A model generated the notes under the pieces. The model was given only the letters and a program-made list of their open reading frames with translations, was not told the origin of the DNA and did not search any database. DNA of 64,000 nt from Chryseobacterium vaccae (lineage in GTDB: Bacteria > Bacteroidota > Bacteroidia > Flavobacteriales > Weeksellaceae), in contig NZ_VSWH01000001.1 of NCBI RefSeq assembly GCF_009602705.1, positions 310,001 to 374,000 of the forward strand, written 5' to 3'. A program made the position numbers and the translations under genes. This document shows positions 1 to 64,000 of this stretch, piece by piece. Every line of letters begins with the position of its first letter. The first letter of the stretch is position 1.

Positions 1-1
1 C

Positions 2-130
2 ATAGGAGCACCTTCAAGTCTTGCTTTGGATCTGGCGAAAGAATTTGATATGACTTTATTGGGATTCCTTCGGGACAATCGGTTTAATATATATAACCAA
101 AGCCGTTTTCTTGAGATTATTATGAAATAG
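2..130 (+). CDS. fdhD: Formate dehydrogenase accessory sulfurtransferase FdhD, C-terminal end (partial)
   Basis: The window opens inside this gene; only the last 42 codons are present. The readable tail contains GAPSSLALDLA followed by TLLGFLRDNRFNIY, which matches the conserved FdhD C-terminus. Members of the family transfer sulfur from a cysteine desulfurase to the molybdenum cofactor of formate dehydrogenase-type enzymes. That fits the FdhF/YdeP-type oxidoreductase starting about 500 bases downstream on the same strand. The start and the CxxC active-site region lie outside the window, so integrity cannot be judged. Confidence 0.88.
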   Translation: MGAPSSLALDLAKEFDMTLLGFLRDNRFNIYNQSRFLEIIMK

Positions 131-156
131 TAAGCAGGAATATCTAAATAAAAACA

Positions 157-174
157 TTCGTGCATCCGTGGCAA
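157..174. repeat. Short dispersed intergenic motif (copy 1)
   Basis: A 17-base string, TCGTGCATCCGTGGCAA, lies in the 125-base gap between fdhD and the next gene. It recurs exactly at 27565-27581, in another long intergenic gap. I see no gene in this gap. The motif probably belongs to the family of short repeats that fills the longer gaps of this window. Confidence 0.5.
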
Positions 175-255
175 AAAAATAAAAATATTGATATAAAAGC
201 AGGCAGTGTTACACTAGAAAAATGAACATCAGCAGCCATCTAAATAAGTAGACCA

Positions 256-606
256 ATGAAAATAAGAATAAAAGACAACTCAATCCGCTTACGCCTTACC
301 CAGTCGGAAGTTTCAGAATTAGGAAAAAACGGAATTGTTTCCAGCGTGACTCAATTCGTAGACAGGCCATTTATTTATGAAATTAAGAAAACGGATGATG
401 ATGAACTTTCCGCAGTCTTCACTGAAAACAGAATAGTCATGAAAATACCTGAAACCATGATTGAAGAACTGGTTTCTACAGACAAGGTAGGCTTTGACGG
501 ACAGACAGGTCTTGTAAAACTACTGGTAGAAAAAGACTTTGTATGTATAGATAATACCCTGGAAGACCAGAGTGATAATTATCCGAACCCCAATCTTACC
601 TGTTGA
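256..606 (+). CDS. Conserved small protein linked to the FdhF/YdeP oxidoreductase
   Basis: A 116-residue soluble protein with no signal peptide or membrane segment. It begins MKIRIKDNSIRLRLTQSEV and has an acidic end with a YPNP motif and a terminal Cys. It lies between fdhD and the molybdopterin oxidoreductase, with a 22-base gap to the latter, so the three probably form one transcript. From memory, similar short proteins of unknown function sit beside formate dehydrogenase-type genes in Bacteroidota. A role in maturation or assembly of the downstream enzyme is an inference from position; I recognise no catalytic motif. Confidence 0.75.
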   Translation: MKIRIKDNSIRLRLTQSEVSELGKNGIVSSVTQFVDRPFIYEIKKTDDDELSAVFTENRIVMKIPETMIEELVSTDKVGFDGQTGLVKLLVEKDFVCIDNTLEDQSDNYPNPNLTC

Positions 607-628
607 TCCCATTACAAAATAAAAAGCT

Positions 629-3025
629 ATGGAAGATAATAACAAAAAGAAAGAAATAGAAGAAAGTATCCGCAAAGAACCTGATGCAGAGAATCCCTAT
701 ACTTTACTTGATCTTAAGCTTACCCACGTTGAGAAAGCCGCTGCAGGAATACCTGCTGTGATGGCTGCTTTTAGTGATTTATTTGAAGAAAAAGCTCCTG
801 TTCGGGGAATGAGAGCCTTATTTAAAATGAACCAGATGGGTGGTTTCGACTGTCCCAGCTGTGCATGGCCGGATCCTGATGATGAACGTTCTGTTTTAGG
901 TGAATACTGTGAAAACGGAGCAAAAGCATTGGCCGAGGAAGCAACTACGAAAAGAGTGACACCCGAGTTTTTTAAGCAGAATTCAGTATATGATCTTGCC
1001 AAATTGGATGATTATCAGATCGGAAAAATGGGAAGACTTACAGATCCAATGTATCTGCCGGAAGGAGCTACTCATTATCAGCCTATCAGTTGGGAGAATG
1101 CCTTTAAAAAAATAGCAGAACACTTCAACGCACTGGAATCTCCGGACGAAGCCGCTTTTTACACTTCCGGAAGAACAAGTAATGAAGCTTCTTTTGTTTA
1201 CCAGCTGTTTGCCAAAGAATTCGGAACCAACAATATGCCGGACTGTTCCAATATGTGTCACGAAACCTCCGGATCAGCATTGCGCCCCACCATTGGAATT
1301 GGTAAAGGAACCGTGACACTGGAAGACTTTTATGAAGCAGAAGTCATTGTAATCATCGGGCAAAATCCCGGAACCAATGCTCCGAGGATGATGAGTGCAC
1401 TGGCCAAAGGGAAAAAAAACGGAGCTAAGATTATTGCCATTAATCCTCTTCCTGAAGCAGGTCTGATGGGCTTTATCAATCCACAGAGTGTTAAAGATAT
1501 TCTGAAAGGCGGTGTTCAGCTTGCCGATCTGTATCTTCCTGTAAAAATCAATGGGGATATGGCTTTATTAAAAGCACTTGAACTTTTATTGATTGAATTT
1601 GAAAAGAAAAACCCGGGCACTGTATTCGATAAAGACTTTATCAAAGAGAAAACAGTAGGATACGATGATTTTATAAAGCAGTTTGATCATTACAACCTGG
1701 ATGAGCTGGCTGTCCTTTCAGGAGTTTCTAAAGAAGGATTGTATGAAGTAGCAGAAGCGATCGCCACTAAAAAAAGGATTATTTTCAGTTGGGGAATGGG
1801 ATTGACCCAGCAGCCTAACGGAGTTGATATGATTCGTGAGATCCTTAATATTCTTCTGCTGAAAGGAAGCATAGGAAAGCCGGGAGCCGGAGTATGTCCT
1901 GTCCGGGGTCACAGCAATGTGCAGGGAAACAGAACCATGATGATTGATGAAAAGCCTACTGATGAACAGCTGGACAGACTTGAAAACTTTTATGGCTTTA
2001 AAGTACCCCGTAAGCATGGCTATGATGTTGTTCGCGCCATAAAGGCCATTCATGAGGAGAAAATAAAAGTGATGTTCTGTATGGGAGGAAATTTTATATC
2101 CGCAACACCGGATACTACCTTTACGGCCAATGCGCTGCGGAAGCTTAATTTACTTGTATCAGTTTCCACCAAACTAAACCGCGGGCATCTGGTCCACGGG
2201 AAAGAAGCGCTTATCCTGCCAACATACGGGCGAAGCGACAAAGATATTGTAAATGGTGAAATACAGATTGTCTCCACAGAAAATTCAATGGGAGTTGTTC
2301 AGGATTCAAAAGGAATGCTGGATCCGGTATCTGATAACCTGGTGAATGAGACCCAGATTGTCTGCCGTATGGCCATGGCTACTTTGGGAGAAAGGTCTGT
2401 GATCAACTGGCAACGTTATCATGACAGTTATGATGCTGTGCGGGATGATATTGAACATTGTATTCCCGGATTTGAAGATTATAATGTCCGTGTCCGCCAA
2501 AAAGGAGGCTTTTACCTTCCGAATGCAGCCCGCGACAAGCAGTACTTTTCTAAAGAACTTGGAGGACGGGCTCCCTTCACTTTAACAGACATTCCGGACA
2601 ATACCCTTGCTCCGGATGAATATATGATGGCCACCACACGTACCCATGATCAGTTCAATACAACCATTTACGGACTGGATGACCGATACCGTGGAATTAA
2701 GAACGAACGCCGGGTGGTTTTTATGAATCAGAATGATATTGACAAAGCCGGATTTAAAGCCGGTGATAAAGTAGATCTTTATAATTATGATGATGGTATA
2801 GAAAGAGTGGCTCCGCTATTTATTATTGTTTCCTACCAGATTCCTGAAAAAAATACTGTAACCTATTTTCCGGAAACCAATGTGCTGGTATCTGTAAACA
2901 ACGTAGTGAAAGAGAGTAATATGCCGGCTTCCAAATATGTTAAAATTAAAATTAAAAAACACGATCCCGAAGTTTATAAAAAGGTAGATGAAATGCTTTA
3001 TAAAGGAGCTGTTCAAAGACCTTAA
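629..3025 (+). CDS. FdhF/YdeP-family molybdopterin oxidoreductase
   Basis: A 798-residue protein of the bis-MGD molybdopterin oxidoreductase superfamily, closest by eye to the FdhF/YdeP group. An N-terminal Cys pair, C75 and C78 in DCPSCAWPDPDD, is followed by a YCENGAKA segment. C210 in MCHETSG sits where formate dehydrogenases carry the Mo-binding Sec or Cys. A central region binds cofactor (IIGQNPGTNAPRM), and a C-terminal dihydropteridine-binding domain contains TRTHDQFNTTIYG. The N-terminal cysteines look too few for a classical four-Cys iron-sulfur motif, as in other YdeP-like proteins. There is no Tat signal, so it should be cytoplasmic. Substrate unknown; formate oxidation is not assured. 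Neighbouring fdhD and the facing molybdenum cofactor operon agree with the call. Confidence 0.88.
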   Translation: MEDNNKKKEIEESIRKEPDAENPYTLLDLKLTHVEKAAAGIPAVMAAFSDLFEEKAPVRGMRALFKMNQMGGFDCPSCAWPDPDDERSVLGEYCENGAKALAEEATTKRVTPEFFKQNSVYDLAKLDDYQIGKMGRLTDPMYLPEGATHYQPISWENAFKKIAEHFNALESPDEAAFYTSGRTSNEASFVYQLFAKEFGTNNMPDCSNMCHETSGSALRPTIGIGKGTVTLEDFYEAEVIVIIGQNPGTNAPRMMSALAKGKKNGAKIIAINPLPEAGLMGFINPQSVKDILKGGVQLADLYLPVKINGDMALLKALELLLIEFEKKNPGTVFDKDFIKEKTVGYDDFIKQFDHYNLDELAVLSGVSKEGLYEVAEAIATKKRIIFSWGMGLTQQPNGVDMIREILNILLLKGSIGKPGAGVCPVRGHSNVQGNRTMMIDEKPTDEQLDRLENFYGFKVPRKHGYDVVRAIKAIHEEKIKVMFCMGGNFISATPDTTFTANALRKLNLLVSVSTKLNRGHLVHGKEALILPTYGRSDKDIVNGEIQIVSTENSMGVVQDSKGMLDPVSDNLVNETQIVCRMAMATLGERSVINWQRYHDSYDAVRDDIEHCIPGFEDYNVRVRQKGGFYLPNAARDKQYFSKELGGRAPFTLTDIPDNTLAPDEYMMATTRTHDQFNTTIYGLDDRYRGIKNERRVVFMNQNDIDKAGFKAGDKVDLYNYDDGIERVAPLFIIVSYQIPEKNTVTYFPETNVLVSVNNVVKESNMPASKYVKIKIKKHDPEVYKKVDEMLYKGAVQRP

Positions 3026-3046
3026 CCGGATAAAAAAACGATATCA

Positions 3047-3532
3047 ATGAGAAAGATTATATTGTTATTCCTGTTTTTAATCTCAGGAGGTATTTGGGCT
3101 CAGTCTCAGTTTACATTAAAGGTTGGGGGAGAGGTAAAACAGTTTCTGGAGCTCTCTTTATCAGAACTTTCAAAAATGCCGCGAAAAGAGGCTTCATTAA
3201 AAGATAAAGAAGGTAAAACCCATATTTATTCCGGAGTGGTACTTCAGGATATTCTTTTAAAGGCAGGAGTTCCTTCTGGTAAAGAACTGCATGGTGAGAA
3301 TCTGTCAAAATATGTATTGGTAAAATGTACCGATGGATATCAGGTTCTGTTTTCACTGGCTGAACTGGATTCCTCCATAGCAGATAAGAATGTCATTATT
3401 GCAGATATGGTGGATGGAAAAGCATTGCCGGAGTCAAAAGGCCCGCTCCGTATCATTGCTGAAGGAGAAAAAAAGCCTGCCCGAAGTTCTTATCAGGTGG
3501 AATCTTTGATTATAGGACATATTACAGATTAA
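3047..3532 (+). CDS. Exported molybdopterin-binding (SUOX-fold) domain protein
   Basis: A 161-residue protein with a clear Sec signal peptide (MRKIILLFLFLISGGIWAQ). The rest resembles a stand-alone sulfite-oxidase-type molybdopterin-binding domain: YSGVVLQDILLKAGV, a central VLVKCTDGYQVLFSLAEL and PLRIIAEGEKKPARS. A single Cys (in KCTDGY) could be the Mo-ligand position, but family members this short often lack catalysis. It starts 21 bases after the oxidoreductase stop, so it is probably the last gene of that operon, and a strong terminator follows. It could be a periplasmic partner or a cofactor-free binding module. The function is not known. Confidence 0.75.
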   Translation: MRKIILLFLFLISGGIWAQSQFTLKVGGEVKQFLELSLSELSKMPRKEASLKDKEGKTHIYSGVVLQDILLKAGVPSGKELHGENLSKYVLVKCTDGYQVLFSLAELDSSIADKNVIIADMVDGKALPESKGPLRIIAEGEKKPARSSYQVESLIIGHITD

Positions 3533-3540
3533 ATATACGG

Positions 3541-3572
3541 CAAAGAGCATTGGGTAAAATGCTCTTTGTTTA
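3541..3572 (+). terminator. Rho-independent terminator of the molybdo-enzyme operon
   Basis: An 11-bp perfect stem (CAAAGAGCATT with AATGCTCTTTG, loop GGGTAA) followed by a T-rich stretch. It starts 8 bases after the stop of the SUOX-fold gene. Confidence 0.85.
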
Positions 3573-3656
3573 TAATAGCACATAAGGTCAGTAATACAAA
3601 GCTTTGTTTATTAAGGTCATTTGAATTTACAATGGCTTTTAATATTTATAACCAGA

Positions 3657-3731
3657 AGTAACCTGCAGACTCCTTTCTTCCAATCTCCAATCTTTAATAT
3701 GTGTCTCCTTAACCAAAACTAGGTTATTTAG
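3657..3731. repeat. Dispersed 3'-end repeat overlapping the moeB stop (copy 1)
   Basis: About 75 bases (CTCC-TTCTTCC, TCTTCCAA-like, CTCCTTAACC blocks ending in GGTTATTTAGA) resemble 48417-48495. In both places the repeat ends inside the last codons and stop of a minus-strand gene: moeB here, mnmD there. The gap 3573-3656 shows nothing else. Confidence 0.6.
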
Positions 3732-4764
3732 AATCACTTAGTTTGTCGATTCCATCTTTCAAAGAAAATACCTCCGCCTGAGGAAAAGCTTTTTTGATGA
3801 TTCCAGCTGCAGAAGCACTCCGTTTCCCGGTTGCGCAATAGCAAACAATAGCAACCAAATGATCGATTAAACTCAGCTTGTTTTCCAGATCATCCAACGG
3901 AATATTCTTCCCGCCGATATGGAAATTCTGATGTTCCAGCTCTGTCCGGACATCTATCAGCTCATACCTGTTATTCTGTAATTCTTCAAAAGTAATTGAA
4001 GCAATGGTTGGAGTAAGAGTGGTAATCTGAGTTGAGGTTTTTCGCAGCTTAATGGTTTGGGTTTTTCCGCTCATCACGTTGATCATCCATAATTTTCCGG
4101 CTAAAATATCTTCTGATCGGGTTAAGTATTTTATCGCTTCGTTGGCCTGCATACAACCTACTATTCCAGCCAGTGTGGGAATAACTCCGCCTTCCCTGCA
4201 GTTAGGAACCTGTGATTCTTCTACATGAGGGAAAACATCCCGGTAATTGGGGGAATAACTGCCGTCTTTCTGCAGAACATTCCAGAGGCTTACCTGTCCT
4301 TCATGCTGATAAATAGCGCCATATACCAACGGTTTTCCTGACAGGACACAGGCGTCGTTCAGCAGGTATTTGGTCTCGAAATTATCGGTTCCTTCAATAA
4401 TCAGATCAAAGTCTGAAATCAGATCCATTACATTATCGGAAGTAACTCTCAAACGATAAGGAACCACCGAAACAGAAGGGTTCTGCTGCTGCAGTCTTTT
4501 GGCAGCAATATCTACTTTAAATGATCCTATATCATCAGGGGTATATAAAATCTGGCGGTGAAGGTTACTCAGAGAAACAATATCATCATCCACAATACCG
4601 ATAGTTCCTATGCCGGATGACGCTAGATATTGTGAAGACGGGCAGCCAAGACCACCCATACCCACGATCAGTACTTTGGAATTTTTAAGCAGTTCCTGGG
4701 AAGAAAGGCCAAATCCGGGTAAAACGATCTGGCATTGATAACGTTCAAATGGATCTCCACTCAT
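3724..4764 (-). CDS. moeB: MoeB/ThiF-type adenylyltransferase with C-terminal rhodanese domain
   Basis: A 346-residue two-domain protein. Residues about 1-240 are an E1-like adenylyltransferase with the nucleotide-binding GMGGLGCPSSQYLASSG, the IGIVDDDIVSLSNLHRQ loop and the EGTDNFETKYLLND segment. Residues about 255-346 are a rhodanese domain with the putative persulfide Cys in VCYCATGKRS. Such fusions adenylate the MoaD C-terminus and can deliver the sulfur for molybdopterin synthase. The zinc-binding CxxC pairs of E. coli MoeB are not evident (only one Cys in NCREGGV). It is the last gene of the moaA-moeA-moaC-mobA-moeB unit, 67 bases after mobA. A thiamine (ThiF) role is less likely given the neighbours. 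Confidence 0.88.
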   Translation of the reverse strand: MSGDPFERYQCQIVLPGFGLSSQELLKNSKVLIVGMGGLGCPSSQYLASSGIGTIGIVDDDIVSLSNLHRQILYTPDDIGSFKVDIAAKRLQQQNPSVSVVPYRLRVTSDNVMDLISDFDLIIEGTDNFETKYLLNDACVLSGKPLVYGAIYQHEGQVSLWNVLQKDGSYSPNYRDVFPHVEESQVPNCREGGVIPTLAGIVGCMQANEAIKYLTRSEDILAGKLWMINVMSGKTQTIKLRKTSTQITTLTPTIASITFEELQNNRYELIDVRTELEHQNFHIGGKNIPLDDLENKLSLIDHLVAIVCYCATGKRSASAAGIIKKAFPQAEVFSLKDGIDKLSDSK

Positions 4765-4831
4765 AATGATTTCTTTTTTGCTGCTGATCCATAAATACTT
4801 TTATTAATGCATTAGTGGCAGCTATTAATCT

Positions 4832-5446
4832 CTATTTTTTCAGAATACCCTGAGCCCTTTCAGCGTCTTCAGGGGTGTTCACATTCATTAAAGCATCCGG
4901 ATTCTGAGGTTTCAGAATAAGAGTGTCACTATTGATGAGTACTTTTCTCGGGCATGTATTTCCGATCCCTAAAAAATTCAGCAAAAGAGGGTAGCTTTTT
5001 GGCTCCCAGATGGTAATCAGGGGTTCCGGCAGGCCATCAAAAGGACTTTCATAAGTGGTGGCTGCTTTTGTACTATCCCGTGATTCGATCAGAAACTCCA
5101 GTGATTTTTTATCCAGTAAGGGCAGGTCACAGGCAACAACGAGCCAGGCTTTATCCCTTTGGGAACGGAGTGCAGAAAGAATTCCTCCAAACGGACCCAT
5201 ATTCAGGAAGGTATCTGTAAGAGCATGATAATCCGGATTAAAATCTTCCAGCTGATCCTGTCTGCAGGAAATAAAAACTTCCTCACAGAAGGGAGCCAGT
5301 AAATCCGCAGCAAAATAGCGCTGTTCCTTTCCGTGCCATTTCAGTAAATCTTTTGGAGTACCCATTCTCCTGCTTTTTCCCCCAGCCAGAACAAGACCAT
5401 TGAGGGAAGGAATGGTATTATTCTCTTCTGAAATCATTTTTTCCAC
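4832..5446 (-). CDS. mobA: Molybdenum cofactor guanylyltransferase MobA
   Basis: A 204-residue nucleotidyltransferase carrying the signature LAGGKSRRMGTPKDLL near residue 20 and the metal-binding VVACDLPLLDK around residue 100. MobA attaches GMP to molybdopterin to make the MGD cofactor, which the bis-MGD oxidoreductase at 629-3025 needs. Its start overlaps the end of moaC by 29 bases, a typical translational-coupling arrangement. A second ATG three codons in would shorten the overlap. Length is normal for the family. Confidence 0.92.
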   Translation of the reverse strand: MEKMISEENNTIPSLNGLVLAGGKSRRMGTPKDLLKWHGKEQRYFAADLLAPFCEEVFISCRQDQLEDFNPDYHALTDTFLNMGPFGGILSALRSQRDKAWLVVACDLPLLDKKSLEFLIESRDSTKAATTYESPFDGLPEPLITIWEPKSYPLLLNFLGIGNTCPRKVLINSDTLILKPQNPDALMNVNTPEDAERAQGILKK

Positions 5447-5894
5447 CGGATTTTTCTATTAATTTAATTTCTTTAATAACAATATCATGGCTCAGGGCTT
5501 TACACATATCATAGATGGTTAAGGCGGCTACAGAGGCTCCTGTAAGAGCTTCCATTTCTATCCCTGTTTTGGCTTCAACTTCCGCAGTGCAGTAAATTTC
5601 AATCTCATTTTTATCATTTACTTCAATGTCTACTTCACAGTTTTCAAGGCCTATCGGATGGCAGAGCGGGATGAGCTCGCCTGTTTTTTTTGCAGCCATT
5701 ATCCCTGCGATAATAGCGGTCTGAAAAACGGACCCTTTTGGGGTTTTAAAATCACCTTCTTTCAGCTTTTGAAGAATGTTTTCAGGAACTTCAATTGTTG
5801 CTTTGGCCATAGCTTTCCTGTGGGTAATCTGTTTTGTGCTTACATTCACAATTTTGGGCTGCAGCTTTTTATTAAGATGTGAAAAATCTGTCAT
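5418..5894 (-). CDS. moaC: Cyclic pyranopterin monophosphate synthase MoaC
   Basis: 158 residues from the start MTDFSHLN. The family hallmarks are present: LCHPIGLENCEVDIEV and KTGIEMEALTGASVAALTIYDMCK. MoaC makes cyclic pyranopterin monophosphate from the MoaA product. The frame stays open 14 codons further upstream, but that would run into moeA. The ATG at 5894, seven bases after the moeA stop, gives the usual family N-terminus, so I chose it. Second step of the pathway encoded by this operon. Confidence 0.93.
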   Translation of the reverse strand: MTDFSHLNKKLQPKIVNVSTKQITHRKAMAKATIEVPENILQKLKEGDFKTPKGSVFQTAIIAGIMAAKKTGELIPLCHPIGLENCEVDIEVNDKNEIEIYCTAEVEAKTGIEMEALTGASVAALTIYDMCKALSHDIVIKEIKLIEKSGGKNDFRRE

Positions 5895-5901
5895 ACGTTT
5901 T

Positions 5902-7104
5902 TTAAGAATTATATTTCCATATTTTATAAACTTCATCCTTTCTGAAAGAGTTCTGTTCCAGAGGCAGCTCTATAAAAGCTTCCGTATCCGCGAGATGGGA
6001 AAAATCTCCTGAGCCATTGGTGTCTACAATTTCGGCAGTTAACATCCCTTCTGAATTCACATGAAGTTTTACCTGTGCAAAATACTGAAGAGAAGGTAGA
6101 AAATCAATATCATTTTGTAAAACCGCGTACTGAAATGCCGGATCTTGTATTTCCAGGGATTTTCGCAGCCACGGAATAAAATAACGGTGCAGGCACATGA
6201 AAACCGACACAGGATTTCCCGGAAATGCAAAAACAAGCTTTTGATTTCTGCTTTTTCCAAACCAAAATGGCTTTCCCGGTCTCTGCTTTATTTTATGAAA
6301 GAGCTTCTCAACGCCCAGTTCTTCGCATACCTGGGGTAAATAATCAAATTTTCCCATAGAAACACCGCCGCTCATCAGAAGTATATCATATTCCTCAATA
6401 CAGCGTGAAAGTTCTTTTTTTATCTCCTCGTAATCATCATTAAGATGAAGCATATCTGCCTGAACGGTATATTTTTCAAGGACAGATTTTATGCTGATTC
6501 CGTTTGAACGTCTTAACTGGAACGCTTCAGGAACAGATTCAGGATTGATCATTTCGTCTCCCGTTGAAATAATCAGGATTTTGGGAAGTTTTTTTACAGA
6601 TAATGTGGTTTTTCCTACGGATGCAGCAATGCCGATGATAGCCGGAGTGATCACCTGATTGGCTTTAACCAGGATTTCTCCAGCTTTTTTATCCTTTCCT
6701 TTAAGGTGAATATTTTGGCCTTTTTTTATATCAATCTGAATCGTGGCGATTCCGTTATCAATGGAAATATCTTCATAGCGGATGACCGTATCTGCTGATT
6801 TATCCAGTGAAGCTCCCGTCATAATTTCAATACATTCATTGTCGGCAATAATGGAAACTGGAGGTTCTCCGGCAGGCTGTACTGCTTTAATGACAAACGA
6901 ACGGATGCCCTGCTCGTAAGAGCTGTAAGCTATTGCAATGCCATCAACGGTAGGTCGGTCAAAAGGCGGTAGATCGCGGTCAGCAGTGATCGCTTCGGCC
7001 AGGACTTTCCCCAATGCCAGATCATAAGGGATGGATTCCCTGCCAAAATCCTGAGCCTGGGAAAGTATAATATCTTCTGCCTGTTGTACGGTAATCATTT
7101 CCAT
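5902..7104 (-). CDS. moeA: Molybdopterin molybdenumtransferase MoeA
   Basis: A 400-residue protein with the MoeA layout: N-terminal region with LPPFDRPTVDGIAI (around residue 50), EIMTGASLDKSADTVIRYED, the MPT-binding core with ILIISTGDE and LMSGGVSMGKFDY, and FAFPGNPVSVFMC near residue 295. It inserts molybdate into adenylylated molybdopterin. It starts two bases after the moaA stop and its own stop is seven bases before moaC, so it is clearly cotranscribed. Confidence 0.93.
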   Translation of the reverse strand: MEMITVQQAEDIILSQAQDFGRESIPYDLALGKVLAEAITADRDLPPFDRPTVDGIAIAYSSYEQGIRSFVIKAVQPAGEPPVSIIADNECIEIMTGASLDKSADTVIRYEDISIDNGIATIQIDIKKGQNIHLKGKDKKAGEILVKANQVITPAIIGIAASVGKTTLSVKKLPKILIISTGDEMINPESVPEAFQLRRSNGISIKSVLEKYTVQADMLHLNDDYEEIKKELSRCIEEYDILLMSGGVSMGKFDYLPQVCEELGVEKLFHKIKQRPGKPFWFGKSRNQKLVFAFPGNPVSVFMCLHRYFIPWLRKSLEIQDPAFQYAVLQNDIDFLPSLQYFAQVKLHVNSEGMLTAEIVDTNGSGDFSHLADTEAFIELPLEQNSFRKDEVYKIWKYNS

Positions 7105-7106
7105 AG

Positions 7107-8093
7107 TTATCCTCCGATTGTAGCCATAGACTGATGAGTCTGTGAGGGGAGCAGGCTGAGTTTTTCAGCTTCCCATCCGTCTTTGGGTTTATTATTGATG
7201 GTGTTGATGATTCTGTTTTTCAGCTCATGATCTGTTTTTCCGGAACGCATTTCCTCTTTCAGATTGATACCGCCGCCTTCATACAGGCAGTTTCTTAACA
7301 CACCGGTAGGAGTGATGCGTATTCTGTTGCAGTCTCCGCAAAAAGAACGGGTGTAAGCCGCAATAATTCCTACATCTCCCATAAAACCAGGGATTGTATA
7401 GTTGTAAGATGTTGAACTTTTCGGATCCTCAATTTTTTCTATTTCAGGAAACTGACTTTTAATATGGTTATAAATGTGAGCATGATCCCATTTCAGGGAT
7501 ACTTCTGTGGTACTTCCGTTAAATGGCATTTCTTCTATAAAGCGGACATCCACAGGCAGATCTTTGGTAAGGGATACCAAGGGAATCAGATCTTCAATAT
7601 TCTGCCCCTCCATCACCACTGTGTTGATTTTAACTTTGATATGATGATTCAATAGGGCTTCCAATGTTTTCATAACCTTATCAAAGCTGTTCCGGCGGGT
7701 TATCCTGAAGAATCGCTCTTTATCCAGAGTATCAAGACTCAGATTGACCGATTGTATTCCGGCCGCTTTAAGCTGTGGAATATATTGTTCAGTAAGGAGG
7801 CCGTTGGTTGTCAGACTGAGGTTATTGAGGCCTTTTAAATTTGATATTTTTTCAATAAGACTGATGCAGTTCTTCCTTACAAAAGGTTCCCCTCCGGTTA
7901 TTCTGATCTTATCGACTCCCAATTTCGTAAAAACAGAGCAGATTCTCAGCATTTCTTCATCCGTCATCAGGTCTTTTTGTTTGATCCATGTAAGTCCGTT
8001 TTCCGGCATACAATAAGTACAGCGGAGATTACAGCGGTCCACAACGGCCAGCCTTAAATAGTTGATATGTCTTCCGAATTGATCTGTCAGCAT
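7107..8093 (-). CDS. moaA: GTP 3',8-cyclase MoaA
   Basis: A 328-residue radical SAM enzyme. The N-terminal cluster motif is CNLRCTYCMPE at about residues 22-32, ITGGEPFVRK follows, and the C-terminal second cluster motif is CGDCNRIRITPTGVLRNCL. The chain ends in Gly-Gly, as is usual in MoaA. It catalyses the first step of molybdenum cofactor synthesis from GTP. It is the first gene of the minus-strand operon, and a TATATTTG box lies 24 bases upstream of its start. No moaD or moaE is present in the window, so the molybdopterin synthase genes must be elsewhere. Confidence 0.95.
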   Translation of the reverse strand: MLTDQFGRHINYLRLAVVDRCNLRCTYCMPENGLTWIKQKDLMTDEEMLRICSVFTKLGVDKIRITGGEPFVRKNCISLIEKISNLKGLNNLSLTTNGLLTEQYIPQLKAAGIQSVNLSLDTLDKERFFRITRRNSFDKVMKTLEALLNHHIKVKINTVVMEGQNIEDLIPLVSLTKDLPVDVRFIEEMPFNGSTTEVSLKWDHAHIYNHIKSQFPEIEKIEDPKSSTSYNYTIPGFMGDVGIIAAYTRSFCGDCNRIRITPTGVLRNCLYEGGGINLKEEMRSGKTDHELKNRIINTINNKPKDGWEAEKLSLLPSQTHQSMATIGG

Positions 8094-8116
8094 TTTAAAA
8101 AGAAAGAGTGTTACTA

Positions 8117-8124
8117 CAAATATA
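8117..8124 (-). promoter_or_regulatory. Promoter -7 box (TATATTTG) of the moaA operon
   Basis: Reads TATATTTG on the minus strand, fitting the Bacteroidota TAnnTTTG consensus, 24 bases upstream of the moaA ATG. I saw no FNR-like or molybdate-responsive element that I could defend. Confidence 0.55.
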
Positions 8125-8635
8125 CTGATTGTTTTGGGTGGAATGGTTCAATTTTACACATAGAATTAAAGAGTATTTCTTTGGATGAACTATTTCATAT
8201 TTCTGAATGATCAGCAGCAGTTCCTCATAAACCATTATGATTTGTATAAGCGATTAAATGATGATAACCAGTTCTGTAAGCGTATTCATTGCTATTTCCT
8301 TCTGGAATACAGGAAACAATACCTACACAATTCCTGATACCGATGTGATAGAATACAGCACCAATATTTCAAACAGTCCCAACGGAGACGGAACCTCCAA
8401 AATGAAGGAAAAAACAAAATGAGTGTTTTAAATGCGGTGAGAAATAAACTTATCCATCGAATTATGGCTGTTATCAAAAGAAATGAACCGTTTTTACCAA
8501 AAGACAAATTTTTATCAAATAAGAATAATTTTACTTGCATATTAACATAGAAATCTTTGCGTTTCCCAACTCTTCTTATGAAAGGAGCAAAAAAAATCCC
8601 GGCTAAAACCAGGATGTTATAATGAATTTATGTTT
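8125..8635. other. Intergenic region with doubtful small ORFs
   Basis: A 510-base gap between the moaA promoter and the DUF4249 gene. On + there is a 54-codon ORF (8258-8422, ending in SPNGDGTSKMKEKTK) with protein-like composition but no recognisable domain or good start context. On - an 82-codon ORF (8292-8540) covers the same DNA and is rich in Leu, Phe and Trp, typical of a shadow frame. It could be the tail of a decayed gene. I do not call either as a gene. Confidence 0.4.
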
Positions 8636-9442
8636 TTATGGTTGGATTACGAAGCTCTGCTTGCTAAGGGTGTGCGCTGAAAAATATCCCAAAGCTCCGT
8701 TGCTGATGTTACTTGGAGGGTTGGCCGGAGTTACACCGCTTCCACCGTCTGCAATATCAAGAAGAGCACTGTAGAAGGTGAAAACATTGGTGTCGATGCA
8801 CTGCATTTCAACATGGATGGTATCTCCTACAACAACTTCATGGTCGGCACCGTCGTTGTCATCATTAGGAAGCATTAAAGGTCTCTGGTTCGGGAGACCA
8901 TTATTGATGTTGTCTGAAAAAACATTCACGGTCTTTTTAGATAAATTATTAATGGTAAAGCTGAAAAGATAGCGGTTTCCCAATGCGGCAGGATCTGTAA
9001 AAACGGGTAGGAGGGTATAGCTGATTTTTCCTCCGAATGTAAAAGAATCCTGTTCCAGACCTTCAAAAGCAACCGCTTCCGGCATAGTGCTTTGGGCGGT
9101 GTATTGCTTTCCGTCTGCATTAATTTTTAAGGTATAAGTTCTTCCTGATGCTCCCACAAAAGCCGATGAAGTCTGATATTTCCCGTTACCAACATATTGC
9201 AGGGTCTCTGCTTGTCCGGTATTATCGCTTAAGATCACTGTGGCTCCTGTTACAGCAGGATACTGGTTATTCTGTGTAAAAGCGACAGATCTGGTTATTT
9301 TCACAAAATAAGGTCCCGGCTGGTTGGTAATATTTCCTTCAATAACAATATTTCCGCTTTGGTCTTCCAGGTCAAGATCGATTTCCTTCTGACAGGCGGT
9401 GAATAAAAAAAGAGAGAGTATAATTAAAAAAGTATTTTTCAT
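8636..9442 (-). CDS. DUF4249 family outer-membrane lipoprotein
   Basis: A 268-residue lipoprotein: hydrophobic signal and lipobox LFTACQKEIDLDL, then a beta-rich DUF4249-like body with IVIEGNITNQPGPYFVKITRS and GATVILSDN near the start. In Bacteroidota, DUF4249 proteins are typically encoded directly after a TonB-dependent receptor and are thought to act with it at the outer membrane. That is the arrangement here: it follows the receptor with a three-base gap. The substrate is unknown. Confidence 0.87.
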   Translation of the reverse strand: MKNTFLIILSLFLFTACQKEIDLDLEDQSGNIVIEGNITNQPGPYFVKITRSVAFTQNNQYPAVTGATVILSDNTGQAETLQYVGNGKYQTSSAFVGASGRTYTLKINADGKQYTAQSTMPEAVAFEGLEQDSFTFGGKISYTLLPVFTDPAALGNRYLFSFTINNLSKKTVNVFSDNINNGLPNQRPLMLPNDDNDGADHEVVVGDTIHVEMQCIDTNVFTFYSALLDIADGGSGVTPANPPSNISNGALGYFSAHTLSKQSFVIQP

Positions 9443-9445
9443 GAT

Positions 9446-11776
9446 TTAAAATTTGAAATTATAAGTGATGTTAGGAACCCATCGGAATAGGGAAGTCTGC
9501 ATAGCACGGGTTGTTCCCGGGTTATTCGGATTGTCTTCAAAAGTAATGGTGTAAGCATTTTCACGGCCATACAGATTATAAATTCCGAAAGACCATGAAC
9601 CACGGAAACGTTTCGTGGAAACAGGTTCGTAGGTGGCACTCAGATCCATTCTGTGATAAGCAGGCATCCGGTCTGCATTTCTGCTGCTATATTGGAATAT
9701 CGTCTTGCCGTCCAGCTCATACTTTCCGGTAGGGAAGGTAACTGCATTTCCCGTGCTGTAAAGAAAAAGCCCGGAGAAAGACCATTTTTCGTTCAACTGA
9801 TACGTTGCCACTATTGAAAGATCATGGGTTTTATCCATTCTGGCATTATACCATTCATTGTCATTGATACCATTGATCTTTCTTTCTGTTTTAGAGAGCG
9901 TATAAGAGATCCATCCGGTCAGCTTACCGCTTTTCTTCTTGGCAATTAATTCCAGTCCGTAGGCTCTTCCTTTTCCGAAAAGAAGTTCACTTTCTATATC
10001 AGCTGCAGTATCAAACGTGATCTGTGCCCCGTTTTTATAGTCGATTTGGTTCTGCATCGATTTATAATAGATCTCCGCATTCAGCTCATAATTATTATTG
10101 TTGAAATTTCTGCTGTAGCCCAGGCTGACCTGGTCTGCAATTTCAGGTTTTACCGTATAGCTGCTTCCTATCCATTGGTCTGTAGGGTTTCCGCTGCTGC
10201 TGTTGCTCAAAAGATGCAGGTTCTGGGTATTGCGGGAATAACCTCCTTTCACGCTGCTAACCTCATTGATGCGGTAATTGGCTGTAATACGAGGCTCCGG
10301 ATTGATGTATGTTTTCCCGAATTTTCCTTTTTCTAAAAACTGGCTGTCCGTAAGAACCCCGTTTTCATAAGTATTGAAAGTATCACCACCCAGCACACTG
10401 AATAGAGCGAGCCTTACCCCGTAATTAACGGTCAGCTTATCATTCACTTTAAAATCATCATTGATGTACAATGCATTTTCCCATGAATATCTTTTATTTC
10501 TCGGAAAACTGCTAACACTTGTGCCTGAAGCGCTGCTTGGAGTAAGGGTATGGTAAATAGACTGGAGACCAAAGCGTACAGAATGCTTATTTCCGGCAAA
10601 CCAGGTGAAATCCTGCTTAAGATTCCAGTCCTGTATCTTTGAATTCAGTCCGAATTTATTGTCATTACTTTCCAGGCTTATCTTATAATCATAATTGCTG
10701 TAAATAAAAGACGTATTAGAGAACAATTTGCTATTAATAATGCTGTTCCATCTCAGGGTAGCGGTTGTATTCCCCCAATCTGAGGAAAAGGTGTTGCCAA
10801 TTCCCAAAACATCCCTTCCGAAATACCCCGAAAGATAAAGGCGGTTGTTTTCGTTGACCTGATAATTGGCCTTCAGGTTGAGGTCGTAAAAGTATAATTT
10901 ATTGTCCTTAAAATCATCGGTTGTTTTCAGAAACAGATCGGCGTACGTTCTTCTTCCCGAAACAATAAATGATGACTTTTCTTTCTGAATAGGGCCTTCT
11001 ACACTCAAACGGCTGCTGATGAGGCCTATTCCTCCGTTGATATTATAATCTTTGTTGTTTCCGTCTTTCATTTTTACATCCATCACAGAAGAAAGGCGGC
11101 CCCCGTACTGGGCAGGGCTGTTTCCCTTGATGATGCTGGCATCTTTCAGAGCATCGCTGTTAAATGTACTGAAAAATCCAAGCAAATGCGATGCATTATA
11201 AACAGGCGCTTCATCCAGAAGGATCAGGTTTTGATCCGTAGCACCTCCTCTCACACTGAATCCGCTGCTTCCTTCACCATTACTTTTGATACCGGGCAGA
11301 AGCTGGATAGTTTTCATGACATCCTTTTCTCCAAATAAAACCGGAAGCTTTTCTATATTTTTAATGCTTAAAGTTTCTGTACCCATTTGGGCTGTAGAAA
11401 GATTTTTATCTTTTTTGATCCCTGAGACAACCACTTCGTCAATGCTTTTGGTTCTTTCTTCTTCCTGGCTAAGGGGAAGGTCCAGTTTGATATTCTGATC
11501 CACTTTTACCTGCTGCTCAAAATCTTTGTAGCCAGGGTAAGAAATGATCAGAGTATAGCTTCCTTCCGGTAATGATAAGGAATAGAAGCCATATTCATTG
11601 GCCGTTACATGGATGGATGGGTTTTCACTTACTTTTACATTCACTCCAATCAGGAGCTCACCGTTCTTTTGGTCTTTCACGGTTCCGCTTACAGAATACG
11701 TCTGCTGAGCCATCGCTAAAGTACTGAAACAGAGCGCAGCCGTAGCAGCGGTAATTTTTAAAAAGGATGTTTGCAT
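9446..11776 (-). CDS. TonB-dependent receptor with carboxypeptidase-like regulatory domain
   Basis: A 776-residue outer-membrane receptor. It has a Sec signal (ends AMAQ, residue about 24), then a CarboxypepD_reg-like domain at about 25-110 (YSVSGTVKDQKNGELLIGVNV). A plug domain at about 120-245 includes GEGSSGFSVRGGATDQNLILLD and YGGRLSSVMDVKM. A beta-barrel rich in aromatic residues follows and ends in the canonical terminal Phe (ITYNFKF). Such receptors import or sense substrates using TonB energy. The paired DUF4249 lipoprotein is downstream. No siderophore or glycan genes adjoin, so the ligand cannot be inferred. Confidence 0.92.
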   Translation of the reverse strand: MQTSFLKITAATAALCFSTLAMAQQTYSVSGTVKDQKNGELLIGVNVKVSENPSIHVTANEYGFYSLSLPEGSYTLIISYPGYKDFEQQVKVDQNIKLDLPLSQEEERTKSIDEVVVSGIKKDKNLSTAQMGTETLSIKNIEKLPVLFGEKDVMKTIQLLPGIKSNGEGSSGFSVRGGATDQNLILLDEAPVYNASHLLGFFSTFNSDALKDASIIKGNSPAQYGGRLSSVMDVKMKDGNNKDYNINGGIGLISSRLSVEGPIQKEKSSFIVSGRRTYADLFLKTTDDFKDNKLYFYDLNLKANYQVNENNRLYLSGYFGRDVLGIGNTFSSDWGNTTATLRWNSIINSKLFSNTSFIYSNYDYKISLESNDNKFGLNSKIQDWNLKQDFTWFAGNKHSVRFGLQSIYHTLTPSSASGTSVSSFPRNKRYSWENALYINDDFKVNDKLTVNYGVRLALFSVLGGDTFNTYENGVLTDSQFLEKGKFGKTYINPEPRITANYRINEVSSVKGGYSRNTQNLHLLSNSSSGNPTDQWIGSSYTVKPEIADQVSLGYSRNFNNNNYELNAEIYYKSMQNQIDYKNGAQITFDTAADIESELLFGKGRAYGLELIAKKKSGKLTGWISYTLSKTERKINGINDNEWYNARMDKTHDLSIVATYQLNEKWSFSGLFLYSTGNAVTFPTGKYELDGKTIFQYSSRNADRMPAYHRMDLSATYEPVSTKRFRGSWSFGIYNLYGRENAYTITFEDNPNNPGTTRAMQTSLFRWVPNITYNFKF

Positions 11777-12203
11777 TAGTTTATTTTAAAGTAGTAAAAC
11801 TTTCTTCTATAGAAATAACCATTTGTTGATGCCTGATTAGTAGGAAGAACAAGTGATTAGTTACACGAATAAAACTTATTATTGATACTATTCTTAGCTT
11901 TTAATCAACAATTTGTGATTTATAATTAATCTTATTAAGTCCTATCAAAAAGCTAAAATGTTTTTTTGAATAAAGACATTTATAAAATATTCTTTGAAAT
12001 AAACATAATACTGTAAATTATTTCATGTAAAATAAAATGCGACAAGTTTTGTCGTTGCTCATTCTTTTCTTTGTTGAATAATATCAATGGTAATCATTTG
12101 ATTGTCTTTGTAAAAAAAGTATTAAATCTACTTAACGTGAAGTAAAAAAGTGTATTTTTGCACCGCTTAAAAAATAATAAACCAACAACTCAAATAACAC
12201 AGA
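11777..12203. other. Divergent intergenic region between the receptor and the RHS operon
   Basis: A 427-base, very AT-rich gap that should hold promoters for both directions. On + a TATTTTTG -7 box at 12153-12160 lies 43 bases before the ATG of the T9SS gene. I found no clear operator repeats and no small ORF worth calling. Confidence 0.5.
12153..12160 (+). promoter_or_regulatory. Promoter -7 box (TATTTTTG) of the RHS operon
   Basis: Matches TAnnTTTG and lies 43 bases upstream of the ATG at 12204. It is the best candidate promoter for the three-gene T9SS/RHS unit and its immunity gene. Confidence 0.5.
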
Positions 12204-13754
12204 ATGAAACGATTCTATCTCAGTGCATTGATGATATGCACAGCTCTGAGTGCATCAGCCCAGGAAGTCTTATGGCAGAAAGACATCAAGTCCTCCACTC
12301 AGGATTTCCTAAGCCAGATTACCACCACTATCGATCAGCAGTACCTGATTACCGGAAGTTCCATTCAAACGAAAGATCAACAGTCAGTTGCTAACAGCCA
12401 AAAGCAAAACAACGGCTACGATTTCCACTTGGTTAAACTCAACCAGCAGGGAGAGCAGGTCTGGGAAAAATACCTTTCAGGACAAAACCACGATTATCTT
12501 TCCGCTTCAGTTTCTACCCAAGAAGGTGGATTTTTAATTGCAGGAACCTCCTATTCCGGAAAAGGACTGGATAAAAAAGAAGAATCCAAAGGCGGATCCG
12601 ACCTCTGGCTGGTAAGATTGAATGAATTCGGGGATGAATTATGGCAGAAAACATTAGGAACCGCTTCCGATGAAGAAGCCAGAGCAGTCGTTCAGACTAC
12701 AGACTTAGGATTCTTTGTGGCAGGTAATGTTCAGAACTCTTCCAAAGGTTATGGCTCTAAAGATGCCTGGATCATCAGACTGGATAAAGATGGAAAAGAA
12801 CTTTCGCAGTTAATTTTAGGCGGAAAAGGATTGGATGAAGTAGAGAAAATGATCCCGACAAAAGATGGCGGTGTTCTAATAGGGATTTATTCACGAAGCT
12901 CAGTTGGTGGAAACAAGAAAACCGAAAACTCAGGAGAAGGTGATTACTGGATCGTGAAGCTTGACAAAAACGGTAAAGTAGAATGGGAAAAGAACTACGG
13001 AGGAAAAGGAGATGATCATTTGAGAACATTAGCTTTAACATCCGCAGGTTATCTTATCGGCGGAGAATCCAGATCAGAGAGATCAGGAAACAAAACCGTA
13101 GGAATAGAAAAAGGAACCGATCTTTGGCTTGTAGCTTTAAACGAAAGAGGAGAAGAACAATGGCAGAAATCCTACAACTTTAAAAACAGGGATATTCTGA
13201 TGGGGATGAGTGTAATTCATTCCGCAGATGATAAAACTTCTAAAGGTATTTTACTCGGTGGTTACACTCAGGCAGAAGGGAGAATAGAAAAAGATGATGA
13301 AACGTTCTGGATGCTGTATCTGGATCAGGAAGGCAATGAGCAGTGGAGAAAACATATCAACGGAGAAAACCGAAAGAAAGAAGAAAGACTTTCAGATATT
13401 AAACTGAACAGAGATGGTTCTATTATCCTAGCAGGAACCAGTGCAGAGGAACTCGGAAAAGAGAACTGGAAAATTGTAAAACTGGGAGACAGCCAGATCG
13501 ATAAGCTGATTCAAAAACAGGATATCAAGATCTACCCGAACCCTGTCACGGATTATGCTTACATCGAGATAGGCTATGATTTTTCAGATGCAGATATTTT
13601 GGTTTATGATATGGGAGGAAGACAGCTTCAGAGTGTGAAAACCAAGAATAAGGTAACCAAGATTAATACCCAGCCACTGGTTCAGGGGGCTTACCTTGTG
13701 GTGATCAAGACGGATACTAATAAAACAGCGAATGCAAAACTGATCAAAAAATAA
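12204..13754 (+). CDS. Secreted T9SS type A sorting-domain protein with propeller-like repeats
   Basis: A 516-residue protein with a Sec signal peptide (cleavage near SASAQ, residue 20). Repeats of about 60 residues read like WxKxxGxxxxDxxxxxxxxxxGGxxxAGxS followed by xDxWxxxLDxxG, as in secreted beta-propeller proteins. The C-terminal 75 residues (IKIYPNPVTDYAYIEI to the end, with DMGGRQLQSV and LVQGAYLVVI) are a type A sorting domain for export by the type IX system. It is the first gene of the RHS operon, nine bases before the 950-aa partner. Its linkage suggests it helps display or release the RHS proteins on the cell surface, which is inference. Confidence 0.88.
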   Translation: MKRFYLSALMICTALSASAQEVLWQKDIKSSTQDFLSQITTTIDQQYLITGSSIQTKDQQSVANSQKQNNGYDFHLVKLNQQGEQVWEKYLSGQNHDYLSASVSTQEGGFLIAGTSYSGKGLDKKEESKGGSDLWLVRLNEFGDELWQKTLGTASDEEARAVVQTTDLGFFVAGNVQNSSKGYGSKDAWIIRLDKDGKELSQLILGGKGLDEVEKMIPTKDGGVLIGIYSRSSVGGNKKTENSGEGDYWIVKLDKNGKVEWEKNYGGKGDDHLRTLALTSAGYLIGGESRSERSGNKTVGIEKGTDLWLVALNERGEEQWQKSYNFKNRDILMGMSVIHSADDKTSKGILLGGYTQAEGRIEKDDETFWMLYLDQEGNEQWRKHINGENRKKEERLSDIKLNRDGSIILAGTSAEELGKENWKIVKLGDSQIDKLIQKQDIKIYPNPVTDYAYIEIGYDFSDADILVYDMGGRQLQSVKTKNKVTKINTQPLVQGAYLVVIKTDTNKTANAKLIKK

Positions 13755-13763
13755 AAACTGATT

Positions 13764-16616
13764 ATGAAGAAAACAAATTATATAAAAGCCTTGGGCCTTG
13801 TCCCTGTTTTTTTAGGAACACTGGTCTACGGACAGGCAGGCGTAGGAGAAACTGTTACTACCCCTATTGCCTCACCATCAATGGCTGCTATGTCGCAGTA
13901 TTCCGATGTGCCGATATCGCTGGCTACTGGATTACCGGATATAGGGATTTCCCTTTCTGATGCTCCTACATCAGGTGGGGTGAAATGGCCGCTAGGGTTA
14001 AGCTATAATGCAAGAAGGACAGATAATACTGAAGAACTGGCGAGTGATGTAGGCCGTGGATGGTCATTTTTCGGGGCAGGAGTGGTTTATAAAAAAATTG
14101 TCATGGGTCTGGACGAATGTTATGACAATGCAGGTGCTGTGGATTATCAAAAAAATGAGTTTGATGATCTCTACTATTATAACCTTCCGGGACTTTCAGG
14201 AAAGTTCAGAATCAAAAGAGATATAGCCACTAATACTTTTTCATTGGTGAACTTAGTGCCCAACGGAGCTAAGATAGAATATGTGAGAGACAGCAATACA
14301 TCAACTTTCAAAGCAGATAGTTTTACAATAACAGCGGATAACGGATATAAATATTTTTTTGACAAACCGGATATCGGAAGATATAATTGTGATGTTGGAC
14401 TTATTATTCCAACGATTTATAAACCAGCTTATTATCTGACTAAAATTTTATCTCCGATAGGGTCTGAGGTAGCTGTATTTACCTATGATGAAAAGACAAA
14501 ATATAAGGAAAATAGTACAAATTATCTTATATTCCTTCAGAATAAGCTGAAAGCCATCACCAGCAGAAACGGGCAGACGGTTTTTAATTATTCATATGAT
14601 GAAACGCTGGAAGGCAAAAAAGAGAGCGATAAAACAGCCAGTGATCCGTACAGCCTTCAGAAAATTATTTTTAAAAATCCTGCGGGAGAAGAATTGTCTT
14701 CTTATGCATTTAACTATACCATGGTTTCAAAAGGAAATGGTATTTCAAATAAAGAAAGAGTTCTTAACTCTGTGTTCAGAAATGATAAAAACAACAGTCC
14801 TGTTGAAAAGAACAGTTTTGTATACAATGAAGCTTCCGGTTTAGGACCTCTTAAAAGACTCATTACCCCTTCTGGCGGAGTTACGGAATACAACTTTGAA
14901 AATGGAGAGGTTTATTTTAACTTTAATGATCCTTACTATTTATACTATCTGTCTATAGAATCAAAAATTATAGATCCTATCATACAATACCGGGAAGGAG
15001 TAGGCAGCGGGCCGGTTGATACCAATGAGACTTTGCAGTACAATTTTACAGTACCCGGGGATCCTTCAGAGAAAAGGTACTTTAAATTTATTTTTCAAAT
15101 TGATGAGTATAGCTATCCTCTGTCTCCTGAAATTCCGGGTGTTCCTCCAAAACCAAGAAAGGACAAGCTTAAGGTTACCCTGAAAAGAAACGGGGAAATT
15201 ATCATTCCTTCCTTTACCATAACTGCAGAGTTCTATAAGGAACAAAATATCAATGGTTATCCCGGAAATTATACCATTGAATTGGAGTCAATTGAAGGAG
15301 CTGCAGGAAAAGGAGAGTTTGGAGTATCTGTGATAAAATTACGTCCTGGTCCGTTCAGAAATGCAAAACCTTCAGGCCAAACCAGAATTAAAAATATAAA
15401 GTATTATAAAAATGCTGCTGCTGCCAGTCCGGACAGGGCAGTTAATTATGATTATGAATCTGTTGAGCAGTCTAACAGTACAAGTGGTTATCTGTACGAG
15501 AATGAAAGAGATGATATAAGTGATTTTATAAACGGGTATATCATCCACAGAAATGTAAAAGTCTCAGAAACAGGCAAGGGATATGTACGCCACTACTTTA
15601 GAACACCAGATGATTACCCTAAGTATCAGACCGGGGGAACAGTAGGAACTCCGCTATATTTCTGGCCTTATTACAATGTGACTAAAAGCGGGTTAATGAG
15701 AAAGAAAGAAACCTATAATGAACAGAATACACTTTTGACAGAGGAGGTTTATGATTATGAACTCGATAATTATGTAAACGAAGAATATGATATGAGGTTT
15801 GGAGATAAGACTACTTCAAAACCTGCTTACATTAAAAAGAGTATGATTACTGCAAAAGCATTTTTCCCTAATAACGGAATGCTGGAGTCCAGTTCAGAGA
15901 CCTGGATGAACACAAGTCAGAAACCGTATTATACAAAAAGTACGGCAGATGGAGAAACTTCAGAACAGTTCATTACTTATCCTTCCGGACAGGCAGGATA
16001 CAGCCACCTGGTGACTGCTAATATGATAGGAATTCCTGTCATAAATGAAGAAAAGAAAAACGGAAAAATGACCTCTAAATCGATAACCCGTTATGAATCT
16101 CCGTCTCTTCTTCCAACATCTGCCCTCGCGACCAATATTGCCGATGGAAGTACAAAGCAGACCGCTTCTCTGGACGCTTATGATGACAAAGGAAATGTAC
16201 TTCAGGTGACTTCTGCAGACGGGATTTCTACGACATTGATCTATGGCTATAACAAAACGCAGGTTATTGCCAGAATAGAAGGCGCAAAATATAATGATAT
16301 TAAAAACAGCCCGCTTATTACCACGGCTATTGCTGCATCAGACAGCGATAATACCAACCCGGGATCAGAAAGTGCGTTGATTACGGCTTTAGATAATCTC
16401 CGTATGGACAACTCAATGACGGCATACAGAATTACAGCATATACCTATGACCCGATGGTGGGTCTTACCACGACAACGTCTCCGGATGGCCAGCGTGAAA
16501 TGTATGAATACGACAGTGCCGGAAGATTAAAAACCCTGAAAAGAGCAGAAAAAGATGCTTCAGGAAATACCGTGTACAAAACGCTGAAAGAATACAAATA
16601 CAACTACAAACCGTAA
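13764..16616 (+). CDS. Exported RHS/YD-repeat partner protein (SpvB/TcB-like part of a split RHS system)
   Basis: A 950-residue protein with a Sec signal (LGTLVYGQ, residue about 24). Its N-terminal part has a GRGWSFFGAGVVYK motif and large beta-rich stretches. The last about 130 residues hold YD-type repeats (YDDKGNVLQVTSADGISTTLIYGY and YDSAGRLKTLKR). The next gene begins one base after its stop. Together they look like an RHS shell split over two polypeptides, analogous to TcB/TcC, where a beta-cage encloses a toxic tip. That analogy rests on repeat type and order, not on a search. No T9SS sorting domain is seen in this protein. Confidence 0.75.
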   Translation: MKKTNYIKALGLVPVFLGTLVYGQAGVGETVTTPIASPSMAAMSQYSDVPISLATGLPDIGISLSDAPTSGGVKWPLGLSYNARRTDNTEELASDVGRGWSFFGAGVVYKKIVMGLDECYDNAGAVDYQKNEFDDLYYYNLPGLSGKFRIKRDIATNTFSLVNLVPNGAKIEYVRDSNTSTFKADSFTITADNGYKYFFDKPDIGRYNCDVGLIIPTIYKPAYYLTKILSPIGSEVAVFTYDEKTKYKENSTNYLIFLQNKLKAITSRNGQTVFNYSYDETLEGKKESDKTASDPYSLQKIIFKNPAGEELSSYAFNYTMVSKGNGISNKERVLNSVFRNDKNNSPVEKNSFVYNEASGLGPLKRLITPSGGVTEYNFENGEVYFNFNDPYYLYYLSIESKIIDPIIQYREGVGSGPVDTNETLQYNFTVPGDPSEKRYFKFIFQIDEYSYPLSPEIPGVPPKPRKDKLKVTLKRNGEIIIPSFTITAEFYKEQNINGYPGNYTIELESIEGAAGKGEFGVSVIKLRPGPFRNAKPSGQTRIKNIKYYKNAAAASPDRAVNYDYESVEQSNSTSGYLYENERDDISDFINGYIIHRNVKVSETGKGYVRHYFRTPDDYPKYQTGGTVGTPLYFWPYYNVTKSGLMRKKETYNEQNTLLTEEVYDYELDNYVNEEYDMRFGDKTTSKPAYIKKSMITAKAFFPNNGMLESSSETWMNTSQKPYYTKSTADGETSEQFITYPSGQAGYSHLVTANMIGIPVINEEKKNGKMTSKSITRYESPSLLPTSALATNIADGSTKQTASLDAYDDKGNVLQVTSADGISTTLIYGYNKTQVIARIEGAKYNDIKNSPLITTAIAASDSDNTNPGSESALITALDNLRMDNSMTAYRITAYTYDPMVGLTTTTSPDGQREMYEYDSAGRLKTLKRAEKDASGNTVYKTLKEYKYNYKP

Positions 16617-16617
16617 A

Positions 16618-19600
16618 ATGATGAAAAGAATTTTAAGCCTGTTCGGGATATTGTCAGCGGTAGTTTTCTCTGCACAGAACAATCTCACCAATACCGAAAA
16701 TTATACCTATACCAAAGAATGCCTGAATGCAGACTGTACCAAAGTTTCAGAAAGTGTACAGTATTTTGACAGCTTCGGCAGACCATTTCAGGCGGTCAGC
16801 ATAAAATCCAGTCCTTCAGGAAAGGATATGGTACAGCATATTCCGTATGACAGTTACGGAAGAAAAGTAGACAGCTGGTTTCCTGTTCCCATGCCTACAT
16901 CGGGCGGGGCAGTTCATGACACAGCAGCCGTAAAAAGCAATGCAGTGAGTTTGTATGGAGACAACCGTCCGTTTTCCCATACCGTATTGGATAATTCGCC
17001 ACTAGACCGTGTTTTGCAACAGATTTCTCCGGGGCAGGACTGGCAGAACCATCCGGCAGCTTTTGCCTATGAAACCAACATCAACGGTGAAGTTAAAAAA
17101 TATATGGTTTCTTCTTCCTGGACTGAAGGGAGAACAGAGTCGGTACTCTCACTTCCGGGAAGCTATCCGGCTAATACCCTGACAAAAAATACGGTGACCG
17201 ACCAGGATGGAAAAGTCTCTGTAGAATACAAAAACAAGCAGGGCCAGCTGATTATGGCAAGAAAAGGAGCAGGAACATCAGATGCTGCAGATACCTATTA
17301 TGTTTATAATGAATTTGGACATCTGGTCTATGTTATTCCTCCGCTGGCTTCGGCCTCAGGATCAGTATCTCAGGATACTCTGGAAAAGCTTTGTTACCAG
17401 TACCGCTATGATGGCTGGAATCGCCTGGTGGAAAAAAGACTTCCGGGTAAAGGCTGGGAATATATGGTGTATGATAAAGCAGATAAGCTGATTCTTACCC
17501 AGGATGCCAATCAAAGAACTTCGTTCAGCTGGATGATTTATAAATATGATGCATGGGGAAGGCCTATTTATACAGGAATACTAACGGCTAATAATACCAG
17601 ACCAGGTATGCAGAGTCAGATTAGTGACACATCTGTTATTGAAAGCAGAAATACCACAGGACTCACGGCCAATGATATGACTTATTATTACTCCAATATG
17701 TATTGGGGACTGAATACCCTGTTATCAGTCACTTATTACGATTCTTATCCTCAGCAGTATGGTTTTAATCCTCCTTTTCCGTCAACGATTTTGGGAGAAC
17801 CGGTACTGACTGAAACTCCTGATGCTGATGGAAGAAGCACCAAAGGTCTTCCGGTGATGAGCCTGGTAAAAAATATAGAAAATGACAGCTGGACAAAAAC
17901 CTATACCTATTATGATCAAAAAGGAAGAGCAATAGGAACCTATTCCATCAATCATTTGGGAGGCTACACCAAAACAGAATCCAAACTGGATTTTGCAGGA
18001 TTAACTCTACAAACCAAAGCCTATCATAAAAGACTGGCCACAGATACTGAGAAACTGATCACCCAGACCTATGATTATGATGCTCAGGGAAGACTGCTGG
18101 TACATAAGCATAAGATTGATAATAACCCTGAAGAGATTCTGAAGCAGAATACTTATAATGAACTCTCCCAGATTGTCAATAAGAAAGTAGGGGGAACCAA
18201 TGTTTCATCTCCTCTGCAGAGCATTGATTACACCTATAATATCCTTGGCTGGCTGACGAAGATCAATGATCCTGCCAATCTGAACGGGAAGCTTTTCGGG
18301 TATGAGATGAAATATTTCAATCCTCAGAATACCACAAGCACCTCAGGGAAATATGGTGGGAATATTACAGAAATAGATTGGAAAACAGCCACAGATAATG
18401 TATTGAGAAGATATGATTATCAGTATGATGCCTTAAACCGGTTGAAAAAAGGAATATATTCTGAACCGGGTTCATCTGTTCCGCAGAATGACTTTTATAA
18501 CGAGGCAATGAGCTATGATCTCAACGGAAATGTAAGTTCTCTGCAAAGAAATACTAAAGGAGAGGGAACAGCACAACAGATTGATAACCTTATCTATACT
18601 TACACCGGAAATAGGCTGCAGACAGTTGTTGATAATACTGGAAATTATATGGGCTATCCTGATAGTTCCGGCAGTGCGATTTCATATGACGACAATGGAA
18701 ACATGACTGATCATATTGACAAAGGGATATTAGAGATCAAATATAATTATCTGAACCTTCCGGGGAGAATGAAATTCAGTACTACCTATGTAATCCGGAA
18801 TAACGAAACAGGAGAAGATGAAACAAGAAATGTAAGATCGGAATATATCTACCGTGCTGACAGAACCAAACTTAGAAAGAAATACACTTTTGAATTTAGA
18901 AAAAATAATACAGAACGCACCAACACAACAGATTATCTGGATGGATTCCAGTATACCATCAATCATCTGAACACGGTCTCTCTGGATTTTGTTCCTACCT
19001 CGGAAGGATACTACGATTTTAAAAATAATAAGTATATTTACAACTATACCGATCAGCTGGGAAATGTACGGTTGAGCTATCAGAATAATGGCTCAGGAGC
19101 AGCAGTTCTTGAAGAAAACAACTATTACCCATTTGGATTAAAGCATGAGGGATACAATTACACATCAGGAAATCCAGACTACCGATACCAATACAACGAT
19201 AAAGAGCTGCAGGATGATACGGGAATGCTTGATTATGGCTGGAGACAGTATATTCCGGAACTGGGAAGATGGAATGGGATGGATCAGCTTTCAGAAAGCT
19301 ATTTTTCTTATTCTCCTTATGCTTATGTGATGAATAATCCGGTGATGATGTATGATCCGGATGGAAGATTGAGTCAGGATTGGTTAATGAGTTTCTATAA
19401 CAATTCTCAAAATGGGTATAATACTACCTGGAGAAATACTGGGATGGGATTTACTAATAACTGGGGAGGAAGCATGAACTATGAGGGTGTGTCTACTAAT
19501 TTCTATTTTGGAGGAACATCAACTGGTATAGGTGATCCGAATGGAATTTATATAAATGTACCTACTGTTGAATTACAAGCGAGAGGGAATTCCAATACGT

Positions 19601-20583
19601 GGAACAAAGGAATGAATTTAGATATCAATAGTTTTTTGATGTCTAGTCTGTTTACCGGAGCTCTTGGCAGGGCGACATATGATATGAACAGCAGTAATAT
19701 GGGTTCATATATCCTAAACTCCAAGGCTTCTATGGAAGTTGCTGCTTTTGAAAATTTCCTTTTCTTAGAACTTCCTGCTTCTTTTGCAGGTGAGGGACTG
19801 CTTGTAGCAGGATGGAGAGCTGCAGGGTTGAGTAGGTATATTTGTCGCCCTCTTGGAAAAGTTACTAATGGACTGATAAAAATCTGCTTTACAGAAGGAA
19901 CTCTGGTTGCTGCAGAAAAAGGCAATAAAAAGATTGAAGACATCAAAGAAGGTGATTTTGTCTGGAGTTACAATGAAGAAACAGGCAAAAAAGAACTGAA
20001 AAAAGTAGTAGCATTATCCCGCAATACTTCTTCTTCCTTGGTAAGAATCTCCATAAACGGAACAGAAATTACCTGTACCCCAGAACACCCGTTCTACGTA
20101 AATGGAAATTGGATAGAAGCTAAAGACCTTACCAAAGGGATGCTTTTAACCACTTTAGACGGAAAAACTTCTCCTGTAGAGTCAATAAAATTCTTGGATG
20201 AGAAAGTAAAAGTCTATAACTTTGAAGTAGAAGGCAATCATAATTATTATGTTTCTGAGAAAGGGATTTTAGTGCATAATACGTGTTGGACAGAAAGACT
20301 AGCAAAATTTATGGAATATGCTGCGAATATTGAAACAAAATCTCTTACTTCCCAAGAGGCAACCATTAATCATTTAGAAAGTGTTTTTAAAATTTTAGAT
20401 AAAACGAGAACAGATGATAGGATAATTAAATTAGTTGCTGATGATATGAGTAATGTCAAGTCTGTAGGTAAAGGAGTAATAGAGATAAGCCAAAAGAATG
20501 CGGGAGACGCAACTCTTGTATATCCAGATGGAGGCTTCCAAATATTTCAAAAAGGAAAAATAGTTATTAATAAAATAAAATAG
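16618..20583 (+). CDS. RHS polymorphic toxin with Hint domain and C-terminal toxin tip
   Basis: A 1321-residue RHS protein. It has a Sec signal (VVFSAQ, residue about 20) and an N-terminal DUF6443-like region (YTYTKECLNADCTKVSESVQ, FDSFGRPFQAV). Many YD repeats follow, then the RHS core near residues 805-918 with NYYPFGL, GMLDYGWRQY, GRWNGMDQL, SPYAYVMNNP and DPDGR. Residues about 1090-1223 form an intein-like Hint domain: C1090 (CFTEGTLV), TCTPEHPF, NYYVSEKGILVHN ending in HN-T-C. The last 98 residues (from W1224) are a unique tip I do not recognise, presumably the toxin released by Hint self-cleavage. The next gene abuts its stop and is the likely antidote. Confidence 0.88.
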   Translation: MMKRILSLFGILSAVVFSAQNNLTNTENYTYTKECLNADCTKVSESVQYFDSFGRPFQAVSIKSSPSGKDMVQHIPYDSYGRKVDSWFPVPMPTSGGAVHDTAAVKSNAVSLYGDNRPFSHTVLDNSPLDRVLQQISPGQDWQNHPAAFAYETNINGEVKKYMVSSSWTEGRTESVLSLPGSYPANTLTKNTVTDQDGKVSVEYKNKQGQLIMARKGAGTSDAADTYYVYNEFGHLVYVIPPLASASGSVSQDTLEKLCYQYRYDGWNRLVEKRLPGKGWEYMVYDKADKLILTQDANQRTSFSWMIYKYDAWGRPIYTGILTANNTRPGMQSQISDTSVIESRNTTGLTANDMTYYYSNMYWGLNTLLSVTYYDSYPQQYGFNPPFPSTILGEPVLTETPDADGRSTKGLPVMSLVKNIENDSWTKTYTYYDQKGRAIGTYSINHLGGYTKTESKLDFAGLTLQTKAYHKRLATDTEKLITQTYDYDAQGRLLVHKHKIDNNPEEILKQNTYNELSQIVNKKVGGTNVSSPLQSIDYTYNILGWLTKINDPANLNGKLFGYEMKYFNPQNTTSTSGKYGGNITEIDWKTATDNVLRRYDYQYDALNRLKKGIYSEPGSSVPQNDFYNEAMSYDLNGNVSSLQRNTKGEGTAQQIDNLIYTYTGNRLQTVVDNTGNYMGYPDSSGSAISYDDNGNMTDHIDKGILEIKYNYLNLPGRMKFSTTYVIRNNETGEDETRNVRSEYIYRADRTKLRKKYTFEFRKNNTERTNTTDYLDGFQYTINHLNTVSLDFVPTSEGYYDFKNNKYIYNYTDQLGNVRLSYQNNGSGAAVLEENNYYPFGLKHEGYNYTSGNPDYRYQYNDKELQDDTGMLDYGWRQYIPELGRWNGMDQLSESYFSYSPYAYVMNNPVMMYDPDGRLSQDWLMSFYNNSQNGYNTTWRNTGMGFTNNWGGSMNYEGVSTNFYFGGTSTGIGDPNGIYINVPTVELQARGNSNTWNKGMNLDINSFLMSSLFTGALGRATYDMNSSNMGSYILNSKASMEVAAFENFLFLELPASFAGEGLLVAGWRAAGLSRYICRPLGKVTNGLIKICFTEGTLVAAEKGNKKIEDIKEGDFVWSYNEETGKKELKKVVALSRNTSSSLVRISINGTEITCTPEHPFYVNGNWIEAKDLTKGMLLTTLDGKTSPVESIKFLDEKVKVYNFEVEGNHNYYVSEKGILVHNTCWTERLAKFMEYAANIETKSLTSQEATINHLESVFKILDKTRTDDRIIKLVADDMSNVKSVGKGVIEISQKNAGDATLVYPDGGFQIFQKGKIVINKIK

Positions 20584-21198
20584 ATGATGATCGAAAAGCT
20601 TAAAAATGCAATTTTCAATATTTCAGATTTTGAGTATATAAATTTTGTTCAAAATTCTAAAAGTATAAAATTTATCTATCATGATGTTATTGTTTACGGA
20701 TATAAAGATTCTATTTCAGTTTTTTATGATGATGCAGAAATGGGAGTTCTTACTCAATTAAAATTTATTAATAAAGAAAACTCTTTAAAAACATTTAGTG
20801 ACATTTCGAATGCTTTAGACTACATGAAGTATCTTTCTAAGGTAACCTCTGAGATAAAGTATGCATCATATCATTACTTTTTATACCGATTAAAAGAAAT
20901 AGAATTTAATTACACTCATTTTTCATTTGGTTTGGTAGGGTGTTATCCAAATTATTCTAAGGAGAATCTAAGTATTCGTTGTGATTTCGGAGGCTTGAGT
21001 ATAATGAATAAGCAAGTAAGGTATAATTGTCTGATTATTTTTAATAATGACGGATCTTGCAAATTTTCTTTTTATCCCGAAAATCCTGAATGGAACGAAG
21101 AAAAAATATGCCCTAAAAGAGATGTGGATAAAATTATAGAATATATTCTGAATCTTAAAGTTGATAATTATGATGATATCCCATTAATAGAATCATAA
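20584..21198 (+). CDS. Candidate immunity protein for the main RHS toxin
   Basis: A 204-residue cytoplasmic protein whose ATG directly follows the toxin stop codon, so the two are translationally coupled. It has no signal peptide and no familiar catalytic motif, and it is rich in Asn, Ile, Phe, Ser and Tyr. Base composition is lower in GC than the RHS genes upstream, as is common for immunity genes. The role as antidote to the 98-residue tip rests on position alone. I do not recognise the family. Confidence 0.7.
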   Translation: MMIEKLKNAIFNISDFEYINFVQNSKSIKFIYHDVIVYGYKDSISVFYDDAEMGVLTQLKFINKENSLKTFSDISNALDYMKYLSKVTSEIKYASYHYFLYRLKEIEFNYTHFSFGLVGCYPNYSKENLSIRCDFGGLSIMNKQVRYNCLIIFNNDGSCKFSFYPENPEWNEEKICPKRDVDKIIEYILNLKVDNYDDIPLIES

Positions 21199-21264
21199 GT
21201 AAAAAGGTTATTCTTTTCTTTACTATTTTAGACAAAACAATGACGTGAACATCATCGCCTATAC

Positions 21265-21315
21265 CCAAAGAAAAGCAATAGACTGTTTCATTTTGAAGCA
21301 GTCTGTTTTTTCCAA
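21265..21315 (+). terminator. Terminator hairpin in cassette-boundary repeat (copy 1)
   Basis: AGACTGTTTC pairs with GAAGCAGTCT (one G-U pair) across a short loop and is followed by a T run (GTTTTTTCC). The same sequence is nearly identical at 23520-23570, each time downstream of an immunity gene and directly before an orphan RHS core. The repeated block continues into the RHS core homology, so it marks the cassette boundary. Confidence 0.8.
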
Positions 21316-21543
21316 ATGGTATTGTATGTACTAAAATTTAAAATAATAAAATACATTTACAACTATACCGATCAGCTAGGAAATGTACGGCTGAGCTATC
21401 AGAATAATGGCTCAGGAGCAGCAGTTCTTGAAGAAAGCAACTATTATCCGTTTGGGTTATAGCATTATGGATACAATTCTACATCATGAAATCCTGACTA
21501 CCGATACCAATACAACGGTAAAGAATTACAGGATGATACAGGA
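21316..21543 (+). pseudogene. Broken leader of RHS orphan tip 2 (two in-frame stops)
   Basis: From ATG 21316 the frame reads MVLYVLKFKIIKYIYNYTDQ and then the RHS core (LGNVRLSYQNNGSGAAVLEE). It hits TAG at 21460 (PFGL-stop where homologous copies have Lys) and TGA at 21487 (where they have Gly). After these it is in frame with the intact ORF from 21544. No signal peptide or YD-repeat shell is present. This is a displaced core segment, homologous to 19030-19367, that cannot be translated through as it stands. Confidence 0.8.
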
Positions 21544-22121
21544 ATGCTTGATTATGGCTGGAGACAGTATATGTCGGAACTGGGAAGATGGAATGGGATG
21601 GATCAGCTTTCAGAAGCTTATTCTTCGTATTCACCTTATGCTTATGTAATGAATAATCCGGTGATGATGTATGACCCGGATGGAAGAGTGAGTCAGGAAT
21701 GGCTTAATGGAATTTACAATATGTCACGACCAGGAAAAACGACATATAGTCAGTTTTCTTCTAACGGGATAGCAGTTCTTGAAGAAAACAACTATTATCC
21801 GTTTGGGTTAAAGCATTATGGATACAATTCTACATCAGGAAACCCTGACTACCGATACCAATACAACGGTAAAGAATTACAGGATGATACAGGAATGCTT
21901 GATTATGGCTGGAGACAGTATATGCCGGAGTTGGGAAAATGGAATGGGATGGACCAGCTTTCAGAAAGTTATTTCTCGTATTCACCTTATGCTTATGTAA
22001 TGAATAATCCGGTAATGATGTATGACCCGGATGGAAGGGTAAGCCAGGAATGGCTTAATGGAATTTATAATATGTCACGACCAGGGAAAACGACATATAG
22101 CCAGTTTTCTTCTAACGGGAT
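21421..22121 (+). repeat. Tandem 351-bp duplication of RHS core segment
   Basis: Two direct copies, 21421-21771 and 21772-22121, each begin at GCAGTTCTTGAAGAA and end in the YNMSRPGKTTYSQFSSNG codons, an in-frame period of 117 codons. The first copy carries the two nonsense codons and the second is intact, so the duplication lets an open frame persist downstream. Confidence 0.85.
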
Positions 22122-22884
22122 GTCAGCTTGGGCTAATTATGAAAGTTTGCCATTTGGTGAAGCTTCCCGACTTTATAGTTTGATTGATAGAGGAGGTAGT
22201 GGATATTATAGATATTGGTCAGGAGGAGATAGTGATTTTACAGCATCTCTTAGAGAAGGAAGGTTAAATTTTGGTGGAGATTTTGGGATTTTAAATCAGG
22301 TTAGAATTTATAGTAATGGAGCAGAGATTAGACAGTCATATCTAAGCTATGGATTAGGGGAAGGAGATGCAGCTAGGATGCAAAATATATCATGGGATGC
22401 ATATAAAGACTGGGCAGATTGGAGTGCAACTATTACAGAAGATGGTCTTAAATATATGGTTAAGCAGAGAACTTCTCTTTATAATGAAGGGTTTTGGATT
22501 GATAATTTAGGACAAAGAAGAAGTGTAGCCTATGCCGGTCGATCAAGAGGCTCATTAATCGGATTAAGAAGTGATTATGTAAGAACTACTACAAAATTAG
22601 GAAGATATGCAAAAAAAGCAGGTATGGTTGGTAATGTAATCAGTGTTGGAGAGATTGGTTATGGAGTTTATGAAGATAATTGGAGATTTGGAAAAAATGC
22701 ACAAGTAGCAACAGCTGGAGTAGTCGGTGGAATGGCAGGCGCAGCATCGGGAGCATGGGTGTTAGGTAAGGCGGGAGGTTTCATAGGAACCTTTGTAGGC
22801 CCTGAAGGTACTGTCGTGGGGGCTGCAATAGGTGGTGTTATCGGAGGGGAGGTATTGTTGGAGGTGTTTGGGGAGGTGATATAG
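21544..22884 (+). CDS. RHS orphan tip 2: core fragment plus glycine-rich membrane-type toxin domain
   Basis: A 446-residue ORF starting inside the RHS core at MLDYGWRQY. It contains the core twice (DPDGRVSQEW appears twice). From about residue 195 it turns into a unique tip that ends in a long Gly/Ala/Val-rich hydrophobic segment (VATAGVVGGMAGAASGAWV, then AAIGGVIGGEVLLEVFGEVI). Such glycine-zipper stretches suggest membrane insertion. It lacks a secretion signal and shell, so it is probably a reserve tip that works only after recombination into the full RHS gene. The next gene encodes a membrane protein of likely immunity function. Confidence 0.75.
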   Translation: MLDYGWRQYMSELGRWNGMDQLSEAYSSYSPYAYVMNNPVMMYDPDGRVSQEWLNGIYNMSRPGKTTYSQFSSNGIAVLEENNYYPFGLKHYGYNSTSGNPDYRYQYNGKELQDDTGMLDYGWRQYMPELGKWNGMDQLSESYFSYSPYAYVMNNPVMMYDPDGRVSQEWLNGIYNMSRPGKTTYSQFSSNGMSAWANYESLPFGEASRLYSLIDRGGSGYYRYWSGGDSDFTASLREGRLNFGGDFGILNQVRIYSNGAEIRQSYLSYGLGEGDAARMQNISWDAYKDWADWSATITEDGLKYMVKQRTSLYNEGFWIDNLGQRRSVAYAGRSRGSLIGLRSDYVRTTTKLGRYAKKAGMVGNVISVGEIGYGVYEDNWRFGKNAQVATAGVVGGMAGAASGAWVLGKAGGFIGTFVGPEGTVVGAAIGGVIGGEVLLEVFGEVI

Positions 22885-22934
22885 TAAAAGGTTGGGCAGA
22901 GGATTTACTTTAATAATATTTAAAATAGGAATTT

Positions 22935-23465
22935 ATGAACAAAATAGAAATAAAAGGGAGTAAAGCGAAATTAGTAATAATGTTTATAGGAGCACTAATG
23001 TTTGTAATTTTAGGGGTATTTCTAATAATTAATCCGGAGATTTTTTCTTCCGTAATATTTAAAAATATAATATTTATACGTGTTATAGGGATTATATCAA
23101 TAATATTTTTTGGGTTATGTTTTGTTTTTATACTAAGGATGTTGTTAATGAAAGAAAATAATCTTATCCTTGACAAAAATGGAATTACTGATAACTCTAG
23201 TTATTCCAGCGTAGGAATGATTGATTGGAAGGATATAACCTCTATAAAATCTATTGATGTTATGTCAACAAAATTTTTAATTATTAATTTAAAAGATCCT
23301 AATAAATACTTAATATCACAAAATAGTATTAAAAGAAAACTCTTAGAAAGAACTTTTAAAACTTATGGAACTCCTATTGCAATCTCTTCAAATGCATTGA
23401 AGTGTAGTTTTAAAGAACTTGAACAAATCATTTTGCAATTTTATAATAAATATAAGCATAATTAA
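22935..23465 (+). CDS. Membrane protein, STM3941-like; candidate immunity protein for orphan tip 2
   Basis: A 176-residue protein with two N-terminal membrane segments (about residues 12-34 and 43-66). A soluble domain follows with LILDKNGITDNSSYSSVGMIDWKDI, a pattern I associate with STM3941-type proteins. These occur as immunity-like genes beside polymorphic toxin tips. Location in the membrane fits protection against the hydrophobic tip upstream. A gap of 50 bases separates them. Assignment as immunity is inference from position. Confidence 0.7.
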   Translation: MNKIEIKGSKAKLVIMFIGALMFVILGVFLIINPEIFSSVIFKNIIFIRVIGIISIIFFGLCFVFILRMLLMKENNLILDKNGITDNSSYSSVGMIDWKDITSIKSIDVMSTKFLIINLKDPNKYLISQNSIKRKLLERTFKTYGTPIAISSNALKCSFKELEQIILQFYNKYKHN

Positions 23466-23519
23466 TATTTGTATTAAAGTAAGAAATTAATTTCTCAATG
23501 GTGAGTATTACAGCTCTGT

Positions 23520-23570
23520 CCAAAGAAAAGCAATAGACTGTTTCATTTTGAAGCAGTCTGTTTTTTCCAA
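23520..23570 (+). terminator. Terminator hairpin in cassette-boundary repeat (copy 2)
   Basis: Near-identical to 21265-21315: the same AGACTGTTTC/GAAGCAGTCT stem and T run, placed after the immunity candidate for tip 2 and directly before orphan tip 3. Confidence 0.8.
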
Positions 23571-23576
23571 AGGGTA

Positions 23577-24716
23577 TTGTATGTACTAAAATTTAAAATA
23601 ATAAAATACATTTACAACTATACCGATCAATTAGGAAATGTACGGTTGAGCTATCAGAATAATGGCTCAGGAGCAGCAGTTCTTGAAGAAAACAACTATT
23701 ACCCGTTTGGGTTAAAGCATGAGGGATACAATTACACATCAGGAAATCCTGACCAATACAACGGTAAAGAATTACAGGATGATACAGGAATGCTTGATTA
23801 TGGCTGGAGACAGTATATGCCGGATCTCGGAAGATGGAACGGGATAGACCAATTGGCAGAATCTTACTACCTGGCCAGCCCTTATGCGTATGTGTTAAAC
23901 AATCCTATTTCTTTTATAGATCCTGATGGAAGAGCAGTGGAGCCTGTTGCGGACGGCTGGGAATTTATCGGACAAGACGTAGCACGTCTTTTCAATTATT
24001 TAAAAAGAGGAGGAAATGTAAAGTCACTTACCAATGCTTTGGGAAATTGGAACGGAAGCGGACGTGTAGATGATTTCTGGTCTTATTTTGGCTCCTGGTT
24101 AGCATGGTCATCAAATCCATATATGGGAGCTGGTGGAGCTGTTTATGCCACAGTGATTTCAGATGGAGCTAAGGGAGCTACATCAACGGACATACAGGAA
24201 ATTGTTTTCACTAGAATCAAAGTTGCTGATGTTCAGAGTTTAGAAGATAGTTTCGCAGACACTCAAAAAGCATGGAGACAGCCCGGAAAAGCCATTATGA
24301 TGGACAGTATGTTTGACGTTTTGGGGATTTTAATCGTAAATAAAGTCGAACCGGAAACACAGACTCAAGCATTAGGAATTGCGGCATTAGCCGTTATCTT
24401 CGCTAAAGGAAGAGTTGCTCCAGGGATTATTAAAGCAGAGGAATTTATAACAGTACGACATCATACATCTACTTCAGCTGTTAAAGCTATTAAAAAAAGT
24501 GGTTCTATTAATGTTTCGTCACCAAGACCATTTGGAGTAGATGTTGAAATGGCTCCTTTTGTATATCCGCTAAATGTAAAACTAGGTCAAGCAAGTGGAG
24601 GTTATCTTGGTGGAGGATATATAGAATTTACAGTACCTAAATGGGGAGTTACTCCTACTCCTTTTATAGGAGGTGTAGGAAATTCTGGAAGAATTATGGT
24701 AGAAGGGCATATGTAA
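23577..24716 (+). CDS. RHS orphan tip 3: core fragment plus putative ADP-ribosyltransferase-like toxin
   Basis: A 379-codon open frame from a TTG. The homologous ATG at the start of orphan tip 2 is AGG here (position 23571-23573), so normal initiation is doubtful. The first about 115 residues are RHS core with a nine-base in-frame deletion (GNPDQYNGKE in place of GNPDYRYQYNGKE). The core then departs from the other copies (DQLAESYYLASPYAYVLNNP). The C-terminal about 95 residues, VRHHTSTSAVKAIKKSGSI onward, resemble HYD1-type ART toxins (HxTS...I..SG). It has no signal peptide. Probably a silent donor tip; the toxin family call is tentative. Confidence 0.65.
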   Translation: MYVLKFKIIKYIYNYTDQLGNVRLSYQNNGSGAAVLEENNYYPFGLKHEGYNYTSGNPDQYNGKELQDDTGMLDYGWRQYMPDLGRWNGIDQLAESYYLASPYAYVLNNPISFIDPDGRAVEPVADGWEFIGQDVARLFNYLKRGGNVKSLTNALGNWNGSGRVDDFWSYFGSWLAWSSNPYMGAGGAVYATVISDGAKGATSTDIQEIVFTRIKVADVQSLEDSFADTQKAWRQPGKAIMMDSMFDVLGILIVNKVEPETQTQALGIAALAVIFAKGRVAPGIIKAEEFITVRHHTSTSAVKAIKKSGSINVSSPRPFGVDVEMAPFVYPLNVKLGQASGGYLGGGYIEFTVPKWGVTPTPFIGGVGNSGRIMVEGHM

Positions 24717-24780
24717 TTGAATATAAGTACTTTGAATCCAAAATATGTTAAACGTTGGTGGTGGCCATTTTAATAAAAAT

Positions 24781-25341
24781 ATGAAAAAAATAAAATTAGA
24801 ATATAACTTGTGTGTTTTTTTATTTGCTTATTTAAATCAAGCAGATTTATCATTACACAGAGCGGGATGGACAAGCATCAGAGAATTGAAAAATTTTTAC
24901 TCAAATCAGGTAAATCCTAGAGAAGTAGGGCGATTTTTAATACTAAATGCTGATATAAATGAGAGTAAATTAGGATATTATTACGGAATAAAAGGATATT
25001 CTCTAAAAAAAATTATTCTTTCGCGGATAAATTTTATGTTTGGGTTTCCTCCTGTCTTCCTTAGCGAGGAAATTTATTATATATGCCAAAAATTGATGAA
25101 TTTTGCAGAAATGCTTGAAAAAGATGATGTTCACCAGTTGGAAATGGAAAAATTAAGGCTTGAAATTTCAAAATTTTCTTTTGATATATTAAGGTATAAA
25201 ATATCTTATAAGGATTATAGTGAAGCATTAAAAATTGAACATTATATGCAACATGATGGGCTAAAGGATATTAAAATAAAAGAGTTTATAAAAAGGCTTC
25301 CCGACTCATCTGTTTTTATAATGTATTTCAAAAATATTTGA
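24781..25341 (+). CDS. Candidate immunity protein for orphan tip 3
   Basis: A 186-residue soluble protein beginning MKKIKLEYNLCVFLFAYLNQ. An in-frame ATG 36 bases upstream would add MLNVGGGHFNKN, which looks unlike a genuine N-terminus, so I prefer 24781. It is rich in Lys, Ile, Phe and Tyr and very AT-rich. I do not recognise the family. It follows orphan tip 3 after 64 bases, so an antidote role is inferred from position only. Confidence 0.6.
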   Translation: MKKIKLEYNLCVFLFAYLNQADLSLHRAGWTSIRELKNFYSNQVNPREVGRFLILNADINESKLGYYYGIKGYSLKKIILSRINFMFGFPPVFLSEEIYYICQKLMNFAEMLEKDDVHQLEMEKLRLEISKFSFDILRYKISYKDYSEALKIEHYMQHDGLKDIKIKEFIKRLPDSSVFIMYFKNI

Positions 25342-25422
25342 TAATTTTTTAATCTGTAGCTTAACGCTGATGCTGGCTTTGATAGTAAAAAATGTAGAGA
25401 TTTTTTAGAGAAAAAGGAAATA

Positions 25423-25671
25423 ATGATACAAACAGAAAAATTAAATAGTGCAATATTGGCAATCCAAGACATGATAATTCGTGCACGCAGTTTGGCTTAT
25501 AAAAACGAATCATATGAGTTCTTAGCAGACTTTTTAGATGGTATAGAGTATCTTCCAGCCTTGATATTGGAGAAAGGAGATCAAACAGAATTATTTGAGC
25601 ATTTTTTAGAAGAACTATCTACTAAATATAATTTTCCAGAGGTTTTTAATAAATATAAAAAATATGAGTAA
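25423..25671 (+). CDS. Small immunity-like protein
   Basis: An 82-residue, mostly helical acidic protein (MIQTEKLNSAILAIQDMIIR, FLADFLDGIEYLPALILEKG). I do not know the family with certainty. It is in a row of AT-rich small genes after the RHS tips, with no toxin of its own next to it, which suggests an orphan immunity gene. No signal peptide or membrane segment. Confidence 0.6.
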   Translation: MIQTEKLNSAILAIQDMIIRARSLAYKNESYEFLADFLDGIEYLPALILEKGDQTELFEHFLEELSTKYNFPEVFNKYKKYE

Positions 25672-25748
25672 TGTAAGTGAATATTAAAGGTTGTTCAAAA
25701 TGGAAATAATGTTATTTGAAAACCCACATAATTTATAAGTAAATAATT

Positions 25749-26114
25749 ATGGAAATAACAACAGATATAAATAGAATCAATCAGATTTTGACTGAATATC
25801 AAGGTGATAAAGCGGAAATGTGGCTGTTTGATATTAGTCACATTAGATTAGCAATAAAAATATATTCAAAAAGAAAGGATGATGTTCCTTTTCTTGTAAT
25901 GATAGGATGCAAATATATTAAGGGAACTTTTATGTTGGATAATCCGAAATTATCTGTGAAGAAGGATTTTGATACAGAAGGATCAGAAGTCATTTTCAAG
26001 ATTATTGATGATGTTAGAGATTTTGAACTGATATCGACAGGAGGTATCGCTTTAGCTAAAGGAGTCGAATCAGAGTTTGGTGATTCATTTGAGGGGTTTT
26101 TATTAGAAAAATAA
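25749..26114 (+). CDS. Immunity-like protein of unknown family
   Basis: A 121-residue soluble protein with an alternating beta-type pattern (MWLFDISHIRLAIKIYSKR, VPFLVMIGCKYIKGTF, VIFKIIDDVRDFELISTGGIALAKG). No familiar motif. It is in the same AT-rich immunity-like cluster and is followed by a hairpin terminator at 26177. Function inferred from location only. Confidence 0.6.
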   Translation: MEITTDINRINQILTEYQGDKAEMWLFDISHIRLAIKIYSKRKDDVPFLVMIGCKYIKGTFMLDNPKLSVKKDFDTEGSEVIFKIIDDVRDFELISTGGIALAKGVESEFGDSFEGFLLEK

Positions 26115-26176
26115 AAAATTCCAGATTAGATTATCATGAAGGGCTATTACTAAAAGTTCAAAACTCAAAAAATCAG

Positions 26177-26202
26177 GTAAGAGTATCAAAAAATACTCTT
26201 AC
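26177..26202 (+). terminator. Hairpin terminator after immunity-like cluster
   Basis: GTAAGAGTAT pairs perfectly with ATACTCTTAC around the loop CAAAAA and is followed by TTATTTTG. It has no similarity to the cassette-boundary terminators. Confidence 0.7.
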
Positions 26203-26280
26203 TTATTTTGCTGTTATATATCAAACTAAAATCCACATTATAGAATGTTCAATAACTGAAATTAATAAAAAATAAAAAAA

Positions 26281-26711
26281 ATGCATATTTTGTTAACAGT
26301 TTATTTGATGATAATTTTAATAGTAGATGCTTATGAAGTGTGGAATTACATGATTAATATCTCAAATGAAACAATTATATTATTTTTCACTTTATTGAAT
26401 TTCAGAGAAAAGTAGGAAATAATGACATATCAATATTTTCAACATCTATATTTTTTACAATAATGCTATGGATGAATATCTTAACAGCATTAAATTTTAT
26501 CCTTCTTAAAAATTATTATCCTACTAAAAATTATTTTATTCCTATTACATTGTTTTGTATTGGATTATTCTGGGTAATAAATAATTATTTAAGGAAAAAG
26601 AGGCATGAAAATTATGGTTTTCATACATCATTTTTAGGGTATTCATGTTTATTACTTTATATTATAATAAGCTTTGCTTTATTTGTATATAGTGTAGAAC
26701 TGTTAAGATAA
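26281..26711 (+). pseudogene. Frameshifted small membrane protein
   Basis: A 44-codon ORF (26281-26415, MHILLTVYLMIILIVDAYEV) ends at a TAG. Open frame in the next phase runs from about 26400 through 26463 to 26711 with further membrane segments (FFTIMLWMNILTALNFILL, FIPITLFCIGLFWVI, YSCLLLYIIISFALFVYS). Joining the frames near the AGAGAAAAGTAGG run at 26403-26415 gives a continuous membrane protein of about 140 residues with four spans. A one-base indel, or sequence error there, is the simplest reading. It could have been another immunity protein of the RHS locus. Confidence 0.55.
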
Positions 26712-26788
26712 AAGATTAAGATATGAATTATAACCTCCTCTATAAAAACAAAACCCCGGAAAAGCCCTTAAACAAAAGAAAAAATCCA

Positions 26789-26796
26789 TAATTTTG
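26789..26796 (+). promoter_or_regulatory. Promoter -7 box (TAATTTTG) next to a start codon
   Basis: TAATTTTG lies only four bases before the ATG of the nuclease gene, implying a very short or absent 5' leader if used. The same spacing is seen at dnaX. Confidence 0.5.
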
Positions 26797-26800
26797 CGGC

Positions 26801-27379
26801 ATGAGAATACTTTTCTATGCGTTTTTATGCTTTCCTTTTTCTCTTTTCTCACAGACGACGGCAAAGGTAGTTGGAATTTCAGATGGTGACACCATCACGG
26901 TTTTATTAGACGGAAACATTCAGAAGAAACTTCGGTTGGCAGAAGTAGACTGTCCGGAAAATAAGCAGCCATTTGGGAAAAATGCCAAACAATTCACCTC
27001 AGACCAGATTTTTGCTAAAAAAATCACTTTCACAGAAATCAAAACAGACCGATATGGACGTAGCATAGCCAAGGTATATTATGACAATGGAAAATACCTT
27101 TCCGCGGAAATTATTAAAGCAGGGTATGGATGGTGGTATTATACCTATTCCAAAGATAGTTTGCTCGGAAAAATGGAAAAATCGGCAAGAATCCGCAAGG
27201 TAGGTTTATGGCAGGATAAAAAAGCAATTTCTCCATGGGATTACCGTAAAAAAAGACGCGAAGAGGCTCTTAAAAAACGTCTGCAAAAACAAGCTGCAGA
27301 GCAATCTGAAAAGAAGAGGACAAAGTCATTGCACAATTCTTCAAAACAAGATAACAAACCAAATCAGGTAATTTATTAG
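26801..27379 (+). CDS. Secreted thermonuclease-like (SNase) protein
   Basis: A 192-residue protein with a Sec signal (FSLFSQ, residue about 18) and a staphylococcal-nuclease-like domain at about 20-145. The domain shows KVVGISDGDTITVLLDG, LRLAEVDCPENKQPFG, TDRYGRSIAKVY and ARIRKVGLWQ. These keep the acidic and Arg positions of the active site (D in GDTI, R in RLAEVD, R in RYGR). The Lys/Arg-rich tail could bind nucleic acid or the cell surface. It probably degrades extracellular DNA or RNA. It is not obviously part of the RHS locus upstream. Confidence 0.88.
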   Translation: MRILFYAFLCFPFSLFSQTTAKVVGISDGDTITVLLDGNIQKKLRLAEVDCPENKQPFGKNAKQFTSDQIFAKKITFTEIKTDRYGRSIAKVYYDNGKYLSAEIIKAGYGWWYYTYSKDSLLGKMEKSARIRKVGLWQDKKAISPWDYRKKRREEALKKRLQKQAAEQSEKKRTKSLHNSSKQDNKPNQVIY

Positions 27380-27868
27380 CTGAAACCCAATTTTCATCAA
27401 TCCAAATGAGTCCTGTGAAATAAAAATATTAGTCAGTAATCTTTATTTTGCAGAATATATTCAATAGAGGTGGACTTTAGTCCGCCTAAATGATAAAAAG
27501 ACCATCCATTGGCTTTGGCCAAAACCTATACAGTCAATTTGTAAAATCCGCAATAAATTAGAACTCGTGCATCCGTGGCAATGAAATTTTTTAACTACAA
27601 TAACACTTAAGTTTTTTTAAGAGACAAGCTCTACGTCGAGAAGTGCACTGCAATTTTTATTAACCATCGAATAAGAAATCTGCGCCATCTGCAAAATCAG
27701 CGAGCGATTTGAAAATAAAAAATGTGTATTGGTGATATGTTTTTTTACCACGCAAAAATGAAATCCTTTAGTTTCCAAAAAAACAGCTGCAATTTAAAAG
27801 CACACACAAGTTCGATGCTTTATCCAATAATTATTAACCAAAGTTAAAAAGTTGATTTCGAAAAATTG
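27380..27868. other. Gene-free gap with dispersed repeats
   Basis: A 489-base gap with no credible ORF. It holds one copy of the palindromic repeat (27459-27530) and the 17-base motif also found at 158 (here 27565-27581). It also holds several AATCTGCG-like words (for example near 27670-27710) like those in the gap after rsgA. Confidence 0.6.
27459..27530. repeat. Palindromic dispersed repeat (copy A)
   Basis: ATTCAATAGAGG, then the palindromic GGTGGACTTTAGTCCGCC (27469-27486, one mismatch pair), then about 40 bases similar to the copy at 55011-55080 (CCATT.GCTTT.GCCAAAACCTAT). A shorter relative lies at 38821-38850. Confidence 0.75.
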
Positions 27869-28285
27869 TTATAAATCTGCTTTCAGGAGCCCAAATCCTG
27901 AAGAAGCCGGCTCTTTACCAAAAAGGCAGGAGAATATATTCTGAAACTCGTGAATATACCTGCATCTGATTGAATTTCCATAAATCTTCAGTCCTTCAAG
28001 AAACTTTTTTGAGCTAAGATCAATATCGTATTTTATAAACGGTTCTGGTCTTTCATATCGGATTCTTCGTTCCGAACTGTAGGTACATGAAAATCCAAGC
28101 CTTTCAAGCCATTCTTCCGTAATTTGAATCGGTTGAATAGAAACGGCTGGTACAGAGAGACTTTGGGAATTGTTTTCAATTTTCACAAAATAATCATGAC
28201 TGATATTTTGGAAGATTTCAGTGATCGTATAAATCTGACTTTTGTACTCAACTAAATTTTTAATTTTAAGATCTGCTACATTCAT
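27869..28285 (-). CDS. Conserved hypothetical protein
   Basis: 138 residues from MNVADLKIKNLVEY. The frame opens 16 codons earlier, but MNVADLKIKNLV gives the N-terminus expected for this type. The pattern LKIKNLVEYKSQIYTITEI followed by IQPIQITEEWLERLGF recurs in many Bacteroidota proteins of phage or unknown origin: a small N-terminal barrel, then TEEWLxxxGF. The C-terminal half has no known motif. No signal peptide. Function unknown. Confidence 0.65.
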   Translation of the reverse strand: MNVADLKIKNLVEYKSQIYTITEIFQNISHDYFVKIENNSQSLSVPAVSIQPIQITEEWLERLGFSCTYSSERRIRYERPEPFIKYDIDLSSKKFLEGLKIYGNSIRCRYIHEFQNIFSCLFGKEPASSGFGLLKADL

Positions 28286-28488
28286 GATACTCTGGATTTT
28301 TGATGGTGAAAAGTGCTCAGTATACAAGTGCAAATACTATGCCTCGCATTGGATTTAAAACCCTGTATTTAGTGAATGTTTTGTTAATTTTTATGACTCA
28401 TATTTAATTATTTATTAAAATAAGTCTTCCTGCTCGTAAAAGATGGTCATTCCGGAAAAAATGAAATGTGGTAGCTATGTGGTATCTG

Positions 28489-29682
28489 TTATTTTGCTCT
28501 CAAATACTTGTTGTCAGATGCGAATAGAAATGAAACAGCTGCAGCAAAAATAATTACCCCTATGAAAAAATTCCAGGAGAAAGAATGGAGAAGATATCCC
28601 GTTCCGCTTCCCAGAATGCTGGAGCCGAAGTAATAAAAAAGCCAGTAAATAGACGTTGCAGAAGATTTTCCGCGTTTTGCCCGCAGAGCTGTCATCTGGC
28701 TGGCCATCGTATGAGCAGCAAAGAAAGCGAGCGTAAATAGCCCCAGACCGAAAATAATAATATAAATATTCTCAGAGAAAAGCAGTATCGCCCCTGCAAG
28801 CATGCATAGAATAGAACCATTCAAAATAAGAGAAGAATCCAGTCGTTTTGAAAGTCTGCTGGTGATCATCGTTCCGAAAACCCCGAAAATATACATTAAA
28901 AATATAAATGCAATCACAAAATGATTAAGGTAAAACGGACTGCCTTCTAATCTAAAGCTCAGGTAATTGTATACACTGACAAAAGCACCCATCAACAAAG
29001 CAGCAATACAGTACAAACGCAGCATATACGGATCTGTAAGAAACCGTTTCATCTGTTTTACCTTTAGAGAATAATCCATTTTTTGAGGATTGAAAAATCT
29101 GGAATCAGGAAATAGCTTCCAAAACACCAATCCAAGAAGTAAACTTTCTATTCCTATGATCAGTACAGCATTCCGCCATCCGAATTCTCCCGCTAAAATA
29201 GTTGCCAGTATTCTTCCGCTCATACCTCCGATTGTATTTCCACTGAGGTACATACTAATGGCAAGAGCTACCACAGATGCATGAACTTCTTCCGTAAGAT
29301 AGGCCAATGCAACGGAAGAAACTCCGGACACAACAAAACCTTTCAGAAATCCTGCGGCAATAAGAAAACTCAGATCGGGAATCCAGGCAGAAATAATAGT
29401 AAGCAGGGCAGAGGAGATCAGGGAAAAGACCATCAGGTTCTTTCTTGAATAAGAGTCTGCTTTAAAAGCAAAAAAGAGCAAACCTACAGCCATCCCAATT
29501 GTAGAGGAAGAAACAAGAAGAGAACTGTCGCCGGCGGTGGTTTTAAAATATTCTGCAACCATTGGAAGCATCGGCTGAAAAAGATAAAGCTGGGCAAATA
29601 CAGAAAGTCCCGAAAAGAAAATACAAAGTTTTATATACCGGAAACGGGCACTGCCTTTTTCTGCTTTTTCAGATGAATTCAT
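28489..29682 (-). CDS. MFS transporter (YnfM-like exporter)
   Basis: A 397-residue major facilitator with 12 predicted membrane spans. After a short polar N-terminus come SGLSVFAQLYLFQPMLPMVA and the loop-2/3 motif-like FKADSYSRKNLMV. A KGFVVSGVSSVALAYL and AISMYLSGNTIGGMSGRI region follows, typical of the YnfM/CynX-like drug and arabinose-type exporters. The substrate is unknown. It is a single gene on -, with a hairpin between it and the response regulator upstream. Confidence 0.85.
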   Translation of the reverse strand: MNSSEKAEKGSARFRYIKLCIFFSGLSVFAQLYLFQPMLPMVAEYFKTTAGDSSLLVSSSTIGMAVGLLFFAFKADSYSRKNLMVFSLISSALLTIISAWIPDLSFLIAAGFLKGFVVSGVSSVALAYLTEEVHASVVALAISMYLSGNTIGGMSGRILATILAGEFGWRNAVLIIGIESLLLGLVFWKLFPDSRFFNPQKMDYSLKVKQMKRFLTDPYMLRLYCIAALLMGAFVSVYNYLSFRLEGSPFYLNHFVIAFIFLMYIFGVFGTMITSRLSKRLDSSLILNGSILCMLAGAILLFSENIYIIIFGLGLFTLAFFAAHTMASQMTALRAKRGKSSATSIYWLFYYFGSSILGSGTGYLLHSFSWNFFIGVIIFAAAVSFLFASDNKYLRAK

Positions 29683-29815
29683 GATCTTTTGAGTTATAAA
29701 AATACCGGGTTTTTATGATGAAATATGAATTCTGTAAAGTTGCTGATATTTTTTTAATTAAAAAAATGGAGTATTCAATAAGAGCTATTGGCAGAAACAA
29801 TTATTATAAATGTCG

Positions 29816-29849
29816 CTGTATGGCCAAGTGAAAGAGGCTGGCCATACAG
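29816..29849 (-). terminator. Hairpin downstream of the response regulator
   Basis: A perfect 11-bp inverted repeat, CTGTATGGCCA with TGGCCATACAG, around a 12-base loop, 24 bases after the response regulator stop. There is no long T run, so it could be a transcript-end stabilising hairpin instead of a true terminator. Confidence 0.55.
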
Positions 29850-29872
29850 TTGCTGATGATATCATCGCTGGA

Positions 29873-30484
29873 TTAGTGCATCATTTCATGAACTTTGATC
29901 AGTTCAGCAATATTAGAAATATTCAGCTTTTTGAAAATCCTTTTTTTATAGGTACTTACCGTAGACATCTGAATGTCTAGTTTATTGGAAATTTCAAGAT
30001 TTCCGTATCCGTCTGCCAGCAGTTTGAAAATTTCATGTTCACGGGATGACAGCTTCTCTACAGGATTACTTTTTTTATTCTGAATGATCAGGCCGATCAG
30101 CTCTGCAGGATAATGATACCCTTTTTCTATGACTGACCTTACGGCTTCCCGGATCTCTTCTTCGCTGCTTTGCTTACTGAGATAACCTTCAGCACCTTCT
30201 CTGATGTACTGAATGGCAACATCTTTATCATATCCGGAAAATACAAGAATTTTAAGACTTTTCTGTATATCCTTAAGCTCAGTGATCATCCTTTTGTACT
30301 GGGTTCCGGGCATATCAATGTCCAGCAGAAGCAAATCATAATGACGTACGGCCAATTGTTCCTTGACCTGTTCATAATTTTCTGCAAAATCAATGTCAAG
30401 CTTGGGATACGCAGACTCCAGTACCAAAGCAGTTCCGGCTCTTACTACATAATGATCATCAGCGATTAAAATTCTTTCATTCAT
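29873..30484 (-). CDS. NarL/LuxR-family response regulator (orphan)
   Basis: A 203-residue two-domain regulator. The receiver domain at 1-120 has the acidic pair in ADDHYVVRAG, the phospho-acceptor Asp in LLLLDIDMPG (about residue 56), the FSGYD switch and LSKQS. The C-terminal LuxR helix-turn-helix at about 140-200 contains LSSREHEIFKLLADGYGNLEISNKL and STYKKRIFKKL. No histidine kinase is nearby, so its sensor must be elsewhere. A 143-codon ORF upstream overlaps its start by ATGA. Confidence 0.9.
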   Translation of the reverse strand: MNERILIADDHYVVRAGTALVLESAYPKLDIDFAENYEQVKEQLAVRHYDLLLLDIDMPGTQYKRMITELKDIQKSLKILVFSGYDKDVAIQYIREGAEGYLSKQSSEEEIREAVRSVIEKGYHYPAELIGLIIQNKKSNPVEKLSSREHEIFKLLADGYGNLEISNKLDIQMSTVSTYKKRIFKKLNISNIAELIKVHEMMH

Positions 30485-30912
30485 ATAATATTAGCTTTAA
30501 TAAGAGTTATTTCAATAGAGTTCCTTTTAGAGATATCCGGAGTTGAAACTAATGGAAGTGTTACTTGATTAGGAATGGATTTCCAACTTTTAAAATCAAA
30601 TTGATAGCATCCCATATTCTTTGAAATTTTGATCCTTCCTGCAGCTGGCTCTTCAGACATTTCCGTAGAGGTGGTTATTATGGCAATTTTTTGCCTGGTT
30701 TTAGAGGGTTTAAGACTAGTTATGTTGGTTAAAATATTTTTTGCGACATTCTTAAGAGCTATCCGGATAAAACCATACCTGTTCCGGACAAAAAACTTCG
30801 CCATGTTCAGCAAAAATTCGTTGTCTGTAATATACCGTGTAGAAGTATGACGCTGTTTGTAAATATTTGAAAATAATATTACAAAAAACAATGTCCGGGC
30901 TCTCAAATACAT
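30481..30912 (-). CDS. Uncertain ORF overlapping the response regulator start
   Basis: A 143-codon ORF ending in a TGA that overlaps the regulator ATG (ATGA), which favours real coding. Against it: a basic, unfamiliar sequence, no recognised domain, an N-terminus like a chance hydrophobic stretch (LFFVILFSNIY), and an antisense 73-codon ORF over the same DNA. It could be the decayed 3' end of a larger gene. Low confidence. Confidence 0.3.
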   Translation of the reverse strand: MYLRARTLFFVILFSNIYKQRHTSTRYITDNEFLLNMAKFFVRNRYGFIRIALKNVAKNILTNITSLKPSKTRQKIAIITTSTEMSEEPAAGRIKISKNMGCYQFDFKSWKSIPNQVTLPLVSTPDISKRNSIEITLIKANII

Positions 30913-31481
30913 AAATGATCTATGTTTTTCCGTATGATCAGTACAGAAATCTGTTAATAATAGTCATTTTACAAGCCAAAGTTTTTTAAGTGTGGGAATT
31001 ACTGAACGCATTTTTTCTCATAAATATTTCTATTTTTTGTGTTTTTGATTAAGGAGTTTTAGTTAAACACGTAAAATTAATAAAAATATACATATTAACT
31101 GCCATGGTATGGCTAATTTTGATATGAGTTTTATCTCCCCGAAAAGAGAGTAAATGAGATAAATTTTTCGTAAGAAAGAGATGTAGTTTCTTGAATAAGG
31201 TAAAAATGTGTTTAAGCTTTTCTCATTTTCAATGAATAGAAGAGATTTTTAAAACATCAATTGAAGAGCTGATAAAGCCTGAAATTCTGGAGCATTTAAA
31301 AATATACCATATACAGAATTCAAACGGAAGATATTCCCCTTTTTGTAATAAAAGTTCATGAAAAAAAACCTTGTGATAATTGTTTGTAAATGAATGATTT
31401 TCTTTGGTTTCCGAAAAGTTCACCATGTTCTTTTTTATTCTTATCTTTAATTTCATAGAGGAATTGTCTAAAAATATAAAG
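30913..31481. other. AT-rich intergenic region upstream of the AraC-type regulator
   Basis: About 570 bases with no convincing gene. The minus-strand ORFs of 102 and 137 codons that overlap 31229-31664 lie mainly antisense to the AraC-type gene and look like shadows. Probably holds promoters for the regulator and for the unit on the minus strand. Confidence 0.4.
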
Positions 31482-31865
31482 ATGACAAAAATGAAAAGAA
31501 GTGAAGAAATCACAAGCCAGTATTTTGCTTTTCTGGATAAGCATATCCTTGAGGTTATGAATGGCGTTACTCCTGAATTTATGGAACTCAATGAAATTGC
31601 AGGACAGCTCGCTGTTTCCCATACCCATCTTACCGATACCATAAAAAAAGAAAAAGGAAGGCATCCTTGCTACTTTTATGATGAAAAGATTATTGATACA
31701 GCCAAAACTATGCTTGCCGGTTCTGACAAATCTATTGCCGAGATTGCGAGAATTCTTACCTATGATCCGTCTAATTTTTCCAAGTTCTTTAAAAAAATGA
31801 CAGGCATCACCCCTGGAGACTTTAGAAAAATAAATAAAAATTCAGTTGAAAATAGTATTGGATAA
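31482..31865 (+). CDS. Small AraC-family helix-turn-helix regulator
   Basis: 127 residues from MTKMKRSEEI. The upstream 26 codons (MVSEKFTMFFFILIFNF) look like non-coding AT-rich sequence, so I chose the internal ATG. The AraC-type DNA-binding domain fills the protein: ELNEIAGQLAVSHTHLTDTIKKEKG as the first helix-turn-helix, and SIAEIARILTYDPSNFSKFFKKMTGITPGDFRK as the second with the family signature. There is no ligand-binding domain, so it is a minimal regulator. Target unknown. Confidence 0.82.
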   Translation: MTKMKRSEEITSQYFAFLDKHILEVMNGVTPEFMELNEIAGQLAVSHTHLTDTIKKEKGRHPCYFYDEKIIDTAKTMLAGSDKSIAEIARILTYDPSNFSKFFKKMTGITPGDFRKINKNSVENSIG

Positions 31866-32243
31866 CCCTCTTTAAGGATGATTAAAATAAGCAGATAGAC
31901 AGGGTTTTTTAGGTTTTTTCATCTTGTAGAGAAAAAAAGACAAAAATAATATTTTATAAATGAGGTGATTGTAATTGATAATCATCTTTTTTGTTATTTC
32001 TCTATTAATAGTGTTTTATGGTTGTCTTTTTTTTGTTAATTTAGGTTTCTTAAAAAGCTATCCAAACCATTAAAGCATAAAGTGAATTATTTAATAAAAA
32101 TAAAATTATTTGATTATCAGATATTAAGCGGTTTTTTTTTAAAATGTTTATAAATTTAATGTAAATGTTAAATTTTAACAAGCTTTATTAATCATATATT
32201 TGTTTATTCAAACAACTAATACATAATATAAACAACATTAAGG
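31866..32243. other. Promoter region of the oxoamine synthase/TetR operon
   Basis: 378 very AT-rich bases without a gene. They carry a TATATTTG -7 box at 32195-32202 and an inverted repeat TTGTTT-ATTC-AAACAA at 32200-32215 that overlaps the expected transcription start. A near-palindrome GTTAAATTTTAAC lies about 20 bases upstream. Confidence 0.5.
32195..32215 (+). promoter_or_regulatory. -7 box and putative operator of the oxoamine synthase/TetR operon
   Basis: TATATTTG (32195-32202) overlaps the perfect 6-4-6 inverted repeat TTGTTTATTCAAACAA (32200-32215), 28 bases before the ATG. Because the operon also encodes a TetR-type repressor, the repeat is a candidate autoregulatory site. This is inference from position. 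Confidence 0.35.
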
Positions 32244-33500
32244 ATGAGTATCGATTTTACTACAGCAACTTTTAAAGATTTTGAGAATATTCCTGACTTT
32301 AATATTCTTCAAAGAGCAGAAGCCTTCAGTGATTTCCTGGATTATATGAAATCCAACGGTCGTATGCACTACAGGCTTAGAAATACCACAGGAACCAATG
32401 CTACATTAAATGTAAGTATTGCAGATCAGAACAAGCAGTATGTAAGTTTTGTTTCCAGTGATTATTTAGGGTTTACACAACATCCGAAAGTAAAGAAGGC
32501 TGCCATTGAAGGAATTGAAGAATATGGGACAGGTACAGGAGCAACTCCTCTTATCGGTGGCTATTTTGATTATCATTACAGATTAGAAAAGAAAATTGCT
32601 GAATTTTTTGGAAGAGAAGCGGATGAAGCAGTAGTATTTACAACAGGGTATACAGCAAATAGTGCCATGTTGCAATGTCTTATGAAAGGAGAAGATCTTG
32701 CTATTTTAGATATGGCAGTACATGCCAGCGTACATGAAGGATGTGCATTTACCAATAAAAAGACATTTCAGCATAATAATCTGGAACATTTGGAACACAT
32801 TTTGAAGACATCAAAAGATCAGTACCGTACAAAGCTTGTCGTAATCGATGGTGTCTATTCCCAGGATGGTGATATTGCACATGTCAGAGAAATTTATGAT
32901 CTTGTGAAAAAATATAATGCCTTTCTAATGGTAGATGATGTTCATGGGATAGGAGTCTTGGGAAAAACCGGAAGAGGGACACTTGAACTGACAGATATGT
33001 TAGATAAAGTGGACATTATGACAGGAACTTTAAGTAAAACTTTCGGAAATCTGGGAGGATATGTGGTTGCAAATAAAAAAATTGTAACTTTCCTTAAATT
33101 CCAGTCACGCCAGCAGATATTTTCAGCAACCGCAACACCTTCTTCAGCAGGAGTGATCAAAGCTATTGAATTGATCGATGAAGAACCGGAATGGAGAGAA
33201 AAACTTTGGAATAATATTAATTATTTCAAAAAAGGACTGGATGATCTGGGATTAGATACAGGAATTACCTGCTCGGCAGTGGTCCCTGTAAAAATCGGAG
33301 ATCCGCACATAACAGGAGATGTAGGACGACTGCTTATGGAAAACGGGATTTACACCAATCCTATTATATATCCTGCCGTGTCAAGAAAAGATGCACGTAT
33401 CAGAATGAGCGTGACGGCAAGACACGAAAAAGAACACCTTGATAGAACTTTAAATGTATTTGAAGATATCAACAAAAAATTGCATATAGCAAAAAAATAA
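32244..33500 (+). CDS. Alpha-oxoamine synthase family PLP enzyme (serine palmitoyl-/cysteate acyltransferase or AONS-like)
   Basis: A 418-residue fold-type I PLP enzyme of the KBL/AONS/SPT family. Substrate-glycine loop GTGTGATPLIGGYFDYH near 95-110, AVHASVHEGC near 160, DDVHGIGVLGKTGRGT near 230, and the PLP lysine K265 in TLSKTFGNLGGY. Members condense an amino acid with an acyl-CoA or acyl-ACP. No biotin genes adjoin, and the next gene is a TetR-type regulator. In Chryseobacterium, sphingolipid-like sulfonolipids are made by such a condensing enzyme, so a lipid role is plausible. Which amino acid it uses cannot be read from the sequence. Confidence 0.82.
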   Translation: MSIDFTTATFKDFENIPDFNILQRAEAFSDFLDYMKSNGRMHYRLRNTTGTNATLNVSIADQNKQYVSFVSSDYLGFTQHPKVKKAAIEGIEEYGTGTGATPLIGGYFDYHYRLEKKIAEFFGREADEAVVFTTGYTANSAMLQCLMKGEDLAILDMAVHASVHEGCAFTNKKTFQHNNLEHLEHILKTSKDQYRTKLVVIDGVYSQDGDIAHVREIYDLVKKYNAFLMVDDVHGIGVLGKTGRGTLELTDMLDKVDIMTGTLSKTFGNLGGYVVANKKIVTFLKFQSRQQIFSATATPSSAGVIKAIELIDEEPEWREKLWNNINYFKKGLDDLGLDTGITCSAVVPVKIGDPHITGDVGRLLMENGIYTNPIIYPAVSRKDARIRMSVTARHEKEHLDRTLNVFEDINKKLHIAKK

Positions 33501-33506
33501 TAAATT

Positions 33507-34133
33507 ATGCCTAGAAAAGTAGTGCAAGGTCCCATCAGGGATAAGGAGAAAACCAAACAGAAACTGCTTGCAGCAGTTGGTAAAATCTTGAGAGTAAAAG
33601 GATACTCAGGATTAAAAGTTAGTAAAATCGCTGCCGTAGCAGGATTTGATAAAAAACTCATCTATGAGTATTTTGGAAGTACAGATAAGCTTATCGATGA
33701 ATATATCAGATCACAGGATTACTGGAGTAAAGTAAATCCGGAAAACGTAGATGTGGATCTTTCCGACGGAGGAAAAGAACTGACTAAAAAAGCTGTACTT
33801 GCTCAATTTGAAAGTCTTAAGAAAAACAAAGAACTACAGAAAATCATTCTTTGGGAACTTTCAGAAAGTAAGCCTATCCTTAGAAAACTGGTAGAACAAC
33901 GCGAAGAAGCCGGAGAAATTCTGTTTGAAAATATTATTGATCCTTATTTTGGTGATAAAGCGCTCAGAACAAGAGCTATTATGGCATTGCTTGTTTCCGG
34001 AGCCTATTATCTGAACCTGTATACAGGGTACAATGCAAGCAAATTCTGTGGCATTGATCTGAAAAGTGAAGAAGGAAGAAAAGCTATTGAAGAGGCTATT
34101 GTTGAAGTGATTGATTTATCTTACCAGAAATAA
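33507..34133 (+). CDS. TetR-family transcriptional regulator
   Basis: A 208-residue regulator with an N-terminal TetR helix-turn-helix at about residues 14-60 (KQKLLAAVGKILRVKGYSGLKVSKIAAVAGFDKKLIYEYFGS). The all-helical C-terminal domain is typical for ligand or effector sensing. It starts six bases after the oxoamine synthase, so the pair is one operon. Likely controls that operon, possibly through the inverted repeat at 32200-32215, or other lipid genes. Its ligand is unknown. Confidence 0.88.
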   Translation: MPRKVVQGPIRDKEKTKQKLLAAVGKILRVKGYSGLKVSKIAAVAGFDKKLIYEYFGSTDKLIDEYIRSQDYWSKVNPENVDVDLSDGGKELTKKAVLAQFESLKKNKELQKIILWELSESKPILRKLVEQREEAGEILFENIIDPYFGDKALRTRAIMALLVSGAYYLNLYTGYNASKFCGIDLKSEEGRKAIEEAIVEVIDLSYQK

Positions 34134-34222
34134 TGATGATTAAAAGTTTTCTTATTTGACCAAAATTAATTTTTTGTTGATAATTTGAAAACTTTAAATT
34201 TTCAAATTAAAACTATATTTCT

Positions 34223-34230
34223 TACTTTTG
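34223..34230 (+). promoter_or_regulatory. Promoter -7 box (TACTTTTG) of dnaX
   Basis: TACTTTTG lies four bases before the dnaX ATG, so a transcript from it would be leaderless or nearly so. Confidence 0.45.
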
Positions 34231-34234
34231 GCCA

Positions 34235-35928
34235 ATGGAAAATTTTATCGTATCTGCAAGAAAATACCGCCCGCAGCAGTTTGATACTGTGGTAGGGCAA
34301 TCCCATATTACGGATACTTTAGAACATGCAATTGAAGAAAATCAGCTGGCTCAGGCTCTGCTTTTCTGCGGACCTCGTGGTGTAGGTAAAACTACTTGCG
34401 CCAGAATTCTGGCAAGAAAAATCAATGAAAAGGACGGCTCCGTTTCAGAAGACGGCTTTGCTTACAACATTTATGAACTGGACGCGGCATCCAACAACTC
34501 CGTGGATGATATCAGGGAACTGATAGACCAGGTACGTTTTGCCCCTCAGGTAGGACAGTACAAAGTTTATATCATAGATGAGGTGCACATGCTGTCTTCT
34601 GCAGCCTTCAATGCTTTCCTTAAAACACTGGAAGAACCGCCGGCACATGCTATTTTTATTTTGGCTACCACAGAAAAGCATAAAATAATTCCTACCATTT
34701 TGTCCCGCTGCCAGATCTATGATTTCAAAAGAATCACTATAGAGGATATCCAGGGCCATTTAAGAAATATTGCTCAGAAAGAAAGCATTCAGTATGAAGA
34801 TGATGCTTTATATCTGATAGCCCAGAAAGCAGATGGTGCTTTAAGGGATGCACTTTCCATTTTCGATAGGCTCTCAACCTTTTCCCAAAAGAATATTACC
34901 CTGGCCAAAGCAGCCGAGGTTCTTAATATTCTGGATTACGATCAGTATTTAAATATAGTAGACCTCGCCAAAGAAAATAAAATCCCGGAAGTCCTTTTTG
35001 CATTTAATGAAATTGTAAAAAGAGGTTTTGATCCTCATATTTTTATAGCCGGCTTAGGCAACCATTTCAGGGACCTTATGATGGCTCAGAACGCTTCCAC
35101 CATCGAGTTGATTGAAGTGGGAGAGAGGACGAAGGCTAAATTTGTTGAGCAAAGCCAGAAATGGAATGCCCAACAGCTGATAGACGGTGTTGAGATCTGC
35201 AACCATGCGGATATTAATTATAAAAATTCCAAAAACCCTAGACTTACAGTTGAAATTGCACTGATGCAGCTGGCTTCTCTGACCGCTGGTTCAGGCGATA
35301 CTAAAAAAAAAAATTCCTGATACTGGCTCCGTTTCTTCATGAGAAACTGGAAATAAAAACTCCCGAAAAAGCTCATGAGAAACGAGAAGAAAAACCACAA
35401 CCAGCCGTTCAGACCGATGCTGTTCAGGAAACAGCAGTAAAAACAACGAAACCTTTATCAAGACAAGGAACAGCTTCTGGTTTCAGTATCAATTCATTTC
35501 TGAATAGAGAAGATGAAACAACCACTGAAGCAACAGTAGTCGTAAAAACTGACAATCTTCCCCAAAACCATTTTACAGATACAGATCTGCAGATGGCATG
35601 GAACCTTATGCTGAAACAGCTCCAGGCCAAAGACAGTTTCGCCTTCAATGCGGTGAAAGCCTTCAAATTGGTGAAGTCTGGTGAAAATCAGATTCGGGTT
35701 TTATACCCTTCAGATTCTGCAAAAGCTGAATTTGATAAGATCAGCGGGGAATTTTTCAACCATTTCAAAACAAAGGTACACAACCACGCTATTGAAATAG
35801 ATTATCAGAGAGACTTCGAAAATCTGAAAGTAGAAGTGGTTACTAAAAGAAAAATATTTGAAAAATTCATCGAAAAAAATCCACTTTTAAAAGATCTTGA
35901 TGATTTAATGAGGTTTGATTTGACATAA
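34235..35928 (+). CDS. dnaX: DNA polymerase III gamma/tau subunit DnaX, tau in the -1 frame after an A11 run
   Basis: The clamp-loader ATPase. The zero frame (34235-35320, 361 residues) has Walker A GPRGVGKT at 46-53, Walker B DEVH at 115-118, the sensor LATTEKHK and SRC. The zinc-module cysteines of E. coli DnaX are absent. It runs through an A11 tract and stops three codons later (KKKNS-stop). In the -1 frame the reading continues from the same tract (KKKKFLILAPFLHEKLEIKT) for about 200 more codons to 35928. The C-terminal part includes MAWNLMLKQLQAKDSFAFNAVKAF, as in a tau domain. So the short form is gamma-like and slippage gives a tau of about 564 residues. A homopolymer sequencing error is the main alternative. 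Confidence 0.88.
35303..35320 (+). other. dnaX: A11 slippage site and zero-frame stop in dnaX
   Basis: Eleven consecutive A bases at 35303-35313 are followed by TTCCTGA. The zero frame reads Lys-Lys-Lys-Asn-Ser-stop. The -1 frame is blocked by TAA at 35302 before the run and open afterwards, so tau can be reached only by slippage on the run (ribosomal -1, or insertion of one A in the RNA). The +1 frame closes at 35340. Confidence 0.8.
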
Positions 35929-36063
35929 TTTTTATATATTTGTCAAATATTTTTGTGAAAAATAACTTTTTGACAAAAGCAAATATAATCCGAAAAGGCT
36001 AAAACAAGACATTTTCAGAACAAAAGTGGAAAAAATATTCAACTTATCTCTGTCTTCTTTTAC
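35929..36063. other. Intergenic region with repeated TTTGTCAAA/TTTGACAAA words
   Basis: After the dnaX stop, ATTTGTCAAAT (35939-35949) and TTTTTGACAAAAG (about 35967-35980) form an imperfect inverted repeat around AT-rich sequence. It could be an operator or just 3' sequence. The rest of the gap to 36323 has a hairpin (next entry) and no gene. Confidence 0.3.
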
Positions 36064-36095
36064 ACCCGCTGATCAGTTTTTCAGCGGTTATTTTA
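36064..36095 (+). terminator. Probable terminator downstream of dnaX
   Basis: A perfect 7-bp stem CCGCTGA/TCAGCGG with an eight-base loop, followed by TTATTTTAG. Moderate strength. Confidence 0.5.
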
Positions 36096-36323
36096 GCTTT
36101 TCTGCTTTCTATTGTAGAAATTTCAGAACGTATTACCGATTTTATTGGTATTGCTAACTGAATTTCTTTCCAAAAAATACAGGTAAATTAAAGTCCTTTT
36201 GTTTTCCTGATTCCTTTAAAAATTTTGAACGGCATTTTTTGAAAAGAATTATAAAGTAAATTTTATAATGAAAGGACTATTGATGTAAGTTTAAAAAAAA
36301 TATAAAACAATAAATTTAAAAAT

Positions 36324-37406
36324 ATGAATTTAAAAGATGTAAAAAACGAGTGGATCAACGGGCTCTCACAGCCATTGATGATTGCTGGGCCATGCAGTGC
36401 GGAAAGTGAAGCCCAGATGCTTGAAACGGCTAAAAGAATAAGAGAAACCAATGCCCAGGTACCTATATTCCGTGCAGGAATCTGGAAGCCGCGTACCAAA
36501 CCAAACGGTTTCGAGGGAGTAGGAGTTATTGGTCTTAACTGGCTGAAAAAAGTGAAAGAGGAATACGGTTTCAAAACGGCTACAGAGGTGGCCAATGCCC
36601 ACCACGTATTTGCAGCTTTGGAAGCAGATGTAGACGTTCTTTGGATTGGGGCACGTTCAACTGTAAATCCATTTACGGTTCAGGAAATTGCAATGGCTTT
36701 AAGAGGAACAGACAAACCTGTATTCGTTAAAAACCCGGTAAACCCGGATCTGGCCCTATGGATTGGTGCGTTAGAAAGACTTCTCGGACAGGATATTAAA
36801 AACCTAGGCGTAATTCACAGAGGGTTTTCAACGTACCAGAAAACAAAATACAGAAACAACCCGAACTGGCAGATTGCATTAGATTTCAAAAGTCAGTTTC
36901 CCAACATTCCGATGCTGATCGATCCGTCCCATATCTGCGGAAACAGAACAGGACTTGCCGATATTACACAGGAAGCACTTAACGTAGGATACCAGGGGGC
37001 TATTATTGAGACCCACTGCAACCCGGATGAAGCCTGGAGTGATGCGTCACAGCAGATTACTCCTGAAGTACTGGCGGAACTTATCGGAAACCTGAAAGTA
37101 AGAAATTCAGGACTTGCCGGTTTTGATAATGAAATGGGAAGACACAGAACTTTAATTTCTGATCTTGATTTTCAACTGATTGAGCTTCTTTCCCAAAGAA
37201 TGAAGATTTCCGAGAAAATAGGTAAGCTTAAAAAAGAAAATGATATCGCGATCTTCCAGCCGGAAAGATGGAAGGTGATCACGGAATACGCTACTCAGAA
37301 AGCTAAAGAAACAGGGATGTCTCAGGAATTTATTGAGAAGGTATTTAAAGCCATTCATGAGGAATCTATTGAAGTACAGAATAATATCATGATCGACAGA
37401 GCATAA
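36324..37406 (+). CDS. Bifunctional DAHP synthase/chorismate mutase
   Basis: A 360-residue fusion. Residues about 1-260 are a KDPG-type (AroF/KdsA-like) 3-deoxy-D-arabino-heptulosonate 7-phosphate synthase: MIAGPCSAESE, FRAGIWKPRTKPNGFEGVG, VKNPVNPD, HRGF, IDPSHICGNR. Residues about 275-360 are an AroQ-class chorismate mutase helix bundle with DLDFQLIELLSQRMKISEKIGKLKKEN and IAIFQPERW. It commits carbon to the shikimate pathway and makes prephenate. In such fusions the mutase domain can also mediate feedback inhibition by prephenate. It stands alone on +, about 70 bases from the next promoter. Confidence 0.93.
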   Translation: MNLKDVKNEWINGLSQPLMIAGPCSAESEAQMLETAKRIRETNAQVPIFRAGIWKPRTKPNGFEGVGVIGLNWLKKVKEEYGFKTATEVANAHHVFAALEADVDVLWIGARSTVNPFTVQEIAMALRGTDKPVFVKNPVNPDLALWIGALERLLGQDIKNLGVIHRGFSTYQKTKYRNNPNWQIALDFKSQFPNIPMLIDPSHICGNRTGLADITQEALNVGYQGAIIETHCNPDEAWSDASQQITPEVLAELIGNLKVRNSGLAGFDNEMGRHRTLISDLDFQLIELLSQRMKISEKIGKLKKENDIAIFQPERWKVITEYATQKAKETGMSQEFIEKVFKAIHEESIEVQNNIMIDRA

Positions 37407-37509
37407 TTGACAGATCACACAGTATAGTCTTTAGGGCTTAAGAGTCAGGAAAGTGGTGAAAAAGAAATGTTTTCATATCCCCGGATCTGTGCCTTAAGCC
37501 CTAATTTCT

Positions 37510-37517
37510 TATATTTG
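37510..37517 (+). promoter_or_regulatory. Promoter -7 box (TATATTTG) of rsgA
   Basis: A perfect TAnnTTTG match 15 bases before the rsgA ATG. It supports the internal start at 37533 over an upstream ATG at 37467. Confidence 0.55.
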
Positions 37518-37532
37518 CATCCAGTATTATCT

Positions 37533-38459
37533 ATGAAAGGAAAAATCATTAAATCAACAGGCAGCTGGTACCAGGTTCTGGAGCTTGAAACAGAAAAAAT
37601 TTTCGAAGCCAGGATCAGGGGAAAATTCAAACTGATCAAAACAAGACTCACCAACCCGCTTGCTGTAGGAGATTTTGTAGAATTTCAGCTGGAGAAAGAT
37701 GATATTGCATGGATTACTAAAATAGAACCGAGAAGAAATTATCTGATCAGGAAATCCGTAAACCTTTCAAAAGAGGCTCACATCATTGCATCCAATATAG
37801 ATTTAGCCTGTTTTATTTTTACATTAAAACATCCGGAAACCTCATTAGGATTCCTCGATCGTTTTCTGGCATGCTGCGAAGCATATAACATTACCCCATT
37901 AATTCTGTTCAATAAAATTGACGTTTTAAATGAAGATGAAATTGAATTAGTGAAGGACATTGAATTTTTGTATCAGGAAATTGGCTATGAGACTTTAGAA
38001 ATTTCTTCCTATTCCAAATTGAACCTTGAATTACTTCAGGATCTTCTTAAAGATAAAACCTCCGTATTTTTCGGGCATTCCGGCTGTGGAAAATCTACAT
38101 TGGTGAATGCACTTCAGCCCGGGTTGAATTTAAAGACATCTGAAATTTCAGACTCTCAGCTTAAAGGAAAACACACCACAACTTTTGCCCAGATGCACTT
38201 CTGGCATTTTGGAGGAAACGTTATCGATACCCCCGGTGTACGTGAATTTGCGATGATTGACATTGAAAAAGAAGAAGTTCAGCATTACTTCCCGGAAATT
38301 TTCAAAAAAAGGGAAGAGTGTAAGTTTCATAACTGCCTGCACATTAATGAACCTAAATGTGCTGTTTTAGCTTCTCTCGAAACCGGAGAAATCCAACATT
38401 CCCGCTATTCTACTTATATAAAATTGATGGATGAGGCTGAGGAGGCTTCCCAAAAATAA
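37533..38459 (+). CDS. rsgA: Ribosome small subunit-dependent GTPase RsgA
   Basis: 308 residues from MKGKIIKSTG. The frame opens 22 codons earlier, but that part covers the promoter. The RsgA layout is clear: an N-terminal OB-fold, then a circularly permuted GTPase with the G4 motif FNKIDV ahead of the P-loop GHSGCGKSTLVNAL, then GKHTTT and DTPGVREF, and a C-terminal zinc finger CKFHNCLHINEPKC. It helps mature the 30S subunit. Single-gene unit. Confidence 0.93.
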   Translation: MKGKIIKSTGSWYQVLELETEKIFEARIRGKFKLIKTRLTNPLAVGDFVEFQLEKDDIAWITKIEPRRNYLIRKSVNLSKEAHIIASNIDLACFIFTLKHPETSLGFLDRFLACCEAYNITPLILFNKIDVLNEDEIELVKDIEFLYQEIGYETLEISSYSKLNLELLQDLLKDKTSVFFGHSGCGKSTLVNALQPGLNLKTSEISDSQLKGKHTTTFAQMHFWHFGGNVIDTPGVREFAMIDIEKEEVQHYFPEIFKKREECKFHNCLHINEPKCAVLASLETGEIQHSRYSTYIKLMDEAEEASQK

Positions 38460-39373
38460 TACCGATCATCTGGATAAATGTTTTTTGTTATCGTTAGCAA
38501 ACGCAAAGCCGCAAAAGTATTTTTCATGCAGTATATATAAGTAAGGTGCAATTAAAAATCTGTGTAATCTGAGTTATCTGTGGGGAATATTTAACCACAA
38601 CAGACACAAAAGATTAATACAAAAGCTATTTTTAAGTTTAAAAGCTTTGTGTATAAAAGTTCACATAAGCCTAAAAAAATCTGCGATTTTTATTGATGCT
38701 GAAAATGAATCTGTCTAATCCGCGAAATCATCGGGAGAAAAAAATACAAGAATCTGTGAGATCTTAAAAACACCAACAAAAATCTCTTCTAAAAACCGGT
38801 TAATGTAATTTGCCTAATTTATTCAATAGAGGTAGACTTTAGTCCGCCTAAACAATAAAAATCATCCCGGGTTCTGATAAAGTCTAGTAACAAATATGTA
38901 AAACAGGCAAAAAATCTGCTGGATCTACGAGAATAAAAATAAAAATCTGCTGAAAAATCTTTGTTTTTAAATCTACAAAAATATCTGAGCTATTAAAATA
39001 ACTCTACTTTTTCATGTCATAAATTATGACAGGTAAGATCAATTTTCGGAATGTCGGTTTTTAATGAAAATATTTTTTTGAATTTTTTTTAAAAAAAATA
39101 TTTATTTCATTCTTTGAAATAGAAGGAATACGCTAATAATATGATTTTTTACGGTTTAAAATTTTATCATATTCGTAAAAAATTACTTGAATTTTTACAA
39201 ATAAAAAACCCAGCCGAAGCTGGGTAAAAACTAATAACCATGAAAACTCAAATTAAACATGAGAATCATAATAGAATTAACAATTACTGTGCCAAAGTTG
39301 ATAACTCCATTTCTTAATAAAAGTTATTTTTATGTTAAAAAAAAATTAAAATAAAAATCAAAGATATTTTTTG
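38460..39373. other. Long gene-free gap with degenerate repeats
   Basis: More than 900 bases between rsgA and ndk with no credible ORF. It holds many AATCTG(C/T)G-like words (for example near 38553, 38677, 38708, 38750, 38912 and 38950) and a degenerate palindrome (38821-38850) related to 27459 and 55011. GAAGCTGGG/CCCAGCCGAAGC-type sequence near 39210-39230 gives a short hairpin. Confidence 0.6.
38821..38850. repeat. Palindromic dispersed repeat (copy B, degenerate)
   Basis: ATTCAATAGAGGTAGACTTT followed by AGTCCGCCTA: the same head as copies A and C with two mismatches in the stem. The sequence after it diverges from the other two copies. Confidence 0.7.
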
Positions 39374-39381
39374 TAATTTTG
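39374..39381 (+). promoter_or_regulatory. Promoter -7 box (TAATTTTG) of ndk
   Basis: A TAnnTTTG match 23 bases before the ndk ATG, giving an expected leader of about 15 bases. Confidence 0.55.
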
Positions 39382-39404
39382 CGCCATTAAAAAAATATAC
39401 ATTT

Positions 39405-39821
39405 ATGTCTAACATTACATTCACTATGATTAAGCCTGATGCAGTAGCAGACGGACATATCGGTGCTATATTAGGGAAGATTGCAGAAGGAGGTTTCAAA
39501 ATTAAAGCTTTAAAATTAACTCAGCTTACTGTAGCTGACGCTAAAAAATTCTATGAAGTACATGCTGAAAGACCATTTTATGGTGAGCTTGTAGAATTCA
39601 TGAGCTCTGGTCCAATCGTTGCAGCTGTTCTTGAAAAAGATAACGCTGTTGAAGATTTCAGAATATTAATCGGATCTACTAATCCTGCAGAAGCTGCAGA
39701 AGGAACAATCAGAAAAATGTTTGCAAGAAGCATCGGAGAAAATGCAGTTCATGGTTCAGATTCTAACGAAAATGCGTTGATCGAAGCTCAGTTCCATTTT
39801 TCAGGAAGAGAAATTTTCTAA
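39405..39821 (+). CDS. ndk: Nucleoside diphosphate kinase
   Basis: A 138-residue enzyme that balances NTP pools. [16 protein letters not shown] at the start, [14 protein letters not shown] around residue 53, and the active-site His in [11 protein letters not shown] (about 118) are all present. Length is normal. A promoter box is just upstream and a strong terminator just downstream, so it is monocistronic. Confidence 0.96.
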
Positions 39822-39841
39822 GAAAATTCTTTTATAAAATA

Positions 39842-39870
39842 GAAACCGGAGAAACTTCTCCGGTTTTTTT
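39842..39870 (+). terminator. Rho-independent terminator of ndk
   Basis: AACCGGAGAA pairs with TTCTCCGGTT around a tiny loop and is followed by a T run, about 20 bases after the ndk stop. Confidence 0.88.
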
Positions 39871-40026
39871 ATGCCATAATGTCTGCGCTTGAGATATTTA
39901 GGAATCAATCTCAATTTTTAGCGGATAATTCCAGTCTTGAATTTTGTATATTTTTTTTGACTACTTCAATTTCAAGAAAAAGTATAATAAAAAAAATCAA
40001 GCTTATGCTAATTCTGTTTTTATACT

Positions 40027-41871
40027 TTACAGGTTGTTTTCAATAGCTTCCACCTTCTCCCTATGCAGGTCAACGGGTTTATCAAGCAGGATGGCAAGAA
40101 CAGTCATACTTTTGTCAAACCTTTCTTTCGGAATATCAATATAAATGATCCCTGGTGTTTCACTCCAGTACAGCTTATTGTATATTTTATGATCCAGAAT
40201 ACTGCCTTCACCGGCTATCCTGATTCTGGCAATATTATTTTTGATTCCTTTTAAGGCAACAGGACCGGTAGGCGTTCCTTCTACAAACAGATAAATGGTC
40301 TGTCTGTCTTTTGAAAGAGCACTCATCCCTGAGTAATGTCCGCCAGGAAGCCCTTTTCCGGTTTCAAAAAGCGCTTCTGCATGTTTACTGATCCATTTCA
40401 GAGTTTCAGGATTGGTTTTGGGAGTTTTGGGAAGAGTCATTTCGAGTCCGTCATTGGTCAGCCCTGAATGATCCATAATATTGCTGCCATTATGAATAAG
40501 ATTGGCAAGATCATACACCGCAGTTTTGGCATCTTTGTTTTCCAGAATATCCTTAACAGAGAAAGTGTCCTTTTCAAAATGATTAAGAAGAGTAGGCTTT
40601 TCACTAAAAATAAGCTGAACCGTTGTCACGTCCTGATCAAATTTTACCTTAGACAGATCAATCATCATCGTTGTATCGTTAGTAAAGTGGAAATTTACCT
40701 GAGAATTTTTATCCCCTACGACTTTTATAACCGATGGTTTACTGGCCAGGCCATACATTTTTACAAAATCTTTAGCCTCTTCCAGATAAAGAAATATAGA
40801 TTTTTCATCTTCAGAAAATGCAGATTTTCCTTTATAATGCTCAAAAGGAATGCCTTGCCTGGTGCCGTATATAGCGTCTTTATTTTTTGTAGTCCATCTT
40901 CCGAGATTTTTTAAAATTTCGGTTTGTTCTTCAGGAATGGTTCCATCAGATTTCGGCCCGATATCCAGAAGGAGATTACCTCCCATGCTGATCACGTCTG
41001 CTAAGGTTCGGACAATCATATTAGGTGTTTTATAATGACTGTCGAACGGCTGGTATCCCCATGAATCATTCATCGTATAGCAAAGCTCCCAATAAGAGCT
41101 TTGGGGAGCTGCAACGGGAATTCCCTGTTCCGGAGTTTCATAATCACCATGATTGTTGAGCCTTGAATTAATAATAATATCAGAATTATACTTCTTTAAA
41201 AGGGCTAAGGTCTGCGGAGCTTTCCATTCTCCGGAAGAGTGCTCCCAATCGCCGTCAAACCATAATAAATCAGGCTTGTACTGTTGTGACAGTTCATTCA
41301 GCTGAGTTTGGTAATAAGAAACAAACTTATCCCATCTTTTAGGGTCGTTTTTGATATCATAACGCTTTTTTGTACGGGTATTGACGTCATAATATGGATG
41401 GCTCCAGTCTGGAAGAGAAAAATAGATCCCGGTTTTGAGTCCTGATTTTTTTAACGCGGCAACAAAAGGAGTTAAGACGTCTTTTTTGGCTGCAGACTGA
41501 TGAGGAATCGTGATAGCCTTCTCAGCTTTAGAATTCCATAAAGAAATACCATCATGATGTTTGGAGGTAATAACGGCATATTTTGCTCCTGATTCCTGGA
41601 TCATGCGAACCCATTCCTCCGGCTTGTAACCCGAGGCTGAAAAGCCGTTAAGCTGTTTCATATAATTTTCATGATTGATATAATTATTAAAAAAAGACCA
41701 GGACTCGGAGATACCATCAACTGAATAAATACCCCAATGGATAAAAATACCAAGTTTGGCATTTCTGAACCATTCCATTTTTTTTAGACCATCTGATTCA
41801 GACTGAGCATTGAAATGGCATGCTGATAGCATCAATCCTAAAAAAACAACTCCTGTTATCCTCTTTTTCAT
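40027..41871 (-). CDS. GH29 alpha-L-fucosidase lipoprotein
   Basis: A 614-residue protein with a lipobox signal (LMLSACHFNAQ). The GH29 catalytic domain follows: FRNAKLGIFIHWGIYSVDG near residue 40, AKYAVITSKHHDGISLW, LPDWSHPYYD, and the nucleophile region DLLWFDGDW. VISMGGNLLLDIGPKSDGTIPEEQ marks the end of the barrel near residue 330. The last about 280 residues are beta-rich accessory domains. It removes fucose from host or plant glycans, probably at the outer membrane or periplasm. It stands alone, without SusCD genes, so it is not part of a visible polysaccharide-utilisation locus. Confidence 0.92.
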   Translation of the reverse strand: MKKRITGVVFLGLMLSACHFNAQSESDGLKKMEWFRNAKLGIFIHWGIYSVDGISESWSFFNNYINHENYMKQLNGFSASGYKPEEWVRMIQESGAKYAVITSKHHDGISLWNSKAEKAITIPHQSAAKKDVLTPFVAALKKSGLKTGIYFSLPDWSHPYYDVNTRTKKRYDIKNDPKRWDKFVSYYQTQLNELSQQYKPDLLWFDGDWEHSSGEWKAPQTLALLKKYNSDIIINSRLNNHGDYETPEQGIPVAAPQSSYWELCYTMNDSWGYQPFDSHYKTPNMIVRTLADVISMGGNLLLDIGPKSDGTIPEEQTEILKNLGRWTTKNKDAIYGTRQGIPFEHYKGKSAFSEDEKSIFLYLEEAKDFVKMYGLASKPSVIKVVGDKNSQVNFHFTNDTTMMIDLSKVKFDQDVTTVQLIFSEKPTLLNHFEKDTFSVKDILENKDAKTAVYDLANLIHNGSNIMDHSGLTNDGLEMTLPKTPKTNPETLKWISKHAEALFETGKGLPGGHYSGMSALSKDRQTIYLFVEGTPTGPVALKGIKNNIARIRIAGEGSILDHKIYNKLYWSETPGIIYIDIPKERFDKSMTVLAILLDKPVDLHREKVEAIENNL

Positions 41872-42059
41872 TTCTCTTTTTTATGCTAAAATAAATAAAG
41901 AAAAGCTAATTTTTTCGGATAAAGAAAGTAAATGTTATATTCATTAATAGAAGTATTGAATTTAAATATGAAAAGCTGAAATACTGAATAATAAAATATC
42001 GTATTTTTAACGAGATGATAAATGGAATACTTCTTGTAAGTTTCTTTAAAAAAAAGAAT

Positions 42060-42272
42060 ATGAAAATTCCAATGATAGTAATGGCGGGTTTATTAGCTGT
42101 GGGGGTATCTGCACAGACAACAAAACCAGTGAAAAAAATAAACAAGCCAGTTAAGAAAATTAAAAAAGCAGAAGCACCAAAACCGGTAAAAGCTGCCGAA
42201 CCTAAAGTAATTGTAAAGAAAGATACTCTTCTTAAAAGAGGAGGATACTGCCCGGCCTGCGGAATGGGATAA
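42060..42272 (+). CDS. Putative MNIO-modified RiPP precursor with signal peptide, C-terminal CPACGMG
   Basis: 70 residues from MKIPMIVMAG. A Sec-type signal (ends VGVSAQ, residue about 19) is followed by a Lys/Pro/Ala-rich spacer. The end is RGGYCPACGMG, with the only two Cys of the peptide in the last seven residues. Its stop lies three bases before the DUF692 gene, so the two are coupled. DUF692 (MNIO) enzymes modify Cys of precursor peptides, often encoded next to them, as in methanobactin, bufferin and Chryseobacterium ChrH pathways. Role as substrate is inferred. An ATG 45 bases upstream only adds a poor leader. Confidence 0.72.
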   Translation: MKIPMIVMAGLLAVGVSAQTTKPVKKINKPVKKIKKAEAPKPVKAAEPKVIVKKDTLLKRGGYCPACGMG

Positions 42273-42275
42273 TTT

Positions 42276-43370
42276 ATGAAAAAACCTCTCTTGGGACTGT
42301 CGATGATGCCGGAAGCAGATTTTGTTTCCGCAATACTTCCACTGTTGCAGGATCAGTCGGTGGCTGTGCTGGAATGGTCCTTTGATACGGTTGAACAAAT
42401 GCATGAGCCGGAATGGCTCAGCGGTCTTTTGGATTTTTATGCCGAAAATAACCGTCTGTTGGGACATGGGGTATATTATTCGCTTTTTGATGCCCGATGG
42501 ACAGAACGGCAGGAGGTCTGGCTTGAAAAACTAAAGCAGGAAATCCAAAGAAGAAAATACAATCATATTACGGAACATTTCGGTTTTATGAATACCGAAA
42601 ACTATCATCAAGGCGTTCCCCTGCCGGTTCCGTTACATCCCAAAATACTACAGATTGGAAAAGACAGGCTGGCACGTTTACAGGCTGTCGTAGAAATTCC
42701 TGTGGGTGTGGAAAATCTTGCTTTTTCGTTTTCAGCAGATGATGTCAGGGAGCAAGGAATATTCCTTGAAAAACTGATTGAAGAAGTAGATGGCTTCCTG
42801 ATTTTGGATCTTCATAACATTTACTGTCAGTCCTGTAATTTTGAGATTGATATTCTGGATATCGTTACCATGTATCCGCTTGAAAAAGTAAAGGAAATTC
42901 ATCTTTCCGGAGGAAGCTGGCAGGAAAGTGTATACGGAAAAAAGCCAATCAGAAGGGATACTCATGATGATGCAATTCCTGAAGAGGTATTGGCTGTATT
43001 ACCTGAAGTGCTTTCCAGGTGTCCAAATCTTGAATATGTCATTATTGAAAGGCTGGGACATACTATAAGTACAAATATAGAAAAAGAGTCTTTTTTCAAT
43101 GACTTTGTTAAAACTAAAAAAATAATTGAAGGTTGCTTGTTTCCAGCCAGAAAGAAGACTGTGTGGAATAGAAAAGAATATATTTCTCCGGAACCATTGG
43201 AGGATCAGTTACTGTATCATGAACAGACAAAACTGACAAGATTACTCCACGAAAACGGGGATATTGCGTTTTTTAAAAATGAAGACTTTAGTTATTTCAA
43301 CGTGCAGAAATGGGATCCCGAAATGATAGAAACTGCCCGAAGTATCATCAAAAAGTGGAACCCATACTAA
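42276..43370 (+). CDS. DUF692-family multinuclear iron oxidative enzyme (MNIO), with C-terminal extension
   Basis: 364 residues. The TIM-barrel part (about 1-270) carries plausible metal ligands of the family: E100/H101 in ITEHFGF, E146 in VGVENLAFSF, D178/H180/N181 in LDLHNIY, H209 in EIHLSGGSW, H230/D231 in DTHDDA, and E258 in VIIERLGH. The last about 90 residues are extra compared with usual members of about 280 residues and could replace a separate partner protein (inference). It is encoded directly after the CPACGMG peptide and before a DUF1772-like membrane protein. The chemistry performed here is unknown. Confidence 0.85.
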   Translation: MKKPLLGLSMMPEADFVSAILPLLQDQSVAVLEWSFDTVEQMHEPEWLSGLLDFYAENNRLLGHGVYYSLFDARWTERQEVWLEKLKQEIQRRKYNHITEHFGFMNTENYHQGVPLPVPLHPKILQIGKDRLARLQAVVEIPVGVENLAFSFSADDVREQGIFLEKLIEEVDGFLILDLHNIYCQSCNFEIDILDIVTMYPLEKVKEIHLSGGSWQESVYGKKPIRRDTHDDAIPEEVLAVLPEVLSRCPNLEYVIIERLGHTISTNIEKESFFNDFVKTKKIIEGCLFPARKKTVWNRKEYISPEPLEDQLLYHEQTKLTRLLHENGDIAFFKNEDFSYFNVQKWDPEMIETARSIIKKWNPY

Positions 43371-43398
43371 TTCTTTGTACACCGTTAATCAAAAATAA

Positions 43399-43890
43399 AT
43401 GAAAATGACAACCGTATTTTTAATAACTGCAACTGTACTTACGGCTTTAATTGCAGGGCTTTTCTATGCGTATTCCTGTTCTGTAGTTCTGGGATTGGGA
43501 AAACTCTCGGATTCAGAATATCTGAGAGCCATGCAGAGTATTAACCGGGAAATTCTTAATCCTGTATTTTTTGTGAGTTTTATCGGAACAGCAATACTGC
43601 TTCCAGTGACTGCTTTTCTTTTTCGCGGACAGCAGCCTGCTTTTATCTTTCTTCTGCTGGCGTCTGTGGCCTACCTGATTGGTGTATTCGGAGTAACTGT
43701 TGCCGGAAACGTTCCCCTGAATGATCTACTGGGTAAGTTTGATATTGCCGGATCATCTGCCGAAGCAGTGAAACTGATGCGCAAAACTTTTGAAAACAGA
43801 TGGAACTTTTTGAACAATATCAGAACAGTTTTCTCTGTCATAAGTATCGTTCTGGCAGTCTGTGCCTGTATCTGGAATAAAGAGATTTAA
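43399..43890 (+). CDS. DUF1772-like four-helix membrane protein
   Basis: A 163-residue integral membrane protein with four spans (about 5-25, 54-74, 81-102, 140-160). LIAGLFYAYSCSVVLGLGKL, SINREILNPVFFVSFIG and GVTVAGNVPLNDLLGKFD are typical of the DUF1772/anthrone oxygenase-like group. It follows the MNIO gene by 28 bases and is probably in the same transcript, where DoxX-type membrane proteins sit in bufferin operons. A link to metal or redox handling is inference. Confidence 0.78.
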   Translation: MKMTTVFLITATVLTALIAGLFYAYSCSVVLGLGKLSDSEYLRAMQSINREILNPVFFVSFIGTAILLPVTAFLFRGQQPAFIFLLLASVAYLIGVFGVTVAGNVPLNDLLGKFDIAGSSAEAVKLMRKTFENRWNFLNNIRTVFSVISIVLAVCACIWNKEI

Positions 43891-43900
43891 AATGAATTCA

Positions 43901-43936
43901 GTAGAAATACGCAACTGATTAATTACGTATTTCTAC
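43901..43936. repeat. Inverted repeat after the MNIO operon
   Basis: A perfect 11-bp inverted repeat, GTAGAAATACG with CGTATTTCTAC, around a 14-base loop, 10 bases after the DUF1772 stop. No T run follows, so it may be a 3' stabilising hairpin. Confidence 0.55.
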
Positions 43937-44055
43937 GGATGCGTGGTATGTGTTTTTATGTTGAAATTTACATCAACAACAGTAATAGATTTAAGTATTA
44001 AAAGTTTAAAGCGTAAATACTGATAACCAACGAATTTCATATTCCACAGAGAAGA

Positions 44056-44086
44056 AAGGCAGTCCGGATGGGCTGTCTTTTTTCGG
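44056..44086 (+). terminator. Terminator-like hairpin between the MNIO operon and a lipoprotein gene
   Basis: AAGGCAGTCC pairs with GGGCTGTCTT (two G-U pairs) around GGAT, then a T run. It ends about 120 bases before the lipoprotein gene. Confidence 0.65.
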
Positions 44087-44207
44087 TCTTCTGTTTTTAT
44101 TCTGCTTTAAATAGAGTGTAATAACCTGCCATAAACGGTGTTTTTCCTGTAAAGCAATCATTGGTTTATAGTGACCTTTGTCCTAATCATAATTAAAATT
44201 AAAACCA

Positions 44208-44837
44208 ATGAAACATTTAGAAAATTTTTTCGGTACGAGATGGTTGTCTCTAAAAAAGTTTTACGCCCTATTAGCTCTTACAGCAGCATTCTCCATAACA
44301 AGCTGCAGCAAAGATGACGATGAGCCTATTCCCCAGCCAATAACCTATGCAGTAGAAAACCCTTTGGATAAATATCATGAAATGACAGGTTTTACAACAA
44401 CAACGAATTTTATAAACTCTGGCGATTATGAATTTGGGCTTGCCTTCTCGGCCAATGTAAAAGGGAAAATCAGCGCAATAACTATTAAACTTCCTGATGT
44501 TAATCCGAATCTAAGAGTAACATTCTGGGATTATACCACTAAAACAGTACTAAGAACAGAAACAATCAATGTGACAGCTTCTAATACTTTGATTACGAAA
44601 AGTATTTCAGAATTGGCGTTGGAAAAAGATAAAAAATACGTGATCACAATGAATTCCAATGACTGGTATAAGAGATCAAAGCCGGATAATAGCAATGCTG
44701 CGTATCCCATCACTGCCGGAAATATCAAATTTTGGGAGTATAAATGGACGAGTGGTACGGCACAGGCATTCCCAACGACTACTTCACTGGATTATAACGG
44801 AGGTGATTTAAGCTTTAATTTTCAACAGGTAGACTAA
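44208..44837 (+). CDS. Lipoprotein with DUF4082-like beta domain
   Basis: A 209-residue protein. The lipobox SITSCSKDDDE at about residue 33 comes after a longer than usual N-terminal part (MKHLENFFGTRWLSLKKFYA). The body is beta-rich: GLAFSANVKGKISAITIKLP and NLRVTFWDYTTKTVLRTETI resemble DUF4082-type domains. An acidic stretch after the lipid Cys is common in surface-exposed lipoproteins of the phylum. Function unknown. It is a monocistronic gene closed by a strong terminator. Confidence 0.7.
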   Translation: MKHLENFFGTRWLSLKKFYALLALTAAFSITSCSKDDDEPIPQPITYAVENPLDKYHEMTGFTTTTNFINSGDYEFGLAFSANVKGKISAITIKLPDVNPNLRVTFWDYTTKTVLRTETINVTASNTLITKSISELALEKDKKYVITMNSNDWYKRSKPDNSNAAYPITAGNIKFWEYKWTSGTAQAFPTTTSLDYNGGDLSFNFQQVD

Positions 44838-44856
44838 TAACCATATTTTTTCAAAG

Positions 44857-44896
44857 GAAAAGGCAGCTCAATGAACTGCCTTTTCTGTTTTTTATT
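44857..44896 (+). terminator. Rho-independent terminator
   Basis: GAAAAGGCAG pairs with CTGCCTTTTC around a nine-base loop and is followed by TGTTTTTT. It separates the lipoprotein gene from the convergent rpe gene and may act on both. Confidence 0.85.
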
Positions 44897-44906
44897 CAGA
44901 TTTTTT

Positions 44907-45557
44907 TTAGATCTTTAAAAGTTCAATGGTTCTTTCCGGGCTTTCTGTAGAAAATACAGCATTTCCGGCTACCAGAACATCGGCTCCCGCTTCGAAAAGC
45001 TTGGAAGCATTATCCAGATTCACGCCGCCATCAATCTCAATAAGAGCTGTGGAGTTATTGCTTAAAATAAGATCTTTTGTTTCCGCAATTTTCTTGTATG
45101 TATTTTCAATGAATTTCTGGCCTCCAAATCCTGGGTTTACACTCATTAAAAGAACAAGATCCACATCTGCAATAATGTCTTCAAGCATCAGCACTGGAGT
45201 GGAAGGATTCAGAACAACTCCTGCTTTTGCCCCTCTGCTCTGAATATGATGAATCGTTCTGTGAAGATGGGTACATGCTTCATAATGTACAGAAACAAGA
45301 TCAGCACCATGGTCAATAAATTCATCCACATACTTTTCCGGTTCTACAATCATCAGATGAACATCAACAAATTTTTTAGCGTGCTGCTGAATGGTCTTCA
45401 TAACAGGAAAACCGAATGAAATATTAGGAACAAATCTGCCGTCCATAACGTCAACGTGGAACCAGTCGGCCTGAGATCTGTTCAGCATTTCAATGTCTCT
45501 TTGCAGATTCCCGAAGTCTGCGGATAAAAGGGAAGGAGCAATAAGCTTCGTTTTCAT
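44907..45557 (-). CDS. rpe: Ribulose-phosphate 3-epimerase
   Basis: A 216-residue TIM-barrel enzyme of the pentose phosphate pathway. LIAPSLLSADFGNLQRDI opens it, with HVDVMDGRFVPNISFG, VDVHLMIVEPEKYV, LVLLMSVNPGFGGQKF and EIDGGVNLDN as family motifs carrying the metal-binding His and Asp residues. Normal length. It is on - behind a decayed small membrane gene and the M42 peptidase. Confidence 0.95.
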   Translation of the reverse strand: MKTKLIAPSLLSADFGNLQRDIEMLNRSQADWFHVDVMDGRFVPNISFGFPVMKTIQQHAKKFVDVHLMIVEPEKYVDEFIDHGADLVSVHYEACTHLHRTIHHIQSRGAKAGVVLNPSTPVLMLEDIIADVDLVLLMSVNPGFGGQKFIENTYKKIAETKDLILSNNSTALIEIDGGVNLDNASKLFEAGADVLVAGNAVFSTESPERTIELLKI

Positions 45558-45593
45558 TTTTACTTTTTATACTTTTACTTAGATTTCCAGTTT

Positions 45594-45891
45594 TTAAAAT
45601 GGATTAACAACTAAAAAATAATACAGGAAAAAGCTTCCCAATACCATTGTTTCCATAATTGTTAACTTGATATTATTAATTTTAATAACCAATAATCGAT
45701 CAATCATAAATAATCCTAAAGGCATGATGCTGAAAATTAATAACATTTCCTGAAGCATTTTGTATCCTGAATCTGTTTTTGGAGGATCAAACCACTTATA
45801 TACTATTAAAAATACCACATAAATAAAAAAAGAGTACTTAAAAGGGTATTAAAGTTGGTTTTCGGATTATTTGATAAAAGATACTTTTCAT
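45594..45891 (-). pseudogene. Frameshifted small membrane protein
   Basis: The longest open part, 45594-45818 (74 codons), starts only with GTG and reads LIVYKWFDPPKTDSGYKMLQ then two membrane spans. Upstream, in other phases, gene-like sequence runs from the ATG at 45891: NNPKTNFNTLLSTLFLFMWY in one frame and MKSIFYQIIRKPTLIPF in another. Joining phases would give a membrane protein of about 98 residues that starts two bases after the M42 stop. One or two indels, or sequence errors in T and A runs, explain it. Function unknown. Confidence 0.5.
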
Positions 45892-45892
45892 T

Positions 45893-46966
45893 TTAATGAT
45901 ACTTCAGCTTCATCTCCGGATTGATCTTAAGAAGCGTTTCGTAGATCAGTTTGATCACATTGCCCACATCTTCTTTAGATACCATTTCTACCGTTGTATG
46001 CATATAGCGCAAAGGTAAGGAAATTAATGCACTTGGTACTCCGCCGTTGGAATGGGCGAATGCATCAGTATCAGTTCCGGTACTTCTGCTCGCTGCTGCT
46101 CTCTGATAAGGAATCTTTTTGCTTTTTGCGGTATCAATAATCAACTCTCTGATCGTGTGATGAATGCTCGGTGCAAAGAAAACTACAGGTCCGTCACCAC
46201 ATTTTTGATCGCCTTCTTTCTTCTTCTCAATCATAGGTGTTGTGGTATCGTGGGTAACATCGGTTACGATAGCAATATTAGGTTTAATGGTATCAGCAAT
46301 CATATCAGCACCATACAGGCCAACTTCTTCCTGTACGGAATTGGTAATATACAGTCCGAAAGGAATCGTTTTTTTGTTTTCCTTTAAAAGTCGTGCCACT
46401 TCAGCAATCATAAAGCCTCCGATTCTGTTATCGAGCGCTCTGCACACAAAATAACGGTCGTTCATTTCAAAGAATTCATCCGGATAAGTGATCATGCAAC
46501 CTACATAGATTCCCATGTCTTCGACTTCTTTCTTCGTAACAGCACCGCAGTCGATGAAAATATTTTCAATTTTTGGAGCTGGTTCGTTCTGGTTGGTTCT
46601 GGTGTGGATTGCAGGCCATCCGAATACCCCTTTCACGATTCCTTTTTCACCATGAATGTGAACTACTTTCGAAGGTGCGATCGTCTGGTCAGATCCTCCG
46701 TTTCGGATCACATAAATAAGCCCGTCATCCGTAATATAATTTACATACCATGAGATTTCATCCGCATGAGCTTCAATAACGACTTTAAACTCAGCCTCAG
46801 GATTAATGATCCCATAGCAGGTCCCGTAATGATCTACTTCAATTTTGTCTACATAAGGTTTAATGTAATCCATCCAGACTTCCTGGCCTTTATGTTCGTA
46901 TCCAGTTGGAGATGAGGTGTTTAAGTATTTTTCTAAAAATTTCAAAGATTTCTTTTCAAATTTCAT
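45893..46966 (-). CDS. M42-family metallopeptidase (glutamyl aminopeptidase type)
   Basis: A 357-residue cytosolic aminopeptidase. N-terminal SPTGYEHKGQEVW, metal ligands in EAHADEISWYV (about residue 66) and CRALDNRIGGF, the catalytic Glu region SVQEEVGLYGA, DVTHD, and a C-terminal YMHTTVEM with the last His ligand are present. M42 enzymes form tetrahedral complexes that trim peptides. Not secreted. It is first in a short minus-strand run with the decayed membrane gene and rpe. Confidence 0.93.
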   Translation of the reverse strand: MKFEKKSLKFLEKYLNTSSPTGYEHKGQEVWMDYIKPYVDKIEVDHYGTCYGIINPEAEFKVVIEAHADEISWYVNYITDDGLIYVIRNGGSDQTIAPSKVVHIHGEKGIVKGVFGWPAIHTRTNQNEPAPKIENIFIDCGAVTKKEVEDMGIYVGCMITYPDEFFEMNDRYFVCRALDNRIGGFMIAEVARLLKENKKTIPFGLYITNSVQEEVGLYGADMIADTIKPNIAIVTDVTHDTTTPMIEKKKEGDQKCGDGPVVFFAPSIHHTIRELIIDTAKSKKIPYQRAAASRSTGTDTDAFAHSNGGVPSALISLPLRYMHTTVEMVSKEDVGNVIKLIYETLLKINPEMKLKYH

Positions 46967-47017
46967 AAAAAGGAATGATTTTTGCGTTTAATTTTTGTTA
47001 TTATAAGTGTAAAAATA

Positions 47018-47722
47018 ATGAATTTTAGCAAGATTATCTGCCTTTTTATCTTCTTTTTTGGGATCAGTGTTTTTGGTCAGAAGGATTCTATCATTGCGAA
47101 ACCACTCAATCAGTACCCACCTGAATCCTTAAAAGTAGATGAGTTTGGTAATAAATATTACTATGACGAAAAGCAGAAGGTAAAGATATTTGAAGTGAAT
47201 GGTGAACCTGTTGTAGAGCTGGATGAATTGGTTTTGGTCAATAAGCCGAGATTCAATAACCAATTGGATAAAAATTATTATTATTTCCTTAATAAAAAGC
47301 TGTACAGAGTATATCCTCTTTTTATAACTGCTCTGCAGCAGTACAGAGATATACAGGCTGATATGAATGATATGGACAGCAAGGCTAAAAGAAAGTTTGT
47401 AAGAGAAAGACAGAGTATGCTTGCCGATCAGTATGAAAAACAATTGCGGGACCTTACTACAACAGAAGGGCAGGTATTTGCCAAGCTGATGAACAGAGCA
47501 ACAGGTAAAAACGTATATGAGATCATTAAAGAGCTTAGAGGTGGATGGAGTGCCTTCTGGTGGAATGTAAAAGGAAAGATGGCAGATATTGATCTGAAAG
47601 ACCAGTATAATCCGCATAAAAACAGAACGGATGAGTTTGTAGAATCCCTGCTTCAGTCCAACTGGAATTCCGGCTATTTGCAGCCCTATCCGGGAGCCAG
47701 CGATTTTAAAACCAAAAAATAA
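47018..47722 (+). CDS. Exported DUF4294-family protein
   Basis: 234 residues from MNFSKIICLF, after which a Sec signal (GISVFGQ) is clear. The frame opens 12 codons earlier without a sensible N-terminus. The body has LDELVLVNKPRFNNQLDKNYYYFLNKKLYRVYPLF and a helical part, KFVRERQSMLADQYEKQLRDLT, ending in NPHKNRTDEFVESLL, which I recognise as DUF4294. These are conserved in Flavobacteriia and of unknown function. It is divergent from the M42 gene across about 50 bases. Confidence 0.85.
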   Translation: MNFSKIICLFIFFFGISVFGQKDSIIAKPLNQYPPESLKVDEFGNKYYYDEKQKVKIFEVNGEPVVELDELVLVNKPRFNNQLDKNYYYFLNKKLYRVYPLFITALQQYRDIQADMNDMDSKAKRKFVRERQSMLADQYEKQLRDLTTTEGQVFAKLMNRATGKNVYEIIKELRGGWSAFWWNVKGKMADIDLKDQYNPHKNRTDEFVESLLQSNWNSGYLQPYPGASDFKTKK

Positions 47723-47723
47723 T

Positions 47724-47760
47724 AAAAATTCCTGTAAACATTTACAGGAATTTTTCTTTT
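47724..47760. terminator. Bidirectional terminator shared by DUF4294 and NUDIX genes
   Basis: A 15-bp stem, AAAAATTCCTGTAAA with TTTACAGGAATTTTT, around CA, with A/T runs on both sides. The NUDIX stop codon (47742-47744) and last codons lie in the right arm. Confidence 0.85.
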
Positions 47761-48158
47761 AATTTATCGAATACAATTTTATCTATCGGCAGTTGAAAAG
47801 GATTATCCGGCTGATCAATATCAATCCATTCCGTTCTTTCAATGCAGGGATCCAGGATCAGGAAATCTTCTTCGGTGGTAATATTCACTATATAATACAT
47901 GGTAAGAAGCTGTTCGTTGTCTCTGAAACGCGACACCAGGAAATCTTCCTGCGTATAAAAATGCTCAACAACTTCTATCTTCACATTTAATTCTTCATCA
48001 AACTCACGGTGAAGACATTCAAGCACTCCTTCGCCAAACTCCAGTCCGCCGCCCGGAAATTTCATTAAAGGTTCACCGGCATACTCTTCAAATAAAGTCA
48101 GTACTTTTTTATCTTTTACAGCACAGGCATATACCCTAATATTGATCTTGTCAATCAT
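47742..48158 (-). CDS. NUDIX hydrolase
   Basis: A 138-residue protein with a NUDIX box at about residues 35-57: GGGLEFGEGVLECLHREFDEELN fits GX5EX7REUXEEXGU with the last Gly replaced. INIRVYACAVKDKKVLTLFEE precedes it. It should hydrolyse a nucleoside diphosphate derivative; substrate not predictable. Its 3' end is built into the bidirectional terminator. Confidence 0.88.
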   Translation of the reverse strand: MIDKINIRVYACAVKDKKVLTLFEEYAGEPLMKFPGGGLEFGEGVLECLHREFDEELNVKIEVVEHFYTQEDFLVSRFRDNEQLLTMYYIVNITTEEDFLILDPCIERTEWIDIDQPDNPFQLPIDKIVFDKLKEKFL

Positions 48159-48416
48159 ATATAATGTTTTGTATAGCTAATGTAAGGAAATATGTGGAAA
48201 AGACAAAGACGAGAACGGGCAAAGCCAATCATATATTTATTTTCTGATCTTTTACCTTTTCATCTTATTTAACCTCAATTCGGGATAAGAATATCTGATG
48301 GATGCAGGTTTGAAGCTGGATGATGGAAGAGGGAAGTTTTGAAAGTCACTAAGAACAAATATTGATCTGTTTTTATTTAATTTGATTTTCTGGTAGCTTT
48401 CAATACGTATAACTAA
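48159..48416. other. Intergenic region between NUDIX and mnmD
   Basis: About 330 bases up to the mnmD stop at 48493. The right part is the 3'-end repeat. The left holds an inverted partner of it (GGTTTGAAGCTGGATGATGG near 48307 against CCAGCCTCCTTCTTCC near 48427), which can fold onto the repeat. A 63-codon ORF here looks like a shadow. No gene called. Confidence 0.45.
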
Positions 48417-48495
48417 AAGTAACTTCCAGCCTCCTTCTTCCATCTTCCAACCTTTTACATTTTAACTCCTTAACCCGAACTCCTCAGGTTATTTA
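48417..48495. repeat. Dispersed 3'-end repeat overlapping the mnmD stop (copy 2)
   Basis: Resembles 3657-3731 (CTCCTTCTTCCATCTTCCAA, then AACTCCTTAACCC and GGTTATTTAGA). In both copies the last bases supply the TAA stop of the minus-strand gene. Confidence 0.6.
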
Positions 48496-49167
48496 GAGTT
48501 TCACAGCATTAATCATCTCTCTCTTCCCGGGAGGTCCTTGTTTTTTCTCTACATTAAAATTAAGCTCCTGAAGAATTCTTCTAACGCTTCCTTTAGAAGA
48601 GTAGGTTGTTAATAGTCCGTTAACGGCCATTTTGTCGGAAACCATTTCAAACAGGGGTTTTTCCCAAAGGTCTGGCTGCACTCTTGCTCCGAAACAGTCA
48701 AAGTAAACAAGGTTGATTTTGGGCAGATCTATGTTTTTCAGATCGAAGAAATCACATTCTATCTTTTTTAAGTTAAAACCACTAATGATTTCTACTGACT
48801 TTTCCCACTCTGCCAGATGAATTTTCTGATAAATATTTTTGAACTCTGGGTTATCAAAAAGTTCAAAATAAGCTAAATCATTAACTTCGGATTCATTTAT
48901 GGGGTATTTTTCAAGTGAAAAATAGTTGATGACATGATTTTTGTCAGTTTTTAAATATTCATTAATTGTCACTAAAACATTCAAACCTGTTCCAAAACCG
49001 AGTTCTAAAATATTAATTTCACAATCATTTATTAAATTTAATCCATTTTTGATAAACACGTGTTCTGCTTCCTGAAGGGCTCCGTGATGAGAATGGTAGT
49101 TTTCATTTAAATCATTGATAAACAATGTTTTGCTTCCGTCGTTTGTGGTCTTAATCTCTCTTTTCAA
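48493..49167 (-). CDS. mnmD: tRNA 5-methylaminomethyl-2-thiouridine methyltransferase, MnmD type
   Basis: A 224-residue SAM-dependent methyltransferase (DUF752/MnmD). MKREIKTTNDGSKTLFIND and HSHHGALQEAEHVFI at the start, the SAM motif ILELGFGTGLNVLVT near residue 55, NLVYFDCFGARVQPDLWEK and the C-terminal GPPGKREM are hallmarks. It is stand-alone, without the FAD-dependent MnmC half of E. coli. The start codon is TTG; no alternative ATG lies near the family N-terminus. A TAAATTTG box is only about 14 bases upstream. Confidence 0.9.
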   Translation of the reverse strand: MKREIKTTNDGSKTLFINDLNENYHSHHGALQEAEHVFIKNGLNLINDCEINILELGFGTGLNVLVTINEYLKTDKNHVINYFSLEKYPINESEVNDLAYFELFDNPEFKNIYQKIHLAEWEKSVEIISGFNLKKIECDFFDLKNIDLPKINLVYFDCFGARVQPDLWEKPLFEMVSDKMAVNGLLTTYSSKGSVRRILQELNFNVEKKQGPPGKREMINAVKL

Positions 49168-49180
49168 GCTATTTTTTGGT

Positions 49181-49188
49181 CAAATTTA
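49181..49188 (-). promoter_or_regulatory. Promoter -7 box (TAAATTTG) of mnmD
   Basis: Reads TAAATTTG on the minus strand, 13 bases from the TTG start of mnmD, predicting a leader of only a few bases. Confidence 0.45.
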
Positions 49189-49219
49189 CTCTAAAATTTT
49201 TATATTTAGAAAATTATAT

Positions 49220-49227
49220 TAAATTTG
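49220..49227 (+). promoter_or_regulatory. Promoter -7 box (TAAATTTG) of ilvE
   Basis: A TAnnTTTG match 25 bases before the ilvE ATG, divergent from the mnmD box 31 bases away. Confidence 0.5.
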
Positions 49228-49252
49228 TAGAACATCGTAAAAATTTTATAAA

Positions 49253-50323
49253 ATGATAATTCAAAAAACTGAAAACTCCAGAATTTCTACATTCAATCCT
49301 AACGATTTTTCATTTGGAAGTACTTTTATTGATCATATGATTATATGTGAGTATGAAAATGGAAAATGGGGTGATGTAAAATTAGTTCCTTACGGTCCGA
49401 TACCATTTACACCTGCCATGATGGGAGTAAACTATGGACAAGCTTGTTTTGAGGGTATGAAAGCCTACAAAGACAAAGACGGGCAGGTTTTCCTTTTCAG
49501 GCCTGAAAAGAATTTTGAACGTATCAACAAGTCAGCGAAACGTCTTGCTATGCCTGAAGTAACTGAAGAAATGTTTTTAGACGGATTAAAAGCATTAGTA
49601 GATATCGACAGAGACTGGATCCCACAAGGTGAAGGAATGTCTCTATATATCAGACCTTTGATCTTCGCTACAGAAGAAGCTTTGAAAGCAAGAGTAGCTA
49701 ATAAATATATGTTTGCCATCGTAGCAACTCCAGCGAAGAGTTATTATGCGGAACCTGTTTCTGTAAAAATCTCTGACCACTACTCAAGAGCGGCCAACGG
49801 AGGGGTAGGTTCTGCTAAAGCTGCAGGTAACTATGCTGCTTCTTTCTATCCAACACAGCTGGCTATTGAAGAAGGATATGAGCAGATTATCTGGACTGAT
49901 GATGCTACCCACGAATATTTCGAAGAGAGTGGAACAATGAATGTATTCGTAAGAATTAATGATACAATCTATACACCGCCAACTTCTGAGAAGATTCTTG
50001 ACGGGGTTACAAGAGACAGTTTCATTCAATTGGCTAAGAAAAGAGGTATTGAAGTGAAAATTGAGCCTGTAGCTGTAAAAACAGTAATCGAAGCTCAGAA
50101 AAATGGTACTTTGAAAGAAGTTTGGGGAGTAGGTACTGCTGTAGTAACTACGGTATTTCAGGCTTTAGGATATGAAGGTGTGAAACTGGAACTTCCTAAA
50201 TTATCTGATGAAGAAAGTTATGCTGCTATTCTTAAAAAAGACCTGGTAGACTTACAGAACAACCTATCTGAAGATCCATTCGGATGGAGAGTGATGGTAG
50301 ACCACGCTCTTGAAACTGTTTAA
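49253..50323 (+). CDS. ilvE: Branched-chain amino acid aminotransferase
   Basis: A 356-residue fold-type IV PLP enzyme. GQACFEGMKAYKDKDG, LFRPEKNFERINKSAKRL, the PLP Lys K189 in GGVGSAKAAGNYAAS, EYFEESGTMNVFV and WGVGTAVVTTV are all present. It transaminates Leu, Ile and Val with 2-oxoglutarate. Length fits the longer IlvE class (eukaryote-like BCAT). It is monocistronic, with its own promoter and terminator. Confidence 0.95.
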   Translation: MIIQKTENSRISTFNPNDFSFGSTFIDHMIICEYENGKWGDVKLVPYGPIPFTPAMMGVNYGQACFEGMKAYKDKDGQVFLFRPEKNFERINKSAKRLAMPEVTEEMFLDGLKALVDIDRDWIPQGEGMSLYIRPLIFATEEALKARVANKYMFAIVATPAKSYYAEPVSVKISDHYSRAANGGVGSAKAAGNYAASFYPTQLAIEEGYEQIIWTDDATHEYFEESGTMNVFVRINDTIYTPPTSEKILDGVTRDSFIQLAKKRGIEVKIEPVAVKTVIEAQKNGTLKEVWGVGTAVVTTVFQALGYEGVKLELPKLSDEESYAAILKKDLVDLQNNLSEDPFGWRVMVDHALETV

Positions 50324-50345
50324 TTTTAATTGAATAAACATACAG

Positions 50346-50371
50346 AAGCCGGGAAATTCCTGGCTTTTTTT
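50346..50371 (+). terminator. Rho-independent terminator of ilvE
   Basis: AAGCCGGGA pairs with TCCTGGCTT (one G-U pair) around a short AAT loop, followed by a T run. Confidence 0.8.
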
Positions 50372-50432
50372 ATTTGACTCATTTACTTTGTACATTTCTC
50401 CTTCAAGTTTTGTAATTGATTCCCGAAATGTG

Positions 50433-50440
50433 TATTTTCG
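50433..50440 (+). promoter_or_regulatory. Promoter -7 box (TATTTTCG) of the prolyl isomerase pair
   Basis: A one-mismatch TAnnTTTG box, nine bases before the ATG at 50450. Confidence 0.4.
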
Positions 50441-50449
50441 CAAAAGTTT

Positions 50450-50962
50450 ATGAAAAAATTACTCTTCATATCAGCAGTAAGTCTGTTAAGCTGTAACAGG
50501 AATGCGCAGACGGCTCACCCTCCTGTAGGAGGTGTTTTAAGCCAGAAAGACCTTGATGTTTCCAAGAACAGGATGAAGAACCTGAATACCATTGAAAGGG
50601 GACAGATCCAGGACTGGATCAGTGGTCAGTCTGTGAAATATTTTCCTACACAGCTTAATTACTGGGTAACAGTAGAAGGTTTTGATCAGAGAGAAAAAAG
50701 AGCCGATGAGACTTTTATTTCTTATTCTTATGATCTTTATGACTTTGATCAGACGAAGATCTATGATGAACCTTTTGTGAGAAAAGAAGCCAGATTCGGG
50801 CATTTTGATGAACTGAAAGCGGTAGAGAATGCTTTGCGTTTTATGCGTGATGGGGAGGAAGTAACGCTTTTGGTACCATCTTCACTGGCTTACGGAACCT
50901 TTGGAGATGAAAAGAAAATAGATAACGATATACCCTTAATCATAAAATTAAAAGCGCTATAA
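50450..50962 (+). CDS. GldI-like FKBP-type prolyl isomerase lipoprotein
   Basis: A 170-residue lipoprotein: short signal with the lipobox SLLSCNRN at residue about 14. The C-terminal FKBP-like domain has YSYDLYDFDQTKIYDE, ALRFMRDGEEVTLLVPSSLAYGTFGDE and DIPLIIKLKAL. It matches the gliding-motility-associated GldI family by layout and size. In Flavobacteria GldI supports folding of T9SS or gliding proteins. This group is often non-gliding, so a T9SS role is more likely. Four bases separate it from the next isomerase gene. Confidence 0.82.
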   Translation: MKKLLFISAVSLLSCNRNAQTAHPPVGGVLSQKDLDVSKNRMKNLNTIERGQIQDWISGQSVKYFPTQLNYWVTVEGFDQREKRADETFISYSYDLYDFDQTKIYDEPFVRKEARFGHFDELKAVENALRFMRDGEEVTLLVPSSLAYGTFGDEKKIDNDIPLIIKLKAL

Positions 50963-50965
50963 ATA

Positions 50966-52081
50966 ATGAAATTGTTTAACAAGAATATAATTCTGGCAGC
51001 GGCAAGTATTTCGCTGATGAGTTGTACCCCAATTTATAAAAAAATGAACGTAGACAAAGAAACTTTCGAAGGTCTTAATAACGGACTTTATGCAAATCTT
51101 CAGACTTCTAAAGGAAATCTGATCGTGAAGTTTGAAGACAAAAAGGCACCAGTTACTGTAGCCAACTTTATCGGGCTTGCAGAAGGGAAAATTGACAACA
51201 AAGCTAAGGCTAAAGGAGTTCCTTATTATGACGGAACAATCTTCCACAGAGTAATCAAAGATTTTATGATTCAGGGAGGTGACCCTCAGGGAACAGGAAT
51301 GGGAGACCCTGGATATAAATTTGAGGACGAAAAGAATGACCTTAAACATACAGGAAAAGGAATCCTTTCTATGGCTAATTCAGGTCCTAATACCAATGGC
51401 TCTCAGTTCTTCATCACTGAAGTGGCTACTCCTTGGTTAGACGGAAGACATACGATCTTCGGAAAAGTGGTGAAAGGAGATGATGTGATTGATGCTATTG
51501 CCAACGTGGAAAAAGGCGCTCAGGATAAACCTAAAACTGACATTGTATTAGAAAAAGTTTCTGTATTCAGCAAAGGTGACGAGTACAAAAACTACGATGC
51601 AGCAAAAACGTTCAACGAAGGAAAAGCGAAAATTGCTGAAAACAACAAAGCTTTTATTGCTAAAGAAGAAGCAGAAAAAAAGAAAAAAGAAGAAGAATTC
51701 AAGGCCAACCAGGAGAAAATGGTAGAAAACCTGAAAGCAGGTATGCAGAAAACGGAATCTGGTCTTTACTATAAAATCACAAAAACGGCAGACGGTAAAG
51801 CTCCAAAGGCAGGAGATAACGTATCTGTACACTATGCTGGTAAATTAGTAGACGGTACTGAATTTGATTCTTCATTCAAGAGAAACGAGCCTATCGAAAT
51901 TCCAATCGGAATGGGAAGAGTAATCAAAGGATGGGACGAAGGAATTCTGTTGCTTAAAGAAGGTGAAACTGCTACTTTACTGATTCCGCCTGCAATGGGT
52001 TACGGAGAAAGAGGAGCAGGAGGAGTTATCCCGCCAAACGCATGGTTAATCTTCGATGTTGAGCTTGTAAAAGTGAAATAA
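50966..52081 (+). CDS. Cyclophilin-FKBP fusion prolyl isomerase lipoprotein
   Basis: A 371-residue lipoprotein (lipobox SLMSCTPIY). Residues about 38-200 are a cyclophilin domain with IFHRVIKDFMIQGGDPQGTG and GSQFFITEVATPWLDGRHTIFG. A charged helical linker (KEEAEKKKKEEEFKANQEKM, about 228-248) joins it to an FKBP domain at about 265-371: VSVHYAGKLVDGTEFDSSF, GWDEGILLLKEGE, PAMGYGERGAGGVIPPNAWL. Two unrelated isomerase folds in one chain suit a periplasmic chaperone. It is in an operon with the GldI-like gene, four bases away. Confidence 0.92.
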   Translation: MKLFNKNIILAAASISLMSCTPIYKKMNVDKETFEGLNNGLYANLQTSKGNLIVKFEDKKAPVTVANFIGLAEGKIDNKAKAKGVPYYDGTIFHRVIKDFMIQGGDPQGTGMGDPGYKFEDEKNDLKHTGKGILSMANSGPNTNGSQFFITEVATPWLDGRHTIFGKVVKGDDVIDAIANVEKGAQDKPKTDIVLEKVSVFSKGDEYKNYDAAKTFNEGKAKIAENNKAFIAKEEAEKKKKEEEFKANQEKMVENLKAGMQKTESGLYYKITKTADGKAPKAGDNVSVHYAGKLVDGTEFDSSFKRNEPIEIPIGMGRVIKGWDEGILLLKEGETATLLIPPAMGYGERGAGGVIPPNAWLIFDVELVKVK

Positions 52082-52100
52082 TTGCACACTTTATCATATA

Positions 52101-52128
52101 AAAGCCGTCCGGAAGGATGGCTTTTTTG
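52101..52128 (+). terminator. Rho-independent terminator of the isomerase operon
   Basis: AAAGCCGTCC pairs with GGATGGCTTT (one G-U pair), loop GGAA-type, followed by a T run, 20 bases after the stop. Confidence 0.85.
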
Positions 52129-52163
52129 TTTTGGGAAGGTAAAATTTATTGATGAAAAAACAT

Positions 52164-52171
52164 TACTTTCG
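52164..52171 (+). promoter_or_regulatory. Promoter -7 box (TACTTTCG) of the retropepsin-like gene
   Basis: A one-mismatch box 17 bases before the ATG at 52188. It lies inside the longer open frame and so supports the shorter start. Confidence 0.4.
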
Positions 52172-52187
52172 TGTACAAAATCTACAC

Positions 52188-53354
52188 ATGAAAAAAATCC
52201 TCTATACGCTCCTGACGTTTTCTACCATTACATTTTCCGCTCAAGGAAAGAAATTCTTTGAAAGCGGAGAAGTAAAGCTGCAGGCTCCGATAGAGAAAAT
52301 CAATATGAAATTCGCATACGATCTTCCTTTTGTACAGGTGATGATCAATGGAAAACCATACAACTTTTTGTTTGATACCGGTGCACCCACTGTGATCTCT
52401 TCTGCTATTTATGAAGAATTGGGTCTGGAAAAAAAGCATTCCAGTAAAGTAAAGGATTCCCAGAAAAATAAACAGGAACAGATCTTTACTATTCTGCCGG
52501 AAATGATTGTAGATAAAGCTGTTTTTAAAAATGTAGGAGCTATTGTCATGGATTTCGGGGCCTCAGAATTAAGCTGTTTTAAAATGGATGGTATTTTGGG
52601 AGCCAACCAAATGGCCAAGCTTGCCTGGAAGGTTAATTATGAGGGAAATTCACTGGAAGCAGCAGAAAATCTTTCACAGTTTGATCTGACCGGGTATGAT
52701 ATTGTGATTCCCTTCGATCCGAAAACCCAGAAAACACCAATTATTAAAACTAAAATTTTAGATAAAAAAACAGAACTGACCTTTGATACTGGTTTTTCAG
52801 GAAGGCTTAAAGTAGGAGAGAACAGCTATGATCCGAAAAAAGCAGGACAAAGTGTGGAAGTTTACGGAACCAATTCTGTAGGAGCTTATGGAGCAGGAAA
52901 GCCAGCACCTGGCTATATTTTCAGACTACCGGAACTCGCATTGGGAAATAGAAGTTTTGCCAATGAAATTGCCAATACCGGAGGTTCAAACTTAATCGGA
53001 AATGACTTTTTCAAAAATTTTGTTTTCATTCTCGACTGGTCCGGAAATAAAATCTACATGAAACGCATTAAAAATGAAACGATCAGGCTGGAGTCTTTTG
53101 GGTTCGGATATCGCTTCATTGATGCTAAGCCAACGGTTGCTCTGGTATATCAGGAAGAGAATTTTCCATTGAGAGTTGGTGATTCTATCATCAGTATCAA
53201 TGATGTGAATCTTGATAACCTTAATAAGGAAAGCGCCTGCTATTATTTCCTCAACAAGGCGGAAAAAGGGCAGAATGTAATTGATCTGAAAATAAAAAGA
53301 GAAGGAAAAGTGATGGAAATGAAATTGGAGAAGAAGGAATACCTGAAGGGATGA
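52188..53354 (+). CDS. Exported retropepsin-like aspartic protease with PDZ domain
   Basis: 388 residues from MKKILYTLLTFSTITFSAQ (Sec signal). The frame opens 13 codons earlier over a promoter box. Two Asp-Thr-Gly motifs, FLFDTGAPTVISS near residue 60 and LTFDTGFSGRL near 200, give both halves of an aspartic protease site in one chain. The C-terminal about 90 residues form a PDZ-like domain (GFGYRFIDAKPTVALVY, LRVGDSIISINDVNLDN). Probably a periplasmic protease or peptide binder. Monocistronic. Confidence 0.87.
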   Translation: MKKILYTLLTFSTITFSAQGKKFFESGEVKLQAPIEKINMKFAYDLPFVQVMINGKPYNFLFDTGAPTVISSAIYEELGLEKKHSSKVKDSQKNKQEQIFTILPEMIVDKAVFKNVGAIVMDFGASELSCFKMDGILGANQMAKLAWKVNYEGNSLEAAENLSQFDLTGYDIVIPFDPKTQKTPIIKTKILDKKTELTFDTGFSGRLKVGENSYDPKKAGQSVEVYGTNSVGAYGAGKPAPGYIFRLPELALGNRSFANEIANTGGSNLIGNDFFKNFVFILDWSGNKIYMKRIKNETIRLESFGFGYRFIDAKPTVALVYQEENFPLRVGDSIISINDVNLDNLNKESACYYFLNKAEKGQNVIDLKIKREGKVMEMKLEKKEYLKG

Positions 53355-53507
53355 GAAGGAAAGATAGAGGTTCGGAAATAAACGAAGCGGCTTTGTTTAT
53401 CCTTTAAAAATACAGCATCTTATACATCTTTGTCTGTCTTTGTGATCAATTAAAAAATTAATTCTGCTCTGCACCTGATTCATTCTAACCGATAAATAAT
53501 AAAATAA

Positions 53508-53541
53508 AAACCCCGTTCAATAAGCTTGAACGGGGTTTTTT
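53508..53541. terminator. Bidirectional terminator
   Basis: CCCCGTTCAA pairs with TTGAACGGGG around TAAGC, with an A run before and a T run after. It lies between the convergent retropepsin-like gene and a small membrane protein gene. Confidence 0.9.
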
Positions 53542-53561
53542 CAGTAAAATAAGAATTAAAG

Positions 53562-53816
53562 TTACAGATTTCTGCCTTTGTTCATTCTTGATGAATAATT
53601 TATTTTTCCGGCTAAGGAGCTGATGAATATCAATCCAAAGCCTAAGTAAGCCGCAAATGCGGTCAGATAAACAATTAAGCTGTTAAAACTTGGGTTGGTA
53701 GCGTATACCAGTACCGAAAAAACAGCAAAGCTCAAAAGAAGCACAAGGCTCCAGATGTGCATTTTTGCAGCATCTTCATTTCTCTTAAAAATCATTTCAA
53801 AAAAGTCTCTCATCAT
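53562..53816 (-). CDS. Small two-span membrane protein
   Basis: An 84-residue protein with a charged start (MMRDFFEMIFKRNEDAAKM) and two membrane segments (about 22-40 and 46-68), ending in a basic tail. No motif I recognise. The bidirectional terminator directly downstream supports a real gene. Confidence 0.65.
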   Translation of the reverse strand: MMRDFFEMIFKRNEDAAKMHIWSLVLLLSFAVFSVLVYATNPSFNSLIVYLTAFAAYLGFGLIFISSLAGKINYSSRMNKGRNL

Positions 53817-54304
53817 TAATCACTTTTTAAGGGTTATACATCTTTTTTCCGTTCTTCCATAGAACGGTCCGGAATCGATTTCCGTTATTTATCAACAGGC
53901 TTATGATCATGGTGAACTCGGCTAAGGTCACGATCTCTAAGACAGTATGATTATTTCGTACCAAGGTAGCTTAATGCTTCCTAATTATGTTAAAAGCAAT
54001 ATTGAATCAGTATGGTGATTCATGAGCTTTATGATACCGTACACAGCATTCATCGTAATGGAATTGATAGTTAACTATCTTTTCCTGTGCATACGGCATC
54101 TAAAGAAAAAGGATCATATAAAAATATAGGAACCGCCTTAATCTGGCCCAGCGGAAACTGAAATTCCGCAGAAAACCTTTTTCATCGTTGTGTTTTAACA
54201 ATTTTTTTTCATTGTTTTAGTAGCTAATTTCATGCCAAAGTGATTTTTTTGCCTATATTTATTTTAATTAACTTTAAATATCATAGGTTTAAGTACAATA
54301 TATA
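53817..54304. other. Gene-free gap with small hairpins
   Basis: A 488-base gap without a credible gene. It holds a perfect stem CCGTTCT-TCCAT-AGAACGG near 53850-53868 and a smaller one GCGGAA/TTCCGC at 54151-54169. Its middle part (53930-54120) is less AT-rich than typical gaps and could be a decayed gene, but no frame is convincing. Confidence 0.45.
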
Positions 54305-54820
54305 ATGACTTTTGAAAGTATAAAAGAGGATATAAATAATTCTTTGGGAAGTCTTTTAACACACGCAAAAGACTGCTCTTGGAATACAATTTCTCCCAAT
54401 ATAGGTTTTATTGTGTCTGACTTTAATGAGTTTAAGGGGGCCAATTCTTTTGAGAGGAGTATGTTGAGGAATAAGGTGAATAATTCTAAGAAATTATTAT
54501 CGTTGGAATCTGCTGTTGAAATGTTGAAGAAAGAGTATGATGATCTTTATGATATCAATTTATATATCTTCAGAGCATTCAGAAATGAAACGATTATTGA
54601 GATCCAGTATTACAGAAAATCAAATTTTGAGCCTGATTATTTTGAAACGGTAAAGGATAGCCAACCCATGCTTCATGCTAAAATAGCTTTGCCTTTTTAC
54701 GCTTCAGAAGGTGGGAAATTTGATGTCAACTGGGAATCTGGAGGAGGTTTCAGACATGCCTGGAAAAGTTTTCTTTATCGGTTTAAATACAAAAGAATAA
54801 TGAAAGAATTAAAAAGGTAG
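54305..54820 (+). CDS. Hypothetical protein
   Basis: A 171-residue soluble protein (MTFESIKEDINNSLGSLLTH), acidic in the first half and basic at the end (YRFKYKRIMKELKR). No signal peptide or known motif. It is isolated between two long gaps and has the AT-rich composition of the immunity-like genes of the RHS locus. I do not recognise the family. Confidence 0.6.
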   Translation: MTFESIKEDINNSLGSLLTHAKDCSWNTISPNIGFIVSDFNEFKGANSFERSMLRNKVNNSKKLLSLESAVEMLKKEYDDLYDINLYIFRAFRNETIIEIQYYRKSNFEPDYFETVKDSQPMLHAKIALPFYASEGGKFDVNWESGGGFRHAWKSFLYRFKYKRIMKELKR

Positions 54821-55179
54821 TGAGTATTTTAGTTTATTTGGATGCGATTTTTTATTTGCTCGCAGATTGGGCAGGTCAGGCAGATTTTCGGAGCAAAATG
54901 TGTTTAGATAAATCATTCTCGCATAAGATTAAAATCACTTTTTTTTGATGCCAAAAATAAATTTGTGCTATCAGCCAAATCTACGAGAACACATGTAATT
55001 CTTAGAATTTATTCAATAGAGGCGGACTTTAGTCCGCCCAAATAATAAAAAACAATCCATTGTCTTTAGCCAAAACCTATAAAAATCTGTTTGACTGAGC
55101 ATTAAAAAAATCAATTATAAAGAAATTGCGTTCAAACAAATCTAGATATATTTGAACGCAATTTAGCTAAAATGGCAAT
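54821..55179. other. Gap with palindromic repeat
   Basis: 359 bases without a gene. It contains the perfect palindromic copy C (55011-55080) and AATCTG-like words. TTTGAACGCAATTT with its inverted partner (TTGCGTTCAAA) at about 55126-55162 forms a hairpin just beyond the M28 stop that probably ends that transcript. Confidence 0.6.
55011..55080. repeat. Palindromic dispersed repeat (copy C, perfect stem)
   Basis: ATTCAATAGA then the perfect palindrome GGCGGACTTTAGTCCGCC (55021-55038), then about 40 bases similar to copy A (CCATTGTCTTTAGCCAAAAC). The best preserved member of the family. Confidence 0.8.
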
Positions 55180-56538
55180 TTACCAGTTCTTATCAATCAT
55201 ATAAATAAGCTGTGTCATCGCAGATGCTCCTAAAAGAAGTTCTCTGCGGTTTACCTTTTCAAAAGTATCTTCTTCCGTATGATGAATGTCAAAATATCTC
55301 TGAGAATCCGGAACAAGTTCTGCTGTTGGTACCCCCATCTGCTGAAGCGGAGAGATGTCTGCTCCTGAATATACACCTTCAAAATTATAAACACCGTAAG
55401 GGAAGAATAATTTTGTCCAGCTTTTGATCTGGTTTCTTTTGGCATCATCCATTTCTAAAGCAATGCCTCTTGGGGTAAAACCTCCTGCATCAGACTCTAT
55501 GGCAAAAAGATGTTTTTCATTTTTCTCTTTCACTGTTTTTCCGTACTGAAGACCACCTTTTAAGCCATTTTCTTCATTGGCAAAACATACTGCTCTGATG
55601 GTATGGTTGTTCTGGATACCCAGTTTTTTGAAAGTTCTTAATACCTCAATACTCTGTACAATTCCGGCTCCATCATCATGAGCCCCTTCGCCTACATCCC
55701 ATGAGTCAAGATGTCCACCTACAACAATCACGCTGTTGTCTTTTTTACCGGTAATTTCACCAATAACGGAGTGGGAGAGCTTTTCACCCTTCATTCCGCA
55801 ATTGGAATTAAGCTTGGCGGTAACTTTCTGTTTTTTCAATAATGCTTCCAGTTCGTCGGCCGTTGTGTTCCCGATTGCAGCAGCCGGAACTTTGGTGATC
55901 TTGTCTTCATAGCGCATGGCCCCTGTGTGAGGTACGTCATCAAATGCAGAGGATAAAGATCTGATAATGGCAAATTTTCCACCTTTTTTAGCGGTTAAAG
56001 TAGCTGCATTTACTCTGTATTTTGCGGCATCACCATACCCTCTGAAGGTTTCTACAAAAGACTGGCTGAAAGGGTAGTTGAAAAATACAATCTTATCTTT
56101 TACCTTTTCTGCCGGGAGTTTTTCATATTCCTCCATAGATTTCACCATGATGATCTCTCCAGATACATCTTTTCCGCCCGTACCTTCAGAATTTCCAAGG
56201 GAAAGCATTTTCAGGCTTTTCCACTTTCCGTCTGCGGCTTTAATGTGTAATGATTCTTTACCTCTTTCCCAGACCGGAATCATCACTTCCTGAAGCCATA
56301 CTTTATCAGCTCCGGCCTCACGGAGTTTCTGTTCAGCCCATTTTACGGATTGGTCATAAGCTTTGGAGCCACTCAAACGGTGTCCGATGTTTTTAGTCAG
56401 ATCTCTCAGATCTTCATAACCTTTCCCATGGTTCAATATCTCTATGGAAATTTTACTGAATTGTATGGAATCTTCCTTAGACTGGCCGAAAACAGCCATT
56501 CCAAAAATTAATAATGAGGTTCCTAATATCTTTTTCAT
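55180..56538 (-). CDS. Exported M28-family zinc aminopeptidase
   Basis: 452 residues from MKKILGTSLL, with a Sec signal (GMAVFGQ). The frame also opens at a TTG three codons earlier. A protease-associated domain is inserted at about residues 100-240. The M28 core has the metal and catalytic residues: H276 in GGHLDSWD, the Asp in HDDGAG, the Glu pair E322-E323 in FANEENG, ESDAGG, and the His in IHHTEEDTF. It should be an active di-zinc exopeptidase. It is 77 bases downstream of a paralogue, separated by a remnant tail. Confidence 0.9.
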   Translation of the reverse strand: MKKILGTSLLIFGMAVFGQSKEDSIQFSKISIEILNHGKGYEDLRDLTKNIGHRLSGSKAYDQSVKWAEQKLREAGADKVWLQEVMIPVWERGKESLHIKAADGKWKSLKMLSLGNSEGTGGKDVSGEIIMVKSMEEYEKLPAEKVKDKIVFFNYPFSQSFVETFRGYGDAAKYRVNAATLTAKKGGKFAIIRSLSSAFDDVPHTGAMRYEDKITKVPAAAIGNTTADELEALLKKQKVTAKLNSNCGMKGEKLSHSVIGEITGKKDNSVIVVGGHLDSWDVGEGAHDDGAGIVQSIEVLRTFKKLGIQNNHTIRAVCFANEENGLKGGLQYGKTVKEKNEKHLFAIESDAGGFTPRGIALEMDDAKRNQIKSWTKLFFPYGVYNFEGVYSGADISPLQQMGVPTAELVPDSQRYFDIHHTEEDTFEKVNRRELLLGASAMTQLIYMIDKNW

Positions 56539-56540
56539 TG

Positions 56541-56615
56541 TTACCAATTTTTATCAATCATATAAATAAGTTGTGTCATCACTTTAGCGTCGGCAGTTAT
56601 TTCGGATTTTTCATA
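56541..56615 (-). pseudogene. Leftover C-terminal tail of a third M28 copy
   Basis: Directly after the upstream paralogue's stop, and in the same frame, 24 codons read YEKSEITADAKV and then MTQLIYMIDKNW-stop. The last 12 residues are identical to the end of the downstream M28 protein. The tail has no start of its own. It looks like the scar of a deleted or recombined third tandem copy. Confidence 0.75.
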
Positions 56616-58022
56616 TTACCAGTTTTTATCAACCATAAAAATCATTTGTGTGATTACAACGGCTCCAAGAAGAAGTTCTCTTTTATTCACTTTGTCGAAA
56701 GTATCCTGTTCAGAATGATGGTAATCGAAATATCTTTGAGTATCTACAACAAGTTCTGCTAAAGGAATATCCTGTTTTTTCAAAGGGGAAATATCCTGAA
56801 CAGCATCGGTTTGGTCGAAATCATAAACGCCGTAAGGAAGAAAATATTCTTTCCAGGGATAAACCAGTCTTCTTCTCTGTGGTGACATATCTAAAGAAAA
56901 TCCCCGTGGAGAATAACCTCCGGCATCTGTTCCTAAGGCAAATACATGCCTTTCTTCTTTCTTTTTCACATAAGCAGCATACATTTCGCGGCCCTGTCCT
57001 CCGTTTTCACTGTTGGCAAACAAAACTACCCGGATGGTGTGATTGTTTTCATATCCAAGGGCTTTCAATGTTCTTAAAACTTCGATACACTGAACAACCC
57101 CGGTTCCATCATCAATAGCGCCTTCACTAATATCCCACGAATCAAGCTGAGCGCCTAAAACAATGACTTTAGAATCTTTTTTACCCTGAATTTCAGCAAT
57201 AATATTTGGATTTGTTGCATCTCCTTTTGATTCTGCGGTCATGTTGATTTTAGCCGTAACTTTCTGCTTTTTTAATGTTTTTTCCAGCTCATCTGCTGAT
57301 CTTACCCCTATTGATAAAGCAGGAATTTTAATTTTGTCATCAGGTTCATAATAAATCATTTTAGCATGAGGGGTATCATCATTCGCTGTTGTTAATGATC
57401 TTATAATTAATGCTTTTGCACCGGTTTTAGCAATAACGGAAGCAGAAATCAATTTTGATTTTGCAGTAAGTAAATAGGAGTCGCTGGTGTTGATGATTTT
57501 CGGGTCCATAGGCACGTTCACGAAAACTATTTTGTCTTTTAACTGGCCTATTGACATTGCATTAAGTTCTGACGTTGAATTTATTAAAACAATTTCCCCT
57601 GTCAGATCCTTTCCACCTGTTCCTTCAGAGTTTCCGAAAGAAAGCATTCTGATATTTTTCCAGTCTCCATTTCCTGTTTTTATCTGTAAAGATTCTTTTC
57701 CCCTGATCCAGACAGGAGCTTTGGCCTCTTGTCTCCAGATCATATCAATACCAATTTCTTTGAACTTTTTTTCTGCCCATTCTACTGCTTTGGCATAGCC
57801 GGGAGTAGCGCTGAAACGCGGTCCGACCCCTTTTGTGAGCTCTCCAAGGTTATCATAAGCCCTGCCATTGGTCATGATCTCGTCCGAGATCTTTTTAAAT
57901 TCGTCGTGGTAATTTAATTTTACAGGAATTGATGTTCTACCGGCAGGTTTTTTCTGTGGTTTTTTTTGAGAAAATAAAAATCCACTCAAAAAGAGTGGAA
58001 GTATAATGAAGATTTTTTTCAT
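56616..58022 (-). CDS. Exported M28-family protein, probably catalytically inactive
   Basis: A 468-residue paralogue of the next gene with a Sec signal (SGFLFSQ), a PA insert and an M28 core. Key positions differ: Q292 replaces the zinc-binding His (GAQLDSWD), S338 replaces the catalytic Glu (FANSENGG), and Ile replaces the His before the bridging Asp (EGAIDDGTG). TDAGG and HHSEQDTF are kept. It is probably a pseudo-peptidase that binds peptides or its active paralogue. First of the tandem pair. Confidence 0.87.
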   Translation of the reverse strand: MKKIFIILPLFLSGFLFSQKKPQKKPAGRTSIPVKLNYHDEFKKISDEIMTNGRAYDNLGELTKGVGPRFSATPGYAKAVEWAEKKFKEIGIDMIWRQEAKAPVWIRGKESLQIKTGNGDWKNIRMLSFGNSEGTGGKDLTGEIVLINSTSELNAMSIGQLKDKIVFVNVPMDPKIINTSDSYLLTAKSKLISASVIAKTGAKALIIRSLTTANDDTPHAKMIYYEPDDKIKIPALSIGVRSADELEKTLKKQKVTAKINMTAESKGDATNPNIIAEIQGKKDSKVIVLGAQLDSWDISEGAIDDGTGVVQCIEVLRTLKALGYENNHTIRVVLFANSENGGQGREMYAAYVKKKEERHVFALGTDAGGYSPRGFSLDMSPQRRRLVYPWKEYFLPYGVYDFDQTDAVQDISPLKKQDIPLAELVVDTQRYFDYHHSEQDTFDKVNKRELLLGAVVITQMIFMVDKNW

Positions 58023-58077
58023 TTTTTATTTACCTTTCTTTTTCCGATGATAAAAGTAGGGAAAAAATAGGAATTTA

Positions 58078-59322
58078 TTAAGGTTTCATGTCATACATTA
58101 ACAGTGCTGTAACCAATTTCGGTTCAATGAATGTACATTTTGGAGGCATGCTGAGTTTCAGATCTGAAATTTTAATCATATCGTTGAAACTTACAGGATA
58201 GATTCCGAAGCCTACCTTGCCTTCACCGCTTTCTACCTTTTCTTTTAAAATATTGATTCCCTGAATGTTTGAGGTTCCTTTTACATAGGTAATCTTTTCA
58301 GAACTGTCAGGATCTTCTATTTTCAGGACGCTTTTAAAAATATATTTATCAAGCAGGTGGTGATCCAGATTGTCCAGAGACATTTCCTTTGAACGAAGAT
58401 CGTGCTTAACGTGAAGTGAATAAAACTTACCATCCAGATACATTGAAATATGGAATTTTTGTGAAGGAAAGTATGATGCCTCACCCTTTTCATGGATCAG
58501 GAAGTACTCTTCCAGCTTTTTTAAAAATTCTTCGCTTGAAAGACCATTCAGGTCACTCAGAATTCTGTTGTAATCATGGATCTTGATCGATTGGTTGGAA
58601 ACAATAAAACTGTAAACGAAATTATATGCCTCTGTTCCGTTATGTTTTTTATTCTTTTCTTTATGATGTTTGGCGTTCAATGCTGTAGAGCCAATCCTGT
58701 GGTGGCCGTCCGCAATATAGAATGAATCAATCTGATCGATCACTTCTTTGAACTGCTGAAGTTTCAGGCGGTTATCTATTCTCCAGATTTTATGTCTGAT
58801 CCCGATAGAATCGACATGGTTGAAAATAGGAACGTTTTTTTCCTCATGATTCATCAGAAGCTCAATCTTGGAATTGGAAGGGTAGGTAAGGAGAACAGGT
58901 TCTGCCTGCAGGCTTACTTTTTCCAGATAATGAGCCAGCTTTTCTTTTTTCTGAGGAATGGTGCTTTCGTGTCTTTTGATCTTTCCGTTCCAGAAATCTT
59001 CAATACTGGCAAGCCCAAGCAAGCCTCTGAAAATTTGTTTGTTGGGATAGATCTGCTCATAAAGATAGTACGCAGAATTGTCCTGAACGAGTTTTTTATC
59101 ATCCAGAAGCTCTTCAAATGTAGAACGGATCTTTCGTAAGTTCCGGTCGATATCTTTGGATTTACTCACAACATATGGTTTTATCATATTGATGTAAGTA
59201 TTCTCTATCTGAGCTTTCTCCGTAATTTCCTCCTGAGTAAAATTATCCAGAGGGTGGGTAGGGAAAGTGCTCTCAAGGTCTTTATGAGGTCTTATTCCAC
59301 GGAAAGGTTTGAAAATAGGCAT
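58078..59322 (-). CDS. DUF1015 family protein
   Basis: A 414-residue cytosolic protein beginning IFKPFRGIRPHKDLE, with YYLYEQIYPNKQIFRGLLGL, the signature IADGHHRIGSTAL near residue 210 and a C-terminal VGFGIYPVSFNDMIKIS. The family is widespread and usually linked with serA. The enzyme activity is unproven; an ATPase/kinase-like role in serine metabolism has been suggested by genomic linkage. It starts two bases after serA, clearly cotranscribed. Confidence 0.88.
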   Translation of the reverse strand: MPIFKPFRGIRPHKDLESTFPTHPLDNFTQEEITEKAQIENTYINMIKPYVVSKSKDIDRNLRKIRSTFEELLDDKKLVQDNSAYYLYEQIYPNKQIFRGLLGLASIEDFWNGKIKRHESTIPQKKEKLAHYLEKVSLQAEPVLLTYPSNSKIELLMNHEEKNVPIFNHVDSIGIRHKIWRIDNRLKLQQFKEVIDQIDSFYIADGHHRIGSTALNAKHHKEKNKKHNGTEAYNFVYSFIVSNQSIKIHDYNRILSDLNGLSSEEFLKKLEEYFLIHEKGEASYFPSQKFHISMYLDGKFYSLHVKHDLRSKEMSLDNLDHHLLDKYIFKSVLKIEDPDSSEKITYVKGTSNIQGINILKEKVESGEGKVGFGIYPVSFNDMIKISDLKLSMPPKCTFIEPKLVTALLMYDMKP

Positions 59323-59324
59323 AT

Positions 59325-60290
59325 TTATCTTATAGTTTCTTTTTGTAGCTTAATAATTTGTTCCGCAAGTTCAGCACCGATTTTTTCCTGTGCATCCACT
59401 GTATTTCCGCCTATGTGAGGGGAAAGGGATAATGCAGGATTCATCAGTAAGGGAAGTTCCGGGCTGGGTTCGTTTTCAAAAACGTCCAGTGCTGCTCCGG
59501 CTACTTTTTCCGACTCGATGAAATCAATCAGTGTTACTTCATTGATCACTCCGCCTCTTGCAGTGTTTACAATGTAGACTCCGTCTTTCATTTTTTCAAA
59601 CTGAGGCGTGTCTATGATATATTCGCTCGTCTTTGGAGTATTGATACTGATAAAGTCTGTGTCTTTAAGAAAAGCATCCATATCATTGGTGGAAGTAATC
59701 TCAAAGTTGAGGCTTTGTCCGTCAAAAAAATCCAGGGTAAGCTTTTTTGTTTTCGGGTTCTTGGTAAGTACTTTGATCTTCATCCCTAAAGCTATACCTA
59801 TTTTCACAACTTCCTGTCCAATGCTTCCGAAGCCAATTACTCCCAGTGTTTTTCCTGAAAGTTCATAAGCTTTGCTGAAAGATTTTTTCATTGCATTGAA
59901 ATGAGTTTCTCCTTCCAGCGGCATCAGCCTGTTCGATTCATGAAGGAATCTTGCCAGTGCAAAAAAATGTCCGAAAACAAGTTCCGCTACTGATTTTGAA
60001 GAGGCTGTAGGAGTATTGATCACTTTAATCCCTTTGCTTTTGGCATACTCTACATCAATATTATCCATTCCGATACCTCCACGTCCGATAATCTGCAGAC
60101 CAGGACAGGCATCAATCAGATCTTGTTTTACTTTCGTTGCGCTTCTCACTAAAAGAACATCTACGTTATTTTCATTAATAAAATTAATAACGTGATCCTG
60201 GGCCACTCTGTTGGGCAGAACTTCAATTCCTGCCTCTTTAAGTGCCAGTTCTCCTGTTTTTGAGATTCCGTCGTTTGCTAAAACTTTCAT
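59325..60290 (-). CDS. serA: D-3-phosphoglycerate dehydrogenase (short form)
   Basis: A 321-residue D-2-hydroxyacid dehydrogenase. GRGGIGMDNIDVEYAKSKG, the NAD-binding GVIGFGSIGQEVVKIG near residue 147, NTARGGVINE and the catalytic HIGGNTVDAQEKIG are present. There is no C-terminal ACT domain, so serine feedback through ACT is not expected. Placement between serC and the DUF1015 gene fixes the serine-pathway role. Confidence 0.9.
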   Translation of the reverse strand: MKVLANDGISKTGELALKEAGIEVLPNRVAQDHVINFINENNVDVLLVRSATKVKQDLIDACPGLQIIGRGGIGMDNIDVEYAKSKGIKVINTPTASSKSVAELVFGHFFALARFLHESNRLMPLEGETHFNAMKKSFSKAYELSGKTLGVIGFGSIGQEVVKIGIALGMKIKVLTKNPKTKKLTLDFFDGQSLNFEITSTNDMDAFLKDTDFISINTPKTSEYIIDTPQFEKMKDGVYIVNTARGGVINEVTLIDFIESEKVAGAALDVFENEPSPELPLLMNPALSLSPHIGGNTVDAQEKIGAELAEQIIKLQKETIR

Positions 60291-60416
60291 GTGTTATTGG
60301 ATTTAAAGATTGAAAAATTTAATTATTTAAAAAATTTAAATCGGGCCGCAAATTAATAAATTTAAATGAACTGCCTTAAATCTTTCAATCTTTGAATTTT
60401 TTTAATGCTTAAATAA

Positions 60417-61481
60417 TTACCTGATCGATTTCATAACATCCACCAATACCTGTACGCTTTCAATTGGTAGTGCGTTGTAAAGGCTGGCTCTGTAACCTCC
60501 CAGACTTCTGTGTCCGTTCAGTCCGCTGATTCCTGCAGCTTTCCAGGCATTGTCAAACTCTTCTTTTTTGCTCTCGTCTGTTAATTTAAAAGAAACATTC
60601 ATCAGAGAACGGTCTTCTTTTACGCAGAAGGTTTCAAACAATGGATTACTGTCTATTTCATCATATAATAATTTCGCTTTGGCTTCATTTCTCTCTTCAG
60701 CAGCAGCAATTCCTCCGTTTCTCTCAAGATACTGTAAGGTAAGAAGAGATGCATAAATTGGGAATACCGGAGGGGTATTGTACATGGATTCTTTAGAAAT
60801 GTGCTGCGAATAATCCAGCATGGAAAGCATATTTTCTCTTCCTGTTTTTCCAAGGATCTCTTTTTTTATCACCACAAGGGTTACGCCCGCAGGTCCCATA
60901 TTTTTCTGAGCTCCGGCATAGATAAGGTCGAATTTTGAAAAGTCGAGTTGTCTTGAGAAAATGTCAGAACTCATATCACATACCATCAGCGTATCTACTT
61001 CAGGGAAAGATTTCATCTGGGTTCCGTAAATCGTATTGTTGGAGGTACAGTGGAAATAGTCGTACTCCGAACCTACAGTATAATTTTTTGGAATGAATGA
61101 ATAGTTTTCTTCTTTGGAAGAGTCTACCACATCAACAGTTCCTAATTTTTTAGCTTCTTTAATGGCTCCTGCTGCCCAGGTTCCGGTGTCCAGATAGGCT
61201 GCTTTACCGTCTGTTTTCAAAAGATTGTAGGGAACCATTGCAAACTGCATGCTGGCACCGCTTCCTAAATAAAGAACTTCATAATCATCTCCAAGGTTCA
61301 TCAGCCTTTTTACGATAGCACGTGCTTCATCCATTACCGCTACAAAATCCTTGCTTCTGTGGGAAATTTCCAAAAGGGAAAGTCCAATTCCATTAAAATC
61401 AAGAATGGCCTGTGCCGATTTTTCGAATACCTCCTGAGGTAAAATGCATGGTCCTGCGCTGAAATTATGCTTTTTGCTCAT
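60417..61481 (-). CDS. serC: Phosphoserine transaminase
   Basis: A 354-residue class V PLP aminotransferase. KHNFSAGPCILPQEV at the start, LLEISHRSKDF, the PLP Lys K193 in YAGAQKNMGPAG, and GLNGHRSLGGYRASLYNA near the end are hallmarks. It converts 3-phosphohydroxypyruvate to phosphoserine. It is upstream of serA by 126 bases. No serB is in the window. Confidence 0.94.
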   Translation of the reverse strand: MSKKHNFSAGPCILPQEVFEKSAQAILDFNGIGLSLLEISHRSKDFVAVMDEARAIVKRLMNLGDDYEVLYLGSGASMQFAMVPYNLLKTDGKAAYLDTGTWAAGAIKEAKKLGTVDVVDSSKEENYSFIPKNYTVGSEYDYFHCTSNNTIYGTQMKSFPEVDTLMVCDMSSDIFSRQLDFSKFDLIYAGAQKNMGPAGVTLVVIKKEILGKTGRENMLSMLDYSQHISKESMYNTPPVFPIYASLLTLQYLERNGGIAAAEERNEAKAKLLYDEIDSNPLFETFCVKEDRSLMNVSFKLTDESKKEEFDNAWKAAGISGLNGHRSLGGYRASLYNALPIESVQVLVDVMKSIR

Positions 61482-61568
61482 AGTGTTGTTTTTTGGTTGT
61501 GCAAGAACAGACTTGCGGTTTCATTATTAAAATTTTACTAGATTTCTTGATATTTATAGTAAAAAAAA

Positions 61569-61596
61569 CCGTCTCATCGTCATGAGACGGCGTTTT
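61569..61596 (-). terminator. Rho-independent terminator of the ferredoxin gene
   Basis: CCGTCTCAT pairs with ATGAGACGG around a four-base loop. An A run before it on + gives the T run on the minus transcript. It lies directly after the ferredoxin stop. Confidence 0.88.
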
Positions 61597-61947
61597 TTAT
61601 TCACCGTGTAAAAATGCTTTTTTATTAAGCAGGGCTTCTTCTGATTCTACATGATCCTCATCCGGAACGCAGCAGTCTACAGGGCATACCGCAGCACACT
61701 GAGGTTCTTCATGGAACCCTTTGCATTCCGTACATTTGTCGGTAACAATGAAATAAACATCATCACTTACCGGTTCCTGTGGATCATTGGCATCAACCGT
61801 CAATCCCGAAGGCAGTGTTACAGTTCCTTGAAGGGTAGTACCTTCAGAAGCTTTCCAATCTACGGCTCCTTCATATATTGCATTATTCGGGCATTCCGGC
61901 TCGCAGGCCCCACAGTTAATGCATTCATCAGTTATTTTAATAGCCAT
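61597..61947 (-). CDS. 4Fe-4S dicluster ferredoxin
   Basis: A 116-residue ferredoxin. The first cluster motif is CINCGACEPECP (residues about 10-21), and the second is in CTECKGFHEEPQCAAVCPVDCC (about 71-92), with each motif supplying Cys to the other cluster. An insert of about 45 residues separates them (WKASEGTTLQGTVTLPSGL). Electron carrier; partner unknown. Divergent from the acyl-CoA reductase gene across 59 bases. Confidence 0.92.
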   Translation of the reverse strand: MAIKITDECINCGACEPECPNNAIYEGAVDWKASEGTTLQGTVTLPSGLTVDANDPQEPVSDDVYFIVTDKCTECKGFHEEPQCAAVCPVDCCVPDEDHVESEEALLNKKAFLHGE

Positions 61948-61960
61948 CGCTAATTTTTTT

Positions 61961-61968
61961 TAAATTTG
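61961..61968 (+). promoter_or_regulatory. Promoter -7 box (TAAATTTG) of the acyl-CoA reductase gene
   Basis: A TAnnTTTG match 38 bases before the ATG at 62007, in the divergent ferredoxin/reductase gap. Confidence 0.5.
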
Positions 61969-62006
61969 CACAAAATTACAAAATATTCCCCAATTGTAAA
62001 GTAATT

Positions 62007-63041
62007 ATGAATACCGAAAATCAAGTTTTAGGACTTATTAAGTTAAGTGACTATATAAAAACGTTTCTGACAAAGGATCAGAACAATGAGAATGAAAGTG
62101 ATGCAGAATTTGAATTATTGCTGAAAAAATCGGAAATTGAGAATCCGTGGTTTACTCTTGATAATCAGAAATTTGCCTTTAAGCAGTGGACAGAACTGCT
62201 TACGGAAGAAAATATCAGTGCCTGGCTTAAAAATTATTCAGTTTCAAAGAACCCAAAAAGAGTAGGGCTTATTTTGGCCGGAAATATTCCTTTAGTAGGA
62301 TTTCATGATGTGATCTCTGTAGTATTGAGCGGTAATATTCCGGTAATTAAACTGTCTTCAAAGGATAAATACATGATTCCGTTTCTGTTGAAAAAATGGA
62401 ATGATTTTTCAGGAGGGCTAGTTTCGTTTGAACTGGTAGAAAGGTTAGAAAATTTTGATGCGGTAATCGCTACCGGAAGCAATAATACGGCAAGGTATCT
62501 TGAATATTATTTTAAAGATCATCCAAGTATCATCCGTAAAAACAGAACCTCAGTTGCGGTATTGAAAGGTGATGAGACCAATGAAGAACTGCAACTTCTG
62601 GCGGAAGATATTTTCCGTTATTTCGGATTAGGCTGTAGAAATGTGACCCGTATTTTTATTCCACAAGATTTTGTGATTGACCGGCTTTTTGAAAATTTCT
62701 TACACTTCCAGGATATTATTCATCATAACAAATACGCGAATAATTATGATTATAACAGAGCGGTTTACCTTCTGAACCAGGATAAGTTCTGGGATAATAA
62801 TTTTGTGATGCTAAAAGAAGATGATAAGCTTTTCAGTCCTCTTTCTGTAATCAATTTCAGCAGATATGCTTCTTTGGATGATGTTAAAAGATTTATAGCT
62901 GAAAATGCGGAAAATATTCAGTGTATAGTGGCTAAAAATGAACTGGGATTAGATTCTGTTTCATTTGGGGAAGCGCAGCATCCAGCCCTGGATACCTATG
63001 CTGATAATGTGGATACAATGAAATTTTTGGAAGTGGTATGA
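62007..63041 (+). CDS. LuxC-like acyl-CoA reductase
   Basis: A 344-residue protein related to LuxC/aldehyde dehydrogenase-like acyl-CoA reductases. VGLILAGNIPLVGFHDVISVVLSGN near residue 85, ATGSNNTARYLEYYF near 155, the likely catalytic Cys in FGLGCRNVTRIFIP near 210, and FGEAQHPALDTYAD at the end. It would reduce acyl-CoA to an aldehyde. The family occurs singly in many Flavobacteria, and the physiological acyl substrate is unknown. Confidence 0.85.
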   Translation: MNTENQVLGLIKLSDYIKTFLTKDQNNENESDAEFELLLKKSEIENPWFTLDNQKFAFKQWTELLTEENISAWLKNYSVSKNPKRVGLILAGNIPLVGFHDVISVVLSGNIPVIKLSSKDKYMIPFLLKKWNDFSGGLVSFELVERLENFDAVIATGSNNTARYLEYYFKDHPSIIRKNRTSVAVLKGDETNEELQLLAEDIFRYFGLGCRNVTRIFIPQDFVIDRLFENFLHFQDIIHHNKYANNYDYNRAVYLLNQDKFWDNNFVMLKEDDKLFSPLSVINFSRYASLDDVKRFIAENAENIQCIVAKNELGLDSVSFGEAQHPALDTYADNVDTMKFLEVV

Positions 63042-63090
63042 TTTTTCGTATCTTAACTCACTTATTTCACCCAATAATAAAATAAAACTT

Positions 63091-63531
63091 ATGAAAAAAT
63101 TATTTTTAGGACTTGCACTGGCTGCTGCTCCGTTTATGTTTGCTCAGAAAGTAGCGGGCGTAACGGTTGAACGTCCCAAAAAAGAAATACCAACTGAGCT
63201 GAGTAAAGATAAGGCTAAGATGTTTAATGAGAACCTTATCAAATTTCTCGATGCAGTAAAAGTATCAGACCGTAAGGTTATAGATGCTATGCTTTCTGAT
63301 AAAGTGAAGCAGATTGTTACTGATGATGTCCTTAAAAAAGTAAAAGAAGGCATTGATTATACTAAAAAGCTGGAAATTCTGAAAGCCGGATATTATGTAA
63401 CAGGGGATAATGAAGCCTATCCGAATCTAAAATATAAATATGCAGGAGATTCGTCCAATAAAGAAGTGGTCAGTGCGATATTTGAAGAAGATGGGAAAAT
63501 TCTTGGGGTAATGCCCATGAATAATAAATAA
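63091..63531 (+). CDS. Exported hypothetical protein
   Basis: A 146-residue protein with a Sec signal (AAAPFMFAQ, residue about 19). The mature part is Lys-rich and helical, with a C-terminal beta segment (NLKYKYAGDSSNKEVVSAIF). No motif I recognise. It starts 49 bases after the acyl-CoA reductase gene and could be cotranscribed. Confidence 0.7.
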   Translation: MKKLFLGLALAAAPFMFAQKVAGVTVERPKKEIPTELSKDKAKMFNENLIKFLDAVKVSDRKVIDAMLSDKVKQIVTDDVLKKVKEGIDYTKKLEILKAGYYVTGDNEAYPNLKYKYAGDSSNKEVVSAIFEEDGKILGVMPMNNK

Positions 63532-63560
63532 TTTATTTTTGATACAAAAAAATATTAACT

Positions 63561-64000
63561 ATGATGACAGATTCTTTAGTCGCTCATTCCTCGGAAGTGG
63601 AAAAAGCAGACTTTTACAGGAAAACGTATTTACACGTTGCTTTATCAGTCCTTGCGTTTATCGGGATTGAAACTATTCTATTAAAAACCGTTCCGGCAGA
63701 GCTTATTGCTATGATGTTCGGACAGAAATATACCTGGTTACTGATTATCGGAGTATTCTGGCTGGCTTCTATTCTGGCTAATAAATGGTCTCTTGCACAG
63801 AGCAGATCTACGCAATATTTAGGATTAGGATTTTATATTGTACTTGAAGCAGTGATCTTTTTACCCTTGATCTATATTGCTGTTAATACCGCAGGGGTTA
63901 ACGTAATCTTTCAGGCGGCTATGCTTACCATTTCTATGTTTGCAGGGCTTTCACTGGTTGCTTTTATGTCAAAAAAAGATTTTTCTTTTTTGAGAAATAT
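63561..64000 (+). CDS. Bax inhibitor-1/YccA family membrane protein (partial)
   Basis: The first 146 codons of a gene cut by the window end. MMTDSLVAHSSEVEKADFYRKTYLHVALSVLAFIGIE is followed by further membrane spans (LLIIGVFWLASILAN, YLGLGFYIVLEAVIFLPLI, FQAAMLTISMFAGLSLVAF), matching the BI-1/YccA (UPF0005) family. Its first Met could also be the second codon. Members act as membrane calcium leak or stress proteins. Confidence 0.87.
   Translation, partial: MMTDSLVAHSSEVEKADFYRKTYLHVALSVLAFIGIETILLKTVPAELIAMMFGQKYTWLLIIGVFWLASILANKWSLAQSRSTQYLGLGFYIVLEAVIFLPLIYIAVNTAGVNVIFQAAMLTISMFAGLSLVAFMSKKDFSFLRN

Follow-up and report, generated by a model that had tools for sequence, protein, structure and literature searches.

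The three-gene cassette in the 64-kb stretch of the Chryseobacterium vaccae genome analyzed here (the window) is, judged from its sequence, an instance of the already published chryseobasin (chr) cluster, and we consider it highly probable that the locus is a chr RiPP cluster with chrA and chrH as its core, chrI as an optional partner, a ribulose-phosphate epimerase gene (rpe) and an M42 peptidase gene as neighbors, and, as the weakest step of this explanation, a probable sigma-54-type promoter ahead of chrA (Table 1). Against the curated NCBIfam cut-offs, which we used for all three calls, ChrA scored 116.8 bits (cut-off 50), ChrH 676 bits over 363 of 363 model positions (cut-off 600) and ChrI 307.6 bits (cut-off 275). 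The main text of the 2023 description of the cluster in Chryseobacterium (PMC10214503) gives the same parts, namely the CPACGMG motif, a DUF692 enzyme and the DUF1772 protein ChrI, with a precursor logo built from 115 clusters, and also counts ChrE (ribulose-phosphate epimerase) and ChrP (M42 peptidase) in the cluster. The first-pass annotation had correctly recognized a RiPP cassette of the MNIO type in which the precursor carries a Sec-type signal and a CPxCGMG core, and the positions that it gave for the 70-residue peptide, the DUF692 enzyme and the membrane protein were confirmed: ChrA has just two Cys, both within its last seven residues (CPACGMG), and three bases separate the chrA stop from the chrH start. 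Its proposal that the cassette is distinct from the chr pathway fails, as all three proteins pass the ChrA, ChrH and ChrI cut-offs.

Table 1. Features of the chr locus and its flanks, in positions of the window.
Feature	Position	Strand	Model or basis
ndk, outer flank of the slot that holds the fucosidase gene and chrAHI	39405..39821	+	PF00334
GH29 alpha-L-fucosidase, divergent from chrA	40027..41871	-	PF01120, 301.5 bits
Promoter-like element TGGAAYRNTNNTTGYAA, GG-N10-G[T/C], predicted sigma-54 (-24/-12) promoter of chrA	42023..42039	+	conservation; function inferred
chrA, chryseobasin precursor, 70 aa, Sec-type signal, linker, core CPACGMG	42060..42272 (stop counted)	+	NF050124
chrH, MNIO (DUF692) maturase with C-terminal extension, 364 aa	42276..43370	+	NF050165; PF05114
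chrI, DUF1772/anthrone-oxygenase-like membrane protein, 163 aa, optional partner	43399..43890	+	NF050162
rpe, ribulose-phosphate 3-epimerase, "ChrE" in the published cluster	44907..45557	-	TIGR01163, 279.5 bits
M42 aminopeptidase, "ChrP" in the published cluster	45893..46966	-	PF05343

Two traits offered as marks of novelty are present without setting the locus apart. The Pfam domain MbnB_TglH_ChrH spans residues 50-259 of 364, so that ChrH does carry about 105 further C-terminal residues, but a helical bundle at the C-terminus is shared across the ChrH subfamily, for which an AlphaFold 3 model has already been published (main text of PMC12636315). Likewise, no DoxX match was found in the cassette and the third protein matches Anthrone_oxy (PF08592) in a Pfam search, but a DUF1772 partner in that place is the published ChrI (PMC10214503). 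A chrA start at 42015, giving 85 aa, is unlikely, since it would place the conserved element (42023-42039) within the gene. Compared by description, the window shares with the published cluster ChrA with CPACGMG, the MNIO ChrH, the DUF1772 protein ChrI and nearby rpe and M42 genes, and differs by an extra 209-aa open reading frame between chrI and rpe (44208-44837), which matches DUF4082 weakly and below cut-off. In the window 1067 bp separate chrI from rpe, where the median gap is 271 bp; the gap is at least 900 bp in 15 of 61 genomes. Elsewhere in the window, the stretch 38460-39334, which is about 0.9 kb long and precedes ndk, has no complete open reading frame of at least 50 aa listed, and the 64 kb gave no hit in scans for Rfam families (gathering threshold) or tRNA genes.

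Within the family, ChrH exceeded its cut-off in 50 of 246 genomes, all of the window's genus, and within the genus in 68 of 128, with broken pieces in G270 (75% complete, broken genes), which we counted among 69 chrH genomes. ChrA adjoins ChrH in these same 69 of 128 genomes (median gap between HMM matches, 12 bases); the ChrA peptide stood beside its DUF692 partner in 69 of 69 cases, and because the pair recurs in this way the cassette is not a product of chance. These counts suggest that chrA and chrH form the real core of the cluster. ChrI had no match in 8 of the 69 (one of them, G280, at a contig end) and adjoins rpe in 10 genomes that lack chrH; ChrH is active without ChrI in coexpression (PMC12636315). 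ChrI is therefore optional, yet its retention in 61 of 69 chrH genomes suggests some continuing importance. Among named genomes, a scan limited to close relatives yielded 30 loci, every one labeled Chryseobacterium, the best at 88% identity in C. indologenes CI_885. Of the 201 plasmid records matched by ChrH, a single one, from Hymenobacter, covers at least 80% of the protein. This plasmid (NZ_CP095062.1, from Hymenobacter volaticus) carries a ChrH-like MNIO gene and a heparinase II/III gene, directly preceded by a lipoprotein-like open reading frame of 55 aa that ends in CPACGMG (L240:3800-3967); the gene table of the plasmid, known to have gaps, does not list this frame. The dyb cluster of Dyadobacter crusticola and relatives, as described in the main text of PMC12636315, shares the CPACGMG core and an MNIO with a C-terminal helical extension, but has a lipoprotein signal with a third Cys, an unmethylated -4 Da product in which no chromophore was seen, and no partner gene; the lipobox Cys of such DAG-RiPPs is absent from the window's ChrA, whose only Cys are the two of the core.

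Sequence variation was followed in 66 of the 69 chrH genomes (G270, G280 and G293 were left out). The core reads CPACGMG in 61 fetched ChrA, CVACGMG in two, and CPACGKG, CPACGLG and CPAYGMG in one each, and a [KR][KRQ]D[TS] stretch lies ahead of it in 64 of 66. One of the 61 genes (G272) carries an in-frame stop and was kept in the counts but excluded from the conservation alignment. The CPAYGMG core, with the second Cys replaced by Tyr, comes from G192, where chrH has no stops and the change may be a sequencing error. Across the 66 ChrH, mean identity is 77% in the barrel part and 56% in the C-terminal part.

Upstream of chrA, the aligned regions hold one strongly conserved block: all 66 fetched regions carry GG-N10-G[T/C] at a distance of 20-35 nt from the ATG. 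Common descent explains some of this 66/66, but conservation in the block exceeds that of the flanking sequence; a pattern based on it, drawn from these same sequences, matches once in the window against 0.01 expected. Controls counted from in-frame ATGs, with GG-N8-TTG[C/T] sought within 5-60 nt, set chrA (66/66) against its neighbors: fucosidase 0/68, ChrI 1/68, ndk 4/122, rpe 2/122 and M42 0/70 (a further 52 M42 genes having no usable ATG). A chrA copy relocated in G292 retains the GG and TTGT of the element. For scoring we used TGGCACGNNNNTTGCW, which we take to be the full sigma-54 consensus. A close form of it is printed in PMC12316311. The window element matches 8 of 12 positions of this consensus; of the 66 chrA sites, 44 score at least 9, 19 score 8 and three score 7, and one of the last, G225, has its highest-scoring stretch at another place in the upstream region. 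At the median locus, 3 of 13,696 positions score as high as the chrA site, and the printed score-8 loci have 30-50 such positions. In the window, the loose form TGG-N8-TTGY occurs about as often as chance predicts (18 versus 17.0 expected). With a score of 8/12 and a loose pattern at chance level, the case for sigma-54 rests on conservation.

A strict form of the element has a match in 94 of 128 genomes; in three example genomes the matches outside chrA lie within open reading frames or before other genes, and as the window's own genome has just two, that of chrA and one overlapping an open reading frame, no regulon emerged. In a subset of genomes a second recurrent match stands about 20 kb upstream of chrA (L180, L195, near position 1501), ahead of a gene that by eye resembles a TPR regulator.

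The strongest competitor to sigma-54, and one that we rate as a serious possibility at somewhat below even chances, is that the conserved element is the site of another regulator, an ECF promoter or a variant housekeeping promoter. The -12 dinucleotide fits such a reading, being GT in 86% of chrA sites and the usual GC in 13%, as do the 8/12 score of the window element and the many equally scoring positions at score-8 loci. ECF -35 boxes can resemble the GGAAC of the element. Against it, conservation peaks in GG-N10-G[T/C] and its A/T flanks. We rejected an ECF promoter for want of a CGT-like box 16-17 nt downstream, where columns 17-24 hold at most 9% G, and a housekeeping promoter because the Bacteroidota form TTG-N17-23-TAnnTTTG occurs in 0 of 66 chrA upstream regions (TAnnTTTG by itself in 4 of 66). 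The SM5-type TAnnTTGY of PMC9723704 was also rejected, since the column that requires A is T in 100% of sites. That the chrA element is probably a sigma-54 promoter is a fair prediction and the weakest step of our explanation. Flavobacterium psychrophilum has one sigma-54, with a regulon that covers GroESL, envelope-stress functions and exported proteins (PMC9723704). No link of sigma-54 to the chr cluster was found in the main text of PMC10214503, PMC12636315 or PMC12452194.

The slot between ndk and rpe occurs in seven states among the 128 genomes: none of the four genes (41 genomes), fucosidase only (8), fucosidase and ChrI (10), all four (54), chrAHI (7), chrAH (7) and fucosidase with chrAH (1). 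In 38 of the 41 empty slots ndk and rpe lie on one contig, 159-1267 bp apart (median 416). Two genomes depart from the usual site: in G245 fucosidase, chrAH and ndk stand together more than 0.5 Mb from rpe, and in G292 chrAH occupies a foreign site with neither fucosidase nor ChrI, leaving an empty ndk-rpe slot of 334 bp. On a tree of 122 genomes built from ndk, rpe and M42 (G252, G265, G270, G280, G293 and G298 were left out because the assembly was fragmented, the genes fell on different contigs or at contig ends, or a long insert intervened), chrA and chrH require 6 changes each, ChrI 8 and the fucosidase 13.

It would be tempting to make the fucosidase, whose N-terminus looks lipoprotein-like by eye, a functional part of the system, in glycan use: it runs divergently from chrA and no more than 1 kb away in 54 of the 55 genomes with both genes, it stays with chrAH in G245, and SusCD genes lie near related clusters (main text of PMC12636315). 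We consider this improbable. A fucosidase match at E 1e-80 is missing from 14 of 69 chrH genomes, the gene is present in 18 of 59 genomes without chrH, and it changes on the tree more than twice as often as chrH; in independent pairs on the tree, chrH showed coupling to neither the fucosidase nor ChrI, the differing pairs being too few for a test of significance. We accordingly rejected a functional fucosidase link as not shown, and the gene was not found as part of the chr cluster in the main text of PMC10214503, PMC12636315 or PMC12452194. In G293 about 42 kb separate the fucosidase from chrA (L172, L173); by eye, L172 seems to encode a ClpV-like ATPase and further proteins resembling those of a contractile injection or type VI system.

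The published border of the cluster takes in rpe and the M42 gene. With chrH at most 5 kb from rpe in 66 of 68 genomes that allowed both to be placed, their proximity fits the published filing of all in one cluster, and since PMC10214503 places ChrE and ChrP there, the two might really be dedicated enzymes that finish the peptide. The counts make this very unlikely. PF00834 matches in 128 of 128 genomes and full-length in 125, where the full-length epimerase is single save for weak second hits in G222 and G274; the exceptions are G298 (split over contigs), G280 (a short piece) and G252 (a weak match like the second hits). M42 is present in 126 of 128 genomes, and in all 126 where both were placed rpe and M42 lie near each other on one strand, 58 of them without chrH, at gaps of at most 670 bp in 125 and of 3343 bp in G020, which has another cluster between them. 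The window's genome has a single match for each. Furthermore, rpe lies on the strand opposite chrH in 67 of 68 genomes, chrAH is far from rpe and M42 in G245 and G292, and by eye neither open reading frame starts with a signal peptide, whereas ChrA is exported. In place of a dedicated ChrE and ChrP, we thus found two genes that occur and sit together independently of chrH; they look like housekeeping neighbors, and this revision of the border is well supported by the counts. We judge the inclusion of ChrE and ChrP to be an over-wide published border and no ground for excluding the locus from chr. The cluster within the G020 gap (L046:2001-5052), in a genome without chr genes, is another MNIO cluster in the same neighborhood, of oxazolin/bufferin-like make-up with an EGKCG precursor, an HvfB-type MNIO above cut-off, a DUF2063 partner, DoxX and an ECF sigma gene.

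A distinct metal-related RiPP of the bufferin or methanobactin kind, as the first-pass annotation had proposed, would fit the MNIO enzyme, the Sec-type precursor and the weak scores of the enzyme to BufB (91.4 bits, cut-off 310) and HvfB (72.7 bits, cut-off 360), but a metal link found no support here and this is the least credible reading. These scores are far below cut-off, the related DybA product showed no chromophore (PMC12636315), the published ChrHI product is neither oxazolone nor thiooxazole (PMC10214503), and we rejected the reading on the ground that the three proteins score as ChrA, ChrH and ChrI above cut-off. Bufferins (BufABC) and oxazolins (HvfABC) share with the window an MNIO enzyme and a signal-peptide precursor but differ in their DUF2063 partner and DoxX, neither of which is matched by the cassette genes, and in core motifs and chemistry. 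Methanobactin (MbnABC) resembles it in an MNIO acting on Cys, and differs in that the MbnB model scores 18.1 bits (cut-off 325) and the cassette has no MbnC match.

Returning to the chr reading, we propose that ChrA is synthesized with a Sec signal, and that cytoplasmic ChrH, an iron enzyme, would act on the C-terminal CPACGMG using SAM and O2, the use of O2 being the proposal of the authors of PMC10214503. ChrH would join the sulfur of the first Cys to the beta-carbon of the second, shift a carbonyl into an imidazolidinedione ring and S-methylate the migrated thiol, for a net +10 Da. This chemistry was shown for a related ChrA/ChrH pair, not the window's, and Cys-to-Ser mutants of that system's ChrA gave no product (main text of PMC10214503); by analogy, the window's ChrA would yield a +10 Da S-methylated macrocycle with an imidazolidinedione. 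Given that ChrA bears a signal peptidase I signal (PMC12636315), the modified peptide may then be exported and cleaved by that peptidase. Transcription of chrA would start from the sigma-54-type promoter, the weakest step, and chrA with chrH would suffice as the functional core, with ChrI optional and rpe and M42 as housekeeping neighbors. We suggest tentatively, at close to an even chance, that chrAH is switched on by sigma-54 with an enhancer-binding activator, as part of an envelope or surface-contact response rather than a metal response, and that no dedicated protease or epimerase is needed.

The two-gene core and the upstream element go beyond what is described for chr in the main text of PMC10214503 and PMC12636315. 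If the border revision holds, the reconstitution with ChrP and ChrE planned in PMC10214503 would target housekeeping enzymes, and what signal peptidase releases may already be mature chryseobasin. The sigma-54 element, if real, would offer a handle on the timing of peptide production, bearing on the function of chryseobasin; and should activation by sigma-54 without a dedicated protease prove true, the conditions under which chryseobasin is expressed and its mature form would become directly findable.
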